64,000 bases of DNA from an uncultured Anaeromyxobacter sp. (GTDB taxonomy: Bacteria > Myxococcota > Myxococcia > Myxococcales > Anaeromyxobacteraceae), in assembly GCA_903855945.1 (NCBI GenBank), contig CAIOAK010000015.1, positions 186,001 to 250,000 of the forward strand, given 5' to 3'. The notes beneath the pieces were generated by a model. It was not told the DNA's origin. It ran no database searches and saw only the letters and a program-made list of their open reading frames with translations. This document shows, in pieces, positions 1 to 64,000 of the stretch. The position numbers were made by a program, and so were the translations under genes. Position 1 is the stretch's first letter. Every line of letters begins with the position of its first letter.

Positions 1-52
1 GCGCACGCAGCTCGTCGGGGAACATGGGGAGGAAGTGCGTCCGGACGCTCAC
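1..52 (-). CDS. possible 5' end of a gene leaving the window
   Basis: Reading leftward from a GTG at 52, an open frame runs to the window edge and begins VSVRTHFLPMFPDELRA. The 114 bases up to the next gene are free of other genes, which fits a divergent promoter region. Only 17 codons are visible, so no family can be named, and the call rests only on an open frame and its position. Confidence 0.3.
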   Translation of the reverse strand, partial: MSVRTHFLPMFPDELRA

Positions 53-165
53 GGCGACACCATCTCCCCCCGCCGGCCGGGGATCAAGGCTGCGCCCGGG
101 CGGTCGCGAACTTTTGCCAGGCCCGGTGGGGCGGTATCATCGGGCCTCGGAGCGGCACGCCCCCC

Positions 166-795
166 ATGACGCAGATAAAGGACCCCGCAGCGGAACTTCG
201 GGACCTCGCGGAGAGGTCCCGGACGGGCGTCCTCACCGCCGCGGAGAAGGCGCGCCTCGAGGAGCTCCGGTCGAGCGCGCAGCCCGGCCCGGCCAGCGCC
301 CTCTGGGAGGCGGGACCGGTCGTCGAGGAGACGGCGGAGATCGAGGTCGAGGTGGACCCGGAGGACATCGAGGAACCCCCTCCCCCGGAAGCGACTCCGA
401 CCACCTTTCTCTCGGCCTTCGTCCCGGGAGAGCACCGTGTGGTCCTCCATCTGATGGAGGGTCAGGTGCTCCGCGGCACGCTCGCCGACGCCGACCTGGG
501 CGACCCGGAGCTCGGGCTCCTGCAGCCGGACGGAAGCGTCTCCCGGGTTCCGGCCGAGCAGTTGAAGGCCGTCTTCTTCATGCTGCCCCTGGGGGAGCGG
601 CCGGCGCCTGCCTCCGGCACGCGGGTGCGGGTCACCTTTGGCGACGGACGGGAACTTTCCGGTCTCTCCCCGGACTACGCGCCCGACGCCCAGGGCTTCT
701 TCGTCCTTCCGCTCGACGCGCGGACCCACACCGCCCGGGTCTGGGTCTACCGCGCCGCCGTGCGGCAGGTCACCGTGGAACCGCCGACCGGTTGA
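166..795 (+). CDS. hypothetical protein with acidic linker and C-terminal beta-rich domain
   Basis: The protein has 209 residues, no signal peptide and no membrane segment. Residues 1-45 look helical and charged. Residues 50-80 are a Glu/Pro-rich acidic linker. Residues 85-205 are rich in short beta strands, with a GQVLRGTLAD turn and a GTRVRVTFGDGREL strand pair, resembling small regulatory beta-barrels of the PilZ or DUF6982 kind found in myxobacteria. That resemblance is from memory and weak. The 3' end overlaps the convergent rhomboid-like gene by 26 bases. Coding is likely from codon bias and length; function is unknown. Confidence 0.75.
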   Translation: MTQIKDPAAELRDLAERSRTGVLTAAEKARLEELRSSAQPGPASALWEAGPVVEETAEIEVEVDPEDIEEPPPPEATPTTFLSAFVPGEHRVVLHLMEGQVLRGTLADADLGDPELGLLQPDGSVSRVPAEQLKAVFFMLPLGERPAPASGTRVRVTFGDGRELSGLSPDYAPDAQGFFVLPLDARTHTARVWVYRAAVRQVTVEPPTG

Positions 796-1501
796 GCCAG
801 CGCCGATCCGGGTCGCGGTCGGCGTGGATCACCTCGAAGCGCCCCCTTCCGCGGCGGCGCGGGAGGCGGAGGCGCCGGAGCCAGCTGCCGGGCCCCTTCC
901 CGCTCGCGTGGAGCCAGGCGAGCCCCTCGGCGAGGAGGTGGGGGACGAAGGCGGTGATGCTGGAGAAGAGGGCGAAGAGGACGGTGCCGCCCACGGTGAT
1001 GGCGACGAGCGCCTTCCCCGACACGGGGAGCGCGAAGTAGAGCAGGATCTGCCGGAACGGGTGGACGAGACCCCAGCAGATGACGAGCACGTCGAGCGCC
1101 ACCCAGAAGCCGCTCGACCAGGAGGCGGCGAGCCGGGGCCAGGCGAGCGCCAGGAGGCAGGTGAGCACCGCGGCGGCGGCGGGCACCCCGAACCAGGTGG
1201 CGAGGAACTTCCTGTCCCCCCAGGCCTCCACGAGATCGCGGCCGAACCAGTAGAGGACGAGCCCTCCGAAGAGGAGGTTGAGCGGGTTCTCCTCCACGAG
1301 GACCCAGGTGACGAGCCGCCACACCTCGCCCTCCCAGACGGCCGCGGGCTGCAGGAGGAGGAGCGCCCGGACCCGGTAGTTCATCTGATCGCCGACGGCG
1401 GCGACGAGGCTCACGAGCACCGTGGCGACGATGAGGCCACCGACGACGGCGGGGACGCGCCCCCCGAAGGCGAGGGGATTGCCGGCGCGCCGGTAGGCCA
1501 T
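770..1501 (-). CDS. rhomboid-like membrane protein lacking catalytic residues
   Basis: 243 residues with about five or six hydrophobic segments. The N-terminal half has rhomboid hallmarks: a WRLVTWVLVEENPLNLLFGG stretch followed by FGRDLVEAWG, matching the L1 loop and second helix of rhomboid proteases. I do not find the catalytic GxSG serine motif; the equivalent region reads WSSGFW. No catalytic histidine is evident either. It is therefore more like a pseudoprotease (Derlin/TMEM115-like) than an active peptidase. The Arg-rich tail is cytoplasmic-looking. The ATG follows the stop of the upstream small gene by one base, with AAGGA a few bases earlier, so the two are probably cotranslated. Confidence 0.75.
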   Translation of the reverse strand: MAYRRAGNPLAFGGRVPAVVGGLIVATVLVSLVAAVGDQMNYRVRALLLLQPAAVWEGEVWRLVTWVLVEENPLNLLFGGLVLYWFGRDLVEAWGDRKFLATWFGVPAAAAVLTCLLALAWPRLAASWSSGFWVALDVLVICWGLVHPFRQILLYFALPVSGKALVAITVGGTVLFALFSSITAFVPHLLAEGLAWLHASGKGPGSWLRRLRLPRRRGRGRFEVIHADRDPDRRWLNRSAVPR

Positions 1502-1502
1502 C

Positions 1503-1697
1503 CTACGTTTCCTTGGGCCGGAAGAAGAGGATGATGGTCAGGCAGTGGAACTGGTTGTCGGACGAGAGGGTGACGCTCTTGTCGACGATGTCCAGCTCCG
1601 GGTGCTTCCCGAGCCAGGTGTTGATGGTGTCGCTCATGGCGTCCCGGTCGCGCGCCAGCGTCGCCGAGAAGACCTTGCACCCCGTGAACTTCTCCAT
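1503..1697 (-). CDS. small conserved-looking hypothetical protein (64 aa)
   Basis: A 64-residue protein beginning MEKFTGCKVFSATLARDRD and containing a WLGKHPEL segment and a C-terminal beta strand. I chose the ATG at 1697 because GAGGTGG lies at a good Shine-Dalgarno distance before it; a GTG at 1706 falls inside that site. It sits between the thiolase and the rhomboid-like gene on the same strand, with 21 bases to the thiolase stop. I do not recognise the family. Codon use matches the neighbours, and compact alpha/beta content suggests a real folded protein. Confidence 0.65.
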   Translation of the reverse strand: MEKFTGCKVFSATLARDRDAMSDTINTWLGKHPELDIVDKSVTLSSDNQFHCLTIILFFRPKET

Positions 1698-1718
1698 GGT
1701 CGCCACCTCGCCCCGAGA

Positions 1719-2915
1719 CTACAGCGCCTCGACGATGACCGCGATACCCTGCCCGCCGCCGATGCAGGCCCCGGCCATCCCGTAGCGCCCCCCGCGCTCC
1801 CGGAGCGCCAGGATCGTGTGCAGGGTCAGGCGCGCGCCGCTCGCCCCCAGGGGGTGGCCCACGGCGATGGCGCCGCCGTCCACGTTGGTCCGGTCGCGCG
1901 GCAGGCCGAGCTCCTTCTCCACCGCCAGGTACTGGGGCGCGAAGGCCTCGTTCACCTCGAAGAGGTCGAAGTCGGAGAGCTTCGCCTCCGCGCGGGCCAT
2001 GGCGCTTCGGAAGGCCGGGACGGGGCCGATGCCCATGACGGTCGGGTCGACGCCGGCCACGCCCCAGTTGACGAGGCGCGCCAGCGGCCGGAGCCCGCGC
2101 CGCTCGGCCTCCGCTCGGCTCGTGAGCAGGAGCATCGCCGCGCCGTCGGCGACGCCGCTCGCCGCGCCGGCGTGGATCACTCCGTCCTTCTTGAAGATCT
2201 TCGGGAGGCGGCGCAGCCCCTCCACCGTGGTCTCGGGGCGCGGGTGCTCGTCCTTCGCGAAGATGACCTTCCCCTTGCGGGTCTCGATCTCCACCGGGGC
2301 GATCTCGGCCTGGAAGCGACCGGCCTCCTGGGCCGCGGCGGTGCGCCGCTGCGAGAGCGCGCTGAACTCGTCCACCTCGTCCTGGGTGATCCGGTACTGC
2401 TCCGCCAGCTTCTCGGCGGTCATCGCCATGGGCATCCGGGCCTGGGTGTCGGTGAGCGCGGTCCAGAGCGTGTCCTCCAGCGCCGGGGTCCTCCCCAGCG
2501 GGACGCCGAATCTCCCGCCGCGCAGCGCGTACGGAGCCTGGCTCATGGACTCGGTCCCTCCCACCAGCGCCACCTCGGCCTGGCCGGTCGTGATCTGGAG
2601 GGCTCCCTGGATGACCGCCTCGAACCCCGATCCGCAGAGTCTATTCACTATGAGTGCGGGTGCGGCCACCGGCGCGCCGACGCGCAGGCCGACGTGCCGG
2701 GCCAGGTAGATGGCGTCGGCGGAGGTCTGGAGCACGTTGCCCACGATCACGTGGCCGATGGCGTCGGCGTCGAGCCCCGCGTCCCGCAGCGCCGCCTGGG
2801 CCGCGTGCACGGCGAGGTCGGTGGCCGAGAGGTCCTTCAGCGTCCCGCCGTAGGTTCCGAACGGGGTGCGGCGGCCGGCGACGAAGACGATCTCCTGCGA
2901 GGTGGCGGAACGCAT
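1719..2915 (-). CDS. acetyl-CoA acyltransferase (thiolase family)
   Basis: Catalyses thiolytic cleavage of 3-ketoacyl-CoA or, in reverse, acetoacetyl-CoA condensation. The 398-residue length is typical. The acyl-accepting cysteine lies in NRLCGSG near residue 94, the catalytic histidine in GHPLGASGAR near 354, and the second cysteine in GACIGGGQG near 384, so all thiolase residues are present. I prefer the ATG at 2915, preceded by GGAGAA. A GTG at 2933 overlaps the upstream stop as GTGA and is the alternative. Whether it serves beta-oxidation or biosynthesis cannot be read from the sequence. The ETF genes and butyrate genes nearby fit acyl-CoA metabolism. Confidence 0.95.
   Translation of the reverse strand: MRSATSQEIVFVAGRRTPFGTYGGTLKDLSATDLAVHAAQAALRDAGLDADAIGHVIVGNVLQTSADAIYLARHVGLRVGAPVAAPALIVNRLCGSGFEAVIQGALQITTGQAEVALVGGTESMSQAPYALRGGRFGVPLGRTPALEDTLWTALTDTQARMPMAMTAEKLAEQYRITQDEVDEFSALSQRRTAAAQEAGRFQAEIAPVEIETRKGKVIFAKDEHPRPETTVEGLRRLPKIFKKDGVIHAGAASGVADGAAMLLLTSRAEAERRGLRPLARLVNWGVAGVDPTVMGIGPVPAFRSAMARAEAKLSDFDLFEVNEAFAPQYLAVEKELGLPRDRTNVDGGAIAVGHPLGASGARLTLHTILALRERGGRYGMAGACIGGGQGIAVIVEAL
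2643..2658 (+). repeat. dispersed palindrome copy 1 (imperfect)
   Basis: ATTCACT-ATG-AGTGCG, within the thiolase gene beside the active-site cysteine codon. The left arm is exact and the right arm keeps AGTG. On the coding strand it gives rare ATA and AGA codons (ILE and ARG of LIVNR). See the finding on the dispersed palindrome. Confidence 0.4.
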
Positions 2916-2929
2916 GCGGTTCTCCGGGG

Positions 2930-3592
2930 TCACGGGGTGGAGCGGGAGCGCGCGAGGGAGACGAGGCAGTAGGCGAGCACGGCGGAGGCGAAGAGGGTGT
3001 TGGCGAGATAGGCGGCGAAGCGTCGCCGGAGCTCGACGCCGCCGATCCCCCGGTACCAGACGCGAGCCGCCGCGCCGCGCCCGGCGAGATCGTGGGCCGG
3101 CAGCGGTGGACCGTGGGCGGCCGTGAGCCTCGCGGTGGTCGAGCGGTGCGCCGCCACGACCTCGTCGATCCCGGCTCCGGGGAGCCCGGCCACCTCGCCG
3201 AGCCGACCGGAGCGGGGCGCCCGTGCGTGGTTGGCGGTGACCACCGACGCTCCGTCGGGGAAGGTGGTGAGGAGCTGGACCCGCGCCACCCCGCTCTCGC
3301 GGGGCGCCGCCTCGAAGGCGTCGGCGAAGATCGCGACCTCGGCGTTCGCGAAGCTCTCCGATCGGAGCGTGAGCCCGCGGAGCGGCCCCTCCTCGACCCG
3401 GGCGCCCAGACGCTGGAACCCGAGCGGAAGGAGCAGGGCAGCCGCCGCCTGCTGCGCCGGCGTGGGGGGTGGCCCCTGGGCGGCCGAGCGGGAGGTGACG
3501 AGCCCCGGCGCGACGGCGAGGAGCCCTCGCCGGCCGTACCGGACGATCATCATCGCCGCGTAGATACCGGCCAGCGCGAGGAGGATGGTCAC
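2930..3592 (-). CDS. hypothetical membrane protein downstream of tatC
   Basis: 220 residues with one hydrophobic segment at the N terminus (about 2-20) and one near the C terminus (about 193-213), leaving a soluble middle region. The middle has alternating beta strands, for example VARVQLLTTFPDGASVVTAN, and no motif I recognise. The ATG overlaps the tatC stop by four bases (ATGA), so it is translationally coupled to the Tat genes. The Tat context suggests an envelope role, but that is inference only. Confidence 0.7.
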   Translation of the reverse strand: MTILLALAGIYAAMMIVRYGRRGLLAVAPGLVTSRSAAQGPPPTPAQQAAAALLLPLGFQRLGARVEEGPLRGLTLRSESFANAEVAIFADAFEAAPRESGVARVQLLTTFPDGASVVTANHARAPRSGRLGEVAGLPGAGIDEVVAAHRSTTARLTAAHGPPLPAHDLAGRGAAARVWYRGIGGVELRRRFAAYLANTLFASAVLAYCLVSLARSRSTP

Positions 3593-4392
3593 GACTCGGC
3601 AGCGGCCTCGTCCGCCTTCCGCTTCTTCCCGACCACCCGGGCGACGAGGATGCCGACCTCGTAGAAGACGATCATGGGGATGGCCATGATGGCCAGGTTG
3701 AAGGGATCGCCGGTGGGCGTGATGATGGCCGCGATGATCACGTTCACGATGATGGCGTGGCGGCGGTACTTGGAGAGGAACTCGGGCGTGACGAGCCCGA
3801 TCATGGCCAGGAAGGCGATGATGACCGGGATCTCGAAGACCACGCCGAACCCGAGCATCATGGCGAGCACCAGGGTGAGCTGCTCCCGCATGGTGAGGAG
3901 CGGCTTCATGTCGGGGCCCGCGATGGCGGCCAGCGCCGGGAAGGCGTAGGGCATCACCGCGTAGTAGGTGAAGGCCACGCCGCAGTAGAAGAGGAGCGTG
4001 CCGGTGGCCACGAAGGGGATGACGACCTTCTTCTCCTTCTTGTAGAGCCCGGGCGCGATGAAGATCCAGAGCTGGTAGAGGACCCAGGGCGCCGCGAGGA
4101 AGAGCCCGACGTAGAGCGCCACCTTGAGGTAGACGAGGAAGGGTTCGAGGTAGCTCGTGTAGTTGAGCGTCTGCTGCCCCTCCGGCAGCGAGGCCAGCAC
4201 CGGCCGCATGATGAAGCGGAAGATGTAGTCGGCGAACCAGCCGACCACGGCCACCCCGACCGCCACCCCGAGGAGCGCCCGGACCAGCCGGATGCGCAGC
4301 TCGGTGAGGTGGTCGAAGAAGGAGGCGCGGACCTCCCCCTCCGGTCCCGGCTCGGCCGCCTCGGGCGGCGAGCTGTCGCCCGGCTCGGTCAT
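3589..4392 (-). CDS. tatC: Sec-independent translocase subunit TatC
   Basis: TatC is the multispanning core of the twin-arginine translocase; it binds the RR signal peptide of folded exported proteins. The 267 residues carry six hydrophobic segments. The N-terminal FFDHLTELRIRLVRAL is the diagnostic TatC cytoplasmic helix with the HLxELR signature. Further matches are the PWVLYQLWIFIAPGLYKKEKK loop region and the FGVVFEIP segment with the conserved glutamate. The ATG overlaps the tatB stop by four bases. The C-terminal tail is Lys/Ala/Glu-rich and cytoplasmic. Confidence 0.97.
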   Translation of the reverse strand: MTEPGDSSPPEAAEPGPEGEVRASFFDHLTELRIRLVRALLGVAVGVAVVGWFADYIFRFIMRPVLASLPEGQQTLNYTSYLEPFLVYLKVALYVGLFLAAPWVLYQLWIFIAPGLYKKEKKVVIPFVATGTLLFYCGVAFTYYAVMPYAFPALAAIAGPDMKPLLTMREQLTLVLAMMLGFGVVFEIPVIIAFLAMIGLVTPEFLSKYRRHAIIVNVIIAAIITPTGDPFNLAIMAIPMIVFYEVGILVARVVGKKRKADEAAAES

Positions 4393-4724
4393 GCGGGCGG
4401 GGCCTTCGGGGGGAGCGGGACCGGCTCGGCGAGCGCGGCGTCGAGCCCGGGGACGTTCTCCCCGCTCGCCTGCGGCACGGGCGCCGCCGGTCCGGTGGGT
4501 ACGGGGGCCGCCGCGGTCGGCGGGGCGGGGCGGGGACGCGGCGAGCCCTTCCCGTCGGCGTAGAGTTCCCGCTCGAACTGCCCCTTCAGATCGTCGGAGA
4601 CCTTCCGGAAGTCGCGCAGCGCCTTCCCGAGCTGCTTCGCCACCTCGGGCAGCTTCTGGGGCCCGAGGAGGACCAGCGCGAGCACGAGGATGACGACGAT
4701 CTCGCCGAAGCCGAGGCCGAACAT
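4389..4724 (-). CDS. tatB: Sec-independent translocase TatA/TatB family protein
   Basis: Starts MFGLGFGEIVVILVLALVLLG followed by GPQKLPEVAKQLGKAL, the canonical TatA/B layout of a short transmembrane helix, hinge with GP, and amphipathic helix. The polar residue in the first helix is Glu (GFGE), as in TatB rather than Gln/His of TatA-type proteins. The tail of about 50 residues is Pro/Ala-rich, which also fits TatB. It directly precedes tatC with a four-base overlap. No second tat gene is visible nearby, so this protein may serve both TatA and TatB roles, or tatA lies elsewhere. Confidence 0.93.
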   Translation of the reverse strand: MFGLGFGEIVVILVLALVLLGPQKLPEVAKQLGKALRDFRKVSDDLKGQFERELYADGKGSPRPRPAPPTAAAPVPTGPAAPVPQASGENVPGLDAALAEPVPLPPKAPPA

Positions 4725-4735
4725 GGGAGACCGAC

Positions 4736-4744
4736 TTTATATCA
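4736..4744 (-). promoter_or_regulatory. candidate extended -10 element for the tat genes
   Basis: On the minus strand the sequence reads TGATATAAA, an extended -10 (TGnTATAAA). It ends only 11 bases before the tatB ATG, with no Shine-Dalgarno between. If it is used, the mRNA would be leaderless or nearly so. No good -35 is visible at 17 bases, consistent with an extended -10 promoter. Confidence 0.35.
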
Positions 4745-4796
4745 CGACGGGCCCCGCCGGATCGGGAAGACGAACGGCCGGGCGGATGCCCTCTAC

Positions 4797-4812
4797 ATTC
4801 ACTGCGAGAAGA
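4797..4812 (+). repeat. dispersed palindrome copy 2 (left arm only)
   Basis: ATTCACT-GCG-AGAAGA at the 3' end of the PBP1A gene; the minus-strand TGA stop codon is part of AGTGAAT. Only the left arm is exact. Confidence 0.25.
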
Positions 4813-7309
4813 GGTCGCGCATGTCCACCGGACGGTTCCCGGGACGTCCCGCCTCGACCGCGTCGGGGCCGGTCCCCTCCAGGTAGGGCTCGATCACGCC
4901 GGGGGCGAAGGGGGGCACCGCCTCCCCGGTCTCCGGGTTCACCCGGACGAAGGAGATCCCCTCCGGGACCGGGAACTCGGGCTGGGGGCGGTCGCGCAGC
5001 GCAGCCTGCATGAAGGCGAGCCAGATGGGCAGCGCCGCCTTCCCCCCGGTCTCGGCGCGCCCGAGCGGCTGCTCGTTGCGGTCGAAGCCCAGCCAGACGC
5101 CGGCCACCCGGTCCACCGTGTAGCCGAGGAACCAGGTGTCGAAGGAATCGTTGGTGGTGCCGGTCTTGCCGGCCACCGGCTTGCCGAGCCGGGCGGCCTG
5201 CGCCCCCGTGCCCACGCTGGCCACCTCCTGCATGAGCCGCTGGAGGATGAAGGCGGCCCGGGCGTCCACCACCCGGGGCGGCTCCTCCCGCACCTCCGCG
5301 TAGGCCCCGGCCAGCCGCTCGGAGAGCGGGACCCACGGGTCGGTGGGCGCGATGCGGTCCTCCAGGATGCGTCCGTCCCGGTCCAGGACCCGCTTCACCA
5401 GGAAGGAGGGGCGGCGCGTCCCCAGCCGCTCCAGCACCGCATAGACCTCCACCAGGTCGATGAGGTGGGTGCAGGAGCTGCCCAGCGCGCTCCCCAGCTC
5501 GGCCTTCACCGGAGTGCCGAGGCCGAGGGATGCGGCCCACTGACCCAGGAAGTCCGGCCCCATCTTGCGGGAGAGCATCTCGGCCGTCTTCACCGCCGGG
5601 ATGTTCATGGAGGAGATGACCGCTCGCCGGAGCGGCACCTCGCCCTGGAAGTCCTCGCCGTAGTTCTGGGGTTTCCAGGACCTTTCCGAGTCCCGGAAGA
5701 CCACCGGGGCGTCGGTGAGCAGGGTGGACGGGGTGAACCCGAGCTTCTCGATGGCCGCCGAGTAGAGGACGGGCTTGAAGGCGCTCCCGGGCTGACGGCA
5801 GGCCTGGAAGGCGCGGTTGAACTCGGAGGCCTCGAAGTCGTAGCCCCCCACCATCGCCGCGACGTAGCCGGTTCCCGGGTCCACGGCCACCAGGGCGCCC
5901 TGCAGGCGCGGCTCCTGCTCCAGCGCGAGGAGCAGCGGGGCCTCGGGCACGTCGGTGGGACGTCCGCCCGGGCGCTGCTTCTCCCGCGCCACGAGCTCCT
6001 CCCGCTCCACCCGCCGGACCACCACCACGTCGCCGGCCCGGAGCGCCGTGGAGGGGCGCTGGATCATGGCATACTCCCAGTGAACCGAGGGATTGGGCGT
6101 CCGGGCCCAGCGCATCCCGGCCACCGGGAGCACGCCCACCTCGCCCCCCACCTCGACCCGGACCTGCCCGGCGGCGTCGTTCACCGCGGTGACGATCCCC
6201 ACCGCGAAGTCGCCCGGCCGGAGCGCGCCGGCCGGCCAGGCCCGGGCCAGGCGCGCGCGCAGCGCCTCCTGCTCGGGACCCTCCACGTGGGCCAGGGGCC
6301 CCCAGAAGCCCTGGCGCCGGTCCACGTCCAGGAGGCCCGAGAGCATGGCCTGCTGGGCGGCGCGCTGCTCGTCGAGGTCCATGGCGGCCTCGACCCGCAG
6401 CCCGTCGCGGAGGACCCGCTCGTTCCCGTAGCGCTCCACCAGGCGACGCCGCACCGCCTCCGCGTAGAAGGGGGAGACCTCCCGGAAGGGGTCGTCGATG
6501 GCGTGGACGCGGACCGGCGATGCGTCGGCGGCGCGCCGCTCCTCCTCGGTGATGGCGCCGTCCTCCTGCATCCGGCGCAGCACGTAGCCGCGCCGCTGCC
6601 GCGCCTCGTCCGGGTGGAGCACCGGGGAGTAGCGGCTGGGGGCTTGCGGGAGGCCGGCCAGGAGCGCCGCGTCGGCGAGCGAGAGCTCCTCCACGCTCTT
6701 GCGGAAGTAGTTCTCCGAGGCCGACTCGATCCCGTAGCTGTGGTGCCCCAGGTAGACGCCGTTCAGGTAGAGCCAGAGCAGCTCCTCCTTCCCGAAGGCC
6801 CGTTCCAGCCGCGCCGCCAGGATGGCCTCGCGCGCCTTGCGCCGGAGGTTCTTCCGGGTTCCCTCGGCGAAGCCCTCGGAGGAGACGAGCAGCGCCTTGG
6901 CCGTCTGCTGGGTGATGGTGGAGCCGCCCTGGACCTTCCGCTTCCGGACGTAGGTGTTCACGCCGGCGCGGAGCGTTCCCGCCCAGTCCACCCCGTGGTG
7001 GCGGAAGAAGTTCTTGTCCTCGGCGGCCAGGAAGGCCTGCACCACGCGGCGGGGGATGCGGTCGTAGGGCACCACCCGGCGCCGCTCCTCGAAGAGCTCA
7101 CCCACCACCTGACCGTCGGAGCTGGCGATCTCCGAGAGCACCGGCGGACGGTAGGCGGCGAGCGTCTCCACCGACGGCAGGTCGTGGGAGAGCCACGCCC
7201 AGCCGAGCGCGACGGCGGCGAGCGCCCCGTTGGCGACGAGCAGCCCGAGGAAGAGGCTCCAGCGGAGGAGCGTTCTCCACCAGGGGTGGCGGGGGGGCTT
7301 CTCGGCCAT
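4799..7309 (-). CDS. mrcA: penicillin-binding protein 1A, bifunctional transglycosylase/transpeptidase
   Basis: A class A PBP that polymerises and cross-links peptidoglycan. 836 residues. A membrane anchor lies at about residues 15-37. The GT51 glycosyltransferase domain follows, with AAEDKNFFRHHGVDW (catalytic Glu), GGSTITQQ, and the ARLERAFGKEELLWLYLN block. An OB-like insert lies around residues 300-400. The transpeptidase domain has GSAFKP (nucleophile Ser, SxxK), SSMN (SxN) and KTGTT (KTG box). The ATG at 7309 is preferred; the frame also opens with a TTG at 7345 overlapping the upstream stop. It lies 32 bases after the pseudouridine synthase gene in the same leftward run. Confidence 0.96.
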   Translation of the reverse strand: MAEKPPRHPWWRTLLRWSLFLGLLVANGALAAVALGWAWLSHDLPSVETLAAYRPPVLSEIASSDGQVVGELFEERRRVVPYDRIPRRVVQAFLAAEDKNFFRHHGVDWAGTLRAGVNTYVRKRKVQGGSTITQQTAKALLVSSEGFAEGTRKNLRRKAREAILAARLERAFGKEELLWLYLNGVYLGHHSYGIESASENYFRKSVEELSLADAALLAGLPQAPSRYSPVLHPDEARQRRGYVLRRMQEDGAITEEERRAADASPVRVHAIDDPFREVSPFYAEAVRRRLVERYGNERVLRDGLRVEAAMDLDEQRAAQQAMLSGLLDVDRRQGFWGPLAHVEGPEQEALRARLARAWPAGALRPGDFAVGIVTAVNDAAGQVRVEVGGEVGVLPVAGMRWARTPNPSVHWEYAMIQRPSTALRAGDVVVVRRVEREELVAREKQRPGGRPTDVPEAPLLLALEQEPRLQGALVAVDPGTGYVAAMVGGYDFEASEFNRAFQACRQPGSAFKPVLYSAAIEKLGFTPSTLLTDAPVVFRDSERSWKPQNYGEDFQGEVPLRRAVISSMNIPAVKTAEMLSRKMGPDFLGQWAASLGLGTPVKAELGSALGSSCTHLIDLVEVYAVLERLGTRRPSFLVKRVLDRDGRILEDRIAPTDPWVPLSERLAGAYAEVREEPPRVVDARAAFILQRLMQEVASVGTGAQAARLGKPVAGKTGTTNDSFDTWFLGYTVDRVAGVWLGFDRNEQPLGRAETGGKAALPIWLAFMQAALRDRPQPEFPVPEGISFVRVNPETGEAVPPFAPGVIEPYLEGTGPDAVEAGRPGNRPVDMRDLFSQ
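6070..6085 (-). repeat. dispersed palindrome variant
   Basis: Minus strand GTTCACT-GGG-AGTATG, inside the PBP1A gene. The right arm AGTATG is the same as in the copy at 19147. The first base differs from the ATTCACT consensus and the codons here are ordinary, so chance is possible. Confidence 0.2.
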
Positions 7310-7341
7310 GCCGGGGGATGTAGACCGACGGCGCCCCGGGA

Positions 7342-8340
7342 TCAACGGCGCTTCCCGGCAGGGCCCCCCGGGGCCGCCCCCGACGGGGCCTCCAGGTTGG
7401 CGCGCCCCAGCACCTCGACCAGCTCCGGCGGGAGCGGCGCCTCGAGCCGCAGCGGCGCTCCGGTGACCGGATGCGGGATCTCGAGACGCCAGGCGTGCAG
7501 GAACATCCGCCGGAGCCCCCAGCGCGCGCGGGCCTCCCGGTTGAAGGCGAAGTCGCCGTAACGCCGGTCGCCCGCCACCGGGTGTCCCACCGCCTGGAGG
7601 TGGCGCCGGATCTGGTGGGTCCGCCCGGTCTCGATGCGCACCTGGAGGAGCGAGGCGTCGTGGTTGGCGGAGACCACCTGCCAGCGGGTGAGGGCCTCCT
7701 GGAAGTTCACCCCGCGCCGGTCCTTCGAGCGGGAGGTCTGCTCGTGCTCGGAGAGCGGCTGGTCGATGACGCCGGAACCCTTGGCGAACTTGCCGCGGGC
7801 CATCCCCAGGTAGGACTTGCGGATCTCGTCACCCTCAGTGAATAGCTCGCCGAGCCGCACCATGGCCTTGCGCGTCTTCGCCACCAGCACCACGCCGCTC
7901 GTGTCCCGGTCGAGCCGGTGGGCCGGGCTGGCACGGAACTCGCCGCGGGGCAGGTCGTCCGGGACGCCGAGGTAGGTGCGCGCCTCCTCGACGAGGGTGG
8001 CCCCCTCGATGCCGCTGCCGGGGTGGGCCGCCAGCCCGGAGGGCTTGTCGCAGACGAGCAGGTGCTCGTCCTCGAGGAGGATGCCGAAGGTGCGGCGGGC
8101 CTTCCGGGCCCCGCCGGTGGTCTCGGCGGGGGCGAGCAGCCGCTCCTCGTCGCCCCGGATGGCGATCTTGTCCCCCTCGACGAGCGGTTGCTCGGGGCGC
8201 CCGCGCGCGCCGTTCACGCGGATCTTCCTGGTGCGGAACATCTTGTAGAGGTGGGAGAGGGGCACGTCGCGCAGGGCGCGGCGCACGTACTTGTCGAGCC
8301 GCTGTCCCGCGGCGTCGGCGCTGACGGTGAGTTCGATCAC
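7342..8340 (-). CDS. RluA-family pseudouridine synthase
   Basis: Converts specific uridines in rRNA (possibly tRNA) to pseudouridine. 332 residues. An N-terminal S4 RNA-binding domain (about 10-65; QRLDKYVRRALRDVPLSHLY) precedes the catalytic domain. The signature HRLDRDTSG supplies the catalytic aspartate near residue 145, and GRTHQIRRHL is the usual second motif. It looks like the RluC/RluD branch because of the S4 domain; the exact target is not readable. The start is a GTG at 8340 overlapping the stop of the exonuclease gene (GTGA); the frame stays open far upstream but that part is the antisense of nothing real. Confidence 0.93.
   Translation of the reverse strand: MIELTVSADAAGQRLDKYVRRALRDVPLSHLYKMFRTRKIRVNGARGRPEQPLVEGDKIAIRGDEERLLAPAETTGGARKARRTFGILLEDEHLLVCDKPSGLAAHPGSGIEGATLVEEARTYLGVPDDLPRGEFRASPAHRLDRDTSGVVLVAKTRKAMVRLGELFTEGDEIRKSYLGMARGKFAKGSGVIDQPLSEHEQTSRSKDRRGVNFQEALTRWQVVSANHDASLLQVRIETGRTHQIRRHLQAVGHPVAGDRRYGDFAFNREARARWGLRRMFLHAWRLEIPHPVTGAPLRLEAPLPPELVEVLGRANLEAPSGAAPGGPAGKRR
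7828..7843 (-). repeat. dispersed palindrome copy 3
   Basis: Minus strand ATTCACT-GAG-GGTGAC inside the pseudouridine synthase gene (codons for LFTEGD). The core is TTCAC-N5-GTGAC. The preceding CTA leucine codon is unusual for this genome. Confidence 0.4.
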
Positions 8341-9326
8341 CAGAGCTCCATCTGGGCGGATTCCCGGAGCGGTTCGGCGCCGAGCCCCTCCCGCCGCAGT
8401 TCCCGCGCGAGCGGCTCGGCGTGGCCGTGGAGGGTGAAGACGCGGGAGGCTCCGGTCGCCTTCGCGTAGCGGAGGAGCGACGGGAAGTCGGCGTGGTCGG
8501 AGAGCGGGAAGGAGGCGTCCACGCCCCCGAACCAGCGCGCTCCGTCGAGCGCCCAGCCGGTGAGGACCGCGGTGCGTCGCGGCCGGATCCGGGAGATCGC
8601 GGCGGACCGGCCGAGCTGGGGCGGCGCCACCACCACCTCCCCCTTCTCCGGCCCCTCCGCCCCGAGCAGCCGGACGTTGGGGAGCGGGACCCCCTGCGCC
8701 TCGTAGACCTCGTTCACGGCGTGGATGGTGGGATGGGCGCGGCACGGGTAGCCGAGCTCGCCGAAGTGCTTCAACACCTCCTGCGCCTTCCCGAGCGAGT
8801 AGCCGAGCAGCACGGGCGTGGCCCCGGCGTCCAGGGTCTCGTCCACGAAGCGGCGGACGGCGGCCAGGACCTCCTCCTTGGGAGGGAAGACGTAGCGCGG
8901 GAGGCCGAAGGTGGACTCCATGAGGAGCACGTCGCAGGGCATGACCTCGGCCGGCTCGGCGGTGCGGGTGGGCTCGGTGCAGAGGTCGCCCGTGTATCCC
9001 ACGGTGAGGCCGCCGGGCAGCGTGATCCGGATCTGGGCCGAACCGAGAACGTGACCGGCCGGGAAGAGCTCGAGGGTGAGCTCGCCCAGGCCGAAGGGGG
9101 TGCGGTAGTCGGCGGGGAGCACCTCGCCCGCCTTCCGGTCGCCCAGCCGGTGGCGCGCCAGCGCGGCGGTGGCCCGGGTGGCGATGGTCCGCTCGTGGCG
9201 CCCCAGGTGGTCGGCGTGGGCGTGGCTGACGAAGCCGCACGGGCGCCGCCGCCGGGCGTCCAGGTAGAGCCCGGTCCCGCGCACGCGGAGCTCGCCGGCG
9301 ACCAGATCGATGGGGGAGCGGCGCAC
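8337..9326 (-). CDS. metallo-beta-lactamase-fold exonuclease (CPSF/ligase-associated type)
   Basis: A 329-residue MBL-fold hydrolase with the metal motif HAHADHLGRH near residue 40, the GHVLGSAQI motif near 105, YTGD and the late SDHADF motif. This set is typical of mRNA 3'-end-processing-like and ligase-associated DNA exonucleases. The KEEVLAAVRRFVDETL and GYSLGKAQEVLK stretches match that family rather than lactamases or glyoxalase II. The GTG at 9326 is chosen because recognisable homology begins there (VRRSPIDLVAGEL); the longer frame to 9464 runs across the divergent DUF2442 remnant. It is coupled to the pseudouridine synthase by a GTGA overlap. Confidence 0.85.
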   Translation of the reverse strand: MRRSPIDLVAGELRVRGTGLYLDARRRRPCGFVSHAHADHLGRHERTIATRATAALARHRLGDRKAGEVLPADYRTPFGLGELTLELFPAGHVLGSAQIRITLPGGLTVGYTGDLCTEPTRTAEPAEVMPCDVLLMESTFGLPRYVFPPKEEVLAAVRRFVDETLDAGATPVLLGYSLGKAQEVLKHFGELGYPCRAHPTIHAVNEVYEAQGVPLPNVRLLGAEGPEKGEVVVAPPQLGRSAAISRIRPRRTAVLTGWALDGARWFGGVDASFPLSDHADFPSLLRYAKATGASRVFTLHGHAEPLARELRREGLGAEPLRESAQMELW

Positions 9327-9405
9327 GGACCGTGATCTATCAGGGGGGGCTGTCGGGGGCACGGACGGCTGGACCGCATTCCTCCGCTGGAACAGGGAGC
9401 CGGTC

Positions 9406-9545
9406 ATGAAGCTGGTGGATGTCGTCTCGGTCCGCGTCCTCGGCGGCTTCGAGGTCGAGCTCACGTTCGACGACGGGTTCTCGCGGACATCGACACCCAG
9501 GTCCTCCGGTACGGACTCACGCCGGCGGGATGGGAGGGGCGGTAG
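9406..9545 (+). pseudogene. DUF2442 gene remnant (internal deletion with frameshift)
   Basis: Reading from the ATG at 9406, MKLVDVVSVRVLGGFEVE and LTFDDGFSR match the start of DUF2442 proteins. Then the frame changes: from about 9483 a different frame reads ADIDTQVLRYGLTPAGWEGR and stops at 9543-9545, which matches the usual C terminus (the NGADI part). The roughly 30-residue middle of the family is missing. The simplest reading is a deletion that removed the centre and shifted the frame. DUF2442 proteins often pair with DUF4160 proteins; no partner is nearby. The end overlaps the convergent transporter gene by 29 bases. Confidence 0.6.
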
Positions 9546-10413
9546 CCCCCTGCCGGCGCGCCGCCAGCGCCCCGCCCACCTCCGCCACCACCACCGCGAG
9601 CAGGATGACGGCGCCGCCGGCGATGCCCATCGGCGGCAGCACCTCTCCGGTCACGAGGTGGGAGAAGACCGCGGCGGCGGGGGGCTCGAGCGCGTAGATG
9701 AGCGCGGCGCGAACCGCGCTCGTGCGCCGCTGGGCCCAGTTCATCACGAAGAAGGCCCCCACGGTCATGGCGAGCGCGGTGAAGAGGACGGTCCCGAGGA
9801 GCTCGCCCGACGGCACGAGGGCCATGGGCTCGAGCGGCAGGAGCAGGAGCGCGCCGGCGAAGGTGACGGCGATCTGGATGGCCGTCAGCGGGAGCAGGGA
9901 GTGGCGGCGGGAGAACTCGCTCGCCCAGGTGATCTGGAAGGCGTAGGCCAGCGCGCAGCCGAGCGTGAGCAGATCCCCGAACCGGACGCGCGCCGTGGCG
10001 TCCCCCCCGAAGGGTCGGGTGAGGAGGTAGAGCCCCACCACCGCGAGCGCCACCCCCGTCCAGGCCGACGCGCTCACGCGGCGGCGGTAGAGGAAGCGGG
10101 CGATGAGGGGCACCCCCACGACCGAGAGGCCGGTGATGAAGCCGGAGCGGGCCGGCGTGGTGTCGCGCAGCCCGTAGGTCTGCAGCGCGAAGCCGGCGAA
10201 CATGGAGAGCCCGAGGAGGGTCCCGTCGCGGAACAGTCCGGGCGTCACCCGGGTCCGTCGCCAGAGCCAGATCGCTCCGATGGCCGCGGTGGCCAGCCCG
10301 AAGCGCAGCACGAGGAAGACGGCCGGGCTCGTGCCAAGGTCGAGGACCCGCTTCACGAGCGTGAAGGTGGTTCCCCAGACGAGGGTGAGGAGGATGAGCG
10401 AGAGGTCGGCCAC
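9517..10413 (-). CDS. DMT-family (EamA) membrane exporter
   Basis: 298 residues with ten hydrophobic segments in two repeats of five, the EamA/RhaT architecture of drug/metabolite transporters. The opening LLLTLVWGTTFTLVKRVLDL-like segment and RFGLATAA, and the second-repeat MTVGAFFVMNWAQRRTSAVRAALI with LEPPAAAV, are family-typical. The substrate cannot be inferred. It starts nine bases after the terC stop and is the last gene of the etf cluster. Confidence 0.9.
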   Translation of the reverse strand: MADLSLILLTLVWGTTFTLVKRVLDLGTSPAVFLVLRFGLATAAIGAIWLWRRTRVTPGLFRDGTLLGLSMFAGFALQTYGLRDTTPARSGFITGLSVVGVPLIARFLYRRRVSASAWTGVALAVVGLYLLTRPFGGDATARVRFGDLLTLGCALAYAFQITWASEFSRRHSLLPLTAIQIAVTFAGALLLLPLEPMALVPSGELLGTVLFTALAMTVGAFFVMNWAQRRTSAVRAALIYALEPPAAAVFSHLVTGEVLPPMGIAGGAVILLAVVVAEVGGALAARRQGATAPPIPPA

Positions 10414-10422
10414 GGCGGCGCG

Positions 10423-11220
10423 CTAGAGATCGAACTCCAGCTGCTCCTTGGCCGTCTTCCTCGCCTGTGGATCGTCCTCGAACCGATGGTGCAGGTGCAC
10501 CGGGGCCTCGGCCTTCCGGCGCAGCCGGAGGTTCAGCATCTCCACCCCGAGCGAGAAGGCCATGGCGAAGTAGACGTAGCCGCGCGGGATGTGGTGCTCG
10601 AAGGCCTCCACCGTGAGCATCACGCCGATGAGGATGAGGAAGGCGAGCGCCAGCATCTTCACGGTGGGGTGCTCCTCCACGAAGCGCCCGATGGGGCCGG
10701 CGAAGGCGAGCATCACCCCCACCGCGAGCACCATGGCCGCCACCATCACCTGGAGGTGCTGCGCCATCCCCACCGCGGTGATCACCGAGTCGAGCGAGAA
10801 GACGATGTCGAGCAGCGCGATCTGGAGGATGGTCCAGCCGAAGGTCGCGCGACCTCCGCCCGACGGACCGGATGCCTCGTGCGCCGACTCCAGCTTGTCG
10901 TGGATCTCGAAGGTGGCCTTGCCGACGAGGAAGATGCCGCCCGCGGCCAGGATGAGGTCGCGCCCGCTGATCCCCTGCCCGAAGATCCGGAAGAGGTCGG
11001 CGGTGAGCCCCATGAGCCAGGAGATCGCGAGGAGGAGCAGGAGACGCGTCCCGAGCGCCGCGGCGAGGCCGAGCCTCCGGGCCAGCGCCTGCTTCTCCCG
11101 CGGCAGCTTCCCCGCCAGGATGGTGAGGAAGACGATGTTGTCGATGCCGAGGACGATCTCCATCGCCGAGAGCGTGGCGAGGGAGATCCAGGTCTCCGGC
11201 TGGCTCCAGATGGCGAGCAT
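10423..11220 (-). CDS. TerC-family integral membrane protein
   Basis: 265 residues with seven or so hydrophobic segments. The membrane aspartates characteristic of TerC are present in GIDNIVFL and FSLDSV, together with the helix GRFVEEHPTVKMLALAFL. TerC proteins are linked to tellurite resistance and, in bacteria studied more recently, to manganese export during protein secretion; which applies here is unknown. The C-terminal tail is His/charged-rich. Nine bases separate it from the upstream MBL gene. Confidence 0.92.
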   Translation of the reverse strand: MLAIWSQPETWISLATLSAMEIVLGIDNIVFLTILAGKLPREKQALARRLGLAAALGTRLLLLLAISWLMGLTADLFRIFGQGISGRDLILAAGGIFLVGKATFEIHDKLESAHEASGPSGGGRATFGWTILQIALLDIVFSLDSVITAVGMAQHLQVMVAAMVLAVGVMLAFAGPIGRFVEEHPTVKMLALAFLILIGVMLTVEAFEHHIPRGYVYFAMAFSLGVEMLNLRLRRKAEAPVHLHHRFEDDPQARKTAKEQLEFDL

Positions 11221-11229
11221 CCAGGGAAC

Positions 11230-12228
11230 CTAACGCAGCAGGAAGCGGATCGCCTCGCCCCCGCCCTCCCGCTCCACCTCCCCGCGCGCCTCGAGCACCT
11301 CCAGGTTGGCGATCGTCTCCGACACGGTGAGGAACATGGCCGCGGCCGGTGCGCGGGGGAAGAGCGCGGTGGTGACCTCCCAGGCGGTGAGCGGCGCGCG
11401 CCGGAGCTCCTCGCGGATGCGCATCTGCCGCTTCCCGTAGAAGCCGAGGAGCCGGTCGATGACGGCCCGGTGGTCGCCGAACGGGGTGGCGTGGCCGGGC
11501 AGGACGGTGTCCACCTCGAGGGCGCGGAGCCGGGCCACCGAATCCATGTAGGCGACGAGCGGGCGCCACGCCTCACCGCCCGATCCGAGCTCGAGGAGCG
11601 GGTTGGGCGAGACGTGCTCCAGCAGGTGGTCGTCGGAGAGGAAGAGCCGGTGCTCCCGCTCGTAGAGGCAGACGAGCCCCGGGGTGTGTCCAGGCATGTG
11701 CATCGGCTCGAGGGTGACGTGGCGCATGCGGAGCGGCTCGCCCATGTCGAGCGGCTCCACCCGCGGGATGCGCCGGGCCTTCGTGAATCCCTCCCTCACC
11801 TGTCGCCAGGCCTCCCCCATCACCTCGAGGGGCACTCCCAGCCGCTGGAAGAGGGAGGCGTAGGCCGGGACCTCGTCGATCCAGCGGGGGTACCCCTCCG
11901 CCATCTTGGGGATGTCGCGCGGGTGGGCGTGGACCGGGACCGGGTGGCCGGCCTGCTCGAGGAGCGCCGCGGCGCCGCCGTAGTGGTCGATGTGGCCGTG
12001 GGATACGACGATGCGCCGGACGTCGCGCGGCGAGCGTCCGATGCGCCGGAGCCCCTCCGCCATCGCGGCCTGGGCCTCCGGCGACCCCAGCCCGGAGTCG
12101 AAGAGGAGGAGCCCTCCGTCCCGGTCCTCGATGGCGTAGGCGTTCACCGGGCCGCCGGCCTCGAGGAACGGGATGGGGATGGAGATCCGGTGGATCCCCA
12201 GCGCGGAGAGGTCCGCCTCCGCGATCAC
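11230..12228 (-). CDS. MBL-fold metallo-hydrolase
   Basis: 332 residues. The zinc motif is [10 protein letters not shown] near residue 80, followed by the MPGHTPG third histidine and the SDDHLLEHV and LPGHATPFG motifs. A winged-helix-like tail after residue 260 ([33 protein letters not shown]) resembles the LACTB2/BLACT domain. Activity is likely thioester, phosphoester or lactone hydrolysis; not determinable. The GTG start at 12228 overlaps the etfA stop (GTGA), so the true gene is much shorter than the open frame, which continues antisense to nothing through etfA and etfB. Confidence 0.9.
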
Positions 12229-13190
12229 GATCCCTTGCCGGCCTTGATCTTCTCGACGAGCTCGGGAACCGCCTTGAAGAGATCGGCGACCAGGCCGTAG
12301 TCGGCGAGCTGGAACACCGGGGCCTCGGAGTCCTTGTTGATGGCCACGATGACCTTCGAGCCCTTCATCCCGGCGAGGTGCTGGATGGCGCCGGAGATCC
12401 CCGCCGCCACGTAGAGCTCGGGGGCCACCACCTTGCCCGTCTGCCCCACCTGCCAGTCGTTCGGGACCCAGCCGGCGTCCACCGCAGCGCGGCTCGCGCC
12501 GACCGCGGCGCCGAGCAGGTCGGCCAGCTCCTCGAGGGGCTTGAAGTCGCCCTTCGTGCCGCGCCCGCCCGCCACCACCACGCGGGCCTCGGTGAGCTCG
12601 GGGCGCTCGCTCTTCACCTCCTTGAACTCGACGAAGCGCGTGGGCAACGCGCCGGGGTCGGCGACGGCCACCGCCTTCACCTCTCCGGCGGCGCCCTTCG
12701 CGGCGGCCGGGAACTCGGTGGGACGCACGGTGAATGCCTTCACCGGCGTGGTCAGGTCCACCTCGGCGAGCACGTTCCCGGCCCACATCGGGCGCTGGAA
12801 GGTCACCGCCGCTCCCGACCCGCCGAACCCGAGCACCTCGGTGGCGCAGGCGGCGCCCATCCTGGCGGCGACCCGCGGCACGAGGTCCTTGCCGAAGGCC
12901 GTGGCGGCGGCGCCCACGAAGCCCGCGCCCACCTCCTTCGCGATCCCCGCCACCACCGGCGCGAACGCCTCGGCGAGGTAGTGCGTGAGGCCGGCCGAGT
13001 CGGCGGCGTGCACGGTGACGCCGTACCCGGCGAGCTCCGTGGAGAGCCCACCCAGGTCCTTGCCCAGCAAGGCGACGTGGACCTTGCCGCCGGTCCGCCC
13101 GGCCAGCACCTGCCCGGCGGCGATGGCGTGCAGCGTGGCCTTCCGGAGGTGACCACCCGACTGCTCCGCGACGATGAGGACGTTCTGCAT
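12225..13190 (-). CDS. etfA: electron transfer flavoprotein subunit alpha
   Basis: EtfA holds FAD and, with EtfB, carries electrons from acyl-CoA dehydrogenases to the membrane quinone pool. 321 residues. The C-terminal FAD domain has [20 protein letters not shown], then [22 protein letters not shown], both diagnostic. The N-terminal half starts with [16 protein letters not shown]. It follows etfB by nine bases and overlaps the MBL gene by four. Confidence 0.97.
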
Positions 13191-13199
13191 GGCGTTCTC

Positions 13200-14003
13200 C
13201 TAGAGGACCTTGGCCTCGCCCTTCAGCTTGGCGTAGAGCTCGGGGACGTCGGCCACCTTCAGGCCGCCCTGCCGCTTCGGGGGCTCCGACAGCTTCTTCA
13301 CCGCCACCTTCGGCGCCAGGTCCACCCCCAGGGACGCGGCCACGATCTCCTCCACCGGCTTCTTCTTCGCCTTCATGATGCCCGGCAGCGACGCGAAGCG
13401 CGGCTTGTTGAGGCGCAGGTCGCAGGTGACGATCGCGGGCAGCGAGACGTCTACGGTCACGAGCCCGCCGTCCACCTCCCGCACCACGCGGAGCGACTTG
13501 CCGTCGGCCGCGAGGACCACGCCCGGCTGCTTCTTCTGCTCCGCCTCGCTCTCCAGGCTCTCCGTCTTGGACGCGAAGGTGGCCTGCCCGAGACCGCGAC
13601 GCTCGGCCAGGTACTGCCCGACCTGGTTCTGGTCGTCGTCGATCGACTGCTTGCCGAGCAGGACCAGGTCCGGCTTCTCCTTCTCGAACAGCTTGTCGAG
13701 GATGGCCGAGACGACGAACGGGTCGAGCGGGCCGTCGTGCTTCACCAGGATGCCCCGGTCGGCGCCCATCGCCAGCGCGGCCCGGATCTCGGTCATCGAC
13801 TTGTCGGCCCCGATGCTCGCGACCACCACCTCGCCCCCGTGCTTCTCCTTGAGCCGCAGCGCTTCCTCGACCGCGATCTCGTCGAACGGGTTCATCTTGT
13901 AGTTCACGCCGTCGGTCACGATTCCCGTGCCGTCCGGCTTCACCTTGATCTTCGACTCGGGGTCCTCGACGCGCTTCGCCGTGACCAGGATCTTGAGGGG
14001 CAT
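13200..14003 (-). CDS. etfB: electron transfer flavoprotein subunit beta
   Basis: 267 residues, the normal EtfB length. Matches include the opening [19 protein letters not shown], the [16 protein letters not shown] motif and [19 protein letters not shown], where AMP-binding residues lie in related proteins. It is the first gene of its cluster, with a strong AAGGAG Shine-Dalgarno five bases before the ATG. The cluster lacks an acyl-CoA dehydrogenase or ETF-quinone oxidoreductase, so the partners are encoded elsewhere. Confidence 0.97.
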
Positions 14004-14040
14004 GCTCGCTCCTTGACTCTAGAATCAACCGGGGAGAAGA

Positions 14041-14070
14041 AACCTAGCCGACAGGCTCCCGCCCTGGCAA
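14041..14070 (-). promoter_or_regulatory. candidate sigma-70-type promoter for etfBA
   Basis: On the minus strand TTGCCA (-35) and TAGGTT (-10) are separated by 18 bases, about 38 bases before the etfB start. The match is moderate. It lies in the only gap available for an etf promoter. Confidence 0.4.
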
Positions 14071-14090
14071 CCCCCTTTCGACTCGGAGCG

Positions 14091-19175
<5,085 letters not shown>

Positions 19176-19179
<4 letters not shown>

Positions 19180-20096
19180 CGCTCCATCTCCGACGAGAGC
19201 AGGCCCAGCGCGATGGAGAGGAGCTTGTCCTCGGCCCGCTCCACCCGGGAGGGGATGAGGACCGGGACGCGCGCCCCCTCGATGACGTGGGCCACGGGCT
19301 TCCCGGCCAGCCAGGAGAAGGCCTTCCCCAGGAGGTTTCCGGCCTCGATGGTGGGGACGAGCAGCACGTCGGCCCGCCCGGCGAGCGGATGCTCGATGCC
19401 CTTGGCCCGGGCGGCCCAGGGGAACAGCGCGTTGTCGAGCGCCAGCGGCCCCACCACCTCGCAGCCCTCGATCTCGCCGCGTGCGGCCATCTCGGCGAGC
19501 GCGCGGGCCTCGCCGGTGTGGGGCATGGCCTCGGTGGGGGTCTCCACGGCGCAGAGGACCGCCACCACCGGCCGCTCGAAGCCGAGCCGGTGGAAGACCC
19601 GCACGGCGTTCTCCAGGATGGACCGCTTCTCGACGAGCCCCGGAGCGACGTTCACGCCCCCGTCGGTGATCCCCACCACGCGGCGGGGCTGCGCGGCCGG
19701 GTGCTCGCTCACCATCACGTCGGAGAGGATGCGCCCCGTGCGCAGGCCGTGGGCCCGGTCGAGCACCGCGCGGAGCAGGTCGCCGGTGGGCAGCCGCCCC
19801 TTCAAGAGCATCGACGCCTCTCCGGCCCGGATCCGCTCCACGGCGAGCGCGGCGGCCCGCCGGTCGTCCGGCTCGTGCACGATCTCGTGGTGGGACGGGT
19901 CCTCCTCCAGCTTCCAGAGCCGCTCCACGAGCCTGTCCCGATCGCCCAGGAGGAGCCCGGTGGCGATCCCGCGCCGGCGCGCCGCGACCACCGCCGCGAG
20001 CGCGGTCTCGCTCTCGGCGGCCGGGACGGCCACCACCCGGGGACCGAACGCGCGGGCGCGTACCACCAGCTCCTCGAGGGTGTGGACGGGTTCCAA
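19176..20096 (-). CDS. ptb: phosphate butyryltransferase
   Basis: 306 residues of the phosphate acetyl/butyryltransferase family, exchanging CoA for phosphate on butyryl-CoA. Typical elements are LLKGRLPTGDLLRAVL, GITDGGVNVAPGLVEKRSIL and the C-terminal ADVLLVPTIEAGNLLGKAF. It is immediately upstream of buk with overlapping stop and start. The upstream neighbour nine bases away is a TAXI-type solute-binding protein, suggesting the three genes are cotranscribed and possibly handle an imported organic acid. Confidence 0.95.
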
Positions 20097-20105
20097 CCGA
20101 TTCCC

Positions 20106-21446
20106 TCAGTGGAGCTCGATCTTCCTGCGCAGCAGGTAGATCGCGTTCAGCATCTCGAAGTAGTGGGACTCCTCCCCGACCGGGACGCCGGCCCGGACGG
20201 CGTGGAGGTTGATGCCGTCCAGCCGCTTCCAGATCGCGTCCTTCTCCTCGTCGGTCAGCTTCCGGGAGGAGAGGAGCTCGTCGATCTCGAGGAGCTCCTG
20301 GTAGTGCGGACGTTCCTCCACGATGAACCGCAGCCTCCGGAGGTGCAGGTTGAGCTTCGAGAGCGGGTAGAAGATCGCGATCAGGGTGAGCAGCAGGACC
20401 CAGGCACGGTCGAAGAAGCCGGCGATCCAGAACGGCAGGTACCGCATGATCGTGGGCGGCCCGTAGTCGTAGAACTTGGACGCCACGGGGCTGATGGGGA
20501 TGAGCGGGTCCACGTAGGCCGGGAACTCGTTGCGCCGGGAGAAGAACAGGTCGTCCGAGCTCCGGTTCATCTCCTTGATCGACACGAGCAGCGCCAGCTG
20601 CATGTCCGGGTGCATGGTCCGCTTCACGACCACGCTCGTGGTGGTGGTCACGAGCGACACGTCCCGGGCGGGGACCGGCGGGTAGATGTCGAGCGAGCCG
20701 GCCGGGAGCGTCACCGCGTCGAAGGAGTTGAACTTCTTCTCGAAGGCCGCGGCGTTCTCGAAGGCGTAGAGCCCGATCCCGGGCGACCGCATCAGCTTCT
20801 GGACGATGGGCTCCGTCACGCTCGCCACCAGGATGAAGGCGTCGAGCCGCCCCTCCAGCAGGCCCTTCTCCCCCTCCGGGAATCCGTCCGGGACGAAGTT
20901 TCCGCCCTGCGCGACGTCGATGCCGTAGCCCGCCAGGAGCATCTTCCCGATCAGGTACGACCCGCTCCGCACGGGGCCCAGCCCGACGCGGTGGCCGGCC
21001 AGCGCGCGGAGGTCCTTCAGGACGGCGATCCGGTCGGTCCGGTGGAAGATCCAGACCGGGTCGTAGGAGATGCTGCCCAGGGACACGACCTCCTTCCGCT
21101 GGGCGTCGGAGAGGGCCAGCCCGTAGGCGAACGCCGCGTTGACCGGGTCGGCGGGGTCCACCAGCCGGTCGATGTTCTCGGCCGCCCCGGAGGTGGTGAC
21201 GACGGCGCCGTGCAGCCCCTTCGCGTCCAGGTAACGGACGGCCAGCTCCCCGTACTGGTGCCAGTCGGAATTCGGGTAGGCCGTCGCGATGGTGATGTTC
21301 CGGTCGGGGAACGGATCGAGGTAGGCCACCACCCCGCCGAGGCAGGCCAGGAACGCGACGAGGAGCAGCTTCGACTCGCGGGCCTGGGCCGCGATGGCCC
21401 GCAGCTCGTCCCGCACGGCGATGACGACGTAGCTCCACAGGGTCAT
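20106..21446 (-). CDS. TAXI-type TRAP transporter solute-binding protein, membrane anchored
   Basis: 446 residues. An N-terminal hydrophobic segment (about 32-50) precedes a TAXI-like periplasmic domain: NITIATAYPNSDWHQYGE, GHRVGLGPVRSGSYLIGKML and DAFILVASVTEP. A second hydrophobic segment around residue 355-375 (DRAWVLLLTLIAIFYPL) is followed by about 80 cytoplasmic residues. Normal TAXI receptors are soluble or lipid-anchored with no C-terminal membrane span. No DctM-type permease gene is adjacent. It may thus be a sensor or anchored receptor rather than a classic transporter part. The ATG at 21446 is chosen ahead of the longer frame. Confidence 0.85.
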   Translation of the reverse strand: MTLWSYVVIAVRDELRAIAAQARESKLLLVAFLACLGGVVAYLDPFPDRNITIATAYPNSDWHQYGELAVRYLDAKGLHGAVVTTSGAAENIDRLVDPADPVNAAFAYGLALSDAQRKEVVSLGSISYDPVWIFHRTDRIAVLKDLRALAGHRVGLGPVRSGSYLIGKMLLAGYGIDVAQGGNFVPDGFPEGEKGLLEGRLDAFILVASVTEPIVQKLMRSPGIGLYAFENAAAFEKKFNSFDAVTLPAGSLDIYPPVPARDVSLVTTTTSVVVKRTMHPDMQLALLVSIKEMNRSSDDLFFSRRNEFPAYVDPLIPISPVASKFYDYGPPTIMRYLPFWIAGFFDRAWVLLLTLIAIFYPLSKLNLHLRRLRFIVEERPHYQELLEIDELLSSRKLTDEEKDAIWKRLDGINLHAVRAGVPVGEESHYFEMLNAIYLLRRKIELH

Positions 21447-21522
21447 CGGGGCACCGGCGCGAACGTACCACGGCGCCCTTGCCCGGGAAGGGCCGAAAGG
21501 GGAGGATCCGTCGAGGGACACC

Positions 21523-22842
21523 ATGCCCACACTCGATCCGTCCCGCCGCTTCCACCCGGCCAGCGCTCCCGACTACGTCCCGGTCGAGCCGCTGCGCGGC
21601 CTCCAGCTCGAGCGGCTGAAGCGCACGGTGCGCCGCGCCCACGACCGGGTCCCGCTCTTCCGGTCCCGCTGCGCCGAGCGGGGCGTGTCCCCGGACGATC
21701 TCGCGACGCTCGAGGACCTGGCGCGCTTCCCCTTCAGCGTGGGCACCGACCTGCGGGACGCCTATCCCTTCGGCCTGCTGGCCAGCCCGATGGAGGAGGT
21801 GGCGCGGCTGCACGCCTCCACCGGCAGCGGCGGGAATCCCACCGTGGTCGCCTACACCCGGAGTGACCTGGAGGCCTGGACGCAGGCGCTGGTTCGATGC
21901 CTGGCCTCCTGCGGGCTGGGGCCGGGCGAGGTGGTGCACAACGCCTTCGGGTACGGCCTGCTCACCGGCGGGCTGGGCACCCACTACGGCGCCGAGGCGC
22001 TCGGGGCCACGGTGATCCCGGTCTCGGGCGGGAACACCGACCGGCAGATCGCCATCCTCCGCGACTTCGGCGTCACCGCCATCTGCTGCACCCCGAGCTA
22101 CTTCGTCCACGTGGTGGAGCGGGCCCGGGAACTGGGCGCCGACTTCTCCCGGCTGCGAACCGGCATCTTCGGGGCCGAACCCTGGAGCGAGGCGATGCGG
22201 CGGCGGATCGAGGCCGACACCGGCATCGCCGCCTTCGACCTCTACGGCGTGTCGGAGGTGGCCGGGCCTGGCGTGGCGGTGGAGTGCTTCGCCCGGTCGG
22301 GGCTGCACGTCCTCGAGGACCACGTCTATCCGGAGATCGTCGATCCCGCCTCCGGCGAGGTGCTCCCGGACGGCGTCGAGGGGGAACTCGTCCTCACCAC
22401 CCTCTCCCGGGACGCCATGCCGATGATCCGCTACCGGACCCGCGACCTGACCGCCATGGTCCCCGAGCCCTGCGCCTGCGGCCGGACGCTGCGCCGCATC
22501 CGTCGCATCGCGCGCCGCTCCGACGACGTGCTCATCGTGCGGGGCGTGAGCGTCTTCCCGGGGCAGGTGGAGGCCGCGATCCTCGCCGTGGAGGGGACCC
22601 TCCCCCACTTCCAGATCGTGCTCCGCCGCGAGAAGGGGCTCGACGAGATGGAGGTCCGGGTGGAGGTGACGCCGGCGGTCTTCTCCGATCAGATCGGTTC
22701 CCTGGAGGCGCTGCGCCAGAAGCTCGCCCAGTCGCTCGAGCACCGGCTCGGACTCCGCGCCCGCGTCTCCCTCGTCGGCCCCCGCACGCTGCAGCGCAGC
22801 GAGGGGCGTGCGCAGCGCGTGCTCGACGAGCGCAAGATGTGA
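21523..22842 (+). CDS. paaK: phenylacetate-CoA ligase family protein
   Basis: An ANL-superfamily adenylate-forming ligase, 439 residues. The phosphate-binding loop is STGSGGNPTVV near residue 105, DLYGVSEVAGPGVAVEC holds the adenine-binding motif, and MIRYRTRDLT is the conserved A8-like region. The Cys pair in PCACGRTLRR is typical of PaaK. It activates phenylacetate or a similar aryl acid to the CoA thioester. No other phenylacetate-pathway gene is present in the window, so the substrate is open. Divergent from the TAXI gene. Confidence 0.9.
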   Translation: MPTLDPSRRFHPASAPDYVPVEPLRGLQLERLKRTVRRAHDRVPLFRSRCAERGVSPDDLATLEDLARFPFSVGTDLRDAYPFGLLASPMEEVARLHASTGSGGNPTVVAYTRSDLEAWTQALVRCLASCGLGPGEVVHNAFGYGLLTGGLGTHYGAEALGATVIPVSGGNTDRQIAILRDFGVTAICCTPSYFVHVVERARELGADFSRLRTGIFGAEPWSEAMRRRIEADTGIAAFDLYGVSEVAGPGVAVECFARSGLHVLEDHVYPEIVDPASGEVLPDGVEGELVLTTLSRDAMPMIRYRTRDLTAMVPEPCACGRTLRRIRRIARRSDDVLIVRGVSVFPGQVEAAILAVEGTLPHFQIVLRREKGLDEMEVRVEVTPAVFSDQIGSLEALRQKLAQSLEHRLGLRARVSLVGPRTLQRSEGRAQRVLDERKM

Positions 22843-22902
22843 CGCGCAGCGTCGAATGACGCGCCCCGCCGTGAGAATCCTTCATCCGGCCCCCTTCCCG
22901 GC

Positions 22903-22931
22903 TTGACACCAACGGGGCGGGGGGCAAGAAA
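22903..22931 (+). promoter_or_regulatory. candidate promoter of the lipase-fadL genes
   Basis: A perfect -35 TTGACA, a 17-base spacer and AAGAAA as a weak -10. It lies about 65 bases upstream of the lipoprotein start in the only gap before this two-gene unit. Confidence 0.5.
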
Positions 22932-22995
22932 GGACGGATCGCGTGCTCCACGCCGCGCGTCCGATCCGGGTTCACCCAACGTAACTGGAGGCAGC

Positions 22996-25959
22996 ATGAA
23001 GCTTCGCCACCTCGTGCCCGCGCCGCTGCTCTTGGTCGCGGTCCTCGCCTGCACGCCGTCGGTCCCTTCGAACCCGAACACCTTCATCCCCACCGCCCTG
23101 TTCGATCCGACGACCGGAGTCATCCCGCTCCCCAACTCGCTGGCGATCAGCCCCGACCTGAACCCCTACATCCTCCATCCGCGCAACGCGCAGGAGGAGC
23201 TGCTCGGGTACTTCGCCGCGCAGGGTGGCTTCCCTCCCGACCAGATCGTGTCCCTCAACTTCCCGCTCGCTTCGCTGACGGTGAACGGACCCAACGACGT
23301 CACCGTGACCCCGGCGGACTTCGACAAGGGCACGGTCGTTCCGTGCACCGGGGCGCAGGCACCCGGCAACTGCAACCTCCTCGTCATCGACGCGCTCGCG
23401 CCGGCGGCCCAGCAATACCCGGACCTCACCTACGGCTACTCCGCGGGCTACCTGAGCGTCACGCCGCTCGTGAAGGGCACACCGACCCCGACCACCTGGC
23501 GACCCGGCGCCACCTACTTCTACGCGCTCCGCGGCGGCTCGACCGGCGTGAAGACGAAGGCCAACGTGCCGCTGCAGCCGTCGTCCACCACCTACCTCCT
23601 GGTCTTCGGCGATGCGGCGGCCGGCGACTTCAACTGTCCCTCCACCGCCCCCGACTGCGCGCTCAACCAGCTGAAGCTCCTCAAGACCATGTACCAGCCG
23701 GTCTTCGCGGCCATCCAGAACAAGGGGTTCCCCGTCGACGAGACCATCGTCCTCGGGAGCTTCACGGTCGCCCCTGCCACCACCTGGGTGATCGCCGATC
23801 CGGGCACGGGGGTCGTCCCCGTCCCGTCCGACTTCATGCTCGACCCGACCACCAACATGGTCTCCGCGGCGGCGGCCTCGGCCTTCGGCATCTCGGCGCT
23901 GGCGACGCTCGACGGCTTCAGCACCACCGGCATGGACATCGCCCAGACCTCGGGCCCCATCAAGGCGGCCAGCGTCCGCAGCTCGACCGGAAGGGGCGTC
24001 TACTTCTACAAGCTGGGCGCGACCGCCACGACCGAGGTGAGCACCGTCTACACCGAGCCGCCACCCGTCACGTTCGATCCCTCCACCGGCAAGCCCTGCA
24101 CCCCGATCAACGCGGCCGGCGACTTCGGGCCGACCTGCGTCTCCACCATCATCGGCATCCAGCCGGCCCTCACCATCCCCACGGCCGGTGAGCCGCACGT
24201 GTTCCCGCCGCTCGAGGAGAAGACCGAGTACGCCGTGATCATCACGAAGGGCGTCACGGATCCGGCCGGCATCCCGGTGTCGAAGACCACGCTCGGGCAG
24301 ATGCTCCTCTTCAGCCATCCCCTCTGCACCCCGTCGCCGGCCTGCGCGTCGTCGCCCGGAACGGCGGTCTCGCAGGTCCCGGGCGTGTCGGGCCCGCAGT
24401 CCTCGCTGCTCGAGGGCATGCGGCTCCGGCTCCAGCCCGCCGTCTCGAAGCTCGCCACCGACCACAACGTGGCCGCGGCCGACATCGTGATGCCCTACAC
24501 CTTCCGGACCCAGAGCATCACCGCCGATGCGCTGGCGCTGGGCGCCGCGCCGTACGCGAAGCTGGCCACGGGTGCCGACGCCTTCCCGGACGCTCCCGTG
24601 GCCGCCGCGGCGGTCACCCCGGCCGCGATGGCGCTCAAGTGGGGCGTCCCCTCGGCGCTGATCACCGCTGGGATCTCCAAGTTCCTCGAGGCCACGGTCG
24701 TCACCTTCGACAAGCTCGACCCGACCACCGGCGCCTTCAACCCCTCCCCCACCGCGGGAACCGCCGTCCCCCTGCCCACCATCCTCGCGCTCCCCACCGG
24801 CACGCCGCCGGCGGGCGGCTGGCCGCTCGTCATCTTCCACCACGGACTCGGCCGCAGCCGCGGTGACATGCTCTTCATCGCCCAGGCGCTGGCCGGAAAC
24901 GGCATGGTGGTCGCGGCCCTCGACGCCGCCAAGCACGGCGCCCGGGCCTGGTGCGTCAAGAACACGGTGACGGGAGTCGCCATGGGCTGCAACACCGGCG
25001 CAACCTGCGACACCACCATCTTCGCGCAACAGCAGCTGGATGCCCCCACCGGGAAGCCGGGCCTCTGCACGAACAACTCGCTGCAGCTCATCCCGATCGG
25101 CTGCGACCCCACCACCACCCCGGGCTGCTGGGACGGGACGGGCGGCACCTCCTTGACCTCCGGCTCGTTCGTGGTGTCGGCCAACCTCTTCCGCAGCCGC
25201 GACACCGTCCGCCAGGACATCCTCGACCAGGCGATGCTGGTCCGGGTGCTCACGACCGCCAACGGCAACGAGGTGCTCCGCACCGCCGCGGGCCTGCCCT
25301 CCGGCACCGTGATCGCCAACGCCGGGAAGGTCTACTACGTCGGCCAGTCCTGGGGCGCCATCGAGGGCACCATCGACCTCGCCTCGAACCCGCGCGTCTC
25401 CCGCGCCGTGCTGAACGTCGGCGGCGCCACGCTCATCGACATCCTCACCACGGCGCCCAGCTTCGAGCCGCTCTACGAGGGGCTCCTCGAGCAGCTCCAC
25501 CTGGTCCCCGGGACGCCCAACTACCTGCTCTTCCTCATCGGGGCGAAGTGGATCGCCGACCCCGGCGATCCGGCCAACTTCGGGGGTCACCTCATCGCCT
25601 CTCCGCTGCCCAACCTGCTCGTCGATCCCACCGGCAAGACGCCGATGGCGGCCAAGGCCATCCTCGGCCAGGGGGCGCGCTGCGACGCCACGGTCCCCAA
25701 CCCCACGAGCGAGTTCCTCTACGGGCTCGTCGGCCTCGCGCCGCTCGAACCCACGGCCAGCTCGGCCGCTCCGGGGATGCAGTGGTTCATGAACTCCACC
25801 GGCGGCACCTGCCCCGCGAACGGCGACGTCGGCCCCGGAGCCCTGCACGGCTTCCTGCTCGACTGGAACCATCCGGCGCTGGCCGCCGCGGCGCAGGCGG
25901 AAGTCGTCAAGTACCTCCTCGGCGCCCCCGTCGCCGCCACCCCCATCGTCGTCCCGTGA
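22996..25959 (+). CDS. surface lipase-type lipoprotein, VolA-like
   Basis: 987 residues. The ATG at 22996 follows CTGGAGG. A lipoprotein signal ends in LLVAVLAC, the Cys being the acylation site. Residues up to about 400 match the bacterial lipase N-terminal domain (Lipase_bact_N) in their NPNTFIPTALFDPTTGVIPLPN opening split by short strands. The alpha/beta-hydrolase part has VIFHHGLGRSRGDML (oxyanion region) and GQSWGAIEG with nucleophile Ser near residue 780. VolA of Vibrio cholerae, a surface lysophospholipase, has this layout and is encoded next to FadL; here fadL follows after 8 bases. A role in releasing fatty acids for import is a strong inference. Confidence 0.85.
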   Translation: MKLRHLVPAPLLLVAVLACTPSVPSNPNTFIPTALFDPTTGVIPLPNSLAISPDLNPYILHPRNAQEELLGYFAAQGGFPPDQIVSLNFPLASLTVNGPNDVTVTPADFDKGTVVPCTGAQAPGNCNLLVIDALAPAAQQYPDLTYGYSAGYLSVTPLVKGTPTPTTWRPGATYFYALRGGSTGVKTKANVPLQPSSTTYLLVFGDAAAGDFNCPSTAPDCALNQLKLLKTMYQPVFAAIQNKGFPVDETIVLGSFTVAPATTWVIADPGTGVVPVPSDFMLDPTTNMVSAAAASAFGISALATLDGFSTTGMDIAQTSGPIKAASVRSSTGRGVYFYKLGATATTEVSTVYTEPPPVTFDPSTGKPCTPINAAGDFGPTCVSTIIGIQPALTIPTAGEPHVFPPLEEKTEYAVIITKGVTDPAGIPVSKTTLGQMLLFSHPLCTPSPACASSPGTAVSQVPGVSGPQSSLLEGMRLRLQPAVSKLATDHNVAAADIVMPYTFRTQSITADALALGAAPYAKLATGADAFPDAPVAAAAVTPAAMALKWGVPSALITAGISKFLEATVVTFDKLDPTTGAFNPSPTAGTAVPLPTILALPTGTPPAGGWPLVIFHHGLGRSRGDMLFIAQALAGNGMVVAALDAAKHGARAWCVKNTVTGVAMGCNTGATCDTTIFAQQQLDAPTGKPGLCTNNSLQLIPIGCDPTTTPGCWDGTGGTSLTSGSFVVSANLFRSRDTVRQDILDQAMLVRVLTTANGNEVLRTAAGLPSGTVIANAGKVYYVGQSWGAIEGTIDLASNPRVSRAVLNVGGATLIDILTTAPSFEPLYEGLLEQLHLVPGTPNYLLFLIGAKWIADPGDPANFGGHLIASPLPNLLVDPTGKTPMAAKAILGQGARCDATVPNPTSEFLYGLVGLAPLEPTASSAAPGMQWFMNSTGGTCPANGDVGPGALHGFLLDWNHPALAAAAQAEVVKYLLGAPVAATPIVVP

Positions 25960-25967
25960 GGACCGCC

Positions 25968-27266
25968 ATGCGCAAGCTCCTGCTCGCCCTCCTCCTGGTC
26001 CCGGCCGTCGCCTCCGCGGGCGGCTACTCCATCCCCAACGTCGTCCCCCGAGACCTGGCCATGGCCGACTCGCTGGTGGCCGACCAGACCAGCGCCGGTG
26101 CGGTCTACCGCAACCCGGCGGCGCTCTCCCGCCTCTCCGGGCTCGACCTGAGCCTCACCGTGGGCATCATCGGCAACGGGTCCACCTGGACCAACACCGA
26201 GAACTACTTCCCCTCGCCCACCTCCACCAACTTCAAGGCCGTTCCCGTGGCGGCCCTCTACGCCTCCTGGTCGGGGAAGATCGCCGGCCACGGATACGGC
26301 GTGGGGCTCGGCCTGGGCGTCCCGGGCGGCGGCAGCGTCTACTGGCCCAGCGACTGGGCCGGTCGCCACAGCTTCATCTCGGTGGACCGGAAGCTCTTCG
26401 CCGGCTACCTGACGGCGGGCTTCGAGATCATCCCCCAGATCCGGGTGGGCGGCGGGCTCATCTACTACTACGCCACCGAGACGCTCTCGGTGGCCAAGGC
26501 CCTGCCCGGCGGCACGGACGGGATCGTCACGGTGGCCGACTCGGGAGGCGCGGTGAGCTGGGATGCCGCGCTGGAGATCCAGCCGCTGCTCGACCTCCCG
26601 CTCCGGATCGGCCTCGACTACAAGCAGCAGGCCTTCATGGCGCTCAAGGGTCCGGCCAACTTCGCCTTCCCGCCGGCCTTCGCCGCGACCTACCCGAACC
26701 AGGACTTCAGCCACACGCTCCCCTACCCGAGCACCTTCAACGTCGGCATCGCCTGGCGCCCCATCCCGGTCGTGGACATCAACCTCGCCTACACCTCCGA
26801 GTACTACAGCGCCTACGTGTCCGACACGTTCACCGGCCAGACCATCGATCCCTCCACCGGGCAGCTGCTCAACCTCTCGGTGTGGCGCAAGTACGGCAAC
26901 GCGAACATCTTCCGGCTCGGCGTGGCCTGGCAGGCGCTCCCGGTCCTCGAGGTGCGCGGCGGCGCGCTCTACGACCAGTCGGGCGTGAACCCCGCCTACT
27001 TCAACCCGTCGCTGCCCGACGCCAAGGCCATCGCGGCCTCGGTGGGTCTCGGCTGGGAGGCGATGCGGAACCTCTTCGTCGAAGCCGCCTTCTTCAACGC
27101 CTGGTTCGACACGCTCAACTCGGTCCCGGCGGCCAGCACGACCACGCTCGACAACGCGTCCTCCTTCCCCGGCTCGTTCAAGAACTGGGCGTGGATCACG
27201 AGCGTCGGCATCCACTGGAAGTGGGATCCGCAGGCGCCCAAGGAGGGCGCGGCGAAGGCCAACTAG
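25968..27266 (+). CDS. FadL-family outer membrane long-chain fatty acid porin
   Basis: 432 residues with a signal peptide (MRKLLLALLLVPAVASAGGY). After cleavage the start GGYSIPNVVPRDLAMADS and AVYRNPAALSRLSGLDLSL match the N-terminal plug region and first strand of FadL/OmpP1 (the NPA motif). The rest alternates short beta strands ending in WKWDPQ. FadL carries long-chain fatty acids or hydrophobic compounds across the outer membrane. It starts eight bases after the lipase stop with GAGGA in between, so both are one transcription unit. Confidence 0.92.
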   Translation: MRKLLLALLLVPAVASAGGYSIPNVVPRDLAMADSLVADQTSAGAVYRNPAALSRLSGLDLSLTVGIIGNGSTWTNTENYFPSPTSTNFKAVPVAALYASWSGKIAGHGYGVGLGLGVPGGGSVYWPSDWAGRHSFISVDRKLFAGYLTAGFEIIPQIRVGGGLIYYYATETLSVAKALPGGTDGIVTVADSGGAVSWDAALEIQPLLDLPLRIGLDYKQQAFMALKGPANFAFPPAFAATYPNQDFSHTLPYPSTFNVGIAWRPIPVVDINLAYTSEYYSAYVSDTFTGQTIDPSTGQLLNLSVWRKYGNANIFRLGVAWQALPVLEVRGGALYDQSGVNPAYFNPSLPDAKAIAASVGLGWEAMRNLFVEAAFFNAWFDTLNSVPAASTTTLDNASSFPGSFKNWAWITSVGIHWKWDPQAPKEGAAKAN

Positions 27267-27284
27267 CGCCGCGACGAGGCGCTA
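27264..27284. terminator. convergent hairpin TAGCGCC-N7-GGCGCTA
   Basis: A perfect seven-base stem with a seven-base loop. The left arm contains the fadL stop codon and the right arm the stop codon of the opposite lipoprotein gene. No U-tract follows. It may end transcription from both sides. Confidence 0.4.
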
Positions 27285-27998
27285 CGGGAGGACGCAGTAG
27301 CGGGGCAGCAGCGCGCCGGTGGCGAGCTGGATCTGCAGCCCGTCGTAGAAGCCCTGGATCCAGGACTCCAGCTTGGCGGGATCGTCCGAGTGGCCGTTCG
27401 TGTTGAGCTGCCGGACGATGTCCACGGTCGTCCAGTTCGGGTGCGCGGCATCGGCGGTGAAGACCATCGAGCCCAGGATCTTGGGGACCTCGCTGGTGCC
27501 CGAGGTCTTCCCGTAGAGCATCTTCACCTCGGTGGGCGCGCTGTCCGGGCCCTTCGTGATGCCGGCACGCCAGGTGATCTCGAAGGTGTAGTGGCTCTGG
27601 ATGCCCCCGTGCGGGATCTCCTTGGTGATGAAGTTCACCGGGTAGGCCGGGTCCACGAGGAGCCAGGCCTCGCAGTCGCTCTCGTTGCGCTCCGGCCAGA
27701 AGGCGACGTCCACGCCGGTCGGGACCTGGATCGCCTGCCACACCTTGGCGACCGAGAAGGGCACGCAGCCCCGCGCCTTGCGCTCCGTGTAGCTGGGATT
27801 GCCGAGGACGCCGCGGGCCGGGCCGATGTTGAGGGCCCCGACGCCGGTGGCGTTCGCGCAGTCGGCGGGCAGCGCGACGTCGGCGAGCGCGATTGGGCCG
27901 AGACCGGGCGGCAGGTCGCTCGTCTCCGTGCCGCAGGCGGCGAGCAGCAGGGGGGCGATGAGGACCACCGGGAGGAGAACTCGCGAGCTTCGGATCAT
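27282..27998 (-). CDS. hypothetical lipoprotein
   Basis: 238 residues with a lipobox LLLAAC at the N terminus. The mature protein has several paired cysteines (ADCAN, RGCVPF, SDCEA, RYCVLP), suggesting disulfides in the periplasm or on the surface. Trp and aromatic-rich stretches such as PNWTTVDIVRQL are visible. I recognise no family. It faces the lipase-fadL unit convergently and shares its upstream AT-rich region with the YgiB-like gene. Confidence 0.75.
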   Translation of the reverse strand: MIRSSRVLLPVVLIAPLLLAACGTETSDLPPGLGPIALADVALPADCANATGVGALNIGPARGVLGNPSYTERKARGCVPFSVAKVWQAIQVPTGVDVAFWPERNESDCEAWLLVDPAYPVNFITKEIPHGGIQSHYTFEITWRAGITKGPDSAPTEVKMLYGKTSGTSEVPKILGSMVFTADAAHPNWTTVDIVRQLNTNGHSDDPAKLESWIQGFYDGLQIQLATGALLPRYCVLP

Positions 27999-28188
27999 GG
28001 CTCACATTCTAACCTTTCTCGGGGCGATTCGCCTCTAAACGTTTTCATCAGTAAATACAATATGTTATATGCACGTGTTCGCGCGAGCCCAGGCGGCGCA
28101 GGCTGCGACGGAACCCGAATTCGCACGGAAGCTCGCATTCGGCCCGGAGCGCGTCGACAGCGCGCCTCCCCCGTGCTCCACTCTGGAC

Positions 28189-28623
28189 GTGCGCAAGTCG
28201 TCCTCCATCCGGCTCGGGCTCCTGCTCACCGTCTCGGCGCTGCTCGCCTCGTGCGGGGGGGAGAAGCCGCGGGAGCGGCGCTGCGTGGACGCCGACGGCA
28301 GGTTCTCCGACGAGGGGCTCTGCTCGACCGGGAGCCCGGGCCCCACCGGTGGTCAGGGCTCCGCCTCCACCGGCAGCTGGGACGCCCCGGACGGCAACTC
28401 GCCGCCGGCGTCGCGCGGCGGCTACCACTTCATCTGGATCCCCTACGGGCTGTACGGCGGGGTCGGGACCTACGCACCGGGCTTCATGAGTCCGGGGAGG
28501 AGCGTCCCCGGCACCCCCGGACCGGCGACACCCGGCTCGGTGTCGCGCGGCGGCTTCGGCGCCACCGGTGCGGCCCACGCGGGCGCCGCCCCGTCCACGA
28601 GCCCCGGGAGCGCCGGGACGTAG
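28189..28623 (+). CDS. YgiB/DUF1190-like lipoprotein
   Basis: 144 residues from a GTG at 28189, giving a signal peptide with lipobox LLASC. The mature part has a Cys-containing segment (RRCVDADGRFSDEGLC), a Gly-rich middle with FIWIPYGLYGGVG, and near the end SRGGFGATGAA. E. coli YgiB has the same order with a Gly-rich middle and TRGGFGES near the end. In E. coli the gene is followed by ygiC, and here a YgiC homologue starts 16 bases downstream. Identification rests on this layout and the RGGFG motif. Confidence 0.6.
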   Translation: MRKSSSIRLGLLLTVSALLASCGGEKPRERRCVDADGRFSDEGLCSTGSPGPTGGQGSASTGSWDAPDGNSPPASRGGYHFIWIPYGLYGGVGTYAPGFMSPGRSVPGTPGPATPGSVSRGGFGATGAAHAGAAPSTSPGSAGT

Positions 28624-28639
28624 CGCCCGGGGACCTTCG

Positions 28640-29794
28640 ATGGAACGACGGGAGATCTCGCCGCGGGAGGGCTGGCAGGCGCGGGTCGAGGCGGCCGGCT
28701 TCCCGATCCACACCGGCGACGCCCCCTACTGGGACGAGTCGGCCTGCTGGGCATTCACTGTTAGTGACATCGACAGGCTGGAGCGGGCCACGTCCGCCCT
28801 CCAGGAGATGGTCCTCGAGGCGGTGGGCCGGGTGATCGAGCGCGGCGAGTGGTGGGACCGGCTCGCCATCCCCCGGGAGATGATCCCCCTCATCGCCCGC
28901 TCCTGGGAGGGGGTGGACGGCGACGGCGATCCCTCCCTCTACGGGCGGATGGACCTGGCCTGGGACGGCGCGGGCACGCCCCGGCTGCTCGAGTACAACG
29001 CCGACACGCCGACCGGGCTCGTCGAGGCCTCGGTGATCCAGTGGCGCTGGCTGCAGGACGTGGACCCGGCGGCCGACCAGTGGAACTCGCTCCACGAGCG
29101 GCTCGTGGAGGCGTGGCGGGAGCTCGCACCCTTCCTGCCGGTGGGGCCGCTCCACTTCGCCAGCCTGGACGTCCCGGAGGACGCGCTCACCACCACCTAC
29201 CTCCAGGACACCGCCGCCCAGGCGGGGCTCCGCACCTCCTTCGTGGGGATGGAGACCATCGGCTGGGACGAGGGGCGCCGGATCTTCGTGGACGGCGACG
29301 GGGTGGAGATGCGCGCCTGCTTCAAGCTCTACCCGTGGGAGTGGATGGCGCGCGAGACCTTCGGCGCCATGCTGCCCAGGTCCCTCACCCGCTTCATCGA
29401 GCCCCCCTGGAAGATGATCGCCTCCAACAAGGGGATCCTCGCGGTGCTCTGGGAGCTCTTCCCCGGCCACGAGAACCTGCTCCCCGCCTTCCTCGAGCCG
29501 GCGGGGCTCCGGAGCTTCGCGCGCAAGCCGCTCCTCTCCCGGGAGGGAGCGAACGTACAGCTCGTGCGGGACGGCCAGACGATCGCGGAGGGCAAGGACG
29601 AGGGCTACGGCGCCGAGGGGCACGTCTGGCAGGCGCTCTGGGAGCCCTCGGTCCCGCTGCCCCGCACGCTCTCCATCGGGAGCTGGCTCGTGCGCGGCGT
29701 CCCGGCCGGCGCGGGCCTCCGGGAGTCGGACGGCCCGGTCACCGGCAACCTGGCCCGCTTCGTGCCCCACCTCATCGCACCCGATGGGCGATAG
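28640..29794 (+). CDS. glutathionylspermidine synthase-like ATP-grasp protein (YgiC/YjfC type)
   Basis: 384 residues, the same size as E. coli YgiC. Motifs include GRMDLAWDGAGTPRLLEYNADTP in two blocks (the conserved substrate and Mg site), TTTYLQDTA, KLYPWEWM and PWKMIASNKGILAVLWE with ATP-grasp lysine. These enzymes join an amine or amino group to a carboxyl via an acyl phosphate; glutathionylspermidine is the textbook product, but YgiC itself has an uncertain substrate. The ATG at 28640 opens MERREISPREGW where homology begins. The next gene, glgX, starts 10 bases later, probably by chance of packing. Confidence 0.85.
   Translation: MERREISPREGWQARVEAAGFPIHTGDAPYWDESACWAFTVSDIDRLERATSALQEMVLEAVGRVIERGEWWDRLAIPREMIPLIARSWEGVDGDGDPSLYGRMDLAWDGAGTPRLLEYNADTPTGLVEASVIQWRWLQDVDPAADQWNSLHERLVEAWRELAPFLPVGPLHFASLDVPEDALTTTYLQDTAAQAGLRTSFVGMETIGWDEGRRIFVDGDGVEMRACFKLYPWEWMARETFGAMLPRSLTRFIEPPWKMIASNKGILAVLWELFPGHENLLPAFLEPAGLRSFARKPLLSREGANVQLVRDGQTIAEGKDEGYGAEGHVWQALWEPSVPLPRTLSIGSWLVRGVPAGAGLRESDGPVTGNLARFVPHLIAPDGR
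28753..28768 (+). repeat. dispersed palindrome copy 5
   Basis: ATTCACT-GTT-AGTGAC inside the YgiC-like gene (codons AFTVSD). Only the last base of the right arm departs from the palindrome. Confidence 0.45.
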
Positions 29795-29804
29795 AGTCGG
29801 CGGC

Positions 29805-31925
29805 ATGGACATCACCCCGGGAAGGAGCTGGCCGCTCGGAGCGACCCAGGATGGGGACGGGGTGAACTTCAGCCTCTGGAGCCGCCACGCCACGTCGGTC
29901 GAGCTCTGCCTCTTCGACCGTCCCGAGGACGGGGAGCCGGCGCGGCTCTTGCGGCTCGACCCGGCCGCCCACCGGACCTACCACTACTGGCACGTCCACG
30001 TGGCCGGGCTCCGCCCCGGGCAGCTCTACGGCTGGCGGGTTCACGGTCCGTATGACCCCGCCCACGGCTACCGGTTCGACGGGCGCAAGCTGCTCCTCGA
30101 CCCGTACGCGCGCGCCGTGGCGGTGCCCACCACCTACGACCGCCGGGCCGCGGCGCGGCGCGGAGACAACGCCGGACAGGCCATGAAGGGGGTGGTGGTG
30201 GACCTCTCCCGCTACGACTGGGAGGGGGACCGGCCGCTGCGCCGCGGCACCCAGCGCTCGGTGATCTACGAGATGCACGTCCGGGGCTTCACGCGCCACG
30301 AGAGCTCCGGCGTGGCACCGGAACGGCGCGGCACCTTCGCCGGGCTGGTGGAGAAGATCCCCTACCTGCGCGACCTGGGCGTGACCTCGGTGGAGCTCAT
30401 GCCGGTGTTCCAGTTCGACGCCCAGGACGCCTCCGCCGGCCTGGTCAACTACTGGGGCTACTCGCCGGTCTCCTTCTTCGCGCCCCACGCCGCCTACGCC
30501 TCCGCCCCCACGCCCCAGGGCGCCCTGGACGAGTTCCGCGACATGGTGAAGGCGCTCCACCGGGCCGACATCGCGGTGATCCTGGACGTGGTCTTCAACC
30601 ACTCGGCCGAGGGGGACGAGACCGGGCCGACCCTCTCCTTCCGCGGCCTCGACAACCGGGCCTACTACATCCTGGACGACTTCCGCCGCTACGCCAACTT
30701 CACTGGCTGTGGAAACACCCTGAAGTCGAACCACCCGGTGGTGCGCCGGCTCATGCTCGACTCCCTCCGCCACTGGGTCTCGGAGATGCACGTGGACGGG
30801 TTCCGCTTCGATCTCGCCTCGGTGCTCTCGCGGGACACCGACGGCAACCCGGTCCGGAACGCGCCGGCCCTCTGGGACATCGAGAGCGATCCGGTGCTCT
30901 CCGGGACGAAGCTCATCGCCGAGGCCTGGGACGCCGGCGGCCTCTACCAGGTGGGCCACTTCGTGGGGGACTCCTGGAAGGAGTGGAACGGCCGCTTCCG
31001 CGACGACGTCCGCTCCTTCCTGCGCGGAGATCCGGGGCTGATCACGCCCTTCGCCAACCGGTTGCTCGGGAGCCCGGATCTCTACGAGCGGAAGCAGCGC
31101 GAGCCGGAGCAGAGCGTGAACTTCGTCACCTGCCACGACGGGCTCACGCTCAACGACCTCGTCACCTACGGGAAGAAGCGCAACCTGGCGAACGGCGAGG
31201 GGAACCGGGACGGCTCGGACCACGAGCTCTCCTGGAACTGCGGCGTGGAGGGTCCCTCCGACGACCCGGCGGTGGAGGCGCTCCGCAACCGGATGGTGAA
31301 GAACTTCCTGGCCGTGAACCTGATCTCGGCCGGGATCCCCATGCTGCTCATGGGGGACGAGATGCGCCGGACCCAGCGAGGCAACAACAACGCCTGGTGC
31401 CAGGACGGCGACCTCTCCTGGCTCGACTGGCGGCTGCTCGTGCCGCACGCCGACGTCCACCGCTTCGTCCGGCGGCTCATCCGGCTCCGCTCGGCGATGC
31501 ACACCGGGGTCCGCCGCACCGTGACCCTCACCCAGTTTCTCCGGCGCGCACGGATCCGCTGGCACGGGGTCAAGCTCGACGCGCCCGACTGGAGCGAGGG
31601 GAGCCACAGCCTGGCCGGTACGTTCCAGGAGCTGGAGGGCCCGACGCTGGCCCACGTGATCGTGAACGCCTGGAAGGAGCCGCTCGCCTTCGAGCTCCCC
31701 CGCGTGGAGAGCGGATGGCGGGTCATGGTGGACACCGCCCTGCCCTCGCCGGACGACGTCCGCTCCTGGGAGGAGGCTCCGGTCGTGAAGGGAGCGACCT
31801 ACCAGGCGGCCGACCACTCCGTCGTCTTCCTGTCCGCGCTGGCGCCCGGGGAGGTGATCCTGGCGGGTGCCGCCTCTACCTCTTCTCCTCAGCCTGGAGC
31901 CAGAACTCGAGCCCCTGGGAGTTGA
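29805..31925 (+). CDS. glgX: glycogen debranching enzyme GlgX
   Basis: GH13 isoamylase-type enzyme that cleaves alpha-1,6 links in phosphorylase-limit glycogen. 706 residues. An N-terminal CBM48 domain (WPLGATQDGDGVNFSLWS) is followed by the barrel: DVVFNHSAEGD, DGFRFDLAS (nucleophile Asp), LIAEAWD (acid/base Glu) and FVTCHDGLTLNDL. The ATG at 29805 is chosen because GGAG-like purines precede it; an upstream ATG at 29784 has no site and overlaps the previous gene. The 3' end overlaps the convergent MBL gene by 50 bases and encodes a Ser/Pro tail, so the last residues may be poorly conserved. Confidence 0.95.
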   Translation: MDITPGRSWPLGATQDGDGVNFSLWSRHATSVELCLFDRPEDGEPARLLRLDPAAHRTYHYWHVHVAGLRPGQLYGWRVHGPYDPAHGYRFDGRKLLLDPYARAVAVPTTYDRRAAARRGDNAGQAMKGVVVDLSRYDWEGDRPLRRGTQRSVIYEMHVRGFTRHESSGVAPERRGTFAGLVEKIPYLRDLGVTSVELMPVFQFDAQDASAGLVNYWGYSPVSFFAPHAAYASAPTPQGALDEFRDMVKALHRADIAVILDVVFNHSAEGDETGPTLSFRGLDNRAYYILDDFRRYANFTGCGNTLKSNHPVVRRLMLDSLRHWVSEMHVDGFRFDLASVLSRDTDGNPVRNAPALWDIESDPVLSGTKLIAEAWDAGGLYQVGHFVGDSWKEWNGRFRDDVRSFLRGDPGLITPFANRLLGSPDLYERKQREPEQSVNFVTCHDGLTLNDLVTYGKKRNLANGEGNRDGSDHELSWNCGVEGPSDDPAVEALRNRMVKNFLAVNLISAGIPMLLMGDEMRRTQRGNNNAWCQDGDLSWLDWRLLVPHADVHRFVRRLIRLRSAMHTGVRRTVTLTQFLRRARIRWHGVKLDAPDWSEGSHSLAGTFQELEGPTLAHVIVNAWKEPLAFELPRVESGWRVMVDTALPSPDDVRSWEEAPVVKGATYQAADHSVVFLSALAPGEVILAGAASTSSPQPGARTRAPGS

Positions 31926-32838
31926 GGTCGAGATCGCCCTCCCAGGCCGCGAGCGCGGCCTCGCGCGTTCCCCTCCACCCGTTCCGGGCGAGCAGGTGGA
32001 GGAGCTGGGTCGTGAGCCCTTCCCGGATCGCCGCCTGGCGCCCCGGTCCCGGCGGCGCCGCACGGGCCGCCGCCACGTGGCCGTCCACCGCCGCGAGCAG
32101 GGCCGCGGCCGCCTCGGCGACGCGCCCCTCGATCATCCCGAAGTGGGTGAGGTACATCCGCTCCGGCCGCTCGGCGAGCATCCGCTCCACCGACGCCCGC
32201 AGCGCCGTCGGGTCGAACTGCACCGGCGTCGTGGTGGGGAAGAGGAACGGGCGGCCCGCCTCGTCGAACTCCCGGTAGGAGATGCCGAAGGTGTCCCCGG
32301 TGAAGAAGCCGCGGGTGGCCGGGTCGTGGACGACGAAGTGGTGCTTCGCGTGGCCGGGCGTGTCGAGGATGCGCAGCGTCCGGCCACCCAGGTCGAAGGT
32401 GGTCCCCTCCGGTGCCTCGATCACCCGGTCGGCCGGGGCGGGCCGGACGTCGCCGTAGAGGGCGCGGATCGCCTCCATGCCGCCGTACACTTCGGCGGCG
32501 CCGGCGAGCAGCTTCGACGGGTCGATCATGTGGCGCGCACCGCGGGGGTGGACGAGCAGCCGCGCGGCGGGCAGCCGCTCGAGGAGCGCGCCCGCGCCGG
32601 CAGCGTGGTCCAGGTGGACGTGGGTGACGACCACGTGGCTCACCCGTTCCGGGGCGACGCCGGCGGCGGCGAGCCCGGCGAGGAGATGGGGCACGGAGTG
32701 GGCCGTCCCGGTCTCGATCACCGCGGCGCTTCGCCCGCCGGTGACGACGTAGGAGGCGGCCAGCCCGGGGCGCAGGTAGCCCGCGTCCACCAGCGTGACT
32801 CCGGGTGCGATCTCCCGCGGCGGAGCCGTGTCGATCAC
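31876..32838 (-). CDS. MBL-fold metallo-hydrolase
   Basis: 320 residues. The zinc motif is VTHVHLDHAAG near residue 65, followed by LDTPGHAKHHFVV, FTGDTFG and THFGMIEG. The lack of a nuclease or lactamase addition and the GHAKHH motif fit quorum-quenching-like or glyoxalase-type hydrolases. The start is a GTG at 32838 overlapping the prolyl oligopeptidase stop (GTGA). It is a distinct paralogue of the one at 11230 and lacks the LACTB2-like tail. Confidence 0.88.
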   Translation of the reverse strand: MIDTAPPREIAPGVTLVDAGYLRPGLAASYVVTGGRSAAVIETGTAHSVPHLLAGLAAAGVAPERVSHVVVTHVHLDHAAGAGALLERLPAARLLVHPRGARHMIDPSKLLAGAAEVYGGMEAIRALYGDVRPAPADRVIEAPEGTTFDLGGRTLRILDTPGHAKHHFVVHDPATRGFFTGDTFGISYREFDEAGRPFLFPTTTPVQFDPTALRASVERMLAERPERMYLTHFGMIEGRVAEAAAALLAAVDGHVAAARAAPPGPGRQAAIREGLTTQLLHLLARNGWRGTREAALAAWEGDLDLNSQGLEFWLQAEEKR

Positions 32839-34982
32839 TTCCCGCCCCCGAAGCCCCCCGGAAGCTCCATGCCCAGGTTCTTCAGCGTGAAGGCGAAGAC
32901 GTCGGCCACCTCCTCGATGATCATCTTCGTCGGCTTCCCCGAACCGTGGCCGGCCCGGGTCTCGATGCGGGCCAGCACCGGCTTCGGTCCGGCCTGGTCG
33001 GCCTGGAGCTCGGCGATGAACTTGAAGGAGTGTGCCGGAACCACCCGGTCGTCGTGGTCGGCGGTGGTCACCAGCGTGGCCGGGTAGGCGGTGCCCTTCC
33101 GGAGCCGGTGCAGCGGGCTGTAGGCGTGGAGGGTGTCGAAGCCGCCCTTGGTCTCGGAGGAGCCGTAGTCGCTCTTCCAGCCCCATCCCACCGTGAACCG
33201 GTGGAAGCGGAGCATGTCCATCACCCCGACCTGCGGCAGCGCCACCGCCGCGAGCTCGGGGCGCTGGGTCATGAACGCCCCCACGAGCAGCCCGCCGTTC
33301 GAGCCGCCGTTCACCGCGAGCCGGTCCGGGGAGGTCCAGCCGTTCTTCTGCAACCACTCCGCGGCGGCGATGAAGTCGTCGAAGACGTTCTGCTTCTTGC
33401 CGAGCCGGCCGGCCTCCCACCAGGGCTTGCCGTACTCGTTGCCGCCCCGGAGGTTGGCGACGGCGTAGACGCCGCCCATCTCGAGCCAGGCCGCGGTGGA
33501 GACCCGGAAGGCGGGCAGGAGCGGGACGTTGAAGCCGCCGTATCCGTAGAGCAGCGTGGGGTTCCGGCCGTCGAGCTTCACGCCCTTCCGGTGGAGCAGG
33601 TACATCGGGATGCGCGTTCCGTCCTTCGACGGGTAGAAGACCTGCGTCACCTCGAAGCCGGAGGAGTCGAAGTCCACCCGGGGGCGCCGGAACACCGTGG
33701 CGGCGAGGGTGGGCACGTCGAGCCGGTAGATGGCCGGCGGCGCGAGGAAGCTCGTGAAGGTGAAGAAGGTCTCCGGGTCGGTGCGCTTGCCGCCGAAGCC
33801 GGTCACCGTCCCGATGCCGGGCAGCGGAAGGTCGGCCACCTTCTTCCCGTCGAGCGCGTAGACCTCCACGGCGCTCTTCACGTCCCGCATCCAGGTGGCG
33901 AAGAGCCGGTCGCCGACCACGTGGGCCCCGGCGAGGACGTCGGTCCCCTTCCCCTCGGGGACGATCTCCTTCCAGTCCTTCTCCTCCGCCTTTCCGATCG
34001 AGATGGCCACCACCCGCTTGCGGGGAGCGCCGCGGTCGGTGAGGAAGAGGAACGTGTCGCCCTGCACGTCCACGAAGCCGTAGGCGCCGTCCATCTTCAC
34101 GAGCAGCGGCTCCACCTTGGCGCCGGGCCGGGAGAGGTCCTGCACGAAGACCGAGGTCTCCGGGTTGGTTCCCTTGTGGGCCGTGAGGACGAGCCAGCGC
34201 CCGTCGTCGCTCACCTCGGCGGCGAAGTACCACTCCGGCTGGTCGGGGCGCTCGAAGACGCGCTGGTCCTTCTCCTGGGGCGTCCCCACTGCGTGGAACC
34301 AGACCTGGTGGTTCAGGTTCTTGGCGGTGAGCTTCTCCGCCTCGGCCGGGGCCGGGAAGCGGGCGTAGTAGAAGCCCTTCCCGTCGCGGGTGAAGGAGGC
34401 GTTGCCGAACTTGGACCAGCGCACCTCGTCGCCGAGGTCCTTGCCGGTGTCCACCTCCCGGAGCTTCCAGATCTGCCAGTCGCTGCCCGCGTCGGCGATG
34501 GCGTAGGCGAGGAGCTTGCCGTCGTCGGAGAAGGACATCCCGCTGATGGCCACCGTCCCGTCCTTCGACATGGCGTTCGGGTCGAGGAGCACGCGCCCCT
34601 CCTCTGCCGGATCGCCGGTGACGTACAGGACCGACTGGGGCTGGAGGCCGGAGTTGCGCATGTAGAAGTAGCGGTCGCCGTGCTTCGAGGGCGCTCCGAA
34701 GCGCTCGTAGTCCCACATGCGGGTGAGCCGGTCGCGGATGGCGGCGCGCTGGGGGATGCCGGCGAGGTAGGCGTCGGTGACGGCGTTCTCGGCCTGGACC
34801 CAGAGCTTCACGGCGGCGGCGTTGTCGTCCTCGAGCCACCGGTACGGGTCCTTCACCTTCGTCCCGAAGTAGTCTTCGACGACGTCGTCCTTCCGCGTCG
34901 CCGGGTAGTTGAGGCGGGGGGCGCTGGCGGGTGCGGCGGGGTCGGCCGCGATGAGGGCGAGGGCGAGCAGGGGTGCGAGCAC
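32835..34982 (-). CDS. prolyl oligopeptidase (S9A family)
   Basis: 715 residues. Residues 1-20 form a likely signal peptide, so it should be periplasmic. A seven-bladed propeller covers residues about 80-430. The catalytic domain has NGGSNGGLL (nucleophile Ser near 560), DHDDRVVP (Asp) and RAGHGSGKP (His), the full triad. It cleaves peptides after proline. It is transcribed leftward and coupled to the MBL hydrolase. No transporter neighbour is present. Confidence 0.95.
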   Translation of the reverse strand: MLAPLLALALIAADPAAPASAPRLNYPATRKDDVVEDYFGTKVKDPYRWLEDDNAAAVKLWVQAENAVTDAYLAGIPQRAAIRDRLTRMWDYERFGAPSKHGDRYFYMRNSGLQPQSVLYVTGDPAEEGRVLLDPNAMSKDGTVAISGMSFSDDGKLLAYAIADAGSDWQIWKLREVDTGKDLGDEVRWSKFGNASFTRDGKGFYYARFPAPAEAEKLTAKNLNHQVWFHAVGTPQEKDQRVFERPDQPEWYFAAEVSDDGRWLVLTAHKGTNPETSVFVQDLSRPGAKVEPLLVKMDGAYGFVDVQGDTFLFLTDRGAPRKRVVAISIGKAEEKDWKEIVPEGKGTDVLAGAHVVGDRLFATWMRDVKSAVEVYALDGKKVADLPLPGIGTVTGFGGKRTDPETFFTFTSFLAPPAIYRLDVPTLAATVFRRPRVDFDSSGFEVTQVFYPSKDGTRIPMYLLHRKGVKLDGRNPTLLYGYGGFNVPLLPAFRVSTAAWLEMGGVYAVANLRGGNEYGKPWWEAGRLGKKQNVFDDFIAAAEWLQKNGWTSPDRLAVNGGSNGGLLVGAFMTQRPELAAVALPQVGVMDMLRFHRFTVGWGWKSDYGSSETKGGFDTLHAYSPLHRLRKGTAYPATLVTTADHDDRVVPAHSFKFIAELQADQAGPKPVLARIETRAGHGSGKPTKMIIEEVADVFAFTLKNLGMELPGGFGGGK

Positions 34983-35075
34983 GGAGGCCTCCGGGGGTTG
35001 CGGTGCGGGCGGATCCTAGCCGAAGAGGGTCGAGGGCGCTTGACGGGAAACCCGCGCGGCCGCAGCTTCGGGAAC

Positions 35076-35223
35076 GTGCTCCGGGACGATCACCTGATGC
35101 GGATGATCCGGCAGCTCGCCCAGGCCAGGGACGAGCTGGACGCGGCCTTCGCCTCCTTCGGGGGGATCGACCCCCGGCTGGCGCGGGAGGGGGACGCGAT
35201 CCGCGCGGCTGGCAAACCGGACC
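35076..35223 (+). other. possible gene fragment upstream of slyD
   Basis: From a GTG at 35076 an open frame gives VLRDDHLMRMIRQLAQARDE, recalling the start of DUF6483-type proteins that begin with a DDYIMRLIKQLAEA-like helix. The frame continues in phase into the slyD gene without a stop. Either it is a decayed gene or a coincidence, since slyD has its own start and a hairpin separates them. Confidence 0.2.
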
Positions 35224-35256
35224 GTGTCGGGGCAATATCCGCGACTTCCCCGACAC
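35224..35256. promoter_or_regulatory. perfect hairpin in front of slyD (GTGTCGGGG-N15-CCCCGACAC)
   Basis: Nine-base perfect arms with a 15-base loop, ending one base before the TGGAG Shine-Dalgarno of slyD. It could control translation initiation, or terminate transcription from upstream. Confidence 0.45.
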
Positions 35257-35267
35257 TGGAGACCAAC

Positions 35268-35753
35268 GTGAAGATCGCGAACGGAACGGTCGTGGCCATC
35301 GACTACAAGCTCCACCTGGGCGACGGCGACGTCATCGACGCCTCCGAGCCCGGGAGCCCGCTCCTCTACATCCAGGGGGCCGGCACCATCGTCCCGGGGC
35401 TGGAGCGCGCCCTCGAGGGGCTCGTGAAGGACGACGTGCGCCAGGTCGTCGTCACCCCCGAGGATGGCTACGGCGCCCACGACCCGGACGGCATCCAGGA
35501 GGTCGCCAAGGAGGCCTTCGGGGGCGAGCTTCCCGAGGCCGGGCACCAGTACACCGCCCGCGGCCCGGAGGGGGAGGAGGTCCCGTTCATCGTGAAGGAG
35601 ATCCGGCCCGAGGTGGTGGTGATCGACCTGAACCACCCGCTCGCGGGCCAGACGCTCCACTTCGAGATCGCCGTCCGCGAGGTCCGCGAGGCCACCGCGG
35701 AGGAGCAGGAGCACGGCCACGCGCACGGACCGGATGGGCACCATCACCACTGA
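35268..35753 (+). CDS. slyD: FKBP-type peptidyl-prolyl isomerase, SlyD-like
   Basis: 161 residues from a GTG at 35268 with TGGAG seven bases earlier. KIANGTVVAIDYKLHLGDG begins the FKBP fold; the IF-type chaperone insert is DDVRQVVVTPEDGYGAHDPD onward; a core NHPLAGQTLHFEIAV follows. The tail is His-rich (HGHAHGPDGHHHH), as in metal-binding SlyD proteins. It catalyses proline isomerisation, acts as a chaperone, and can bind nickel or other metals. The frame is open 5' of the GTG but not recognisable as SlyD there. Confidence 0.95.
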   Translation: MKIANGTVVAIDYKLHLGDGDVIDASEPGSPLLYIQGAGTIVPGLERALEGLVKDDVRQVVVTPEDGYGAHDPDGIQEVAKEAFGGELPEAGHQYTARGPEGEEVPFIVKEIRPEVVVIDLNHPLAGQTLHFEIAVREVREATAEEQEHGHAHGPDGHHHH

Positions 35754-37113
35754 CCGCGTGAAGCGCCCGCTGGCCGCGCTGCTCCTCGTCGCGGCCCTGG
35801 GCGCACCCGCGGCGGCCCTTCCGGACGACCCCGCCGCGGAGGCGGCGTCCGAGGCGGCCGTTCCCTGCACGTGCAGCGCCGACTGCGTCCGGCAGATCCA
35901 CTACGGAAGCGTCTGCGTGGAGAAGCGCTGCCAGCCTTACGATGACTCCTGGAGCCTCCTCGACTGGGTCGGGCTGGCCCGCGAGGCGAAGGGGACGCCG
36001 CCGCCCTTCGTGCTCCTTCCCGCCATCCTCCCGGCCATCGGCTACAACCCGGCCATGGGCGCGCTCTTCGGCGTCACCGGGACGCTGGGGATGTACCTCG
36101 GCCCCGCGACCACCACGACCATCTCGAACATGCAGGCGGTCGCCCTCTACTCCACGATGAACCAGCTCACCATCCAGGTCTCGACCACCGTGCTCACCGC
36201 GCGGAACGAGTGGGAGCTGCAGGGGGACTGGCGCTTCCTGCTCTTCAACCAGAAGAGCTACGGCCTGGGCACCGGACCGCAGGCGATGTCGGCCGTCGCC
36301 TTCGTCGAGGACTTCAACCTCGTCCGGCTCCACGAGACGGTGCTGCGCAACGTATGGGCGGATCTCTACCTGGGGCTCGGCTACCGGCTCGACGCCTACT
36401 ACGGGGTGCAGGCCAAGGCGATGGACCTCGATTCACCGTCACCGGTGGTGGATCCGGGCTACGCCTACAGCGTGGCCTACGGGTTCAATCCGGGCCAGCA
36501 GGTTCTCTCCGGCGCGTCGCTCGCCGTCCTCTACGACAGCCGCGACTCGACGATCGACCCGTACCGCGGCATCTACGGCTCCGCCACCTTCACCGTGAAC
36601 CCCACCTGGCTCGGCTCGTCCCTGGCCAGCACCGGGATGGAGGCCCAGTTCCGCGCCTACGTGCCCCTCTCCGACGACGTGCCGCGCAACGTGCTCGGGT
36701 TCTGGCTCTTCTACCGGGGGATCTCCTCGGGCGCCGCCCCCTACCTCACGCTCCCCTCCATCGGCTGGGACCAGAAGAACCGGACCGGGCGCGGCTACGT
36801 GCAGGGGCGCTGGCGCGGCACCCAGGAACTCTACGGCGAGGTGGAGTGGCGCTTCCGGATCACGAACAACGGGCTGCTCGGCGGGGTGGTCTTCGCGAAT
36901 GCCGAGACCTTCGCCTCGCCGGCCTTCCAGGCCACCGGGCCGGGCTGGAGCTACGGCAGCGAGAAGGTGGGGCTGATGCAGTTCATCCGGCCGGCGGGGG
37001 GCGTGGGCTTGCGCTTCATGATGAACCGCGACTCGAGGACCAACGTCAGCCTGGACTTCGCCCTGGGTGAAAGCTCCTTCGGCGTCTGGTTCAACGCCGG
37101 GGAGTATTTCTAG
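35734..37113 (+). CDS. outer membrane beta-barrel protein, BamA/TamA-like C-terminal type
   Basis: 459 residues. A signal peptide (KRPLAALLLVAALGAPAAA) is followed by a Cys-rich segment (CTCSADCVRQ, VCVEKRCQP), then a region with repeated aromatic beta strands. GYRLDAYYG, LYDSRDSTIDPYRGIYGSATF and the final FGVWFNAGEYF (terminal Phe) match surface-antigen D15/BamA barrels. No POTRA domains are present. The ATG at 35734 overlaps the slyD end by 20 bases; a GTG at 35758 would avoid the overlap and give a cleaner signal peptide. The stop shares CTAG with the convergent tetR stop. Confidence 0.85.
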   Translation: MGTITTDRVKRPLAALLLVAALGAPAAALPDDPAAEAASEAAVPCTCSADCVRQIHYGSVCVEKRCQPYDDSWSLLDWVGLAREAKGTPPPFVLLPAILPAIGYNPAMGALFGVTGTLGMYLGPATTTTISNMQAVALYSTMNQLTIQVSTTVLTARNEWELQGDWRFLLFNQKSYGLGTGPQAMSAVAFVEDFNLVRLHETVLRNVWADLYLGLGYRLDAYYGVQAKAMDLDSPSPVVDPGYAYSVAYGFNPGQQVLSGASLAVLYDSRDSTIDPYRGIYGSATFTVNPTWLGSSLASTGMEAQFRAYVPLSDDVPRNVLGFWLFYRGISSGAAPYLTLPSIGWDQKNRTGRGYVQGRWRGTQELYGEVEWRFRITNNGLLGGVVFANAETFASPAFQATGPGWSYGSEKVGLMQFIRPAGGVGLRFMMNRDSRTNVSLDFALGESSFGVWFNAGEYF

Positions 37114-37784
37114 GCCTTGCTGGGCCGTCCGCCGTAGCGACCCTCGGCCGACGCCGAGGCCACGTAGGAGGGAACCACGTAGGCCAGGATGAGCCGGAGG
37201 ATCTGCTCCTCCAGCTTCCCGGAGGCGACCAGGTCCGGCCGGTCGAGCGCGGCGCGGTTCACGAGCCCCTCCACCGCCGCCACGAGGACGAAGGAGGCCA
37301 TGCGGGCGTCCTGCACCTCGATGCGCTCGGAGTTCGATTCCAGCCAGGCCTCCACCAGCCGCTCGTAGTTCCCGAAGAGCTCGTGCAGCCGCCGCAGGGC
37401 GCCGATGCGGGGAACCTGCTCCACGAGCACGCGGTGGAGCCGGGGCTCGGCGGCCTGGGCCGCCAGCATGGCCCGGATCATCTCGGTGGCCACCTCCTCC
37501 GGCGTGGCCGCCGGCGCGGAGTTGCGCATCCGCTCCGCGATGCTCTCCTGCATGCGCGAGGCGTGCATCTCCATCACCGCGGCGACGAGCGCCTCCTTGC
37601 CGGGGAAGTACTGGTAGAGCGAGCCGACGCTGACGCCCGCCTCTCGCGCCACCCGGTTCGTCGAGAGCGCGTCGTAGCCGTCGCGCACGAGGACGCGCGC
37701 GGTGGCGTCGACGATGGCGTCAACGGTGGCGCGGGAGCGCTGCTGCGTGGGGGCCTTGCGCGGGACGGTTCGGATGCGAGCCAT
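37110..37784 (-). CDS. TetR-family transcriptional regulator
   Basis: 224 residues from the ATG at 37784. The N-terminal helix-turn-helix has TVDAIVDATARVLVRDGYD and VAREAGVSVGSLYQYFPGKEALVAAV, the TetR signature. The C-terminal ligand domain is helical and unassigned. It lies 13 bases downstream of kup on the same strand, so it may be read with it; its targets cannot be told, though a role in its own run of genes is possible. Confidence 0.93.
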   Translation of the reverse strand: MARIRTVPRKAPTQQRSRATVDAIVDATARVLVRDGYDALSTNRVAREAGVSVGSLYQYFPGKEALVAAVMEMHASRMQESIAERMRNSAPAATPEEVATEMIRAMLAAQAAEPRLHRVLVEQVPRIGALRRLHELFGNYERLVEAWLESNSERIEVQDARMASFVLVAAVEGLVNRAALDRPDLVASGKLEEQILRLILAYVVPSYVASASAEGRYGGRPSKA

Positions 37785-37797
37785 TGCTCGCATTCTA

Positions 37798-39828
37798 CTA
37801 GAACTGGACCTGCGCGCCCATCTCGACGACCCGGTTGGGAGGCAGGCCGAAGAAGGCGCTCGCCGACTGGGCGTTCCGGGCCATGACGATGAAGAGCCGC
37901 TTGCGCCAGCGCATCATCCCGGACGGCCCGTCGGGGATGAGCGTCTCCCGCCCCAGGTAGTAGGTGGTCTCCATCTCCGCCTTCTCCAGCCGGGAGCCCG
38001 GGATGGCGTGGAGCGGGAGGGAGGCGAGCAGACCGGGGACGTTGGGGTTCTCCATGAACCCGTACCGGCCGATCACCTGGTGGATCCCGTTCCCCAGGTT
38101 GCGGATCGTGATCCGGTCCTTCGCGTCCACGGTGGGGATCTCCTCGGTTCCGATCGAGACGATGAGCACCCGCTCGTGGAGCACCTTGTTGTGCTTCAGG
38201 TGGTGGAGGAGGACGCCCGGTGTGCCGGCGGGGTCGGAGGTCATGAAGACCGCCGTGCCGGGGATCCGGTGTGGCGGATGGCGCTCCAGGTCCGGCAGGA
38301 AGAGGTCGAGCGGCAGGGACGACCCGGCGACCGAGCGGGCCAGCGCCTCGCGCCCGAGTTTCCAGGTGGAGAGGAACATGAAGATGACCCCGCCCGCGAC
38401 GAGCGGGAACCACCCACCCTCGTGCACCTTCACCATGTTGGCGCCCAGGAAGGACAGGTCCACCACCAGGAACGAGAAGGTGAGCGGCCAGACCGCCCAT
38501 CGGCTCCAGCGCCAGCGGTCGCGGGCCACGCGGTGGAAGAGGAGCGTGGTGATGGTCATGGTGCCGGTGACGGCGATCCCGTAGGCGGCGGCGAGCGCGT
38601 TGGACGATCCGAAGCCGAGCACGAGGGCCACCGTGCCCACCATGAGCGCCCAGTTCACCTCGGGGACGTAGATCTGGCCGAACTCGGTCCGGGAGGTGTG
38701 GCGCACGGTGAGGCGCGGGGCGTAGCCGAGCTGGATGGCCTGGTTCGTGAGGGAGTAGGCGCCGGAGATGAGGGCCTGCGACGCCACGATGGCCGCCGCC
38801 GTGGCGATGATCACCATGGGCCAGAGAGCCCACTCGGGAACCGCCTTGTAGAACGGGTTGGTGACCGCGCTGGGGTCTCGCAGGAGCAGCGAGCCCTGCC
38901 CCATGTAGTTGAGGACGAGCGCCGGCATGGCCACCGTGTACCAGGCGAGCCGGATGGGGCGCCGGCCGAAGTGCCCCATGTCGGCGTAGAGCGCCTCGGC
39001 GCCGGTGAGGACGAGCACCACGCTCCCGAGCACGAAGAACCCCGCGCCGTGGTTCCGGACGAAGAACTCGTACCCGTGGACCGGGGAGATGGCCCGGAGC
39101 ACGCCCGGCTCCTTGGCGATGTTCCAGATGCCGATGGCGGCGATGGAGGCGAACCAGAGCAGCATGACCGGGCCGAAGACCGCGCCCACCGCGGCCGTGC
39201 CCCGCTTCTGGATGGCGAAGAGGACGACGAGGACCAGGACCGTGGCCGGCACGACCGCCGGCTTCATGGCGGGCGTCACCTCGATGAGCCCCTCCATCGC
39301 GCCGAGCACGCTGATGGCGGGCGTGATGACACCGTCGCCGTAGAGCAGCGCGGCCCCGAAGAGCCCGAGCACGAGCAGCGTCCGCCGCCCGCGCTTGGTG
39401 GTCTCCTGCTGGCTGACGAGGGCCATGAGGGCCAGGATCCCGCCCTCGCCCCGGTTGTCGGCCCGCATGACGAAGGTGAGGTACTTGAAGGTGACGACGA
39501 AGGTCATCGCCCAGACCACGAGCGAGAGGACACCGAGCACGTTGGCGGGGGTGAGTGGCACCCCGTGCGGACCCTGGAAGCTCTCCTTCAGAGCGTAGAG
39601 GGGGCTCGTGCCGATGTCGCCGTAGACCACCCCGAGCGCGCCCAGTGCGAGGGCCGCCATGGCGCCGCCGGACTTTCGTCCGGGCGCAGGCGCGTGGCCG
39701 TGTTGTTCGGGGGCTCTCGAGGGGTCGCTCAGGGGGTCGCGCTCCGGTCCGGCGGCGACAGGGTTATCCGATTCCGTGCTGCGGGTCGAGGGATTGCGTC
39801 CCCCGGCCGAATGCACCTTCCGTGCCAT
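37798..39828 (-). CDS. kup: Kup-type low-affinity potassium transporter
   Basis: 676 residues with about 12 transmembrane segments and a soluble C-terminal domain. The signature ALGALGVVYGDIGTSPLYAL begins near residue 60; NRGEGGILALMALV and LLYGDGVITPAISVLGAMEG follow. It moves potassium with protons. The N-terminal 55 residues are an unusual hydrophilic extension; the start may instead be an internal codon, since the Shine-Dalgarno before 39828 is weak. Three bases separate it from the barrel gene upstream. Confidence 0.95.
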   Translation of the reverse strand: MARKVHSAGGRNPSTRSTESDNPVAAGPERDPLSDPSRAPEQHGHAPAPGRKSGGAMAALALGALGVVYGDIGTSPLYALKESFQGPHGVPLTPANVLGVLSLVVWAMTFVVTFKYLTFVMRADNRGEGGILALMALVSQQETTKRGRRTLLVLGLFGAALLYGDGVITPAISVLGAMEGLIEVTPAMKPAVVPATVLVLVVLFAIQKRGTAAVGAVFGPVMLLWFASIAAIGIWNIAKEPGVLRAISPVHGYEFFVRNHGAGFFVLGSVVLVLTGAEALYADMGHFGRRPIRLAWYTVAMPALVLNYMGQGSLLLRDPSAVTNPFYKAVPEWALWPMVIIATAAAIVASQALISGAYSLTNQAIQLGYAPRLTVRHTSRTEFGQIYVPEVNWALMVGTVALVLGFGSSNALAAAYGIAVTGTMTITTLLFHRVARDRWRWSRWAVWPLTFSFLVVDLSFLGANMVKVHEGGWFPLVAGGVIFMFLSTWKLGREALARSVAGSSLPLDLFLPDLERHPPHRIPGTAVFMTSDPAGTPGVLLHHLKHNKVLHERVLIVSIGTEEIPTVDAKDRITIRNLGNGIHQVIGRYGFMENPNVPGLLASLPLHAIPGSRLEKAEMETTYYLGRETLIPDGPSGMMRWRKRLFIVMARNAQSASAFFGLPPNRVVEMGAQVQF

Positions 39829-39831
39829 CCG

Positions 39832-40491
39832 TCAGAGGGAGAAGCTCCCCTTGATCCCGAGCTGGATCCAGCCGTGGAGCGCCTTGTTGGGGATGGAGGA
39901 GTTCTGGCTCTGGCCGTCGGCCGCCATGCTGGCGCGGCTGAACTCCCCGATGGAGCCGGTGAAGAACGGCCCTGCCATCCAGCCAGGCGCGAGCTCAACC
40001 TCCCATCCCGCCTGGAAAATCGCGTACTCCCAGCCGGATACGTCGAGGTTGGTCTTGTAGCTGGTGGTCGAGTAGGAGGTGAACATCCACTCCCATCCCG
40101 TTCCGAGCCCCACCCAGGGGCCTCCGTGGTCCCGGAACGCGTAGGTGGCCTCGAGCCCGACGTGCAGCCCGGTAACCGAGCAGGACTGCCCCACCTTGCA
40201 CTGGCCGATCTGCAGGAAGCTCCAGGCGTACTGGGCGTAGGCGCCGACGAACCAGCGCCGGTGCACCGTCATGCCGATGTCGAGCTGGAGCGGGACGGAG
40301 ATGGCCACGAGCTCGTCGATGAGCAGGGTTCCGTTGCCCGGATCGGAGAGGACGCTCCCCATGGGGAAGGCCGCCGAGACCCGCGCGCCGACCGCGAAGC
40401 CGAGCACCGGTTCCCCGGGCTCGTCCGCGGCGGCGGGCGACCACGCGGGAAGGAGCAGTGCGGCGGCGACGAGGAGGTGTACGGGTTTCAA
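39832..40491 (-). CDS. outer membrane beta-barrel protein
   Basis: 219 residues. The start is a TTG at 40491 overlapping the receiver gene stop (TTGA), giving a clean signal peptide KPVHLLVAAALLLPAW. The rest is aromatic-rich beta strands (VGAYAQYAWSF, GLEATYAF, WVGLGTGWEWMF, QLGIKGSFSL) ending in a hydrophobic residue, as in small eight-stranded barrels (OmpA-/Ail-like). One CKVGQSC pair may form a disulfide loop. No specific family is recognised. Confidence 0.8.
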   Translation of the reverse strand: MKPVHLLVAAALLLPAWSPAAADEPGEPVLGFAVGARVSAAFPMGSVLSDPGNGTLLIDELVAISVPLQLDIGMTVHRRWFVGAYAQYAWSFLQIGQCKVGQSCSVTGLHVGLEATYAFRDHGGPWVGLGTGWEWMFTSYSTTSYKTNLDVSGWEYAIFQAGWEVELAPGWMAGPFFTGSIGEFSRASMAADGQSQNSSIPNKALHGWIQLGIKGSFSL

Positions 40492-40931
40492 GGCGCCCCG
40501 AGCGTACCGCACAATCGACGAACCGCCTCGACCAGTTCGGTGGCCTCCACCGGCTTGAGGATCCGGGCCGACGGGCGAAGGTCCGCGCCGTCGTCCTCGC
40601 CCCCGCGCGAGAGGAGGAGGAGGCCTGCGTGGGCGCAGGAAGGGTCCTCGCGGAGCGCGGCGAACGCCGTCCGTTCCGACCCCGAAGCTCCGTCGAGTCC
40701 GACCAGGATCAGCCGCGGCCTGCAGCCGGCCCCGATCGCCTCCGCGGCCTCCGCGGCCGACGAGGTCTCCACCACCGTGTGGGCGTTGCGGCGCAGGAGC
40801 CCCGCGGCGATCCCGCGGAAGGTGGCGTCCCCGTCCACCACGAGCACGTCCACGGACGACGCGGCGGCCGCGCCCTCCGGGGCGGGAACGAGGCGCCCCA
40901 GGATCTCCGGGGGTGGCCCGTCCTGGCTCAC
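40488..40931 (-). CDS. receiver-like protein with missing phospho-acceptor
   Basis: 147 residues, GTG start at 40931 overlapping the hydrolase stop (GTGA). Residues about 25-140 fold like a CheY receiver: VDVLVVDGDATFRG (acid pocket), RLILVGLD, and RILKPVEATEL with the conserved Lys. The position normally holding the phosphorylatable Asp (LLD-type) aligns with Gly in VGLD. The conserved Thr/Ser is LLLLS. It thus looks like a pseudo-receiver, with no output domain. Partner unknown. Confidence 0.75.
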   Translation of the reverse strand: MSQDGPPPEILGRLVPAPEGAAAASSVDVLVVDGDATFRGIAAGLLRRNAHTVVETSSAAEAAEAIGAGCRPRLILVGLDGASGSERTAFAALREDPSCAHAGLLLLSRGGEDDGADLRPSARILKPVEATELVEAVRRLCGTLGAP

Positions 40932-41701
40932 GGCTCGCGGATCCGGTCGAGGAAGGATGCCGCAGCGGCCGTCACCTCGTCCGGGGCCTCCAGCGCGACC
41001 ATGTGCCCCGCACCCGGGACCTCGAGCATCCCGTCTCCCGGGAGGTGCGCGCGGAGGAAGACCGAGTACTTCGGCGGCGTGAGCTGATCCTCCCGGCCGA
41101 CCACCACGAAGGCCGGGGCCCGGACCGAGTCGATCCGCGCCATGGCGTCGAAGCGGTCGCAGGCGGCGAAGTCTCCGTGCAGGATGCCGCGCGGCAGGGC
41201 TGCGAGGGACCGCGCGTGCTCGGCGCGCAGGGGCTCGCTGGCCCCCGGTCCGAAGGCGAAGCTGGTCAGGCCGCGCGCCACCTCGTCGAAGCGGGCCGGA
41301 TCGGCCGAGGCCTCCAGGATGGCGGGCGCCACCCGGAGCCGTGCCCCGGTGCCCACGAGGAACAGTCCGGCCAGGCGTCCTGGAGCGTCGAACGCGGTGG
41401 TGAGCGCGATGGCGCCCCCCATGGAGTGGCCTGCCAGGACGGCGCGCTCGATCCCGAGCGCGTCGAGCATGGCGAGGAGCGCCTGGGCGTAGCCCTCGAT
41501 GGTGGTCTCTCCAGGGGGCGGGGCCTGACCGTGACCCGGGAGGTCCACCGAGAGGACGCGCCGCCCGGGCAGGTTGCGGAGCGAGGCGGGCCAGTGCCGG
41601 TGGGTTCCCCCGGCCCCGTGGACGAGCACGAGCGGCGGCCCGCGCGCCCCCTCGGGCGCGGAATCGAAGAAGGCGACCCCGGCGGCGATGCTCAGGCCCA
41701 T
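40928..41701 (-). CDS. alpha/beta hydrolase
   Basis: 257 residues. LVHGAGGTHRHW contains the oxyanion loop, AGHSMGGAIAL the nucleophile Ser near residue 95, VVVGREDQLTPPK the Asp and PGAGHMVALE the His. This is the ordinary esterase/lipase-like fold; substrate not assignable. The ATG at 41701 overlaps the tryptophanase-type stop by 10 bases, so the two are coupled. The window shows one GTG-type overlap downstream with the receiver gene. Confidence 0.92.
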   Translation of the reverse strand: MGLSIAAGVAFFDSAPEGARGPPLVLVHGAGGTHRHWPASLRNLPGRRVLSVDLPGHGQAPPPGETTIEGYAQALLAMLDALGIERAVLAGHSMGGAIALTTAFDAPGRLAGLFLVGTGARLRVAPAILEASADPARFDEVARGLTSFAFGPGASEPLRAEHARSLAALPRGILHGDFAACDRFDAMARIDSVRAPAFVVVGREDQLTPPKYSVFLRAHLPGDGMLEVPGAGHMVALEAPDEVTAAAASFLDRIREP

Positions 41702-43062
41702 TCGCACTCACAGGTGAAGTGTCGGAGGTAGCGGGACTGCTTCACGATGCGCACCCCGCGCACCTCCGAGGCCCGCTCCTTCACCTCGGCGATCACCTCG
41801 GCAGCATAGTCGAAATGACTTTGCGTATACATCCGGCGCGGGAAGGCGAGCCGGACGAGCTCCATGGCGTGGAAGGTCTCCTCCCCGTCGTCGCGCCGCT
41901 TCCCGAACATCACCGACCCGATCTCCACGCCGCGGATCCCACCCTGGAGGTAGAGGGCGTTGGCGAGGGCCCAGGCCGGGTATCGAGCCACCGGCATGTC
42001 GGGCAGCACGGTGCGGGCGTCGATGTAGACGGCGTGGCCGCCGGTGGGGCGCACGAACCCGACGCCGGCGGCCGCGAGCTTCTCCCCCAGGTACTCGGCG
42101 GTGCGCAGCCGGTAGCGCAGGTACTGCTCGTCCAGGACCTCCTCGAGCCCCACCGCCATCGCCTCCAGGTCGCGCCCGGCCAGCCCGCCGTAGGTGGGGA
42201 AGCCCTCGGTGAGGATGAGCACGTTGCGCACCGCCTCCAGCCACTCGTCGGAGCGGAGCGCCAGGAAGCCGCCGATGTTCACCATGCCGTCCTTCTTGGC
42301 GCTCATCGTGCAGCCGTCGGCGAGGGCGAAGGCCTCCTGGGCGATCCGCTTCACCGGCACGTCGCCCCATCCCGGCTCGCGCATCTTCACGAACATGGCG
42401 TTCTCGGCGAAGCGGCAGGCGTCCAGGATGAGCGGCTTGCCGTGCAGGTGGAGCAGGTCGGCGTAGGCCTTCAGGTTGGCCATCGACACCGGCTGCCCGC
42501 CACCCGTGTTGTTCGTGAGGGTGATCATGCCGAAGGGGACCCGGTCCCCCTCCCGGCGCAGGAGGTCCTCGACCCGGTCGAGGTCGATGTTTCCCTTGAA
42601 CGGGTGGAGGGTGGCCGGCTGCAGCCCCTCGGGGATGACCAGGTCCCGCGCCTCGGCCCCGCTCCACTCGAGCAGCGCCCGGGTGGTGTCGAAGTGGCAG
42701 TTGCTCGGGACGAGGTGCCCGGGCTTGCAGACGGTCCCGAAGAGGATGCGCTCGGCGGCCCTGCCCTGGTGGGTGGGGACGAAGTGGGCGTAGCCGGTCA
42801 GGTCCCGGACCACCGCCTCCAGCCGGTAGAAGCTGCGCGCGCCCGCGTAGCTCTCGTCCCCCAGCATGATGGCCGCCCACTGGCGGGTGCTCATGGCGCC
42901 GGTGCCCGAGTCGGTGAGCCAGTCGAGGAGCACGTCCTCGGCCCGGAGCTGAAAGACGTTCAGCCGGGCCTCGGCGAGCAGCCGCTCCCGCTCCTCCCGT
43001 GTGGTCATGCGGATGGGCTCGACCGACTTGATCCGGAAGGGCTCGATGAGGGTCCTGGGCAT
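41692..43062 (-). CDS. tnaA: tryptophanase/tyrosine phenol-lyase family, tryptophanase-type
   Basis: 456 residues, PLP-dependent beta-elimination lyase. The PLP-lysine is in TMSAKKDGMVNIGGF. The overall text (EPFRIKSVEP, LTDSGTGAMSTRQWAAIMLGD, PTHQGR, GGLAGRDLEAMA) leans toward tyrosine phenol-lyase, but two positions that hold TPL's phenol-binding Thr124 and Arg381 read Asp (HFDTTRALLE) and Ile (GGIRGVEIGSVMFG), as in tryptophanase. I therefore favour tryptophan or a related substrate, producing indole, pyruvate and ammonia. The ATG at 43062 is set by homology. No tnaC-like leader was found. Confidence 0.85.
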   Translation of the reverse strand: MPRTLIEPFRIKSVEPIRMTTREERERLLAEARLNVFQLRAEDVLLDWLTDSGTGAMSTRQWAAIMLGDESYAGARSFYRLEAVVRDLTGYAHFVPTHQGRAAERILFGTVCKPGHLVPSNCHFDTTRALLEWSGAEARDLVIPEGLQPATLHPFKGNIDLDRVEDLLRREGDRVPFGMITLTNNTGGGQPVSMANLKAYADLLHLHGKPLILDACRFAENAMFVKMREPGWGDVPVKRIAQEAFALADGCTMSAKKDGMVNIGGFLALRSDEWLEAVRNVLILTEGFPTYGGLAGRDLEAMAVGLEEVLDEQYLRYRLRTAEYLGEKLAAAGVGFVRPTGGHAVYIDARTVLPDMPVARYPAWALANALYLQGGIRGVEIGSVMFGKRRDDGEETFHAMELVRLAFPRRMYTQSHFDYAAEVIAEVKERASEVRGVRIVKQSRYLRHFTCECEWA

Positions 43063-43147
43063 GCCCCATGGTGTACCACCGGCGAGAAGGAGGACGGGGG
43101 GCTCCCGATTGCGATAGCCTCCCCCCACATCCCCTCCGGAGGCACCG

Positions 43148-46100
43148 ATGCCCGTCCGTCCGTTCCGCAAGGTCATGGCAGCGAACCGTGGCGAGATCGC
43201 CATCCGGGTCTTCCGGGCCTGCACCGAGCTCGGCGTCCCCACGGTCGCCATCTACTCCGAGGAGGACCGGCTCTCGCTCCACCGCTACAAGGCGGACGAG
43301 GCCTACCTGGTGGGCAAGGGCAAGAAGCCCATCGACGCCTACCTGGGCATCGACGAGATCGTGGAGCTGGCCCGCCGGGTGGGCGTGGACGCCATCCACC
43401 CCGGGTACGGGTTCCTGGCCGAGAACGCCGACTTCGCCGACGCCTGCGAGAAGGCCGGCATCGCCTTCATCGGCCCCACCGGCTCGATGATGCGCAGCCT
43501 CGGGGACAAGGTGGCGGGGCGGCGCGCCGCGGTGGACGCGGGAGTCCCGGTGGTGCCGGGCACGGCGGAACCCATCACGGCCGACGAGCAGGCGCTGGTC
43601 TTCGCGCGCCAGCACGGCTACCCCATCATCGTGAAGGCCGCCGCCGGCGGCGGCGGGCGCGGCATGCGCGTGGCCCGCAACCAGAAGGAGCTGCTCGAGG
43701 GGCTGTCCTCGGCTCGCAGCGAGGCCCAGTCGGCCTTCGGCAACCCGGCGGTCTTCCTGGAGCGCTACGTCGAGAACCCCAAGCACCTCGAGGTCCAGGT
43801 TCTCGGCGACGCCCACGGCGGCCTGGTGCACTTCTTCGAGCGCGACTGCTCGGTGCAGCGGCGCCACCAGAAGGTGGTGGAGTTCGCCCCCTCGCTGGCC
43901 ATCAGCGACGCCCAGCGGGCCGCCCTCTGCGAGGACGCCCTGCGCATCGCGCGGGCGGTCTCCTACCGCAACGCCGGGACCGTCGAGTTCCTCCTCGACG
44001 GGGAGGGGCGCCACTTCTTCATCGAGGTGAACCCGCGCATCCAGGTGGAGCACACCGTCACCGAGATGATCACCGGGCGAAACCTGGTCTCCGCGCAGAT
44101 CCTGGTGGCCCAGGGGCACCGGCTGTCCGACCCGGAGATCGGCCTCGCCTCCCAGTCCGACATCCAGATGCGCGGCTACGCCATCCAGTGCCGCATCACC
44201 ACCGAGGACCCGCAGAACGGATTCGCGCCCGACTTCGGGACCATCAAGGCCTACCGCACGCCGGGCGGCGCGGGCGTGCGCCTCGACGCCGGCAACGGCT
44301 TCACCGGGGCCCAGATCACCCCCCACTACGATTCACTATTAGTGAAAGTGTGCTCCTGGGGGCTCACCTTCCAGGAGGCGGCGCGCATCATGCACCGCAG
44401 CCTCCAGGAGTTCCGCGTCCGCGGGGTGAAGACCAACATCCCCTTCCTGGAGCGGGTGGTCACGCACCCCCAGTTCCTGGACGGGCGCGCCGACACCTCC
44501 TTCATCGACCGCCACCCCGAGCTGCTCATCGCCTCGCAGAAGAAGGACCGCGGGTCGAAGCTGCTCTCCTGGATCGGCGAGGTGGTGGTGAACGGCTCGC
44601 CCGGCGTGCAGAAGCCTCCGCGGCTCGCCGACCTGCGCGAGGCGCCGATTCCCAGGGTGGACCTCACCTCCCCTCCTCCCCCGGGGACGCGCGACATCCT
44701 GCGCGAGCGCGGGCCGGAGGGGCTGGCCGCCTGGGTCCGGGATCAGAAGGGGCTGCTCTTCACCGACACCACCATGCGCGACGCGCACCAGTCGCTGCTC
44801 GCCACCCGCGTGCGCAGCCACGACCTGCTGGCCATCGCGCCGGCCACGGCGCGGCTCGAGGCCGGTCTCTTCAGCCTGGAGCTCTGGGGCGGCGCCACCT
44901 TCGACGTGTGTCTCCGCTTCCTGCGGGAGGACCCCTGGACGCGCCTGCACCGGCTCCGCGAGGCCATCCCCAACATCCTCTTCCAGATGCTGCTGCGCGG
45001 CTCCAACGCGGTCGGCTACACCAACTACCCCGACAACGTGGTCGAGCGCTTCGTGGCCGAGGCGGCCGTGAGCGGCGTGGACGTCTTCCGCGTCTTCGAC
45101 GCCCTCAACTGGACCCGGGGCATGACGGTGGCGATGGATGCGGTGCGGAAGAGCGGCAAGGTCTGCGAGGCCGCCATGTGCTACACGGGCGACATCACCG
45201 ACCCGAAGCGGGACAAGTACCCGCTCACGTACTACGTGGCGCTGGCCCACGAGCTGGAGCGCATGGGTGCTCATTTCCTGGCGGTGAAGGACATGGCCGG
45301 GCTCATGAAGCCCATGGCCGCCCGGAAGCTCTTCACGACGCTCAAGGCCGAGGTGGGGATCCCGGTCCACTTCCACACCCACGACACCTCCGGCGTGGCC
45401 GCGGCCACCGTGCTCGAGGCCGCCGCCGCGGGCGTGGACGTCGTGGACGCCGCCCTCTCGTCCCTCTCCGGACTCACCGCCCAGCCCAACCTGAACTCGA
45501 TCGCGGCGGCGCTGGCCGGGACCCCGCGCGACCCGGGGCTCGACGCCGACGGGCTGCAGCGGCTCTCCGCCTACTGGGAGGCGGTGCGCGAATGGTACGC
45601 GCCCTTCGAGTCGGGGCTGCGCAGCGGGACCGCCGAGGTCTACTGGCACGAGATCCCGGGGGGTCAGTACTCCAACTTCCGCCCGCAGGTGGCGGGGCTG
45701 GGGCTGCTCGACCGCTGGGAGGAGTGCAAGGACATGTACCGGAAGGTGAACCTCCTCTTCGGGGACATCATCAAGGTGACGCCCACCTCCAAGGTGGTGG
45801 GCGACATGGCGATGTTCATGGTGAAGAACGACCTCCAGCCCGAGGACGTGCTGGCCCGCGGCGAGGACCTGGCCTTCCCCGAGTCGGTGGTCGGCCTCAT
45901 GAAGGGGATGCTGGGGCAGCCGCACGGTGGGTTCCCGAAGCGGCTCCAGGAGGTGGTCCTGAAGGGGCAGCAGCCCATCCAGTGCCGCCCCGGCGAGCTG
46001 CTCGAGCCGGCCGACCTGGAGGCGGAGCGGAAGAAGGCCGTGGAGCGGGTGAACGGGCCGGTGGACGACAAGGGGCTCGTCTCGTGGCTCCTCTACCCCA

Positions 46101-46594
46101 ACGTCTATCCGGAGTTCCGCCGCCACCTGGAGGACTACTCCGACACCTCGGTCATCCCGACCCCGGCGTTCTTCTACGGGCTCGAGGCGGGCCAGGAGAC
46201 CTCGATCGAGATCGAGCCCGGCAAGACACTCATCGTGAAGCTGAACGCGGTGGGGAGCCTCCAGGCCGACGGCAAGCGCAACGTCTACTTCGAGCTGAAC
46301 GGCGAGGCCCGCGCCGTCACCGTGCGCGACCAGGCGGCCTCGACGAAGCACGCCGACCGCCCGAAGGCCGACCGCCTGAACCCCAAGCACGTGGGCGCGC
46401 CGATGCCCGGCAAGGTGCTCAAGGTGAACGTGCTGGCCGGTGACCGGGTTCGAGGCGGCGACGTGCTCGTCGTCACCGAGGCCATGAAGATGGAGACCAA
46501 CGTCAAGCTCAAGACCGACGCCACCGTGACGGAGGTGCGGGTCAAGGAGGGCGACAAGGTCGAGAAGGACGACCTCATCGTGGTCCTGGGCTGA
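43148..46594 (+). CDS. pyc: pyruvate carboxylase
   Basis: 1148 residues, the single-chain type, making oxaloacetate from pyruvate, bicarbonate and ATP. Biotin carboxylase covers about 5-455 (KAAAGGGGRGMR ATP loop; FIEVNPRIQVEHTVTE). The carboxyltransferase domain begins at FTDTTMRDAHQSLLATR near 535 and the PC-type domain follows; the biotinyl domain ends the protein with VTEAMKMETN (biotin lysine). GGAGG precedes the ATG. The gene carries a perfect copy of the dispersed palindrome at 44331. The ferric-reductase-like gene starts within the stop (TGATG). Confidence 0.98.
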   Translation: MPVRPFRKVMAANRGEIAIRVFRACTELGVPTVAIYSEEDRLSLHRYKADEAYLVGKGKKPIDAYLGIDEIVELARRVGVDAIHPGYGFLAENADFADACEKAGIAFIGPTGSMMRSLGDKVAGRRAAVDAGVPVVPGTAEPITADEQALVFARQHGYPIIVKAAAGGGGRGMRVARNQKELLEGLSSARSEAQSAFGNPAVFLERYVENPKHLEVQVLGDAHGGLVHFFERDCSVQRRHQKVVEFAPSLAISDAQRAALCEDALRIARAVSYRNAGTVEFLLDGEGRHFFIEVNPRIQVEHTVTEMITGRNLVSAQILVAQGHRLSDPEIGLASQSDIQMRGYAIQCRITTEDPQNGFAPDFGTIKAYRTPGGAGVRLDAGNGFTGAQITPHYDSLLVKVCSWGLTFQEAARIMHRSLQEFRVRGVKTNIPFLERVVTHPQFLDGRADTSFIDRHPELLIASQKKDRGSKLLSWIGEVVVNGSPGVQKPPRLADLREAPIPRVDLTSPPPPGTRDILRERGPEGLAAWVRDQKGLLFTDTTMRDAHQSLLATRVRSHDLLAIAPATARLEAGLFSLELWGGATFDVCLRFLREDPWTRLHRLREAIPNILFQMLLRGSNAVGYTNYPDNVVERFVAEAAVSGVDVFRVFDALNWTRGMTVAMDAVRKSGKVCEAAMCYTGDITDPKRDKYPLTYYVALAHELERMGAHFLAVKDMAGLMKPMAARKLFTTLKAEVGIPVHFHTHDTSGVAAATVLEAAAAGVDVVDAALSSLSGLTAQPNLNSIAAALAGTPRDPGLDADGLQRLSAYWEAVREWYAPFESGLRSGTAEVYWHEIPGGQYSNFRPQVAGLGLLDRWEECKDMYRKVNLLFGDIIKVTPTSKVVGDMAMFMVKNDLQPEDVLARGEDLAFPESVVGLMKGMLGQPHGGFPKRLQEVVLKGQQPIQCRPGELLEPADLEAERKKAVERVNGPVDDKGLVSWLLYPNVYPEFRRHLEDYSDTSVIPTPAFFYGLEAGQETSIEIEPGKTLIVKLNAVGSLQADGKRNVYFELNGEARAVTVRDQAASTKHADRPKADRLNPKHVGAPMPGKVLKVNVLAGDRVRGGDVLVVTEAMKMETNVKLKTDATVTEVRVKEGDKVEKDDLIVVLG
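44331..44346 (+). repeat. dispersed palindrome copy 6 (perfect)
   Basis: ATTCACT-ATT-AGTGAA inside pyc. Both arms (TTCACT/AGTGAA) are perfect around a three-base centre. The codons GAT TCA CTA TTA GTG AAA include two leucine codons scarcely used elsewhere in the window. Confidence 0.55.
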
Positions 46595-47925
46595 TGCTCC
46601 TCATCGTCCGCGGCATCTTCTGGTTCGGCCTCTACACGTTCCTGGTGACCTTCCCGCTGCTCGTGGGGGCCCTCGCGGTCCCCCACAGCGGCGCGCCCTC
46701 GCTGTCGGTGGATCTGGCCGACGGCCTCGGCTACGTGGCCATCGCCATGCTGGGGCTCGAGCTGGCGCTCGTCTCCCGGATGGACGAGGCGGCCGGAGCC
46801 TTCGGGCTCGACGCGCTGCTCCAGTTCCACCGGGAGGCGGGGATCGCGGCGATGCTCCTCGTGGTGGCCCACGTCACGCTGCTCCTCACCGCGGCGGGCT
46901 ACCCGGCCGCCTCGCTCGGGCTCGGGCCCGGCGTGCCCTGGCCGATCCGGGTGGGAACCGCGGCGGCGGCCTGCGCGCTCCTGCTCGTGGCCATCTCGCT
47001 GGCGCGGCGCCGGTTCGGGCTGCGGTTCGAGTCCTGGCAGCTCCTCCACGGACTCCTGGCGGTGGCGGTGGTGTCGCTGGGCGCGCTCCACGTCGCGTCG
47101 CTGGGGCGCTTCGCGGCCTCCCTGCCCATGCAGATCCTGGGCACCGTGTACCTGGCCCTCTTCGTGGGCGTGCACGTCCGCCACCGGCTGGTCCGGCCGC
47201 TCCTCATCCTCCGGCGCCCCTGGGAGGTGGAGTCGGTGGTGCCGGAGCGGGGACGGGCGGTGACGCTCCGCCTCCGCCCGGTGGGGCATCCGGGGTTCTC
47301 GTTCGAGCCGGGGCAGTTCTGCTGGCTCAACATGGGGCGAAGCCCGTTCCACCTGGAGCAGCACCCCATCTCCATGTCCTCCAGCGCCGAGGTCCCGCCG
47401 GACGGCGCGGTGGCATTCACCATCCGTGACCTGGGAGACTGGTCGGGGAAGGTGGTCCCGGCGCTGCGGCCCGGCGACCGGGTCTGGGTGGACGGTCCGT
47501 ACGGGGTCTTCTCCCCGGACCGCGAGGAGGGGCCCGGCTACGTGCTGGTGGGCGGGGGCATCGGCGTGACGCCCCTCGTGTCGATGGTGGAGACGCTGGC
47601 CGACCGGCGGGACCGGCGCCCGGTGATCCTGTTCCACGGCGCGCACGGCGAGGGCGACCTCACCCTCGCCGAGCGGCTCGAGTCCCTGCGGGGCCGGCTC
47701 GATCTGTCGGTGATCCCGGTGCTGGAGCACCCGCCCCCCGGCTGGACCGGGGAGACGGGGCTCATCGGCGCCGACACGCTCCGCCGCCACCTCCCCCGCG
47801 AGCACGGACGATTCCAGTACTTCGTGTGCGGCCCGCCGCCGCTCATGGACTCGATGGAGCGCGTGCTCCCCTCCCTCGGCATCCCCGCCGCCCGGATCCA
47901 CTCCGAGCGTTTCGAGATGGTGTGA
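46594..47925 (+). CDS. ferric-reductase-like membrane flavoprotein
   Basis: 443 residues. About five transmembrane helices fill residues 1-210; two of them carry His pairs 14 residues apart (QFHREAG with VVAHVTL; LLHGLLA with ALHVASL), which fits a bis-His heme b domain. An FAD-binding barrel (HPISMSS, FTIRDLGDWS) and an NAD(P)H domain (GGGIGVTPLVSMVE, VCGPPPLMDSME) follow. It should take electrons from NAD(P)H through FAD and heme across the membrane. The start overlaps the pyc stop by one base (TGATG). Confidence 0.9.
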   Translation: MLLIVRGIFWFGLYTFLVTFPLLVGALAVPHSGAPSLSVDLADGLGYVAIAMLGLELALVSRMDEAAGAFGLDALLQFHREAGIAAMLLVVAHVTLLLTAAGYPAASLGLGPGVPWPIRVGTAAAACALLLVAISLARRRFGLRFESWQLLHGLLAVAVVSLGALHVASLGRFAASLPMQILGTVYLALFVGVHVRHRLVRPLLILRRPWEVESVVPERGRAVTLRLRPVGHPGFSFEPGQFCWLNMGRSPFHLEQHPISMSSSAEVPPDGAVAFTIRDLGDWSGKVVPALRPGDRVWVDGPYGVFSPDREEGPGYVLVGGGIGVTPLVSMVETLADRRDRRPVILFHGAHGEGDLTLAERLESLRGRLDLSVIPVLEHPPPGWTGETGLIGADTLRRHLPREHGRFQYFVCGPPPLMDSMERVLPSLGIPAARIHSERFEMV

Positions 47926-48101
47926 TGCCCCACCGGATCGTCGCCACCGCCATCCGCATCGTCCTCCTCTCCTTCGTGGCGGCGGCCGTGGCCTTCGCAC
48001 TCTCCGTCCGCTCGCCGGTCGGGGGGGACGGGGCCTGGCCCGCCACCCACCGGTACTTCGGCGCCCGGACCTGCGCCACCTGCCACCCCGGGGGACGCTG
48101 A
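47925..48101 (+). CDS. 58-residue membrane-anchored protein with one CxxCH heme motif
   Basis: The ATG shares TGATG with the stop of the reductase gene. One N-terminal hydrophobic segment (VLLSFVAAAVAFAL, about 12-25) anchors it, and after a short linker RYFGARTCATCHPGGR ends the protein. CATCH is a c-type heme binding motif. It is too short for a folded cytochrome c domain, so it may be a mini-cytochrome, a heme-attached peptide partner of the reductase, or a truncated remnant. Coupling to the reductase argues for a partner. Confidence 0.6.
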   Translation: MPHRIVATAIRIVLLSFVAAAVAFALSVRSPVGGDGAWPATHRYFGARTCATCHPGGR

Positions 48102-48126
48102 CGAAGCGGGCCGGGGAGTGTAAAGT
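48098..48126 (+). promoter_or_regulatory. candidate promoter for the zinc-ribbon gene
   Basis: CTGACG (-35), 17-base spacer, TAAAGT (-10), ending seven bases before the ATG at 48134. If real, the mRNA would be nearly leaderless. Confidence 0.35.
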
Positions 48127-48133
48127 CACCGCG

Positions 48134-48373
48134 ATGCCCTGCCCCTCCTGCGGTTCGATGCGGATCCGCCCCTCCCGGCCCAAGGGCCGGCAGGAGGTGT
48201 TCCTGCGCATGTGGACGCAGACCCGGTTCTACAAGTGCCGGGATTGCGGCTGGCGCGACCGTCGGCCCCGGACGACCCGGGACGGGGAGAAGGACCAGCC
48301 CGACCTGCGTTTCTGGGCGGTGGCGATCGTCGTGGCGCTGGGGTTCATCTACCTGCTCCTGCGCGACGGCTGA
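48134..48373 (+). CDS. small zinc-ribbon membrane protein
   Basis: 79 residues. CPSCGS at the N terminus and CRDCGW near residue 36 form a four-Cys zinc ribbon; a basic middle (RPRTTRDGEK) precedes one hydrophobic helix near the C terminus (FWAVAIVVALGFIYLLL). The topology suggests a cytoplasmic zinc domain tethered to the membrane by a tail anchor. I know of no function. Confidence 0.7.
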   Translation: MPCPSCGSMRIRPSRPKGRQEVFLRMWTQTRFYKCRDCGWRDRRPRTTRDGEKDQPDLRFWAVAIVVALGFIYLLLRDG

Positions 48374-48446
48374 GGTCGATTCCCTTGCGCGCCACCCGGA
48401 GACGCGCGACATAGTCCCCTCCCGAGAAACCTAAGGAGGTAGGACG

Positions 48447-48779
48447 ATGACCCGCATTCCTGTACTGGCCCTGCTCGCGCTGCTCGCGACGGGCTGCGCC
48501 ACCAGCGCGTCGGTGAAGCAGGAGCTGACGCCGCTGAACGACAAGGTGACGGCCATGGAGCAGAAGCAGGCCGCCCTGGACGCCAAGCTGGCCGATCTGA
48601 ACAAGAAGGCCGACGCACAGTCGGCCGACATCCAGGCGCTCCGCAAGGAGATCGCCAGCTCCAACGCGGCGTCGCAGAAGGCGGCGGCGGATGCCGAGGC
48701 GGCGGCGACGCGCGCCGAGACGGCGGCGGCCAAGGCGGCCAAGGCCTTCGAGCTGAAGCAGATGAAGGGCGCGAAGTAG
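48447..48779 (+). CDS. alanine-zipper lipoprotein ending in lysine (Lpp/OprI-like)
   Basis: 110 residues with a perfect TAAGGAGGT Shine-Dalgarno. The lipobox is LLATGC. After it comes a nearly continuous alpha-helical coiled coil of Ala/Lys/Glu repeats (AALDAKLADLNKKADAQ, then AAATRAETAAAKAAKAF), closing with KQMKGAK. Braun lipoprotein and OprI share the layout lipid-anchored N terminus, coiled coil and C-terminal lysine. An L,D-transpeptidase lies 49 bases downstream in the opposite direction and another 1.1 kb away, so covalent attachment to peptidoglycan is an attractive inference. Confidence 0.8.
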   Translation: MTRIPVLALLALLATGCATSASVKQELTPLNDKVTAMEQKQAALDAKLADLNKKADAQSADIQALRKEIASSNAASQKAAADAEAAATRAETAAAKAAKAFELKQMKGAK

Positions 48780-48790
48780 CAGGGCGTTTC

Positions 48791-48819
48791 GGGGGGCGCG
48801 GCGTCTCGTCGTGCCCCCC
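48791..48819. terminator. hairpin between convergent lipoprotein and L,D-transpeptidase genes
   Basis: Ten-base stem (48791-48800 with 48810-48819) containing six G-C pairs at its outer end and one G-U pair, nine-base loop, no U-tract. Located between two stop codons facing each other. Confidence 0.5.
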
Positions 48820-48827
48820 GGACGTCG

Positions 48828-49805
48828 TCACACCCGGTCGGAGGTGACGTCCACCGGGTAGCCGCGCATCTCCCGGAGCGCCGCAGCGAGCTTCTCGGGA
48901 TCGATCGATCCCGTGAGCTTCCGCTTCGCGATGAGCTTCCGTGCCTCGGCGACCGGATCCAGCCCGGACTCGTCGTCGCGGTGCACCTCGACGAAGACGC
49001 GCCCGGCGCGCACCCCGATCTTCACCGGCTCCCGGACGATCCGCACCTCGGCACCGACCGGAACCTGCGTGAAGAGGATCGTGATGTCCTCGGGATAGAG
49101 CCGCAGGCAGCCGTGGCTCGCCTTGCGGCCGACGCCGAACGGACGGTCGGTCCCGTGGATCAGGATCGAGCCCTTGGAGAGGCGCAGCGCGTGGGTTCCG
49201 AGCGGGTTGTCCGGCCCCGGCGGCACCATCGCCGGAAGGTCCGGCTCCTCCTTCCGGATGGAGGCGGGCGGGTACCAGGGCGGATTCACCTGCTTCTGGA
49301 TCACCTGGAAGGTCCCGGTGGGCGTGAGCCATCCCTCGCTGCCGATCCCCACGGGGAAGGTGGTGGTCGGGCCCGGCTTCTTCGGGAACTGGAAGAGGCG
49401 CATCTCGGAGAGGTTCACCACCACCCGCCCCGGCGCGGCCGCGCGCGGGACGATCCAGGAGGTGGGCAGGACGACCAGCGCGCCCACCGTGGGCACGAAG
49501 GCGTCGAGCCCCGGGTTGGCATCCTCGATCTCGTTGAACCCGAGGTCGTGGTTGCGCGCCATCTCGATGAGCGACTCGCCCGGCAGGACGACGTGGGTGC
49601 AGGTCTCGCCGATGACCTCGATCCCGCTGCAGTCGGCGGCCGCGCAGGAGGCGGCCTGGATGATCGGACAGGGAGGCGGCGCCTCGACGACGGGCGGCGG
49701 GGGTGCGGGTGGGGGTTCCTTGGGTTCGGGCACGGGCGGAGCCTGGGCGCACGCCGCCGCGAGGGCGGCGAGGAGCAGAACCGAGAACCGCGTGCGCACG
49801 GACAT
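48828..49805 (-). CDS. L,D-transpeptidase lipoprotein with LysM domain
   Basis: 325 residues, ATG at 49805. Lipobox LAAAC, then a Pro/Pro-Ala linker (PKEPPPAPPPPVVEAPPP). LysM at about 80-130 (VVLPGESLIEMARNHDLGFN) binds glycan. The YkuD domain has ILIHGTDRPFGVG and KASHGCLRLYPEDI, where Cys is the catalytic residue. This group includes E. coli ErfK/YbiS/YcfS, which link Braun lipoprotein to peptidoglycan. It is anchored in the envelope by its lipid. Confidence 0.93.
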   Translation of the reverse strand: MSVRTRFSVLLLAALAAACAQAPPVPEPKEPPPAPPPPVVEAPPPCPIIQAASCAAADCSGIEVIGETCTHVVLPGESLIEMARNHDLGFNEIEDANPGLDAFVPTVGALVVLPTSWIVPRAAAPGRVVVNLSEMRLFQFPKKPGPTTTFPVGIGSEGWLTPTGTFQVIQKQVNPPWYPPASIRKEEPDLPAMVPPGPDNPLGTHALRLSKGSILIHGTDRPFGVGRKASHGCLRLYPEDITILFTQVPVGAEVRIVREPVKIGVRAGRVFVEVHRDDESGLDPVAEARKLIAKRKLTGSIDPEKLAAALREMRGYPVDVTSDRV

Positions 49806-49869
49806 GGGTGAAGGGTTAGTGGAAGGTGGCGGGCGTGACAAGGGTCCGGCGCGCGGTTAGCGTCCCCGG

Positions 49870-50343
49870 ATGCTCGCGGCCGTGACCCTGGCGCTCCTCC
49901 TCGCCGCCGACCCGGCCCGGCCGGCCTGCCCGGCTTCCGGGATGGTGGTCGCCATCTTCACGCTCCAGCGGCAGCTCTGGCTCTGCCGGGACGGCGTCGA
50001 GACCGCGCGGATCCCGGTGGCGCTGGGGCGAGGGGGGAGCGACAAGTACCGGAAGGGGGACGGCCGGACGCCGCTCGGCGCCTACGCGCTCGGGGAGCCG
50101 CGTCCGTCCAGCCGATACGGCACATTCATCCCCATCCGGTACCCCACGGAGGATCAGGCGAGGCGGGGACACTCGGGGGAGTCCCTCGGGATCCACGGCC
50201 CACCGCGCGGGCAGGCGGAGCCGGACTACCCGACCACCGCGGTGGACTGGACGCTCGGCTGCATCGCCACCGGGACCGACGCGGACGTGGAGGCCGTGGC
50301 GGCCTTCGTGCGCCGGTACGGACCGACGGTCCTCATCCGCTGA
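49870..50343 (+). CDS. small L,D-transpeptidase family protein
   Basis: 157 residues with a weak signal peptide (LAAVTLALLLAADPARP). The YkuD-type core has GIHGPPRG and DWTLGCIATG with the catalytic Cys. The His before it is IHG. No LysM or lipobox. It is divergent from the larger L,D-transpeptidase with 64 bases between the starts. A periplasmic role in cross-linking or modifying peptidoglycan is likely. Confidence 0.88.
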   Translation: MLAAVTLALLLAADPARPACPASGMVVAIFTLQRQLWLCRDGVETARIPVALGRGGSDKYRKGDGRTPLGAYALGEPRPSSRYGTFIPIRYPTEDQARRGHSGESLGIHGPPRGQAEPDYPTTAVDWTLGCIATGTDADVEAVAAFVRRYGPTVLIR

Positions 50344-50352
50344 GGCTCGTGG

Positions 50353-51153
50353 TCAACCGACCAGGTCCTCGGTCCCGTCCACGCCGAGCACGTTCCCGGT
50401 GAGCCAGGTGGTCTCGGGGCGGGAGAGCGCCACCACGAGCCCCGCCACGTCGGCCGGCGTGGTGAGCCGCCCGGCCGGGTGCATGGAGAGGCAGCGCTCG
50501 ATCATCTTCTCGTTCCCGGGGATCTTGCGCAGCGCCGGCGTGTCGGTCACGCCCGCACGCAGGGCGTTCACCGCGATCTTGCGGGGCACGAGCTCGACGG
50601 CCAGCTGCCGGCAGTGGCTCTCCAGCGCCGCCTTGGCCGCGGAGACCGCGCCGTAGGAGGGCCAGATCCGGTGGCTGCCGGCGCTCGTCATCGCGTAGAC
50701 GTGGCTGCCCGGGCCCATGAGTCCGGCCTGCAGCACGTCCTGCACCCAGTAGACGAGCGAGTGGGCCATCACGTCGAGTGTCATGTCCATCTGCGGCCGG
50801 GTGATGCCCTCGGCGGGGTCGGCCGGCACGAAGGGCTTCAGCGTGCCGAAGGCGATGGAGTGGATGAGGACGTCGATGGCGGCCGGCGTCCCGTCCGCCT
50901 CCAGGATCCCCTTCATGTCGGAGACCGTCGCGGCCCGCTTCTCGGGATCGGCCGCGTTCACGTTGAAGAAGACCGCCCGTCCGCCCGCCTCTGTGATCTG
51001 CTCACGAATCTGCTCCACGTGCGGCAGCGTGGCGCGCCGGTCGAGGTGGACGCCGAAGACGTTCCGCCCGGCACGGGCCAGCGCGAGGGAGAAGGCCTCG
51101 CCGAATCCGGACGAGGCGCCGAGGACGAGGGCCCACCTGCGGGGAGAGGTCAT
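50353..51153 (-). CDS. enoyl-ACP reductase-like SDR (FabL type)
   Basis: 266 residues. A Rossmann start (ALVLGASSGFGEAFSLAL) and an active site YGAVSAAK in which Tyr and Lys are separated by six residues. Y-x6-K is the mark of the enoyl-ACP reductases FabI and FabL, not of ordinary SDRs (Y-x3-K). The region around it, YGAVSAAKAALESHCRQLAVEL, resembles FabL of Bacillus. It would reduce trans-2-enoyl-ACP in fatty acid synthesis with NAD(P)H. The substrate is not proved, since some SDRs of this shape act on other compounds. Confidence 0.85.
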   Translation of the reverse strand: MTSPRRWALVLGASSGFGEAFSLALARAGRNVFGVHLDRRATLPHVEQIREQITEAGGRAVFFNVNAADPEKRAATVSDMKGILEADGTPAAIDVLIHSIAFGTLKPFVPADPAEGITRPQMDMTLDVMAHSLVYWVQDVLQAGLMGPGSHVYAMTSAGSHRIWPSYGAVSAAKAALESHCRQLAVELVPRKIAVNALRAGVTDTPALRKIPGNEKMIERCLSMHPAGRLTTPADVAGLVVALSRPETTWLTGNVLGVDGTEDLVG

Positions 51154-51222
51154 GCGCCGAACATCGTCGAGCCCGACGCAACGGTCAAGCGGGGAGCGCG
51201 GACCTGCTAGGATTCACGCCGC

Positions 51223-51702
51223 ATGCCCGACGGACGATCCATCGACGTGATCCAGGCCGCGGGGCGGATGGAAGCGGCCGCCCGCTCCCTGTACATCGCC
51301 CTGGCATCTCACCCTCCGTACGAGCCCTACCTTCAGGAGCTCTTCCTGCAACTCGCCGCCGAGGAGGCCGAGCACGTGCTGCTCCTCGGGGCGCTCCCGC
51401 TGCGCGAGGACGTCCGGCTCTGGCCGGACGAGGTCGCGGTCCGCTTCACTGCCGAGCTCGACGCCATGTCGGCCGAGATCGACGCCACGCGGAGCGAGCT
51501 CCTGCGCGAGTCCGATTCGCTCCGTCCCGGGCGCATCGTCCAGCGGCTCGGCGAGATGGAGGCCCGGTTCCACTGCTTCCACGCGGTGAAGCTGGCGACG
51601 AGTGCCGACCTCGTCGTGAATCGTCTCTTCGCGTCGCTCGCGCTGCAGGACCAGAGCCACCGGGACCTGCTCCAGAAGGCCCGGAAGCGGCTCGGCGCCT
51701 GA
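51223..51702 (+). CDS. ferritin-like (rubrerythrin-type) protein
   Basis: 159 residues of mostly helix. Likely metal ligands are a Glu in MEAAARSLY, AAEEAEHVLLL (ExxH), MEARFHCFH and LQDQSHRDLL (DxxH), the layout of four-helix diiron proteins, with Asp replacing the usual final Glu. No rubredoxin domain. It lies 92 bases before a similar gene, forming a tandem pair. Functions in the family include peroxide reduction and iron storage; unknown here. Confidence 0.8.
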   Translation: MPDGRSIDVIQAAGRMEAAARSLYIALASHPPYEPYLQELFLQLAAEEAEHVLLLGALPLREDVRLWPDEVAVRFTAELDAMSAEIDATRSELLRESDSLRPGRIVQRLGEMEARFHCFHAVKLATSADLVVNRLFASLALQDQSHRDLLQKARKRLGA

Positions 51703-51707
51703 GCGCC
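51694..51707. terminator. short hairpin GGCGC-CTGA-GCGCC
   Basis: Five-base perfect stem with a four-base loop, spanning the first ferritin-like gene's stop. Weak and without a U-tract. Confidence 0.25.
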
Positions 51708-51793
51708 TTCAGACCCTCTTGGGGCGCAACCGCTCAGGAATGCCTTCACGGCCCGTCTTTCTCTTGCAGGGGCAATGGGGAACGCACCGCTTC

Positions 51794-52288
51794 ATGACCG
51801 TACGTGACTGCCTGACGAACGCCATCCTGCTCGAGGATGGCGCGCGAAAGCTCTACGAGGAGCTGGCGCGCCGCCACGCGCCCGACTCGGCGCTGCAGGC
51901 GTTCTTCACCGCGATGGCGCTCGAGGAGGAGCAGCACGCCGCGCGGCTCCTCTCCCTCGCTCGCCACCTCGAGCCGGAGGAGCTGGACGCGGAGTCCCCC
52001 GCCCGCCTGACCGAGTCGATGTCGTCCATGGAGAAGGAGATGGCCGCCATCGTCGAGGAGGACGCGCGGCTGGGGCCGGGCGGTCTGGCGTCCATCCTGC
52101 AGCGCCTGGTGGACTTCGAGAACTGGTACACCTGCGTCCACGCGGAGGATCTGTGCGATCTCTTCGCGCCCAAGCTGAAGCCTATCTTCGCCTCGCTGGC
52201 GGAGCAGGACCGGACGCACCACGAACTGGTGGACCGGGCGCGGCGAGCGCTCTCGCAGCTGCGCGTCGGGGAGCGGGCGACCCCTTAG
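51794..52288 (+). CDS. ferritin-like (rubrerythrin-type) protein
   Basis: 164 residues from the ATG at 51794 (MTVRDCLTNAILLEDGARK); longer starts lie upstream. Ligand motifs LEDGARKLY, LEEEQHAARLL (ExxH), FENWYTCVHAED and AEQDRTHHELV (DxxH) match the neighbour's pattern, so the two are paralogues. The C-terminal tail is short and basic. The stop codon region overlaps the convergent PAS gene by four bases. Confidence 0.8.
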   Translation: MTVRDCLTNAILLEDGARKLYEELARRHAPDSALQAFFTAMALEEEQHAARLLSLARHLEPEELDAESPARLTESMSSMEKEMAAIVEEDARLGPGGLASILQRLVDFENWYTCVHAEDLCDLFAPKLKPIFASLAEQDRTHHELVDRARRALSQLRVGERATP

Positions 52289-52794
52289 CGCTGGTCCTTC
52301 GCCACATCCGGGAAGGTGACGTCGAGGAGGACGACGCGGACGAGCGGGCCCGGGAGGGCCAGGTCGCGCCCCGTCGAGGCTCGCGTGGCGATGAACTTCA
52401 CGAACTCCGCCCGCCACTTGCCCGGTCGCAATCGGGCTTCGAAGGTCATCGAGCCCGACGAGGAGAGCACGGCCTCCAGGAACGCGTCACAGGCAGCCTG
52501 CTCCGCCTCCAGGACGATCGAGCCCAGGCTCACGCCCTCGAGCTCCTTCCGTGAGCCTCCGAGCAGGGCCGCCGCGGTGAGGTTCAGCCTGCGGATGGCG
52601 CCTCGGGCGTCCACCGTGACGTAGCCGACCGGAGCGTAGTCGTAGAGGTCGGAGAACTGCTCCCGGACGAGGTCGGCCTGCTCGGCGGCGAACCGGAGGG
52701 CCCTGTTCCTGCGTTCGAGGTCGGCGACCTTTCGGCGCAGGTGCCCGATGGCGCTCTCGCCCGGGACCACCTCCACCGCCCTCTCGCCGCTCAC
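52285..52794 (-). CDS. PAS-domain protein
   Basis: 169 residues. A coiled coil (LRRKVADLERRNRAL) leads into a PAS-like fold: LYDYAPVGYVTVDARGAIRRLNLTAAALLG. No output domain follows. It starts 24 bases after the first histidine kinase and is on the same strand, so it may act with it as a sensory or adaptor subunit. Confidence 0.8.
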   Translation of the reverse strand: MSGERAVEVVPGESAIGHLRRKVADLERRNRALRFAAEQADLVREQFSDLYDYAPVGYVTVDARGAIRRLNLTAAALLGGSRKELEGVSLGSIVLEAEQAACDAFLEAVLSSSGSMTFEARLRPGKWRAEFVKFIATRASTGRDLALPGPLVRVVLLDVTFPDVAKDQR

Positions 52795-52818
52795 TGGGCG
52801 GGGATACTTGCAGAATCC

Positions 52819-53952
52819 TCAAAAGGTCGAAGTCCCCCGTCCTCGGGACACCCTGGCAGGGGGCTCGGGCAGTTCCACCCGGAACATCGAGCCCTTCCCG
52901 ACCTCGCTCTCGACGGTGAGATTTCCCCCGTGGGCGGTCACGATGGCGTGGCAGACGGCGAGACCCAGCCCCGTCCCTCCGTTCGCCCTCCGGGCCGTGT
53001 AGAAGGGCTCGAAGATCCGGTGCAGGACGGATGGAGGGATCCCGCAACCGTCGTCACGAACCTCGATTCGCGCCGAGCCGCCCTCGCCGGGGTACGAACC
53101 CACCCTCACCGTGCCGATCCTTCCGTCCGGAATCGAGTCGGCGGCGTTGGTGACCAGGTGGACGACGACCTGAACGAGTTGCCCGGCCGAGGCCATCACC
53201 TGCGGTGCACCCCGATCGGTGACCTCGAACCGGGCTCGCTCGCCCAGTCGCGGGGGAAGGGCGCGAAGGGCGTCGCCCACCACCTCCCCTGGAGACACCG
53301 GTGCGCGGCGCGGATCCGGGTGGCCGAAGAGGGAGAGGTCTTTCACGATCCGTGCAATACGGTGGCTTCCCTCCACGGCGTCGCGGAGCGACTCGATCGA
53401 ACCGGCGACCGTCTGGTCGATCTCGTTCCGATCCAGCGAGGCGGGCGCCCGCAGGAGGGCGGAGAGCTCCTCGACGGCGACGGACTGGTTCGCGAGCACC
53501 GCGGTGAGCGGGTTGTTCACCTCGTGGGCCAGTCCGGCGACCAGCGTGCCCAGTGCCGCGAGCCTGGAGAGCTCGGCGGCCCTCCGCTCGGCGGCTCGCT
53601 GCGCGGTCAGGTCCCGGATGAAGCAGGCGTACCGGCCGTCGAGAAGGGGCGTCTGGCGCAGCGAGACCTCCACCTCGACGGCGGAGCCGTTCTTGTGCCG
53701 ATGGCGGGCGAAGAAGCGGTCGCCTCCGTTGAGCCGGATACGGGTGTTGTGCTCCTCGTACTCCGCGTGGGTCTCCTCGGCCTCGATGTCCCGGATGCCG
53801 AGGCCGAGCATCTCGTCCCGGGTGTAGCCGAGCATGGCGCAGGCGGCCGCGTTCACGTCGAGCAACCGCCGGTCCTCGCTCACGAGCCAGCACCCGTCGA
53901 GCGAGGTCTCGTAGATGAGCTTCAGGATGGCTGCCTGATCACGGGTCGTCAT
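52819..53952 (-). CDS. PAS-domain sensor histidine kinase
   Basis: 377 residues with no membrane span. A PAS domain covers about 5-115 (LLDVNAAACAMLGYTRDEMLG). HisKA: LAALGTLVAGLAHEVNNPLT, with the phosphorylated His near residue 141. The HATPase has VVVHLVTNAADSIP (N box), DDGCGIPP (G1) and NGGTGLGLAV (G2). No receiver domain or adjacent response regulator gene, so it is an orphan. Start ATG 53952 chosen ahead of an upstream one. Paralogous to the two kinases that follow. Confidence 0.93.
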   Translation of the reverse strand: MTTRDQAAILKLIYETSLDGCWLVSEDRRLLDVNAAACAMLGYTRDEMLGLGIRDIEAEETHAEYEEHNTRIRLNGGDRFFARHRHKNGSAVEVEVSLRQTPLLDGRYACFIRDLTAQRAAERRAAELSRLAALGTLVAGLAHEVNNPLTAVLANQSVAVEELSALLRAPASLDRNEIDQTVAGSIESLRDAVEGSHRIARIVKDLSLFGHPDPRRAPVSPGEVVGDALRALPPRLGERARFEVTDRGAPQVMASAGQLVQVVVHLVTNAADSIPDGRIGTVRVGSYPGEGGSARIEVRDDGCGIPPSVLHRIFEPFYTARRANGGTGLGLAVCHAIVTAHGGNLTVESEVGKGSMFRVELPEPPARVSRGRGTSTF

Positions 53953-54028
53953 GTGTGCACGGACGGGAGGCGGCGCACTGCCCACCACCGTCGCGTGTGG
54001 GACCTTATCCGACACCGGCCAGCGGAAT

Positions 54029-54060
54029 TGTGATTTTCACACCCCTGCCCCGATCGGGGC
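54029..54060. promoter_or_regulatory. two adjacent palindromes in front of the first histidine kinase
   Basis: TGTGA-TTT-TCACA at 54029-54041 and the 14-base perfect palindrome GCCCCGATCGGGGC at 54047-54060. Both lie in the 191-base gap between two kinase genes. The first resembles a Crp/Fnr-type arm pair but with a three-base centre. Confidence 0.4.
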
Positions 54061-54143
54061 TGGACAAGGGCTGTGCAGCGATCTTCCCGGTCTCGGGCGA
54101 CGGCGGCCTGGTTCCGCGAATGAACCCCGAGGCCTTGTTACCA

Positions 54144-56201
54144 TCAGTGCGCCGGCTGCACCGGCGCCACCGGCAGCTCCACCCGGAACGTCGTGCCCTT
54201 TCCCGTCTCGCTCTCGACGGTGAACGTTCCCCCGTGCGTCGTGACGATGGCGTTGCAGATGGGGAGTCCGAGCCCCGTACCCGTCCCCGGGCTGCGCGTG
54301 GTGAAGAAGGGCTCGAAGATCCGCTCCAGCACGTCCGGAGGGATTCCCGGACCGTCGTCGGAGACCTCCAGGAAGGCCCGACCCGGAGCGCCCAGGCCGG
54401 CCCGGACGACGACGGTACCCGTTCGTCCCTCCGGGATCGCCAGCAGGGCGTTGGTCACCAGGTTCACGACCACTTGCCCCATCTGGCCCGCCGACGCGAG
54501 CACGTGGAGGTCGTGGGCGACCTCCGTCCGGATGGTCGCCCGATGGACCTCCTGACCCGGCAACCACTTCAGCCCCTCCTCCACGACGTCGGCGAGGCGA
54601 ACCCGCTCCCGCCGCTGCTCCGGACGGCCGAGGAGGGTCAGGTCCTTCACGATCCGGGAGATGCGATCCGCACTGGTGGTGATGTCCCGGAGCACCCCCA
54701 GGACGACTTCGGAGCGGCGGATGACGCCGTCCTCGTCCGTCGTGGAACTCCGTCGAGCGTTCTCCTGGAGCTCCCGCACGTCCTCCAGCGCGAGCTCCGC
54801 GCTCGCCAGCAGGGCCGTGAGCGGGTTGTTGACCTCGTGTGCGACACCGGCCACCAGCGTCCCCATGGCCGCAAGGCGTGCCGACTGGGCCAGCCGTGCC
54901 TGGAGATTCAGGCGACCCTCCTCCGCCACCTTCCGGTCCGTCACGTCCTGGATCGTGCCCACCAGTCGAACGGGTATTCCGTCCGCGCTCCGCTCGAGCT
55001 GGCCGAGACCGTGGACCCACTTGACCCGCTGGGTGACCTGATCGACGACCCGATACTCGTGATCGAACCGCGAGCCGACCGACTCCAGTTCTTCCAGGTA
55101 GATCGCCATGGCCGCGCGGTCGTGCGGGTGGACGATCCGGAGCCAGTCGGCACTCGTGCGAGGGAAATCCGGGTCGATCCCGAAGATGTCATCCAGCTTC
55201 GTCGAACTGCTCCAGTGGTTGCTCGCGATGTCGAACACGTAGTTCCCGAGCCTGGCGATGTCCTGACTCATCCGCAGCCAGCCCTCGCTCTCCCGGAGGT
55301 CGTCCATCGACCGCTCCCTGTCGGCGACGGCCGTGTCCCTGGCCTGGCGGTGCCGGATGGCGCCGACACCGAACGCCACGTCGTCGGTGAGCCTCTGGAG
55401 GTATCCGAGCTCATCGTCTGTGAACGCGGCGACTTCGCCCGAATACATGACGATGGCGCCAAGGACCGTGCCCTCCACGATGAGCGGAAGAGAGGTCACG
55501 GAACGATAACCGCGCCTGTGTGCCTCCTCCCTCCATGGCGCCATCGAGGGATCGGTGGAGAAGTTCTTCCCCACCACCATTCTCTTCTCCCGGATGGACG
55601 TCCCCGTCGTGCGTCTTCCCCGGGGTTCGTCCGCCCAGACGATGTCCACGAGCCCGAGGTAGCCATCCTCGTGACCGGCATGGGCCACCGGACGTACCGT
55701 CTTCCGTTCGTCGTGCTCGGCCAGCCCGACCCAGCACATCCGGTAGCCACCGTCGTCCACGATGACCTTGCAGATGTAGGCGTAGAGTTCCTCCTCGGTG
55801 GTTGCCCGGAGAATCGCCTCGTTGCACCGGGTGACCATGAGCAGCGTCCTGCGCACCGCGCGCTCTCTCTGCCGGACGCGCCGCACGATCTCGAACGTGA
55901 CCGCGATGGCGATCCCGCTCACCAGGAAGACCAGGAGTTCGACCTGATCCCGATGCCTGGGGACGAGGAACGTCCTCACGGGTTCGGTCTGGAAGTAGAT
56001 CTCCTCCAGCAAGCCCACCGCCGTCGCCACGACTGCGGGACCCATGCCGCCAAGGGCTCCTGCAATGGCCACCGCCAAGAGCAAGAGATCAGGCTCGGGC
56101 TCCCCCGTATCGCCGAGCAGTGCATTGCGGATGAGAACCGCGACCCCGATCAGGATCGGTGCCGCGACATAGGCCCATACCTGGGGCGAGCGGGGCTTCA
56201 T
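54144..56201 (-). CDS. GAF/PAS-domain sensor histidine kinase with membrane anchor
   Basis: 685 residues. The first 110 residues hold about four hydrophobic segments (AAPILIGVAVLI, LLLLAVAIAGALGG, LLVFLVSGIAIAV), as in the DUF4118 or MASE class. A GAF domain follows (about 125-280), then PAS (about 300-430, DPDFPRTSADWLRIVHPHDRAA). HisKA has AAMGTLVAGVAHEVNNPLT with His near 455; the HATPase has VVVNLVTNALLAIP and DDGPGIPPD, GTGTGLGLP. AGGGGAG precedes the ATG. An AT-rich segment just upstream is the only obvious promoter region. Orphan. Confidence 0.93.
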   Translation of the reverse strand: MKPRSPQVWAYVAAPILIGVAVLIRNALLGDTGEPEPDLLLLAVAIAGALGGMGPAVVATAVGLLEEIYFQTEPVRTFLVPRHRDQVELLVFLVSGIAIAVTFEIVRRVRQRERAVRRTLLMVTRCNEAILRATTEEELYAYICKVIVDDGGYRMCWVGLAEHDERKTVRPVAHAGHEDGYLGLVDIVWADEPRGRRTTGTSIREKRMVVGKNFSTDPSMAPWREEAHRRGYRSVTSLPLIVEGTVLGAIVMYSGEVAAFTDDELGYLQRLTDDVAFGVGAIRHRQARDTAVADRERSMDDLRESEGWLRMSQDIARLGNYVFDIASNHWSSSTKLDDIFGIDPDFPRTSADWLRIVHPHDRAAMAIYLEELESVGSRFDHEYRVVDQVTQRVKWVHGLGQLERSADGIPVRLVGTIQDVTDRKVAEEGRLNLQARLAQSARLAAMGTLVAGVAHEVNNPLTALLASAELALEDVRELQENARRSSTTDEDGVIRRSEVVLGVLRDITTSADRISRIVKDLTLLGRPEQRRERVRLADVVEEGLKWLPGQEVHRATIRTEVAHDLHVLASAGQMGQVVVNLVTNALLAIPEGRTGTVVVRAGLGAPGRAFLEVSDDGPGIPPDVLERIFEPFFTTRSPGTGTGLGLPICNAIVTTHGGTFTVESETGKGTTFRVELPVAPVQPAH

Positions 56202-56338
56202 CTCCCCTTTTATGTGCTCCCATTAATGAATAATTCACAAGAGGGGCACCGATAGTGCCCGTCGATCCACTGGAATCCGTTGAAGTAGGCGGGCAGTGCG
56301 GCACTGACGTGAACGGAGGCCCCGGGGATGTCGGGGCG

Positions 56339-58315
56339 CTACTTCGAGTCGTCCGACGTCGCCTCCGCGGACGCCGCAGGCAACTCCACCCGGAAGGTCG
56401 ATCCCTTCCCGACCTCGCTCTCGACGGTGATGGTCCCGCCGTGGTCCGTCACGATGGCGTGGCAGATGGCGAGGCCGAGGCCCGTCCCGCGCCCATCTCC
56501 GGAGGGACGGGTCGTGAAGAAGGGGTCGAAGATCTTGCCCAGGCTCGCGTGCTCGATTCCCGTCCCGTGGTCCACCACCTCGACGAACGACCTTCCCGGT
56601 GAACTCTCTCCGATGCGGACCAGGATCTCGCCCTTCGTTCCCGGGCGGGTGGCCTTGGCCGCGTTGGTCACGAGGTTCACGAGCACCTGCTCCAGGTGCC
56701 CACGGGAAGCCATCACGTCGGGGGCCCCGAGGTCCTTCACGCTCACCGTCGCCACGGCGTGGACGCTGCTCGGAAGCCAGCGAAGCGCCCCGCTGACGAT
56801 GTCCGCGGTTCGCAGTCGAGTCCTGCCCTGGCTCGGTGCTCCGAAGACGGACAGATCCCTCACCGTGCGCGTGATCTTCGCCGCGGCTTCGCTGGCCTCC
56901 CCGAGCATCTCCAGGATCTCCCGGTCTCGTTCGATCCAGGCCTCCGGGCTCGGTCGCTCCCCTTGCTCCACCTTTTCCAGGCTGGCCCGGATGTCCCCCA
57001 TGGCGGTTCCCACGCCCGCCACGATCCCCGTCATCGGGTTGTTGATCTCGTGCGCCACCCCCGTCACCAGGGTACCCATGGCGGCGAGTCGCGACGCCAC
57101 CGCGAGCCGCTGCTCCATCGCCCGCTGCTCGGTGATGTCCACGACGACCGCCATGTAGCCCGTGTTGGCCCCGGCCGGATCCTGGACCGCCGAGCCATAG
57201 CCCCGGACCCAGCACACCTTCCCGGATGGAGCGAGGAAGCGGTAGTCGCTCGTGAAGTCGCGTCCCGCGGCGATGGCCGCCATCCACTCCTGGTGCACCT
57301 TCTCCCGGTCCTCCGGATGGACCGACTCCATCCAGCCCTTCCCCCTGGCCTCCGGCGCGCTCATGCCCGTGATCCGCTCCATGGCGGGGTTCATGAACAC
57401 GTTGTTGCCCTGGGTATCGGCCTGGAAGACGCCGACGGGGGCGGCGGTCGTCAGCGTGCGGAAGCGGATCTCGCTCTCCTGGAGTGCGGCTTCGCGAGCC
57501 CGCGCCTCCGCCTCGACTCGCATGCGGTCGGTGATGTCCTCGAACACGCTGAACACGCCGACGACCACGTTCCGCGTCGGGTCGAACCGGGTCACCGCGC
57601 TGACCCGGATCCAGCGGTGCGAGGCGAGCACCGGGTTGAAGACGCCCATGACCGCGGTCACGATTTCCCGCCCGGTCCGGAGCGCCACCATGGCGGGATG
57701 CTCGGAGCCCGGAAGCTCCGAGCCGTCCTCGCGGAGCGCCATCCACTGCGGGTGAACGGAGGTGCGCCCCTGCATCTGGTCGAGACTGAGCCCCAGGATC
57801 CGCTCCGCGGCGGGGTTGGCGGAGGTGATGCGCCCCTCGGCATCCTGGTACACCACGCCCAGGGGCACGGCTTGCAGGAGTTCCCGGGAATGCTCCTCGC
57901 TCTCCAGGAGCGACTGCTCCGTGGCGCGGGCCTTGGTCGTCACGTCGAACACCGCGACGAAGTAGTCCTTCTCGGGGCTGTACACGGAGACCGAGAACCA
58001 TTGCTTCAGGGCCTCGACGTACCGCTCGAACTTCCGGGGTCGCCCGGTCGCCGCCACCTCGCCGTAGATTTGGAGGAGCTCGGGATCCTGCTCCCGGAGT
58101 CCCGGGATGACCTCCGACACCTTCTTCCCGGCCACGTCCGTGAGGCCGGTCAGGGTCTCGAAGGCTTCGTTGACCTCCAGGTAGACGAAGTCGTGGGGAG
58201 GCGGACCGTCCGTGAGGACCTTGCAGTAGGCCAGGCCGTTCAGCATGGCGTTGAAGATGGAGCGGTAATGCCCGTCGGCCGCGAGAAGGCCCGGTTCGCT
58301 CATGGCTTCCGGCAT
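56339..58315 (-). CDS. multi-PAS sensor histidine kinase
   Basis: 658 residues, no membrane span. Three PAS domains lie at about 15-130, 145-265 and 275-400 (DFVYLEVNEAFETLTGL; ITSANPAAERILGLSLDQMQG; NVFMNPAMERITGMSAPEARG). HisKA: AAMGTLVTGVAHEINNPMT, His near 425. HATPase: VLVNLVTNAAKATRPG, DHGTGIEHAS, GDGRGTGLGLA. No receiver. Third of three related kinases read in the same direction. Confidence 0.93.
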   Translation of the reverse strand: MPEAMSEPGLLAADGHYRSIFNAMLNGLAYCKVLTDGPPPHDFVYLEVNEAFETLTGLTDVAGKKVSEVIPGLREQDPELLQIYGEVAATGRPRKFERYVEALKQWFSVSVYSPEKDYFVAVFDVTTKARATEQSLLESEEHSRELLQAVPLGVVYQDAEGRITSANPAAERILGLSLDQMQGRTSVHPQWMALREDGSELPGSEHPAMVALRTGREIVTAVMGVFNPVLASHRWIRVSAVTRFDPTRNVVVGVFSVFEDITDRMRVEAEARAREAALQESEIRFRTLTTAAPVGVFQADTQGNNVFMNPAMERITGMSAPEARGKGWMESVHPEDREKVHQEWMAAIAAGRDFTSDYRFLAPSGKVCWVRGYGSAVQDPAGANTGYMAVVVDITEQRAMEQRLAVASRLAAMGTLVTGVAHEINNPMTGIVAGVGTAMGDIRASLEKVEQGERPSPEAWIERDREILEMLGEASEAAAKITRTVRDLSVFGAPSQGRTRLRTADIVSGALRWLPSSVHAVATVSVKDLGAPDVMASRGHLEQVLVNLVTNAAKATRPGTKGEILVRIGESSPGRSFVEVVDHGTGIEHASLGKIFDPFFTTRPSGDGRGTGLGLAICHAIVTDHGGTITVESEVGKGSTFRVELPAASAEATSDDSK

Positions 58316-58373
58316 GCTTTGATACTCTCAGATTTTGGGCGCGGGGCAAGGCCGCTCGTTGCTTCAGATGACC

Positions 58374-59501
58374 TCACCGCTTCCGGAGGACCCTGCCCAC
58401 CTCCACGGCCAGCTCGGACGGCGACCCTCCGTACCTCACCGACGCGGTGCTCCCGTCCGGGATCGAGGCGAACTCGTCCGCGTCCAGCGTGAACACCGCC
58501 CGGGTCATGTCTCCGTCCGGATGGTTCGAGAGGGAGGTCGATCGATCCCCCACGTGGAGCGTGAGAATCGCGTTCCGTATCGGGAACGCACGGTCGCTGG
58601 AGACCTCGATCTCCACGCCCCTCGCCCCGCCGAGGGCGGCCGACGAAGCGACGCTCCGGATGGACGTGATGGAGGCCGTGAAGGTCTTCTCCCGGACCGG
58701 GATGGCCCGACTCGCCGCCGCGAGAGGCCAGGAGGCCACGGACTGCTGCACGGAAGGCGCCGTCTGGACGGGAGGGGGAGCGACGGTCTTGCCGAACCGG
58801 ATGTTGGCGAGCGAGATCGCGCCGCTGGCCGTCCGATCGAATGCGAACCTCACGCCCCTCAGCTTGCGGAGGATCGCGTCCGAGCCCGCGAAGTCGCCGA
58901 GCGAGATCCGGACCGTCTGGAGGATCGGAGAGACCTCGGGCGTCCCGTAGGTCAGCATCCCCACCGGGCCGGCCAGGTTGGCCCCCACCATGTAGTTCCT
59001 CACGTCCACCGGGCTCGAGAGCGTCCCGTCCGTCCCCTCCAGCAGGATCGAGAAGGAGGTGCTCGCTTCCACGTTCAGCGGATCGGTCCGGATCGGGGTG
59101 AGCAGGGAGCATGTCCCGCTCGCGTCCTTCTGTGGGGCGGGCATGAGCACTCGGCGTGAAACCCGGAACTCGAGCGTCTTCGCGGCACCGAACCCGGCGA
59201 TCGCGGTGGCGTCGAACCCGGCGGAACCCGGCCTCGCCAGGTTGACCTGGAGGTAGACGTCCGCTCCCCCCCGGGTCCACGCGATGGACGCGGCGCGCTG
59301 GTCCGGACAATCCATGCTTCCGAGGGGCTGGCCGCTGATGTGGTCGATCGCGATGTTCGGGACGTCGAGGGGGATGCCCTGTTCGGATGTGCCGGTGGCG
59401 CCCCGGAAGTCCTCGATCGGCCATTCGGCGGAGGGAGAGCTGGAGAAACCTCGATCGACCCGGGCCGGGAGCGGACCTCGCAGGAGGTCGGCGCCGGTCA
59501 C
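58374..59501 (-). CDS. unknown protein, probably truncated at the N terminus
   Basis: 375 residues from a GTG at 59501. No signal peptide, although the sequence has the look of a secreted protein: beta-rich, with AAAS- and Ser/Thr-rich linkers (PPPVQTAPSVQQSV) and two Cys (GSMDCPD, GTCSLL). In the same frame upstream of the GTG another 17 codons read NLPSAIRNFDPAYGLPT and then hit two stops in a row (TGA TAG), which suggests the original start was lost. C-terminal half repeats a beta pattern. I recognise no family. Confidence 0.55.
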   Translation of the reverse strand: MTGADLLRGPLPARVDRGFSSSPSAEWPIEDFRGATGTSEQGIPLDVPNIAIDHISGQPLGSMDCPDQRAASIAWTRGGADVYLQVNLARPGSAGFDATAIAGFGAAKTLEFRVSRRVLMPAPQKDASGTCSLLTPIRTDPLNVEASTSFSILLEGTDGTLSSPVDVRNYMVGANLAGPVGMLTYGTPEVSPILQTVRISLGDFAGSDAILRKLRGVRFAFDRTASGAISLANIRFGKTVAPPPVQTAPSVQQSVASWPLAAASRAIPVREKTFTASITSIRSVASSAALGGARGVEIEVSSDRAFPIRNAILTLHVGDRSTSLSNHPDGDMTRAVFTLDADEFASIPDGSTASVRYGGSPSELAVEVGRVLRKR

Positions 59502-59637
59502 CGTGGTGGGGAGCCCGTACGCCGGATCGAAGTTCCGGATCGCGCTCGGGAGATTCTATCAGACTTGACGCCGCCCCTGCGGCAGTATGCCTCCGGATTG
59601 ACTACCTCGATCCAGACCGGATTGAATGGGAAGTTCG

Positions 59638-61242
59638 ATGAAGCCCGTTCTCCTCGCTGGAGCGATCGTTCTCGGCCTTTCGGCAGGTCTCCTCGCCACC
59701 GGATGCGGGTCCTCGGGATCGGGAAGCACGGGTCCAACAGGTCCCACCGGCCCGACGGGGCCCGCATATGGAAAGCCCGAACTCCTCTGGTCGCGAGGCG
59801 GCTGCCAGACGAGTTCTTGCGGCACTGGATGGTACGCCTCGCCCGTCGTCGTCGATGTAGACGGTGACGGTGTACCGGATGTGGTCTGGGGAGCGTACGA
59901 CCTCGTCGCGTTGCGGGGGACCGACGGCTCGGTTCTCTGGCGCAACACGTCCTTGTCAACCCGGGTCTTCGGCGGCCCTGTCCTGGCGGACCTCGATGGA
60001 GACGGCGCTCCCGAGATCGCCGCGGGTCGCGGGACTTCTGGCCAGGTGATGATCCTCGGTCTCGGCGGAGCCTCGAGATGGACCGGGGCCGCATTCACTT
60101 CGGGTGAAGTACGCTCGCTCGCCGCCGCTCGCGTCTCCGGACGCACAGGCTACGACCTCGTCGCTGGCCGAGCAGGGAGCGGTGCCACCGGTCAGGTAGC
60201 CGTCCTGAATGCGTCCGGCTCCATCCTGGCTGGATGGCAATCCCTTCACTCCGGGTCAGCGTCGGTCGGCGGGGGCATCTACGGACAGAGCATCGCGACA
60301 GCCGACCTGAACAGCGACGGCCGAGCCGAAATCGTCGCTCCCACGGACGCGCCGTACATCCTCGCACTCGGTGCGGACGGGAACGACCTCCCCGCCAGCA
60401 GCCACTTCGGCGCGGGAAAGGTGTTCGGCCAGGTTCCCGTGCACACGACCGACGCCGGCGCCGTTTCGGGCACGACGAACTGCGCGACCGACCAGCTTCT
60501 CCACTTCTCGTCCTCGCCTGCGTCCATCGGCGACCTGGACGGGGACGGGACGCTCGAGATCGTCGTCGTCGGAAGCGTCTACGACTGCTCCACCAACCCC
60601 TACACCGACCTGTACCACGTCCCGGTCATCCTCAAGGCCGATCGCACGCGGCTCAAGACCACCACCTACGACTGGACGGTACTCCCCGTGCCACCCTCCG
60701 GGGCGGCTCCGAAGTCGCAGGACTCCAGCGTCATCGAGATGGCGATGCCGAACCCGGTGCTCGTGGACCTCGACGGCGACGGCAAGAAGGAGATCCTGTA
60801 CGCCTCCTACGATGGTCGGGTGCATGCGTGGTGGCTCGACAGGACGGAGCACGGTTCCTGGCCGTACACCGTTCCAGGTTCCGGGATCCGATTCGCCTCC
60901 GAACCCGTGGTGGCCGACCTCGACGGCGACGGGAAGTCCGAGGTGATCTTCACTACCTGGCCGGAGAAGGCGAGCGGCGCGAGCGGCTCACTCATCATCC
61001 TCGACTGGCAGGGGCGCCTGGTCTACTCGGTGGAACTGCCACCCGCCTTCCCCGCTCCGGGGTGGAATGGCGGGCTCGGGGCGCCCACGCTGGCGAGACT
61101 CGGAACCAGCACGGAACTCGCGGTGGTCGTGGGAACCGCACGTTCAGGGGTCGTGGCGTACCGGATCCCCGGTTCGGTGGCGACCGGGATTCGCTGGGGA
61201 ACGGGTCGGGGCAACTACCGGCGGGACGGGACCGGGCCCTGA
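59638..61242 (+). CDS. FG-GAP/VCBS-type calcium-binding repeat lipoprotein
   Basis: 534 residues. Lipobox LLATGC. Soon after is a collagen-like stretch GPTGPTGPTGP. At least six repeats with DxDxDG-type calcium loops follow: VDVDGDGVPD, ADLDGDGAPE, ADLNSDGRAE, GDLDGDGTLE, VDLDGDGKKE, ADLDGDGKSE, building an integrin-like beta propeller. It is probably on the outer surface. The gene uses more A/T-ending codons than the rest of the window. Confidence 0.85.
   Translation: MKPVLLAGAIVLGLSAGLLATGCGSSGSGSTGPTGPTGPTGPAYGKPELLWSRGGCQTSSCGTGWYASPVVVDVDGDGVPDVVWGAYDLVALRGTDGSVLWRNTSLSTRVFGGPVLADLDGDGAPEIAAGRGTSGQVMILGLGGASRWTGAAFTSGEVRSLAAARVSGRTGYDLVAGRAGSGATGQVAVLNASGSILAGWQSLHSGSASVGGGIYGQSIATADLNSDGRAEIVAPTDAPYILALGADGNDLPASSHFGAGKVFGQVPVHTTDAGAVSGTTNCATDQLLHFSSSPASIGDLDGDGTLEIVVVGSVYDCSTNPYTDLYHVPVILKADRTRLKTTTYDWTVLPVPPSGAAPKSQDSSVIEMAMPNPVLVDLDGDGKKEILYASYDGRVHAWWLDRTEHGSWPYTVPGSGIRFASEPVVADLDGDGKSEVIFTTWPEKASGASGSLIILDWQGRLVYSVELPPAFPAPGWNGGLGAPTLARLGTSTELAVVVGTARSGVVAYRIPGSVATGIRWGTGRGNYRRDGTGP
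60093..60108 (+). repeat. dispersed palindrome copy 7
   Basis: ATTCACT-TCG-GGTGAA inside the FG-GAP lipoprotein gene. The outer five bases of both arms (TTCAC/GTGAA) are perfect. This gene is less GC-rich, so chance is more likely here. Confidence 0.35.
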
Positions 61243-61305
61243 CGCCGGCGGCGGGCCTCGGCCTGGTCGTCGCGACGCGCTGGACTTTCGGTGACATGGT
61301 TCCCT

Positions 61306-61311
61306 CATAAT
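61306..61311 (+). promoter_or_regulatory. candidate -10 element (CATAAT) before the FMN-barrel gene
   Basis: CATAAT, matching the sigma-70 -10 at five of six positions, lies 35 bases before the ATG at 61347. A convincing -35 is not visible (GACTTT at 17 bases). Confidence 0.35.
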
Positions 61312-61346
61312 GGGTCAACCACGAATCCCCTGACCTGAGCGAGCGC

Positions 61347-61988
61347 ATGCCCGACCTCCCCCGGACGCCGCGCACCACGCACCGGCGCCTCCCGAAGCGC
61401 GGTTCCCACGACATCGCCCTCATCCACGCCATCCTCGACGAGGGGCTCGTCTGCCACGTCGGCTTCGTCGTGGACGGGCAGCCCTACGTGCTCCCTGCCA
61501 CCTACGCGCGCATGGGTGACCGGCTCGTCCTGCACGGCTCGCTCTCGAACCGGATGTTCCGTGCGCTCGTGTCCGGCGCGCCCACCTGCGTCACCGTCTC
61601 GCTGCTCGACGGGCTCGTCCTGGCCCGCTCCGCGCTCCACCACTCCATGAACTACCGGTCGGTGGTCGTCCTGGGCTCGGCCCGGGCCGTCGAGGGGCGC
61701 GAGGCGAAGCGCGCCGCTCTCGAGGCCATCGTCGAGCACGTCGCGCCGGGACGTTTGCTCCAGGTGCGACGCCCCTCCGACAGCGAGGTGGACGGCACGC
61801 TGGTCCTGGAGCTGCCCATCGCCGAGGCGTCGGCGAAGGTTCGCTCCGGGCCCCCGATGGACGAGGAGGCTGACCTCGCCCTCGACTGCTGGGCGGGGGT
61901 CATCCCGCTCCGGGTCGTCGCAGGGGAGCCCGTGCCGGACGCGCACGTGCCGGCGGGGATGGCGGCGCCCGAGCCTGAACTGCCCTGA
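61347..61988 (+). CDS. pyridoxamine 5'-phosphate oxidase-like FMN-binding protein
   Basis: 213 residues. The split-barrel fold typical of FMN-binding proteins is seen in GLVCHVGFVVDGQPYVLPA (first strands), ATYARMGDRLVLHGSLSNR and the SMNYRSVVVLGSARAVEG strand pair. It is closer to the NimA/PPOX-class flavin proteins than to PdxH, which lacks this extension. Role uncertain: flavin or F420-linked reduction, or heme-like ligand binding. Confidence 0.85.
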   Translation: MPDLPRTPRTTHRRLPKRGSHDIALIHAILDEGLVCHVGFVVDGQPYVLPATYARMGDRLVLHGSLSNRMFRALVSGAPTCVTVSLLDGLVLARSALHHSMNYRSVVVLGSARAVEGREAKRAALEAIVEHVAPGRLLQVRRPSDSEVDGTLVLELPIAEASAKVRSGPPMDEEADLALDCWAGVIPLRVVAGEPVPDAHVPAGMAAPEPELP

Positions 61989-62011
61989 AGAACCAGAAGA
62001 CCCGCCATCCC

Positions 62012-62314
62012 TTACGCCTTCGAGGCCTGGGCAGCGGCCTTCTTGGCGGGGGTCTCGGCCAGCACGCCCACCGCAGCGCCGGCCACCGCGCCGCCGACCG
62101 CGAAGAGCGCGCCCACGCCCGTGACGCCCATCACCATCCCGAAGACGATCAGCGCTCGGACCGCGAAGGTGGGCTGAACCGGCGTCCCGAAGATCCCGCC
62201 GGCCAGCATCACGCCAGCGTAACCACCGTAGAGCAGAGCGGGGAGCAGGGCGATGGCGAGGAAGAGGGCCAGTCCGACTGCGGCGCCGACGATGCTGGGG
62301 GTCTTGCGGTTCAT
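62012..62314 (-). CDS. small hydrophobic membrane protein
   Basis: 100 residues with three hydrophobic segments (VGAAVGLALFLAIALLPALLY, VRALIVFGMVMGVTGVGALF, GGAVAGAAVGVLA) and an Ala/Lys-rich tail. AAGGAGAAC precedes the ATG. The Gly-rich helices are unlike known families I recall. It faces the FMN-barrel gene convergently. Confidence 0.7.
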   Translation of the reverse strand: MNRKTPSIVGAAVGLALFLAIALLPALLYGGYAGVMLAGGIFGTPVQPTFAVRALIVFGMVMGVTGVGALFAVGGAVAGAAVGVLAETPAKKAAAQASKA

Positions 62315-62420
62315 GATGTTCTCCTTCGAGTTCCGTCGTGGTTGGTAGACAGGAGGAGGTAATGCACCTGCCTTGCCAACCGGGCGGCCACGGGATTTCA
62401 GGGGGTTGGCCGTGTGGGAT

Positions 62421-62436
62421 GTCGGGATTTCCCGAC
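62421..62436. promoter_or_regulatory. 16-base palindrome GTCGGGATTTCCCGAC
   Basis: Perfect seven-base arms around a two-base centre in the 171-base gap between divergent genes. It sits where a -35 of the downstream lipoprotein would be, so an operator role is plausible. Confidence 0.4.
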
Positions 62437-62485
62437 GGGACGTCTGGCCGAATACACTGGGCGTCCACCCGAACGGGGCAATCTC

Positions 62486-64000
62486 ATGATCACGGGAAAC
62501 GGCAACGGTGGCGACGGGATGAAGCGGACGACGTCCTGGCGGACCGCGGCGGTCGCCGCCGCCCTGCTGTCAGGCTGCGTCTCCTCGGCGGCGCCCGTCC
62601 CGCTCGATGTCCCGACGGCGATCCTGCAGGCGCATGTGGACAATCCGGAGCTGGCGACGCAGCTCGTCCCGGGCTTCCACCTGAACCCGTTCGTCCGGAG
62701 GACGGCCGCGCCGGTGGCACCGGCCAGCACGTCGATCCTGCTCCCGGTCGCCGATCTCGAAACGGCGTACGAGACCTCGTTCTGCCAGCTCAACGACGCC
62801 CGCGGCGTGACCATGCAGTCGCCGCAGTGCCTGGCCAACATCGCCTACATCCGCCTGCAGAGCGGCACCGGCTGGTTCGATCTCGCCGCGAAGCCCGTCC
62901 TGAACAACCCGGTGGGGGTCACCGGCGTCCTGTTCCAGCCGGTCAACTACTCGACGAAGGTGATGTTGCCCCAGGGAGAAGCGACCTTCGCGGTCTCGGG
63001 CGGCCTGATGCTGCCGCAGGGCATCTCCGGCGCAAAGCTGAAGGGCGTCGTCACCTACTTCCACGGCACCACCTTCGACAAGGCGATGGTGGGCTCGAAC
63101 TACGACGGAAGCGGCGAGACGCGCCTCCTGGCCGAGGTGTTCGCGTCCCAGGGCTACGTCGTCGTCATCCCCGACTACGTCGGGCAGGGAGCGGACTGGC
63201 AGAACGTCCACCCGTACGTGCTCTATCCGCAGGTGAGCGCCAAGACCGCGGTCGACATGCTGGCGGCCGTCGCGCCGACGATCCGCGCGCAGTACCCGCT
63301 CGACGCCGGCGCCCAGCTGAAGCTCTTCTCGGCCGGCTATTCCGAGGGCGGCGCGTACTCGCTCTGGCTCTCGATCTTCCTGAACCAGCAGCCGGCGACG
63401 CTCGATCCGCTGTACCGGATGACGCACTCGGTGGGCATGGAGGGCGCCTACAGCACGTCCACGGTGACGAAGGGGTTCCTGTTCGACGACGTCGCGCAGC
63501 TGTGGATCAACCCCTACAACATCCAGACGCAGGCCATCACCAACCTCGTCAAGCCGCTCTTGAGCGCCGACGCCTTCCTCTCCTACGCGACCTACCAGCT
63601 GAACGGCGACGTCGCCTCGGTCTTCCACCCGGACTTCTACGCGCTGCGCTGCACGTCGCCGCTGCCGCAGACAGCGTGCAACGTGGGAGGGCAGAACGTG
63701 GACATGGCGGCCGCCTTCGCCCGCGCGTCCACGAACGTGGCGGCGCCGGTCCTTTCGAGCGCGCTGCGCAAGTCCGCCAACGGCGCCACGTATCCGGGCG
63801 ACCTGCTCCTCTCCTCGAAGAACGGCATCGCCTCGCTCGTCAGCCCGGCGATCCTGGGTGCTTCCGGGCAGGCGCAGCTCGACGCCGCGCTGCGCGCCGC
63901 CGACGTGAACCTCGCCGGCTTGCCCGATCAGGCGGTGAGCATCATCACCCTGGACCAGGATTCGGTGGTGACGCCGAACAACTACCAGACGCTGCTCGCT
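62486..64000 (+). CDS. alpha/beta-hydrolase lipoprotein, cut by the window end
   Basis: 505 codons are visible and the gene continues beyond 64000. The N terminus has a lipobox ALLSGC. The ATG at 62486 is used; the one at 62519 (MKRTTSWR) gives a cleaner signal. A hydrolase core has VVTYFHGTTFDKAM, PDYVGQGADW and AGYSEGGAYSLW, the nucleophile Ser being about residue 290. Later motifs (VSIITLDQDSVVTP) may supply the Asp. It resembles secreted lipases or esterases in general but the exact class is unknown. It parallels the large lipoprotein lipase at 22996. Confidence 0.8.
   Translation, partial: MITGNGNGGDGMKRTTSWRTAAVAAALLSGCVSSAAPVPLDVPTAILQAHVDNPELATQLVPGFHLNPFVRRTAAPVAPASTSILLPVADLETAYETSFCQLNDARGVTMQSPQCLANIAYIRLQSGTGWFDLAAKPVLNNPVGVTGVLFQPVNYSTKVMLPQGEATFAVSGGLMLPQGISGAKLKGVVTYFHGTTFDKAMVGSNYDGSGETRLLAEVFASQGYVVVIPDYVGQGADWQNVHPYVLYPQVSAKTAVDMLAAVAPTIRAQYPLDAGAQLKLFSAGYSEGGAYSLWLSIFLNQQPATLDPLYRMTHSVGMEGAYSTSTVTKGFLFDDVAQLWINPYNIQTQAITNLVKPLLSADAFLSYATYQLNGDVASVFHPDFYALRCTSPLPQTACNVGGQNVDMAAAFARASTNVAAPVLSSALRKSANGATYPGDLLLSSKNGIASLVSPAILGASGQAQLDAALRAADVNLAGLPDQAVSIITLDQDSVVTPNNYQTLLA

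Follow-up and report, generated by a model that had tools for sequence, protein, structure and literature searches.

The window, by which we mean the whole 64,000-nucleotide stretch of Anaeromyxobacter sp. DNA that was analysed, carries three neighboring genes between positions 48447 and 50343. The first of them (48447..48779, + strand) encodes an Lpp/OprI-like alanine-zipper lipoprotein of 110 aa, whose mature form would comprise 94 aa starting from Cys17 and whose C-terminus reads ...KAFELKQMKGAK, where a conserved lysine (K107) is followed by the tail G108-A109-K110. The open reading frame displays a high third-position GC content and is preceded by a strong Shine-Dalgarno-like sequence (AAGGAGG, approximate position 48433..48439, + strand). 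A LATGC lipobox occupying residues 13-17 predicts lipidation, alanine accounts for 31% of the protein and a heptad pattern is apparent, with 73% of the a/d positions being hydrophobic as compared to 35% elsewhere, a score matched by 76 of 20,000 shuffled sequences. The lipoprotein is kept at 76-77% identity in three relatives of the same genus and, in the two relatives for which the DNA was compared, the differences fall mostly at third codon positions. The open reading frame, the lipobox, the heptad pattern and this conservation all confirm the 110-residue lipoprotein with an alanine zipper that the original prediction had described. Just 5' of it, positions 48134-48373 of the window (+ strand) encode a predicted protein of 79 aa, which with its paired CxxC motifs and its hydrophobic segment at the C-terminus resembles a membrane-anchored zinc ribbon.

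Profile searches with the window lipoprotein yielded 18 bits for NF040598, below its cut-off of 43, and no match to the Pfam profiles PF11839 and PF04728. In contrast, orthologues from Thermodesulfovibrio (53.8 bits), from another member of the Nitrospirota and from one member of the Geobacteraceae (29.9 bits) passed the threshold of 23.1 for PF11839 (major outer membrane lipoprotein), the profile which also recognizes OprI, with the caveat that coiled coils give weak scores against many profiles. The lipoprotein family is therefore already partly catalogued. When compared to the PDB, the lipoprotein profile matched mainly generic coiled coils, Lpp included.

The second gene (48828..49805, - strand) is convergent with the first, 48 bases separating their stop codons, and encodes an ErfK/YbiS/YcfS/LdtE-type L,D-transpeptidase, the candidate tethering enzyme. 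Translation likely starts at the ATG at 49805 (325 aa) rather than at the TTG at 49841 (337 aa). Its YkuD domain scored 90 bits against a cut-off of 23.4 and the catalytic SHGCLRL fits the S.GC.R pattern. Over the full alignment, the protein shares 36% identity with E. coli LdtC, and it shares 35% with LdtE, N-terminal LysM-like region included; its profile matched 4lzh and 9tyw across almost the full length. The original prediction of an L,D-transpeptidase lipoprotein with LysM was thus correct as to the enzyme, the N-terminus of which aligns with those of LdtC and LdtE, but its lipobox (LAAAC) is weak and no LysM was called by Pfam. The closest NCBIfam model was that of LdtE (160.6 bits against an equivalog cut-off of 480); judged by its sequence, the enzyme is a relative and not an orthologue of LdtE.

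The third gene (49870..50343, + strand) adjoins the transpeptidase gene in divergent orientation and encodes a small YkuD protein of 157 aa, a candidate release enzyme. It scored 50.6 bits with the Pfam YkuD profile and 21.1 bits with the DpaA equivalog NF040599 (cut-off 365), and carries the active site GCIA, with an alanine at Cys+2, instead of GCxR; GCIA or GCVA is present in all Anaeromyxobacteraceae small YkuD copies located beside the pair. The DpaA-type amidases, which detach Lpp, carry an alanine or an asparagine two residues after the catalytic cysteine whereas transpeptidases carry an arginine (PMC8263019). This gene had been annotated as a second, small L,D-transpeptidase: the YkuD protein is real, but GCIA is a hydrolase signature and, with alanine in place of arginine at Cys+2, the protein is probably misnamed as a transpeptidase. 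The 4.07 Mb host genome encodes three YkuD proteins, these two and an LdtD/YcbB-like protein with scaffold and peptidoglycan-binding domains, a set that recalls P. aeruginosa, in which the roles of the three YkuD proteins are cross-linking, the anchoring of OprI and its release (PMC10434034).

Within the Anaeromyxobacteraceae, the lipoprotein and the transpeptidase were both found in the same nine of 24 genomes and neither was found in the other 15. The pair is adjacent and convergent in every genome possessing both, and because the two genes are carried by the same genomes, adjacent in each, we conclude that their adjacency is not due to chance. So exact a co-occurrence would be expected by chance once in 1.3 million for independent genomes, and these are not independent. 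The distribution is patchy by genus, with the pair in 4/4, 1/3 and 4/9 genomes of three genera and in none of three others. Among 195 Myxococcota genomes sampled, ten encode a close relative of the transpeptidase, the tenth being a Myxococcaceae genome where it also forms a convergent pair. In Anaeromyxobacteraceae genomes devoid of the pair, the lipoprotein profile gave weak coiled-coil matches, with E between about 1e-4 and 1e-5, that had no C-terminal box and were discarded as noise. Additional copies of either gene were also observed. Anaeromyxobacter oryzae encodes a second lipoprotein paralogue ending in KGARKQ, located some 17 kb away from the pair and with no adjoining transpeptidase (C1:532010-532324, L022), and three genomes, all from the fourth genus and one of them that of Anaeromyxobacter sp. 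PSR-1, have elsewhere a second transpeptidase copy with no adjoining lipoprotein (G006 C1:1856422-1857219, G019 C1:2585114-2585974 and G017 C344:39895-40722; L064-L066).

The pair extends well beyond this family. When the transpeptidase alignment was used to search named genomes, 50 loci were retrieved, and a profile search of their neighborhoods detected the lipoprotein beside the enzyme in 38 of them, belonging to Geobacteraceae, Geomonas, Geotalea, Desulfuromonadaceae, Syntrophus, Thermodesulfovibrio, other Nitrospirota, Halomonadaceae and Aquisalimonas. To avoid the bias that comes with an enzyme-based selection, loci were also picked by the lipoprotein alone. For the class of Thermodesulfovibrio sp. 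N1 (Nitrospirota), the 30 best lipoprotein loci included 27 with the transpeptidase adjacent, the three unpaired loci being shortened and close to contig ends; for the order of Geomonas paludis (Geobacterales), 29 out of 30 had it adjacent. Nitrospirota and Anaeromyxobacteraceae have the two genes in convergent orientation, and in Geobacterales both convergent and tandem arrangements occur; lpp and ldtE of E. coli K-12 are likewise adjacent and convergent. The arrangement had been proposed to have arisen independently in this lineage, a claim that we do not retain: being common to Nitrospirota, Geobacterales, Syntrophus and some Gammaproteobacteria, the pair is not an invention of the myxobacterial lineage. 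Several genomes of the Thermodesulfovibrio class carry two or more alanine-zipper lipoprotein paralogues (for example G195 C15:34-378, L149, and G202 C7:9902-10237, L150), and some copies ending in KKAFELQQKK in this class have no transpeptidase in the flanking sequence examined.

In a maximum-likelihood tree of the transpeptidases, the myxobacterial enzymes and one Geobacteraceae sequence formed a clade inside a well-supported Nitrospirota/Desulfobacterota group. The enzymes of E. coli and other Pseudomonadota branched outside the Nitrospirota/Desulfobacterota/Myxococcota clade, which led us to discard recent transfer from enteric bacteria. The tree, in which deep branches are not resolved and for which sequences were sampled via a pattern search, suggests that the enzyme was likely transferred among Nitrospirota, Desulfobacterota and Myxococcota.

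The C-termini of the lipoproteins were then compared. Outside Anaeromyxobacteraceae, 93 of 93 orthologues, which are loci and not independent events since the genomes behind some of them are close relatives or overlap, end in a lysine located exactly six residues past a conserved hydrophobic residue, usually phenylalanine (e.g. KAFELQQKK). The same spacing could be read directly from the sequence of E. coli Lpp and is also that of OprI. All ten Anaeromyxobacteraceae copies instead continue beyond the homologous lysine for another three to five residues, a short tail led by glycine (GAK, GKM, GRQ, GARKQ or GKK); none ends at the conserved lysine and five do not have lysine as last residue. The KAFELxQxKG box, including its lysine, is invariant among them. 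Since K107 is followed by such a tail, K110 is not the homologous terminal lysine, and in the alignment it is K107 that corresponds to the terminal lysine of the orthologues. The original prediction had designated the C-terminal lysine as the anchor and considered that its lack of conservation in orthologues would refute a tether. Within the family, the last residue is indeed not a conserved lysine, but the invariant K107 is the counterpart of the residue forming the exact C-terminus everywhere else.

These features are best compared to three characterized systems. As in E. coli, where lpp-ldtE is complemented by LdtA/B/C and DpaA, we find convergent genes for a lipoprotein and an ErfK-type YkuD protein, a coiled-coil lipoprotein with a lysine box and a YkuD homologue with alanine at Cys+2. 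The system differs from that of E. coli in its mature lipoprotein of 94 aa instead of 58 aa, in the tail past the conserved lysine, in the location of the DpaA-like gene inside the same cluster, in its phylum and in the position of the window lipoprotein under the Lpp/OprI profile cut-offs. It also resembles OprI (PF11839) of Pseudomonas with LdtPae2 and LdtPae3, in which an alanine-zipper lipoprotein is accompanied by an anchoring enzyme and an amidase, for both of which the window offers candidate genes; apart from the lipobox and the C-terminal box, similarity to OprI is low. In Coxiella LimB and Legionella Lpg1810, covalent attachment was likewise reported to go through a lysine located before the last residue, as K107 is, but these two are not alanine-zipper lipoproteins and have their lysines at other positions. 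On the evidence of its genes, the system is best called one that works like Lpp/OprI tethering, with a lipoprotein that lacks two marks of the family, a score above the profile cut-off and the conserved lysine at its very end.

The pairing across phyla, the lysine box and the co-occurrence in the family make an Lpp-type tether, as originally proposed, the best reading of the locus. We consider it probable that the outer membrane and peptidoglycan are joined by a covalent tether of the Lpp/OprI type encoded here. In such a system, the lipoprotein would be lipidated at Cys17 and inserted in the outer membrane, its alpha-helical alanine-zipper coiled coil would span the periplasm, and the adjacent ErfK/YbiS-type enzyme, acting in the direction of attachment, would couple a tripeptide stem, at its meso-diaminopimelate, to the epsilon-amino group of a lysine in the KAFELxQxK box. 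With K107 followed by a Gly-led tail, attachment would take place either through this internal lysine or once the tail has been trimmed, K110 being an alternative acceptor in this species. The neighboring small YkuD protein would probably be a hydrolase releasing the tether or trimming stem peptides.

For this third gene the choice lies between a DpaA-type amidase and an L,D-carboxypeptidase, both of which would make it, as is probable, a hydrolase. That it is a carboxypeptidase trimming stem peptides, unrelated to any tether, is a serious contender that falls a little short of an even chance; this reading bears on no gene but the third, and the other two could still form a tether. A Foldseek search with the predicted fold (pLDDT 84) ranked the L,D-carboxypeptidase Pgp2 first and DpaA fifth, followed by Csd6 and Bd1075. 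The gene is moreover kept in one Anaeromyxobacteraceae genome without the lipoprotein-transpeptidase pair (G020 C1:48200-48625, L126), and A. dehalogenans-like genomes carry a second copy at another place. However, the closest YkuD structure by sequence is that of DpaA (8ikr), the gene adjoins the transpeptidase in all eight Anaeromyxobacteraceae loci with enough flanking sequence, and genes for DpaA-like GC.A proteins also occur close to the enzyme in loci from Geobacteraceae, Syntrophus, Nitrospirota and Aquisalimonas.

A different view of the pair itself would make the enzyme an LdtE-like 3-3 cross-linker and the lipoprotein a non-covalent coiled-coil spacer, the two genes being adjacent solely through a shared envelope function. 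The tether has against it that the best model for the enzyme, LdtE, describes a cross-linker in E. coli, that the window lipoprotein scores below the family thresholds and that half of the Anaeromyxobacteraceae copies have no terminal lysine, a residue required in Dickeya. E. coli ldtE adjoins lpp, yet its product makes 3-3 cross-links instead of attaching Lpp (PMC8263019, PMC12729407), a reaction carried out by LdtA/B/C (PMC8263019), and phylogeny does not distinguish anchoring from cross-linking enzymes (PMC10434034). We nevertheless consider the cross-linker unlikely, as the host genome already encodes a separate LdtD/YcbB-like cross-linker and the lysine box, placed exactly at the C-terminus in 93 of 93 orthologues, would be hard to explain without an acceptor role.

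We find it just as improbable that the Anaeromyxobacteraceae tail blocks or changes attachment, so that covalent tethering would have been lost and the lipoprotein would be free in the outer membrane. The tails are variable, no copy of the family ends at the conserved lysine and, in Dickeya, a lysine at the extreme C-terminus is necessary and sufficient for attachment (PMC12274547). Against such a loss, the lysine and its box are invariant in the family, the enzyme is retained beside the lipoprotein in every genome with both, and anchoring through non-terminal lysines is on record, via Lys21 of Coxiella LimB (PMC12274547, PMC12729407) and in Legionella Lpg1810 (PMC11841132).

A survey based on PF04728 confined Lpp to a subset of Gammaproteobacteria and concluded that DpaA must serve another purpose elsewhere (PMC8263019). 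The restriction of Lpp to only a subclade of Pseudomonadota was repeated later (PMC10260701), and a 2025 review treats membrane-peptidoglycan attachment within gammaproteobacteria, with no mention of Geobacter, Nitrospira or myxobacteria (PMC12729407). In the literature searched, which mostly excludes subscription journals, we found no report of the lipoprotein in Geobacter or Myxococcota and no description of the lipoprotein-transpeptidase pair in Nitrospirota, Desulfobacterota or Myxococcota. We tentatively propose, as possible more than probable, that covalent Lpp-type tethers occur across these three phyla, beyond the Pseudomonadota subclade credited with Lpp, and that the Anaeromyxobacteraceae have a short tail covering the anchor lysine, so that tethering would need an internal lysine or removal of the tail, a step which could control it, and a neighboring gene would supply a release enzyme. 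The tail of the Anaeromyxobacteraceae lipoproteins provides a clean test case for the need of a terminal acceptor lysine, and if the pairs are tethers, the cultured Geomonas, Thermodesulfovibrio and Anaeromyxobacter strains would allow immediate testing. The published distribution of Lpp would then be too narrow, and the presence of DpaA-like enzymes in Deltaproteobacteria would be readily explained.
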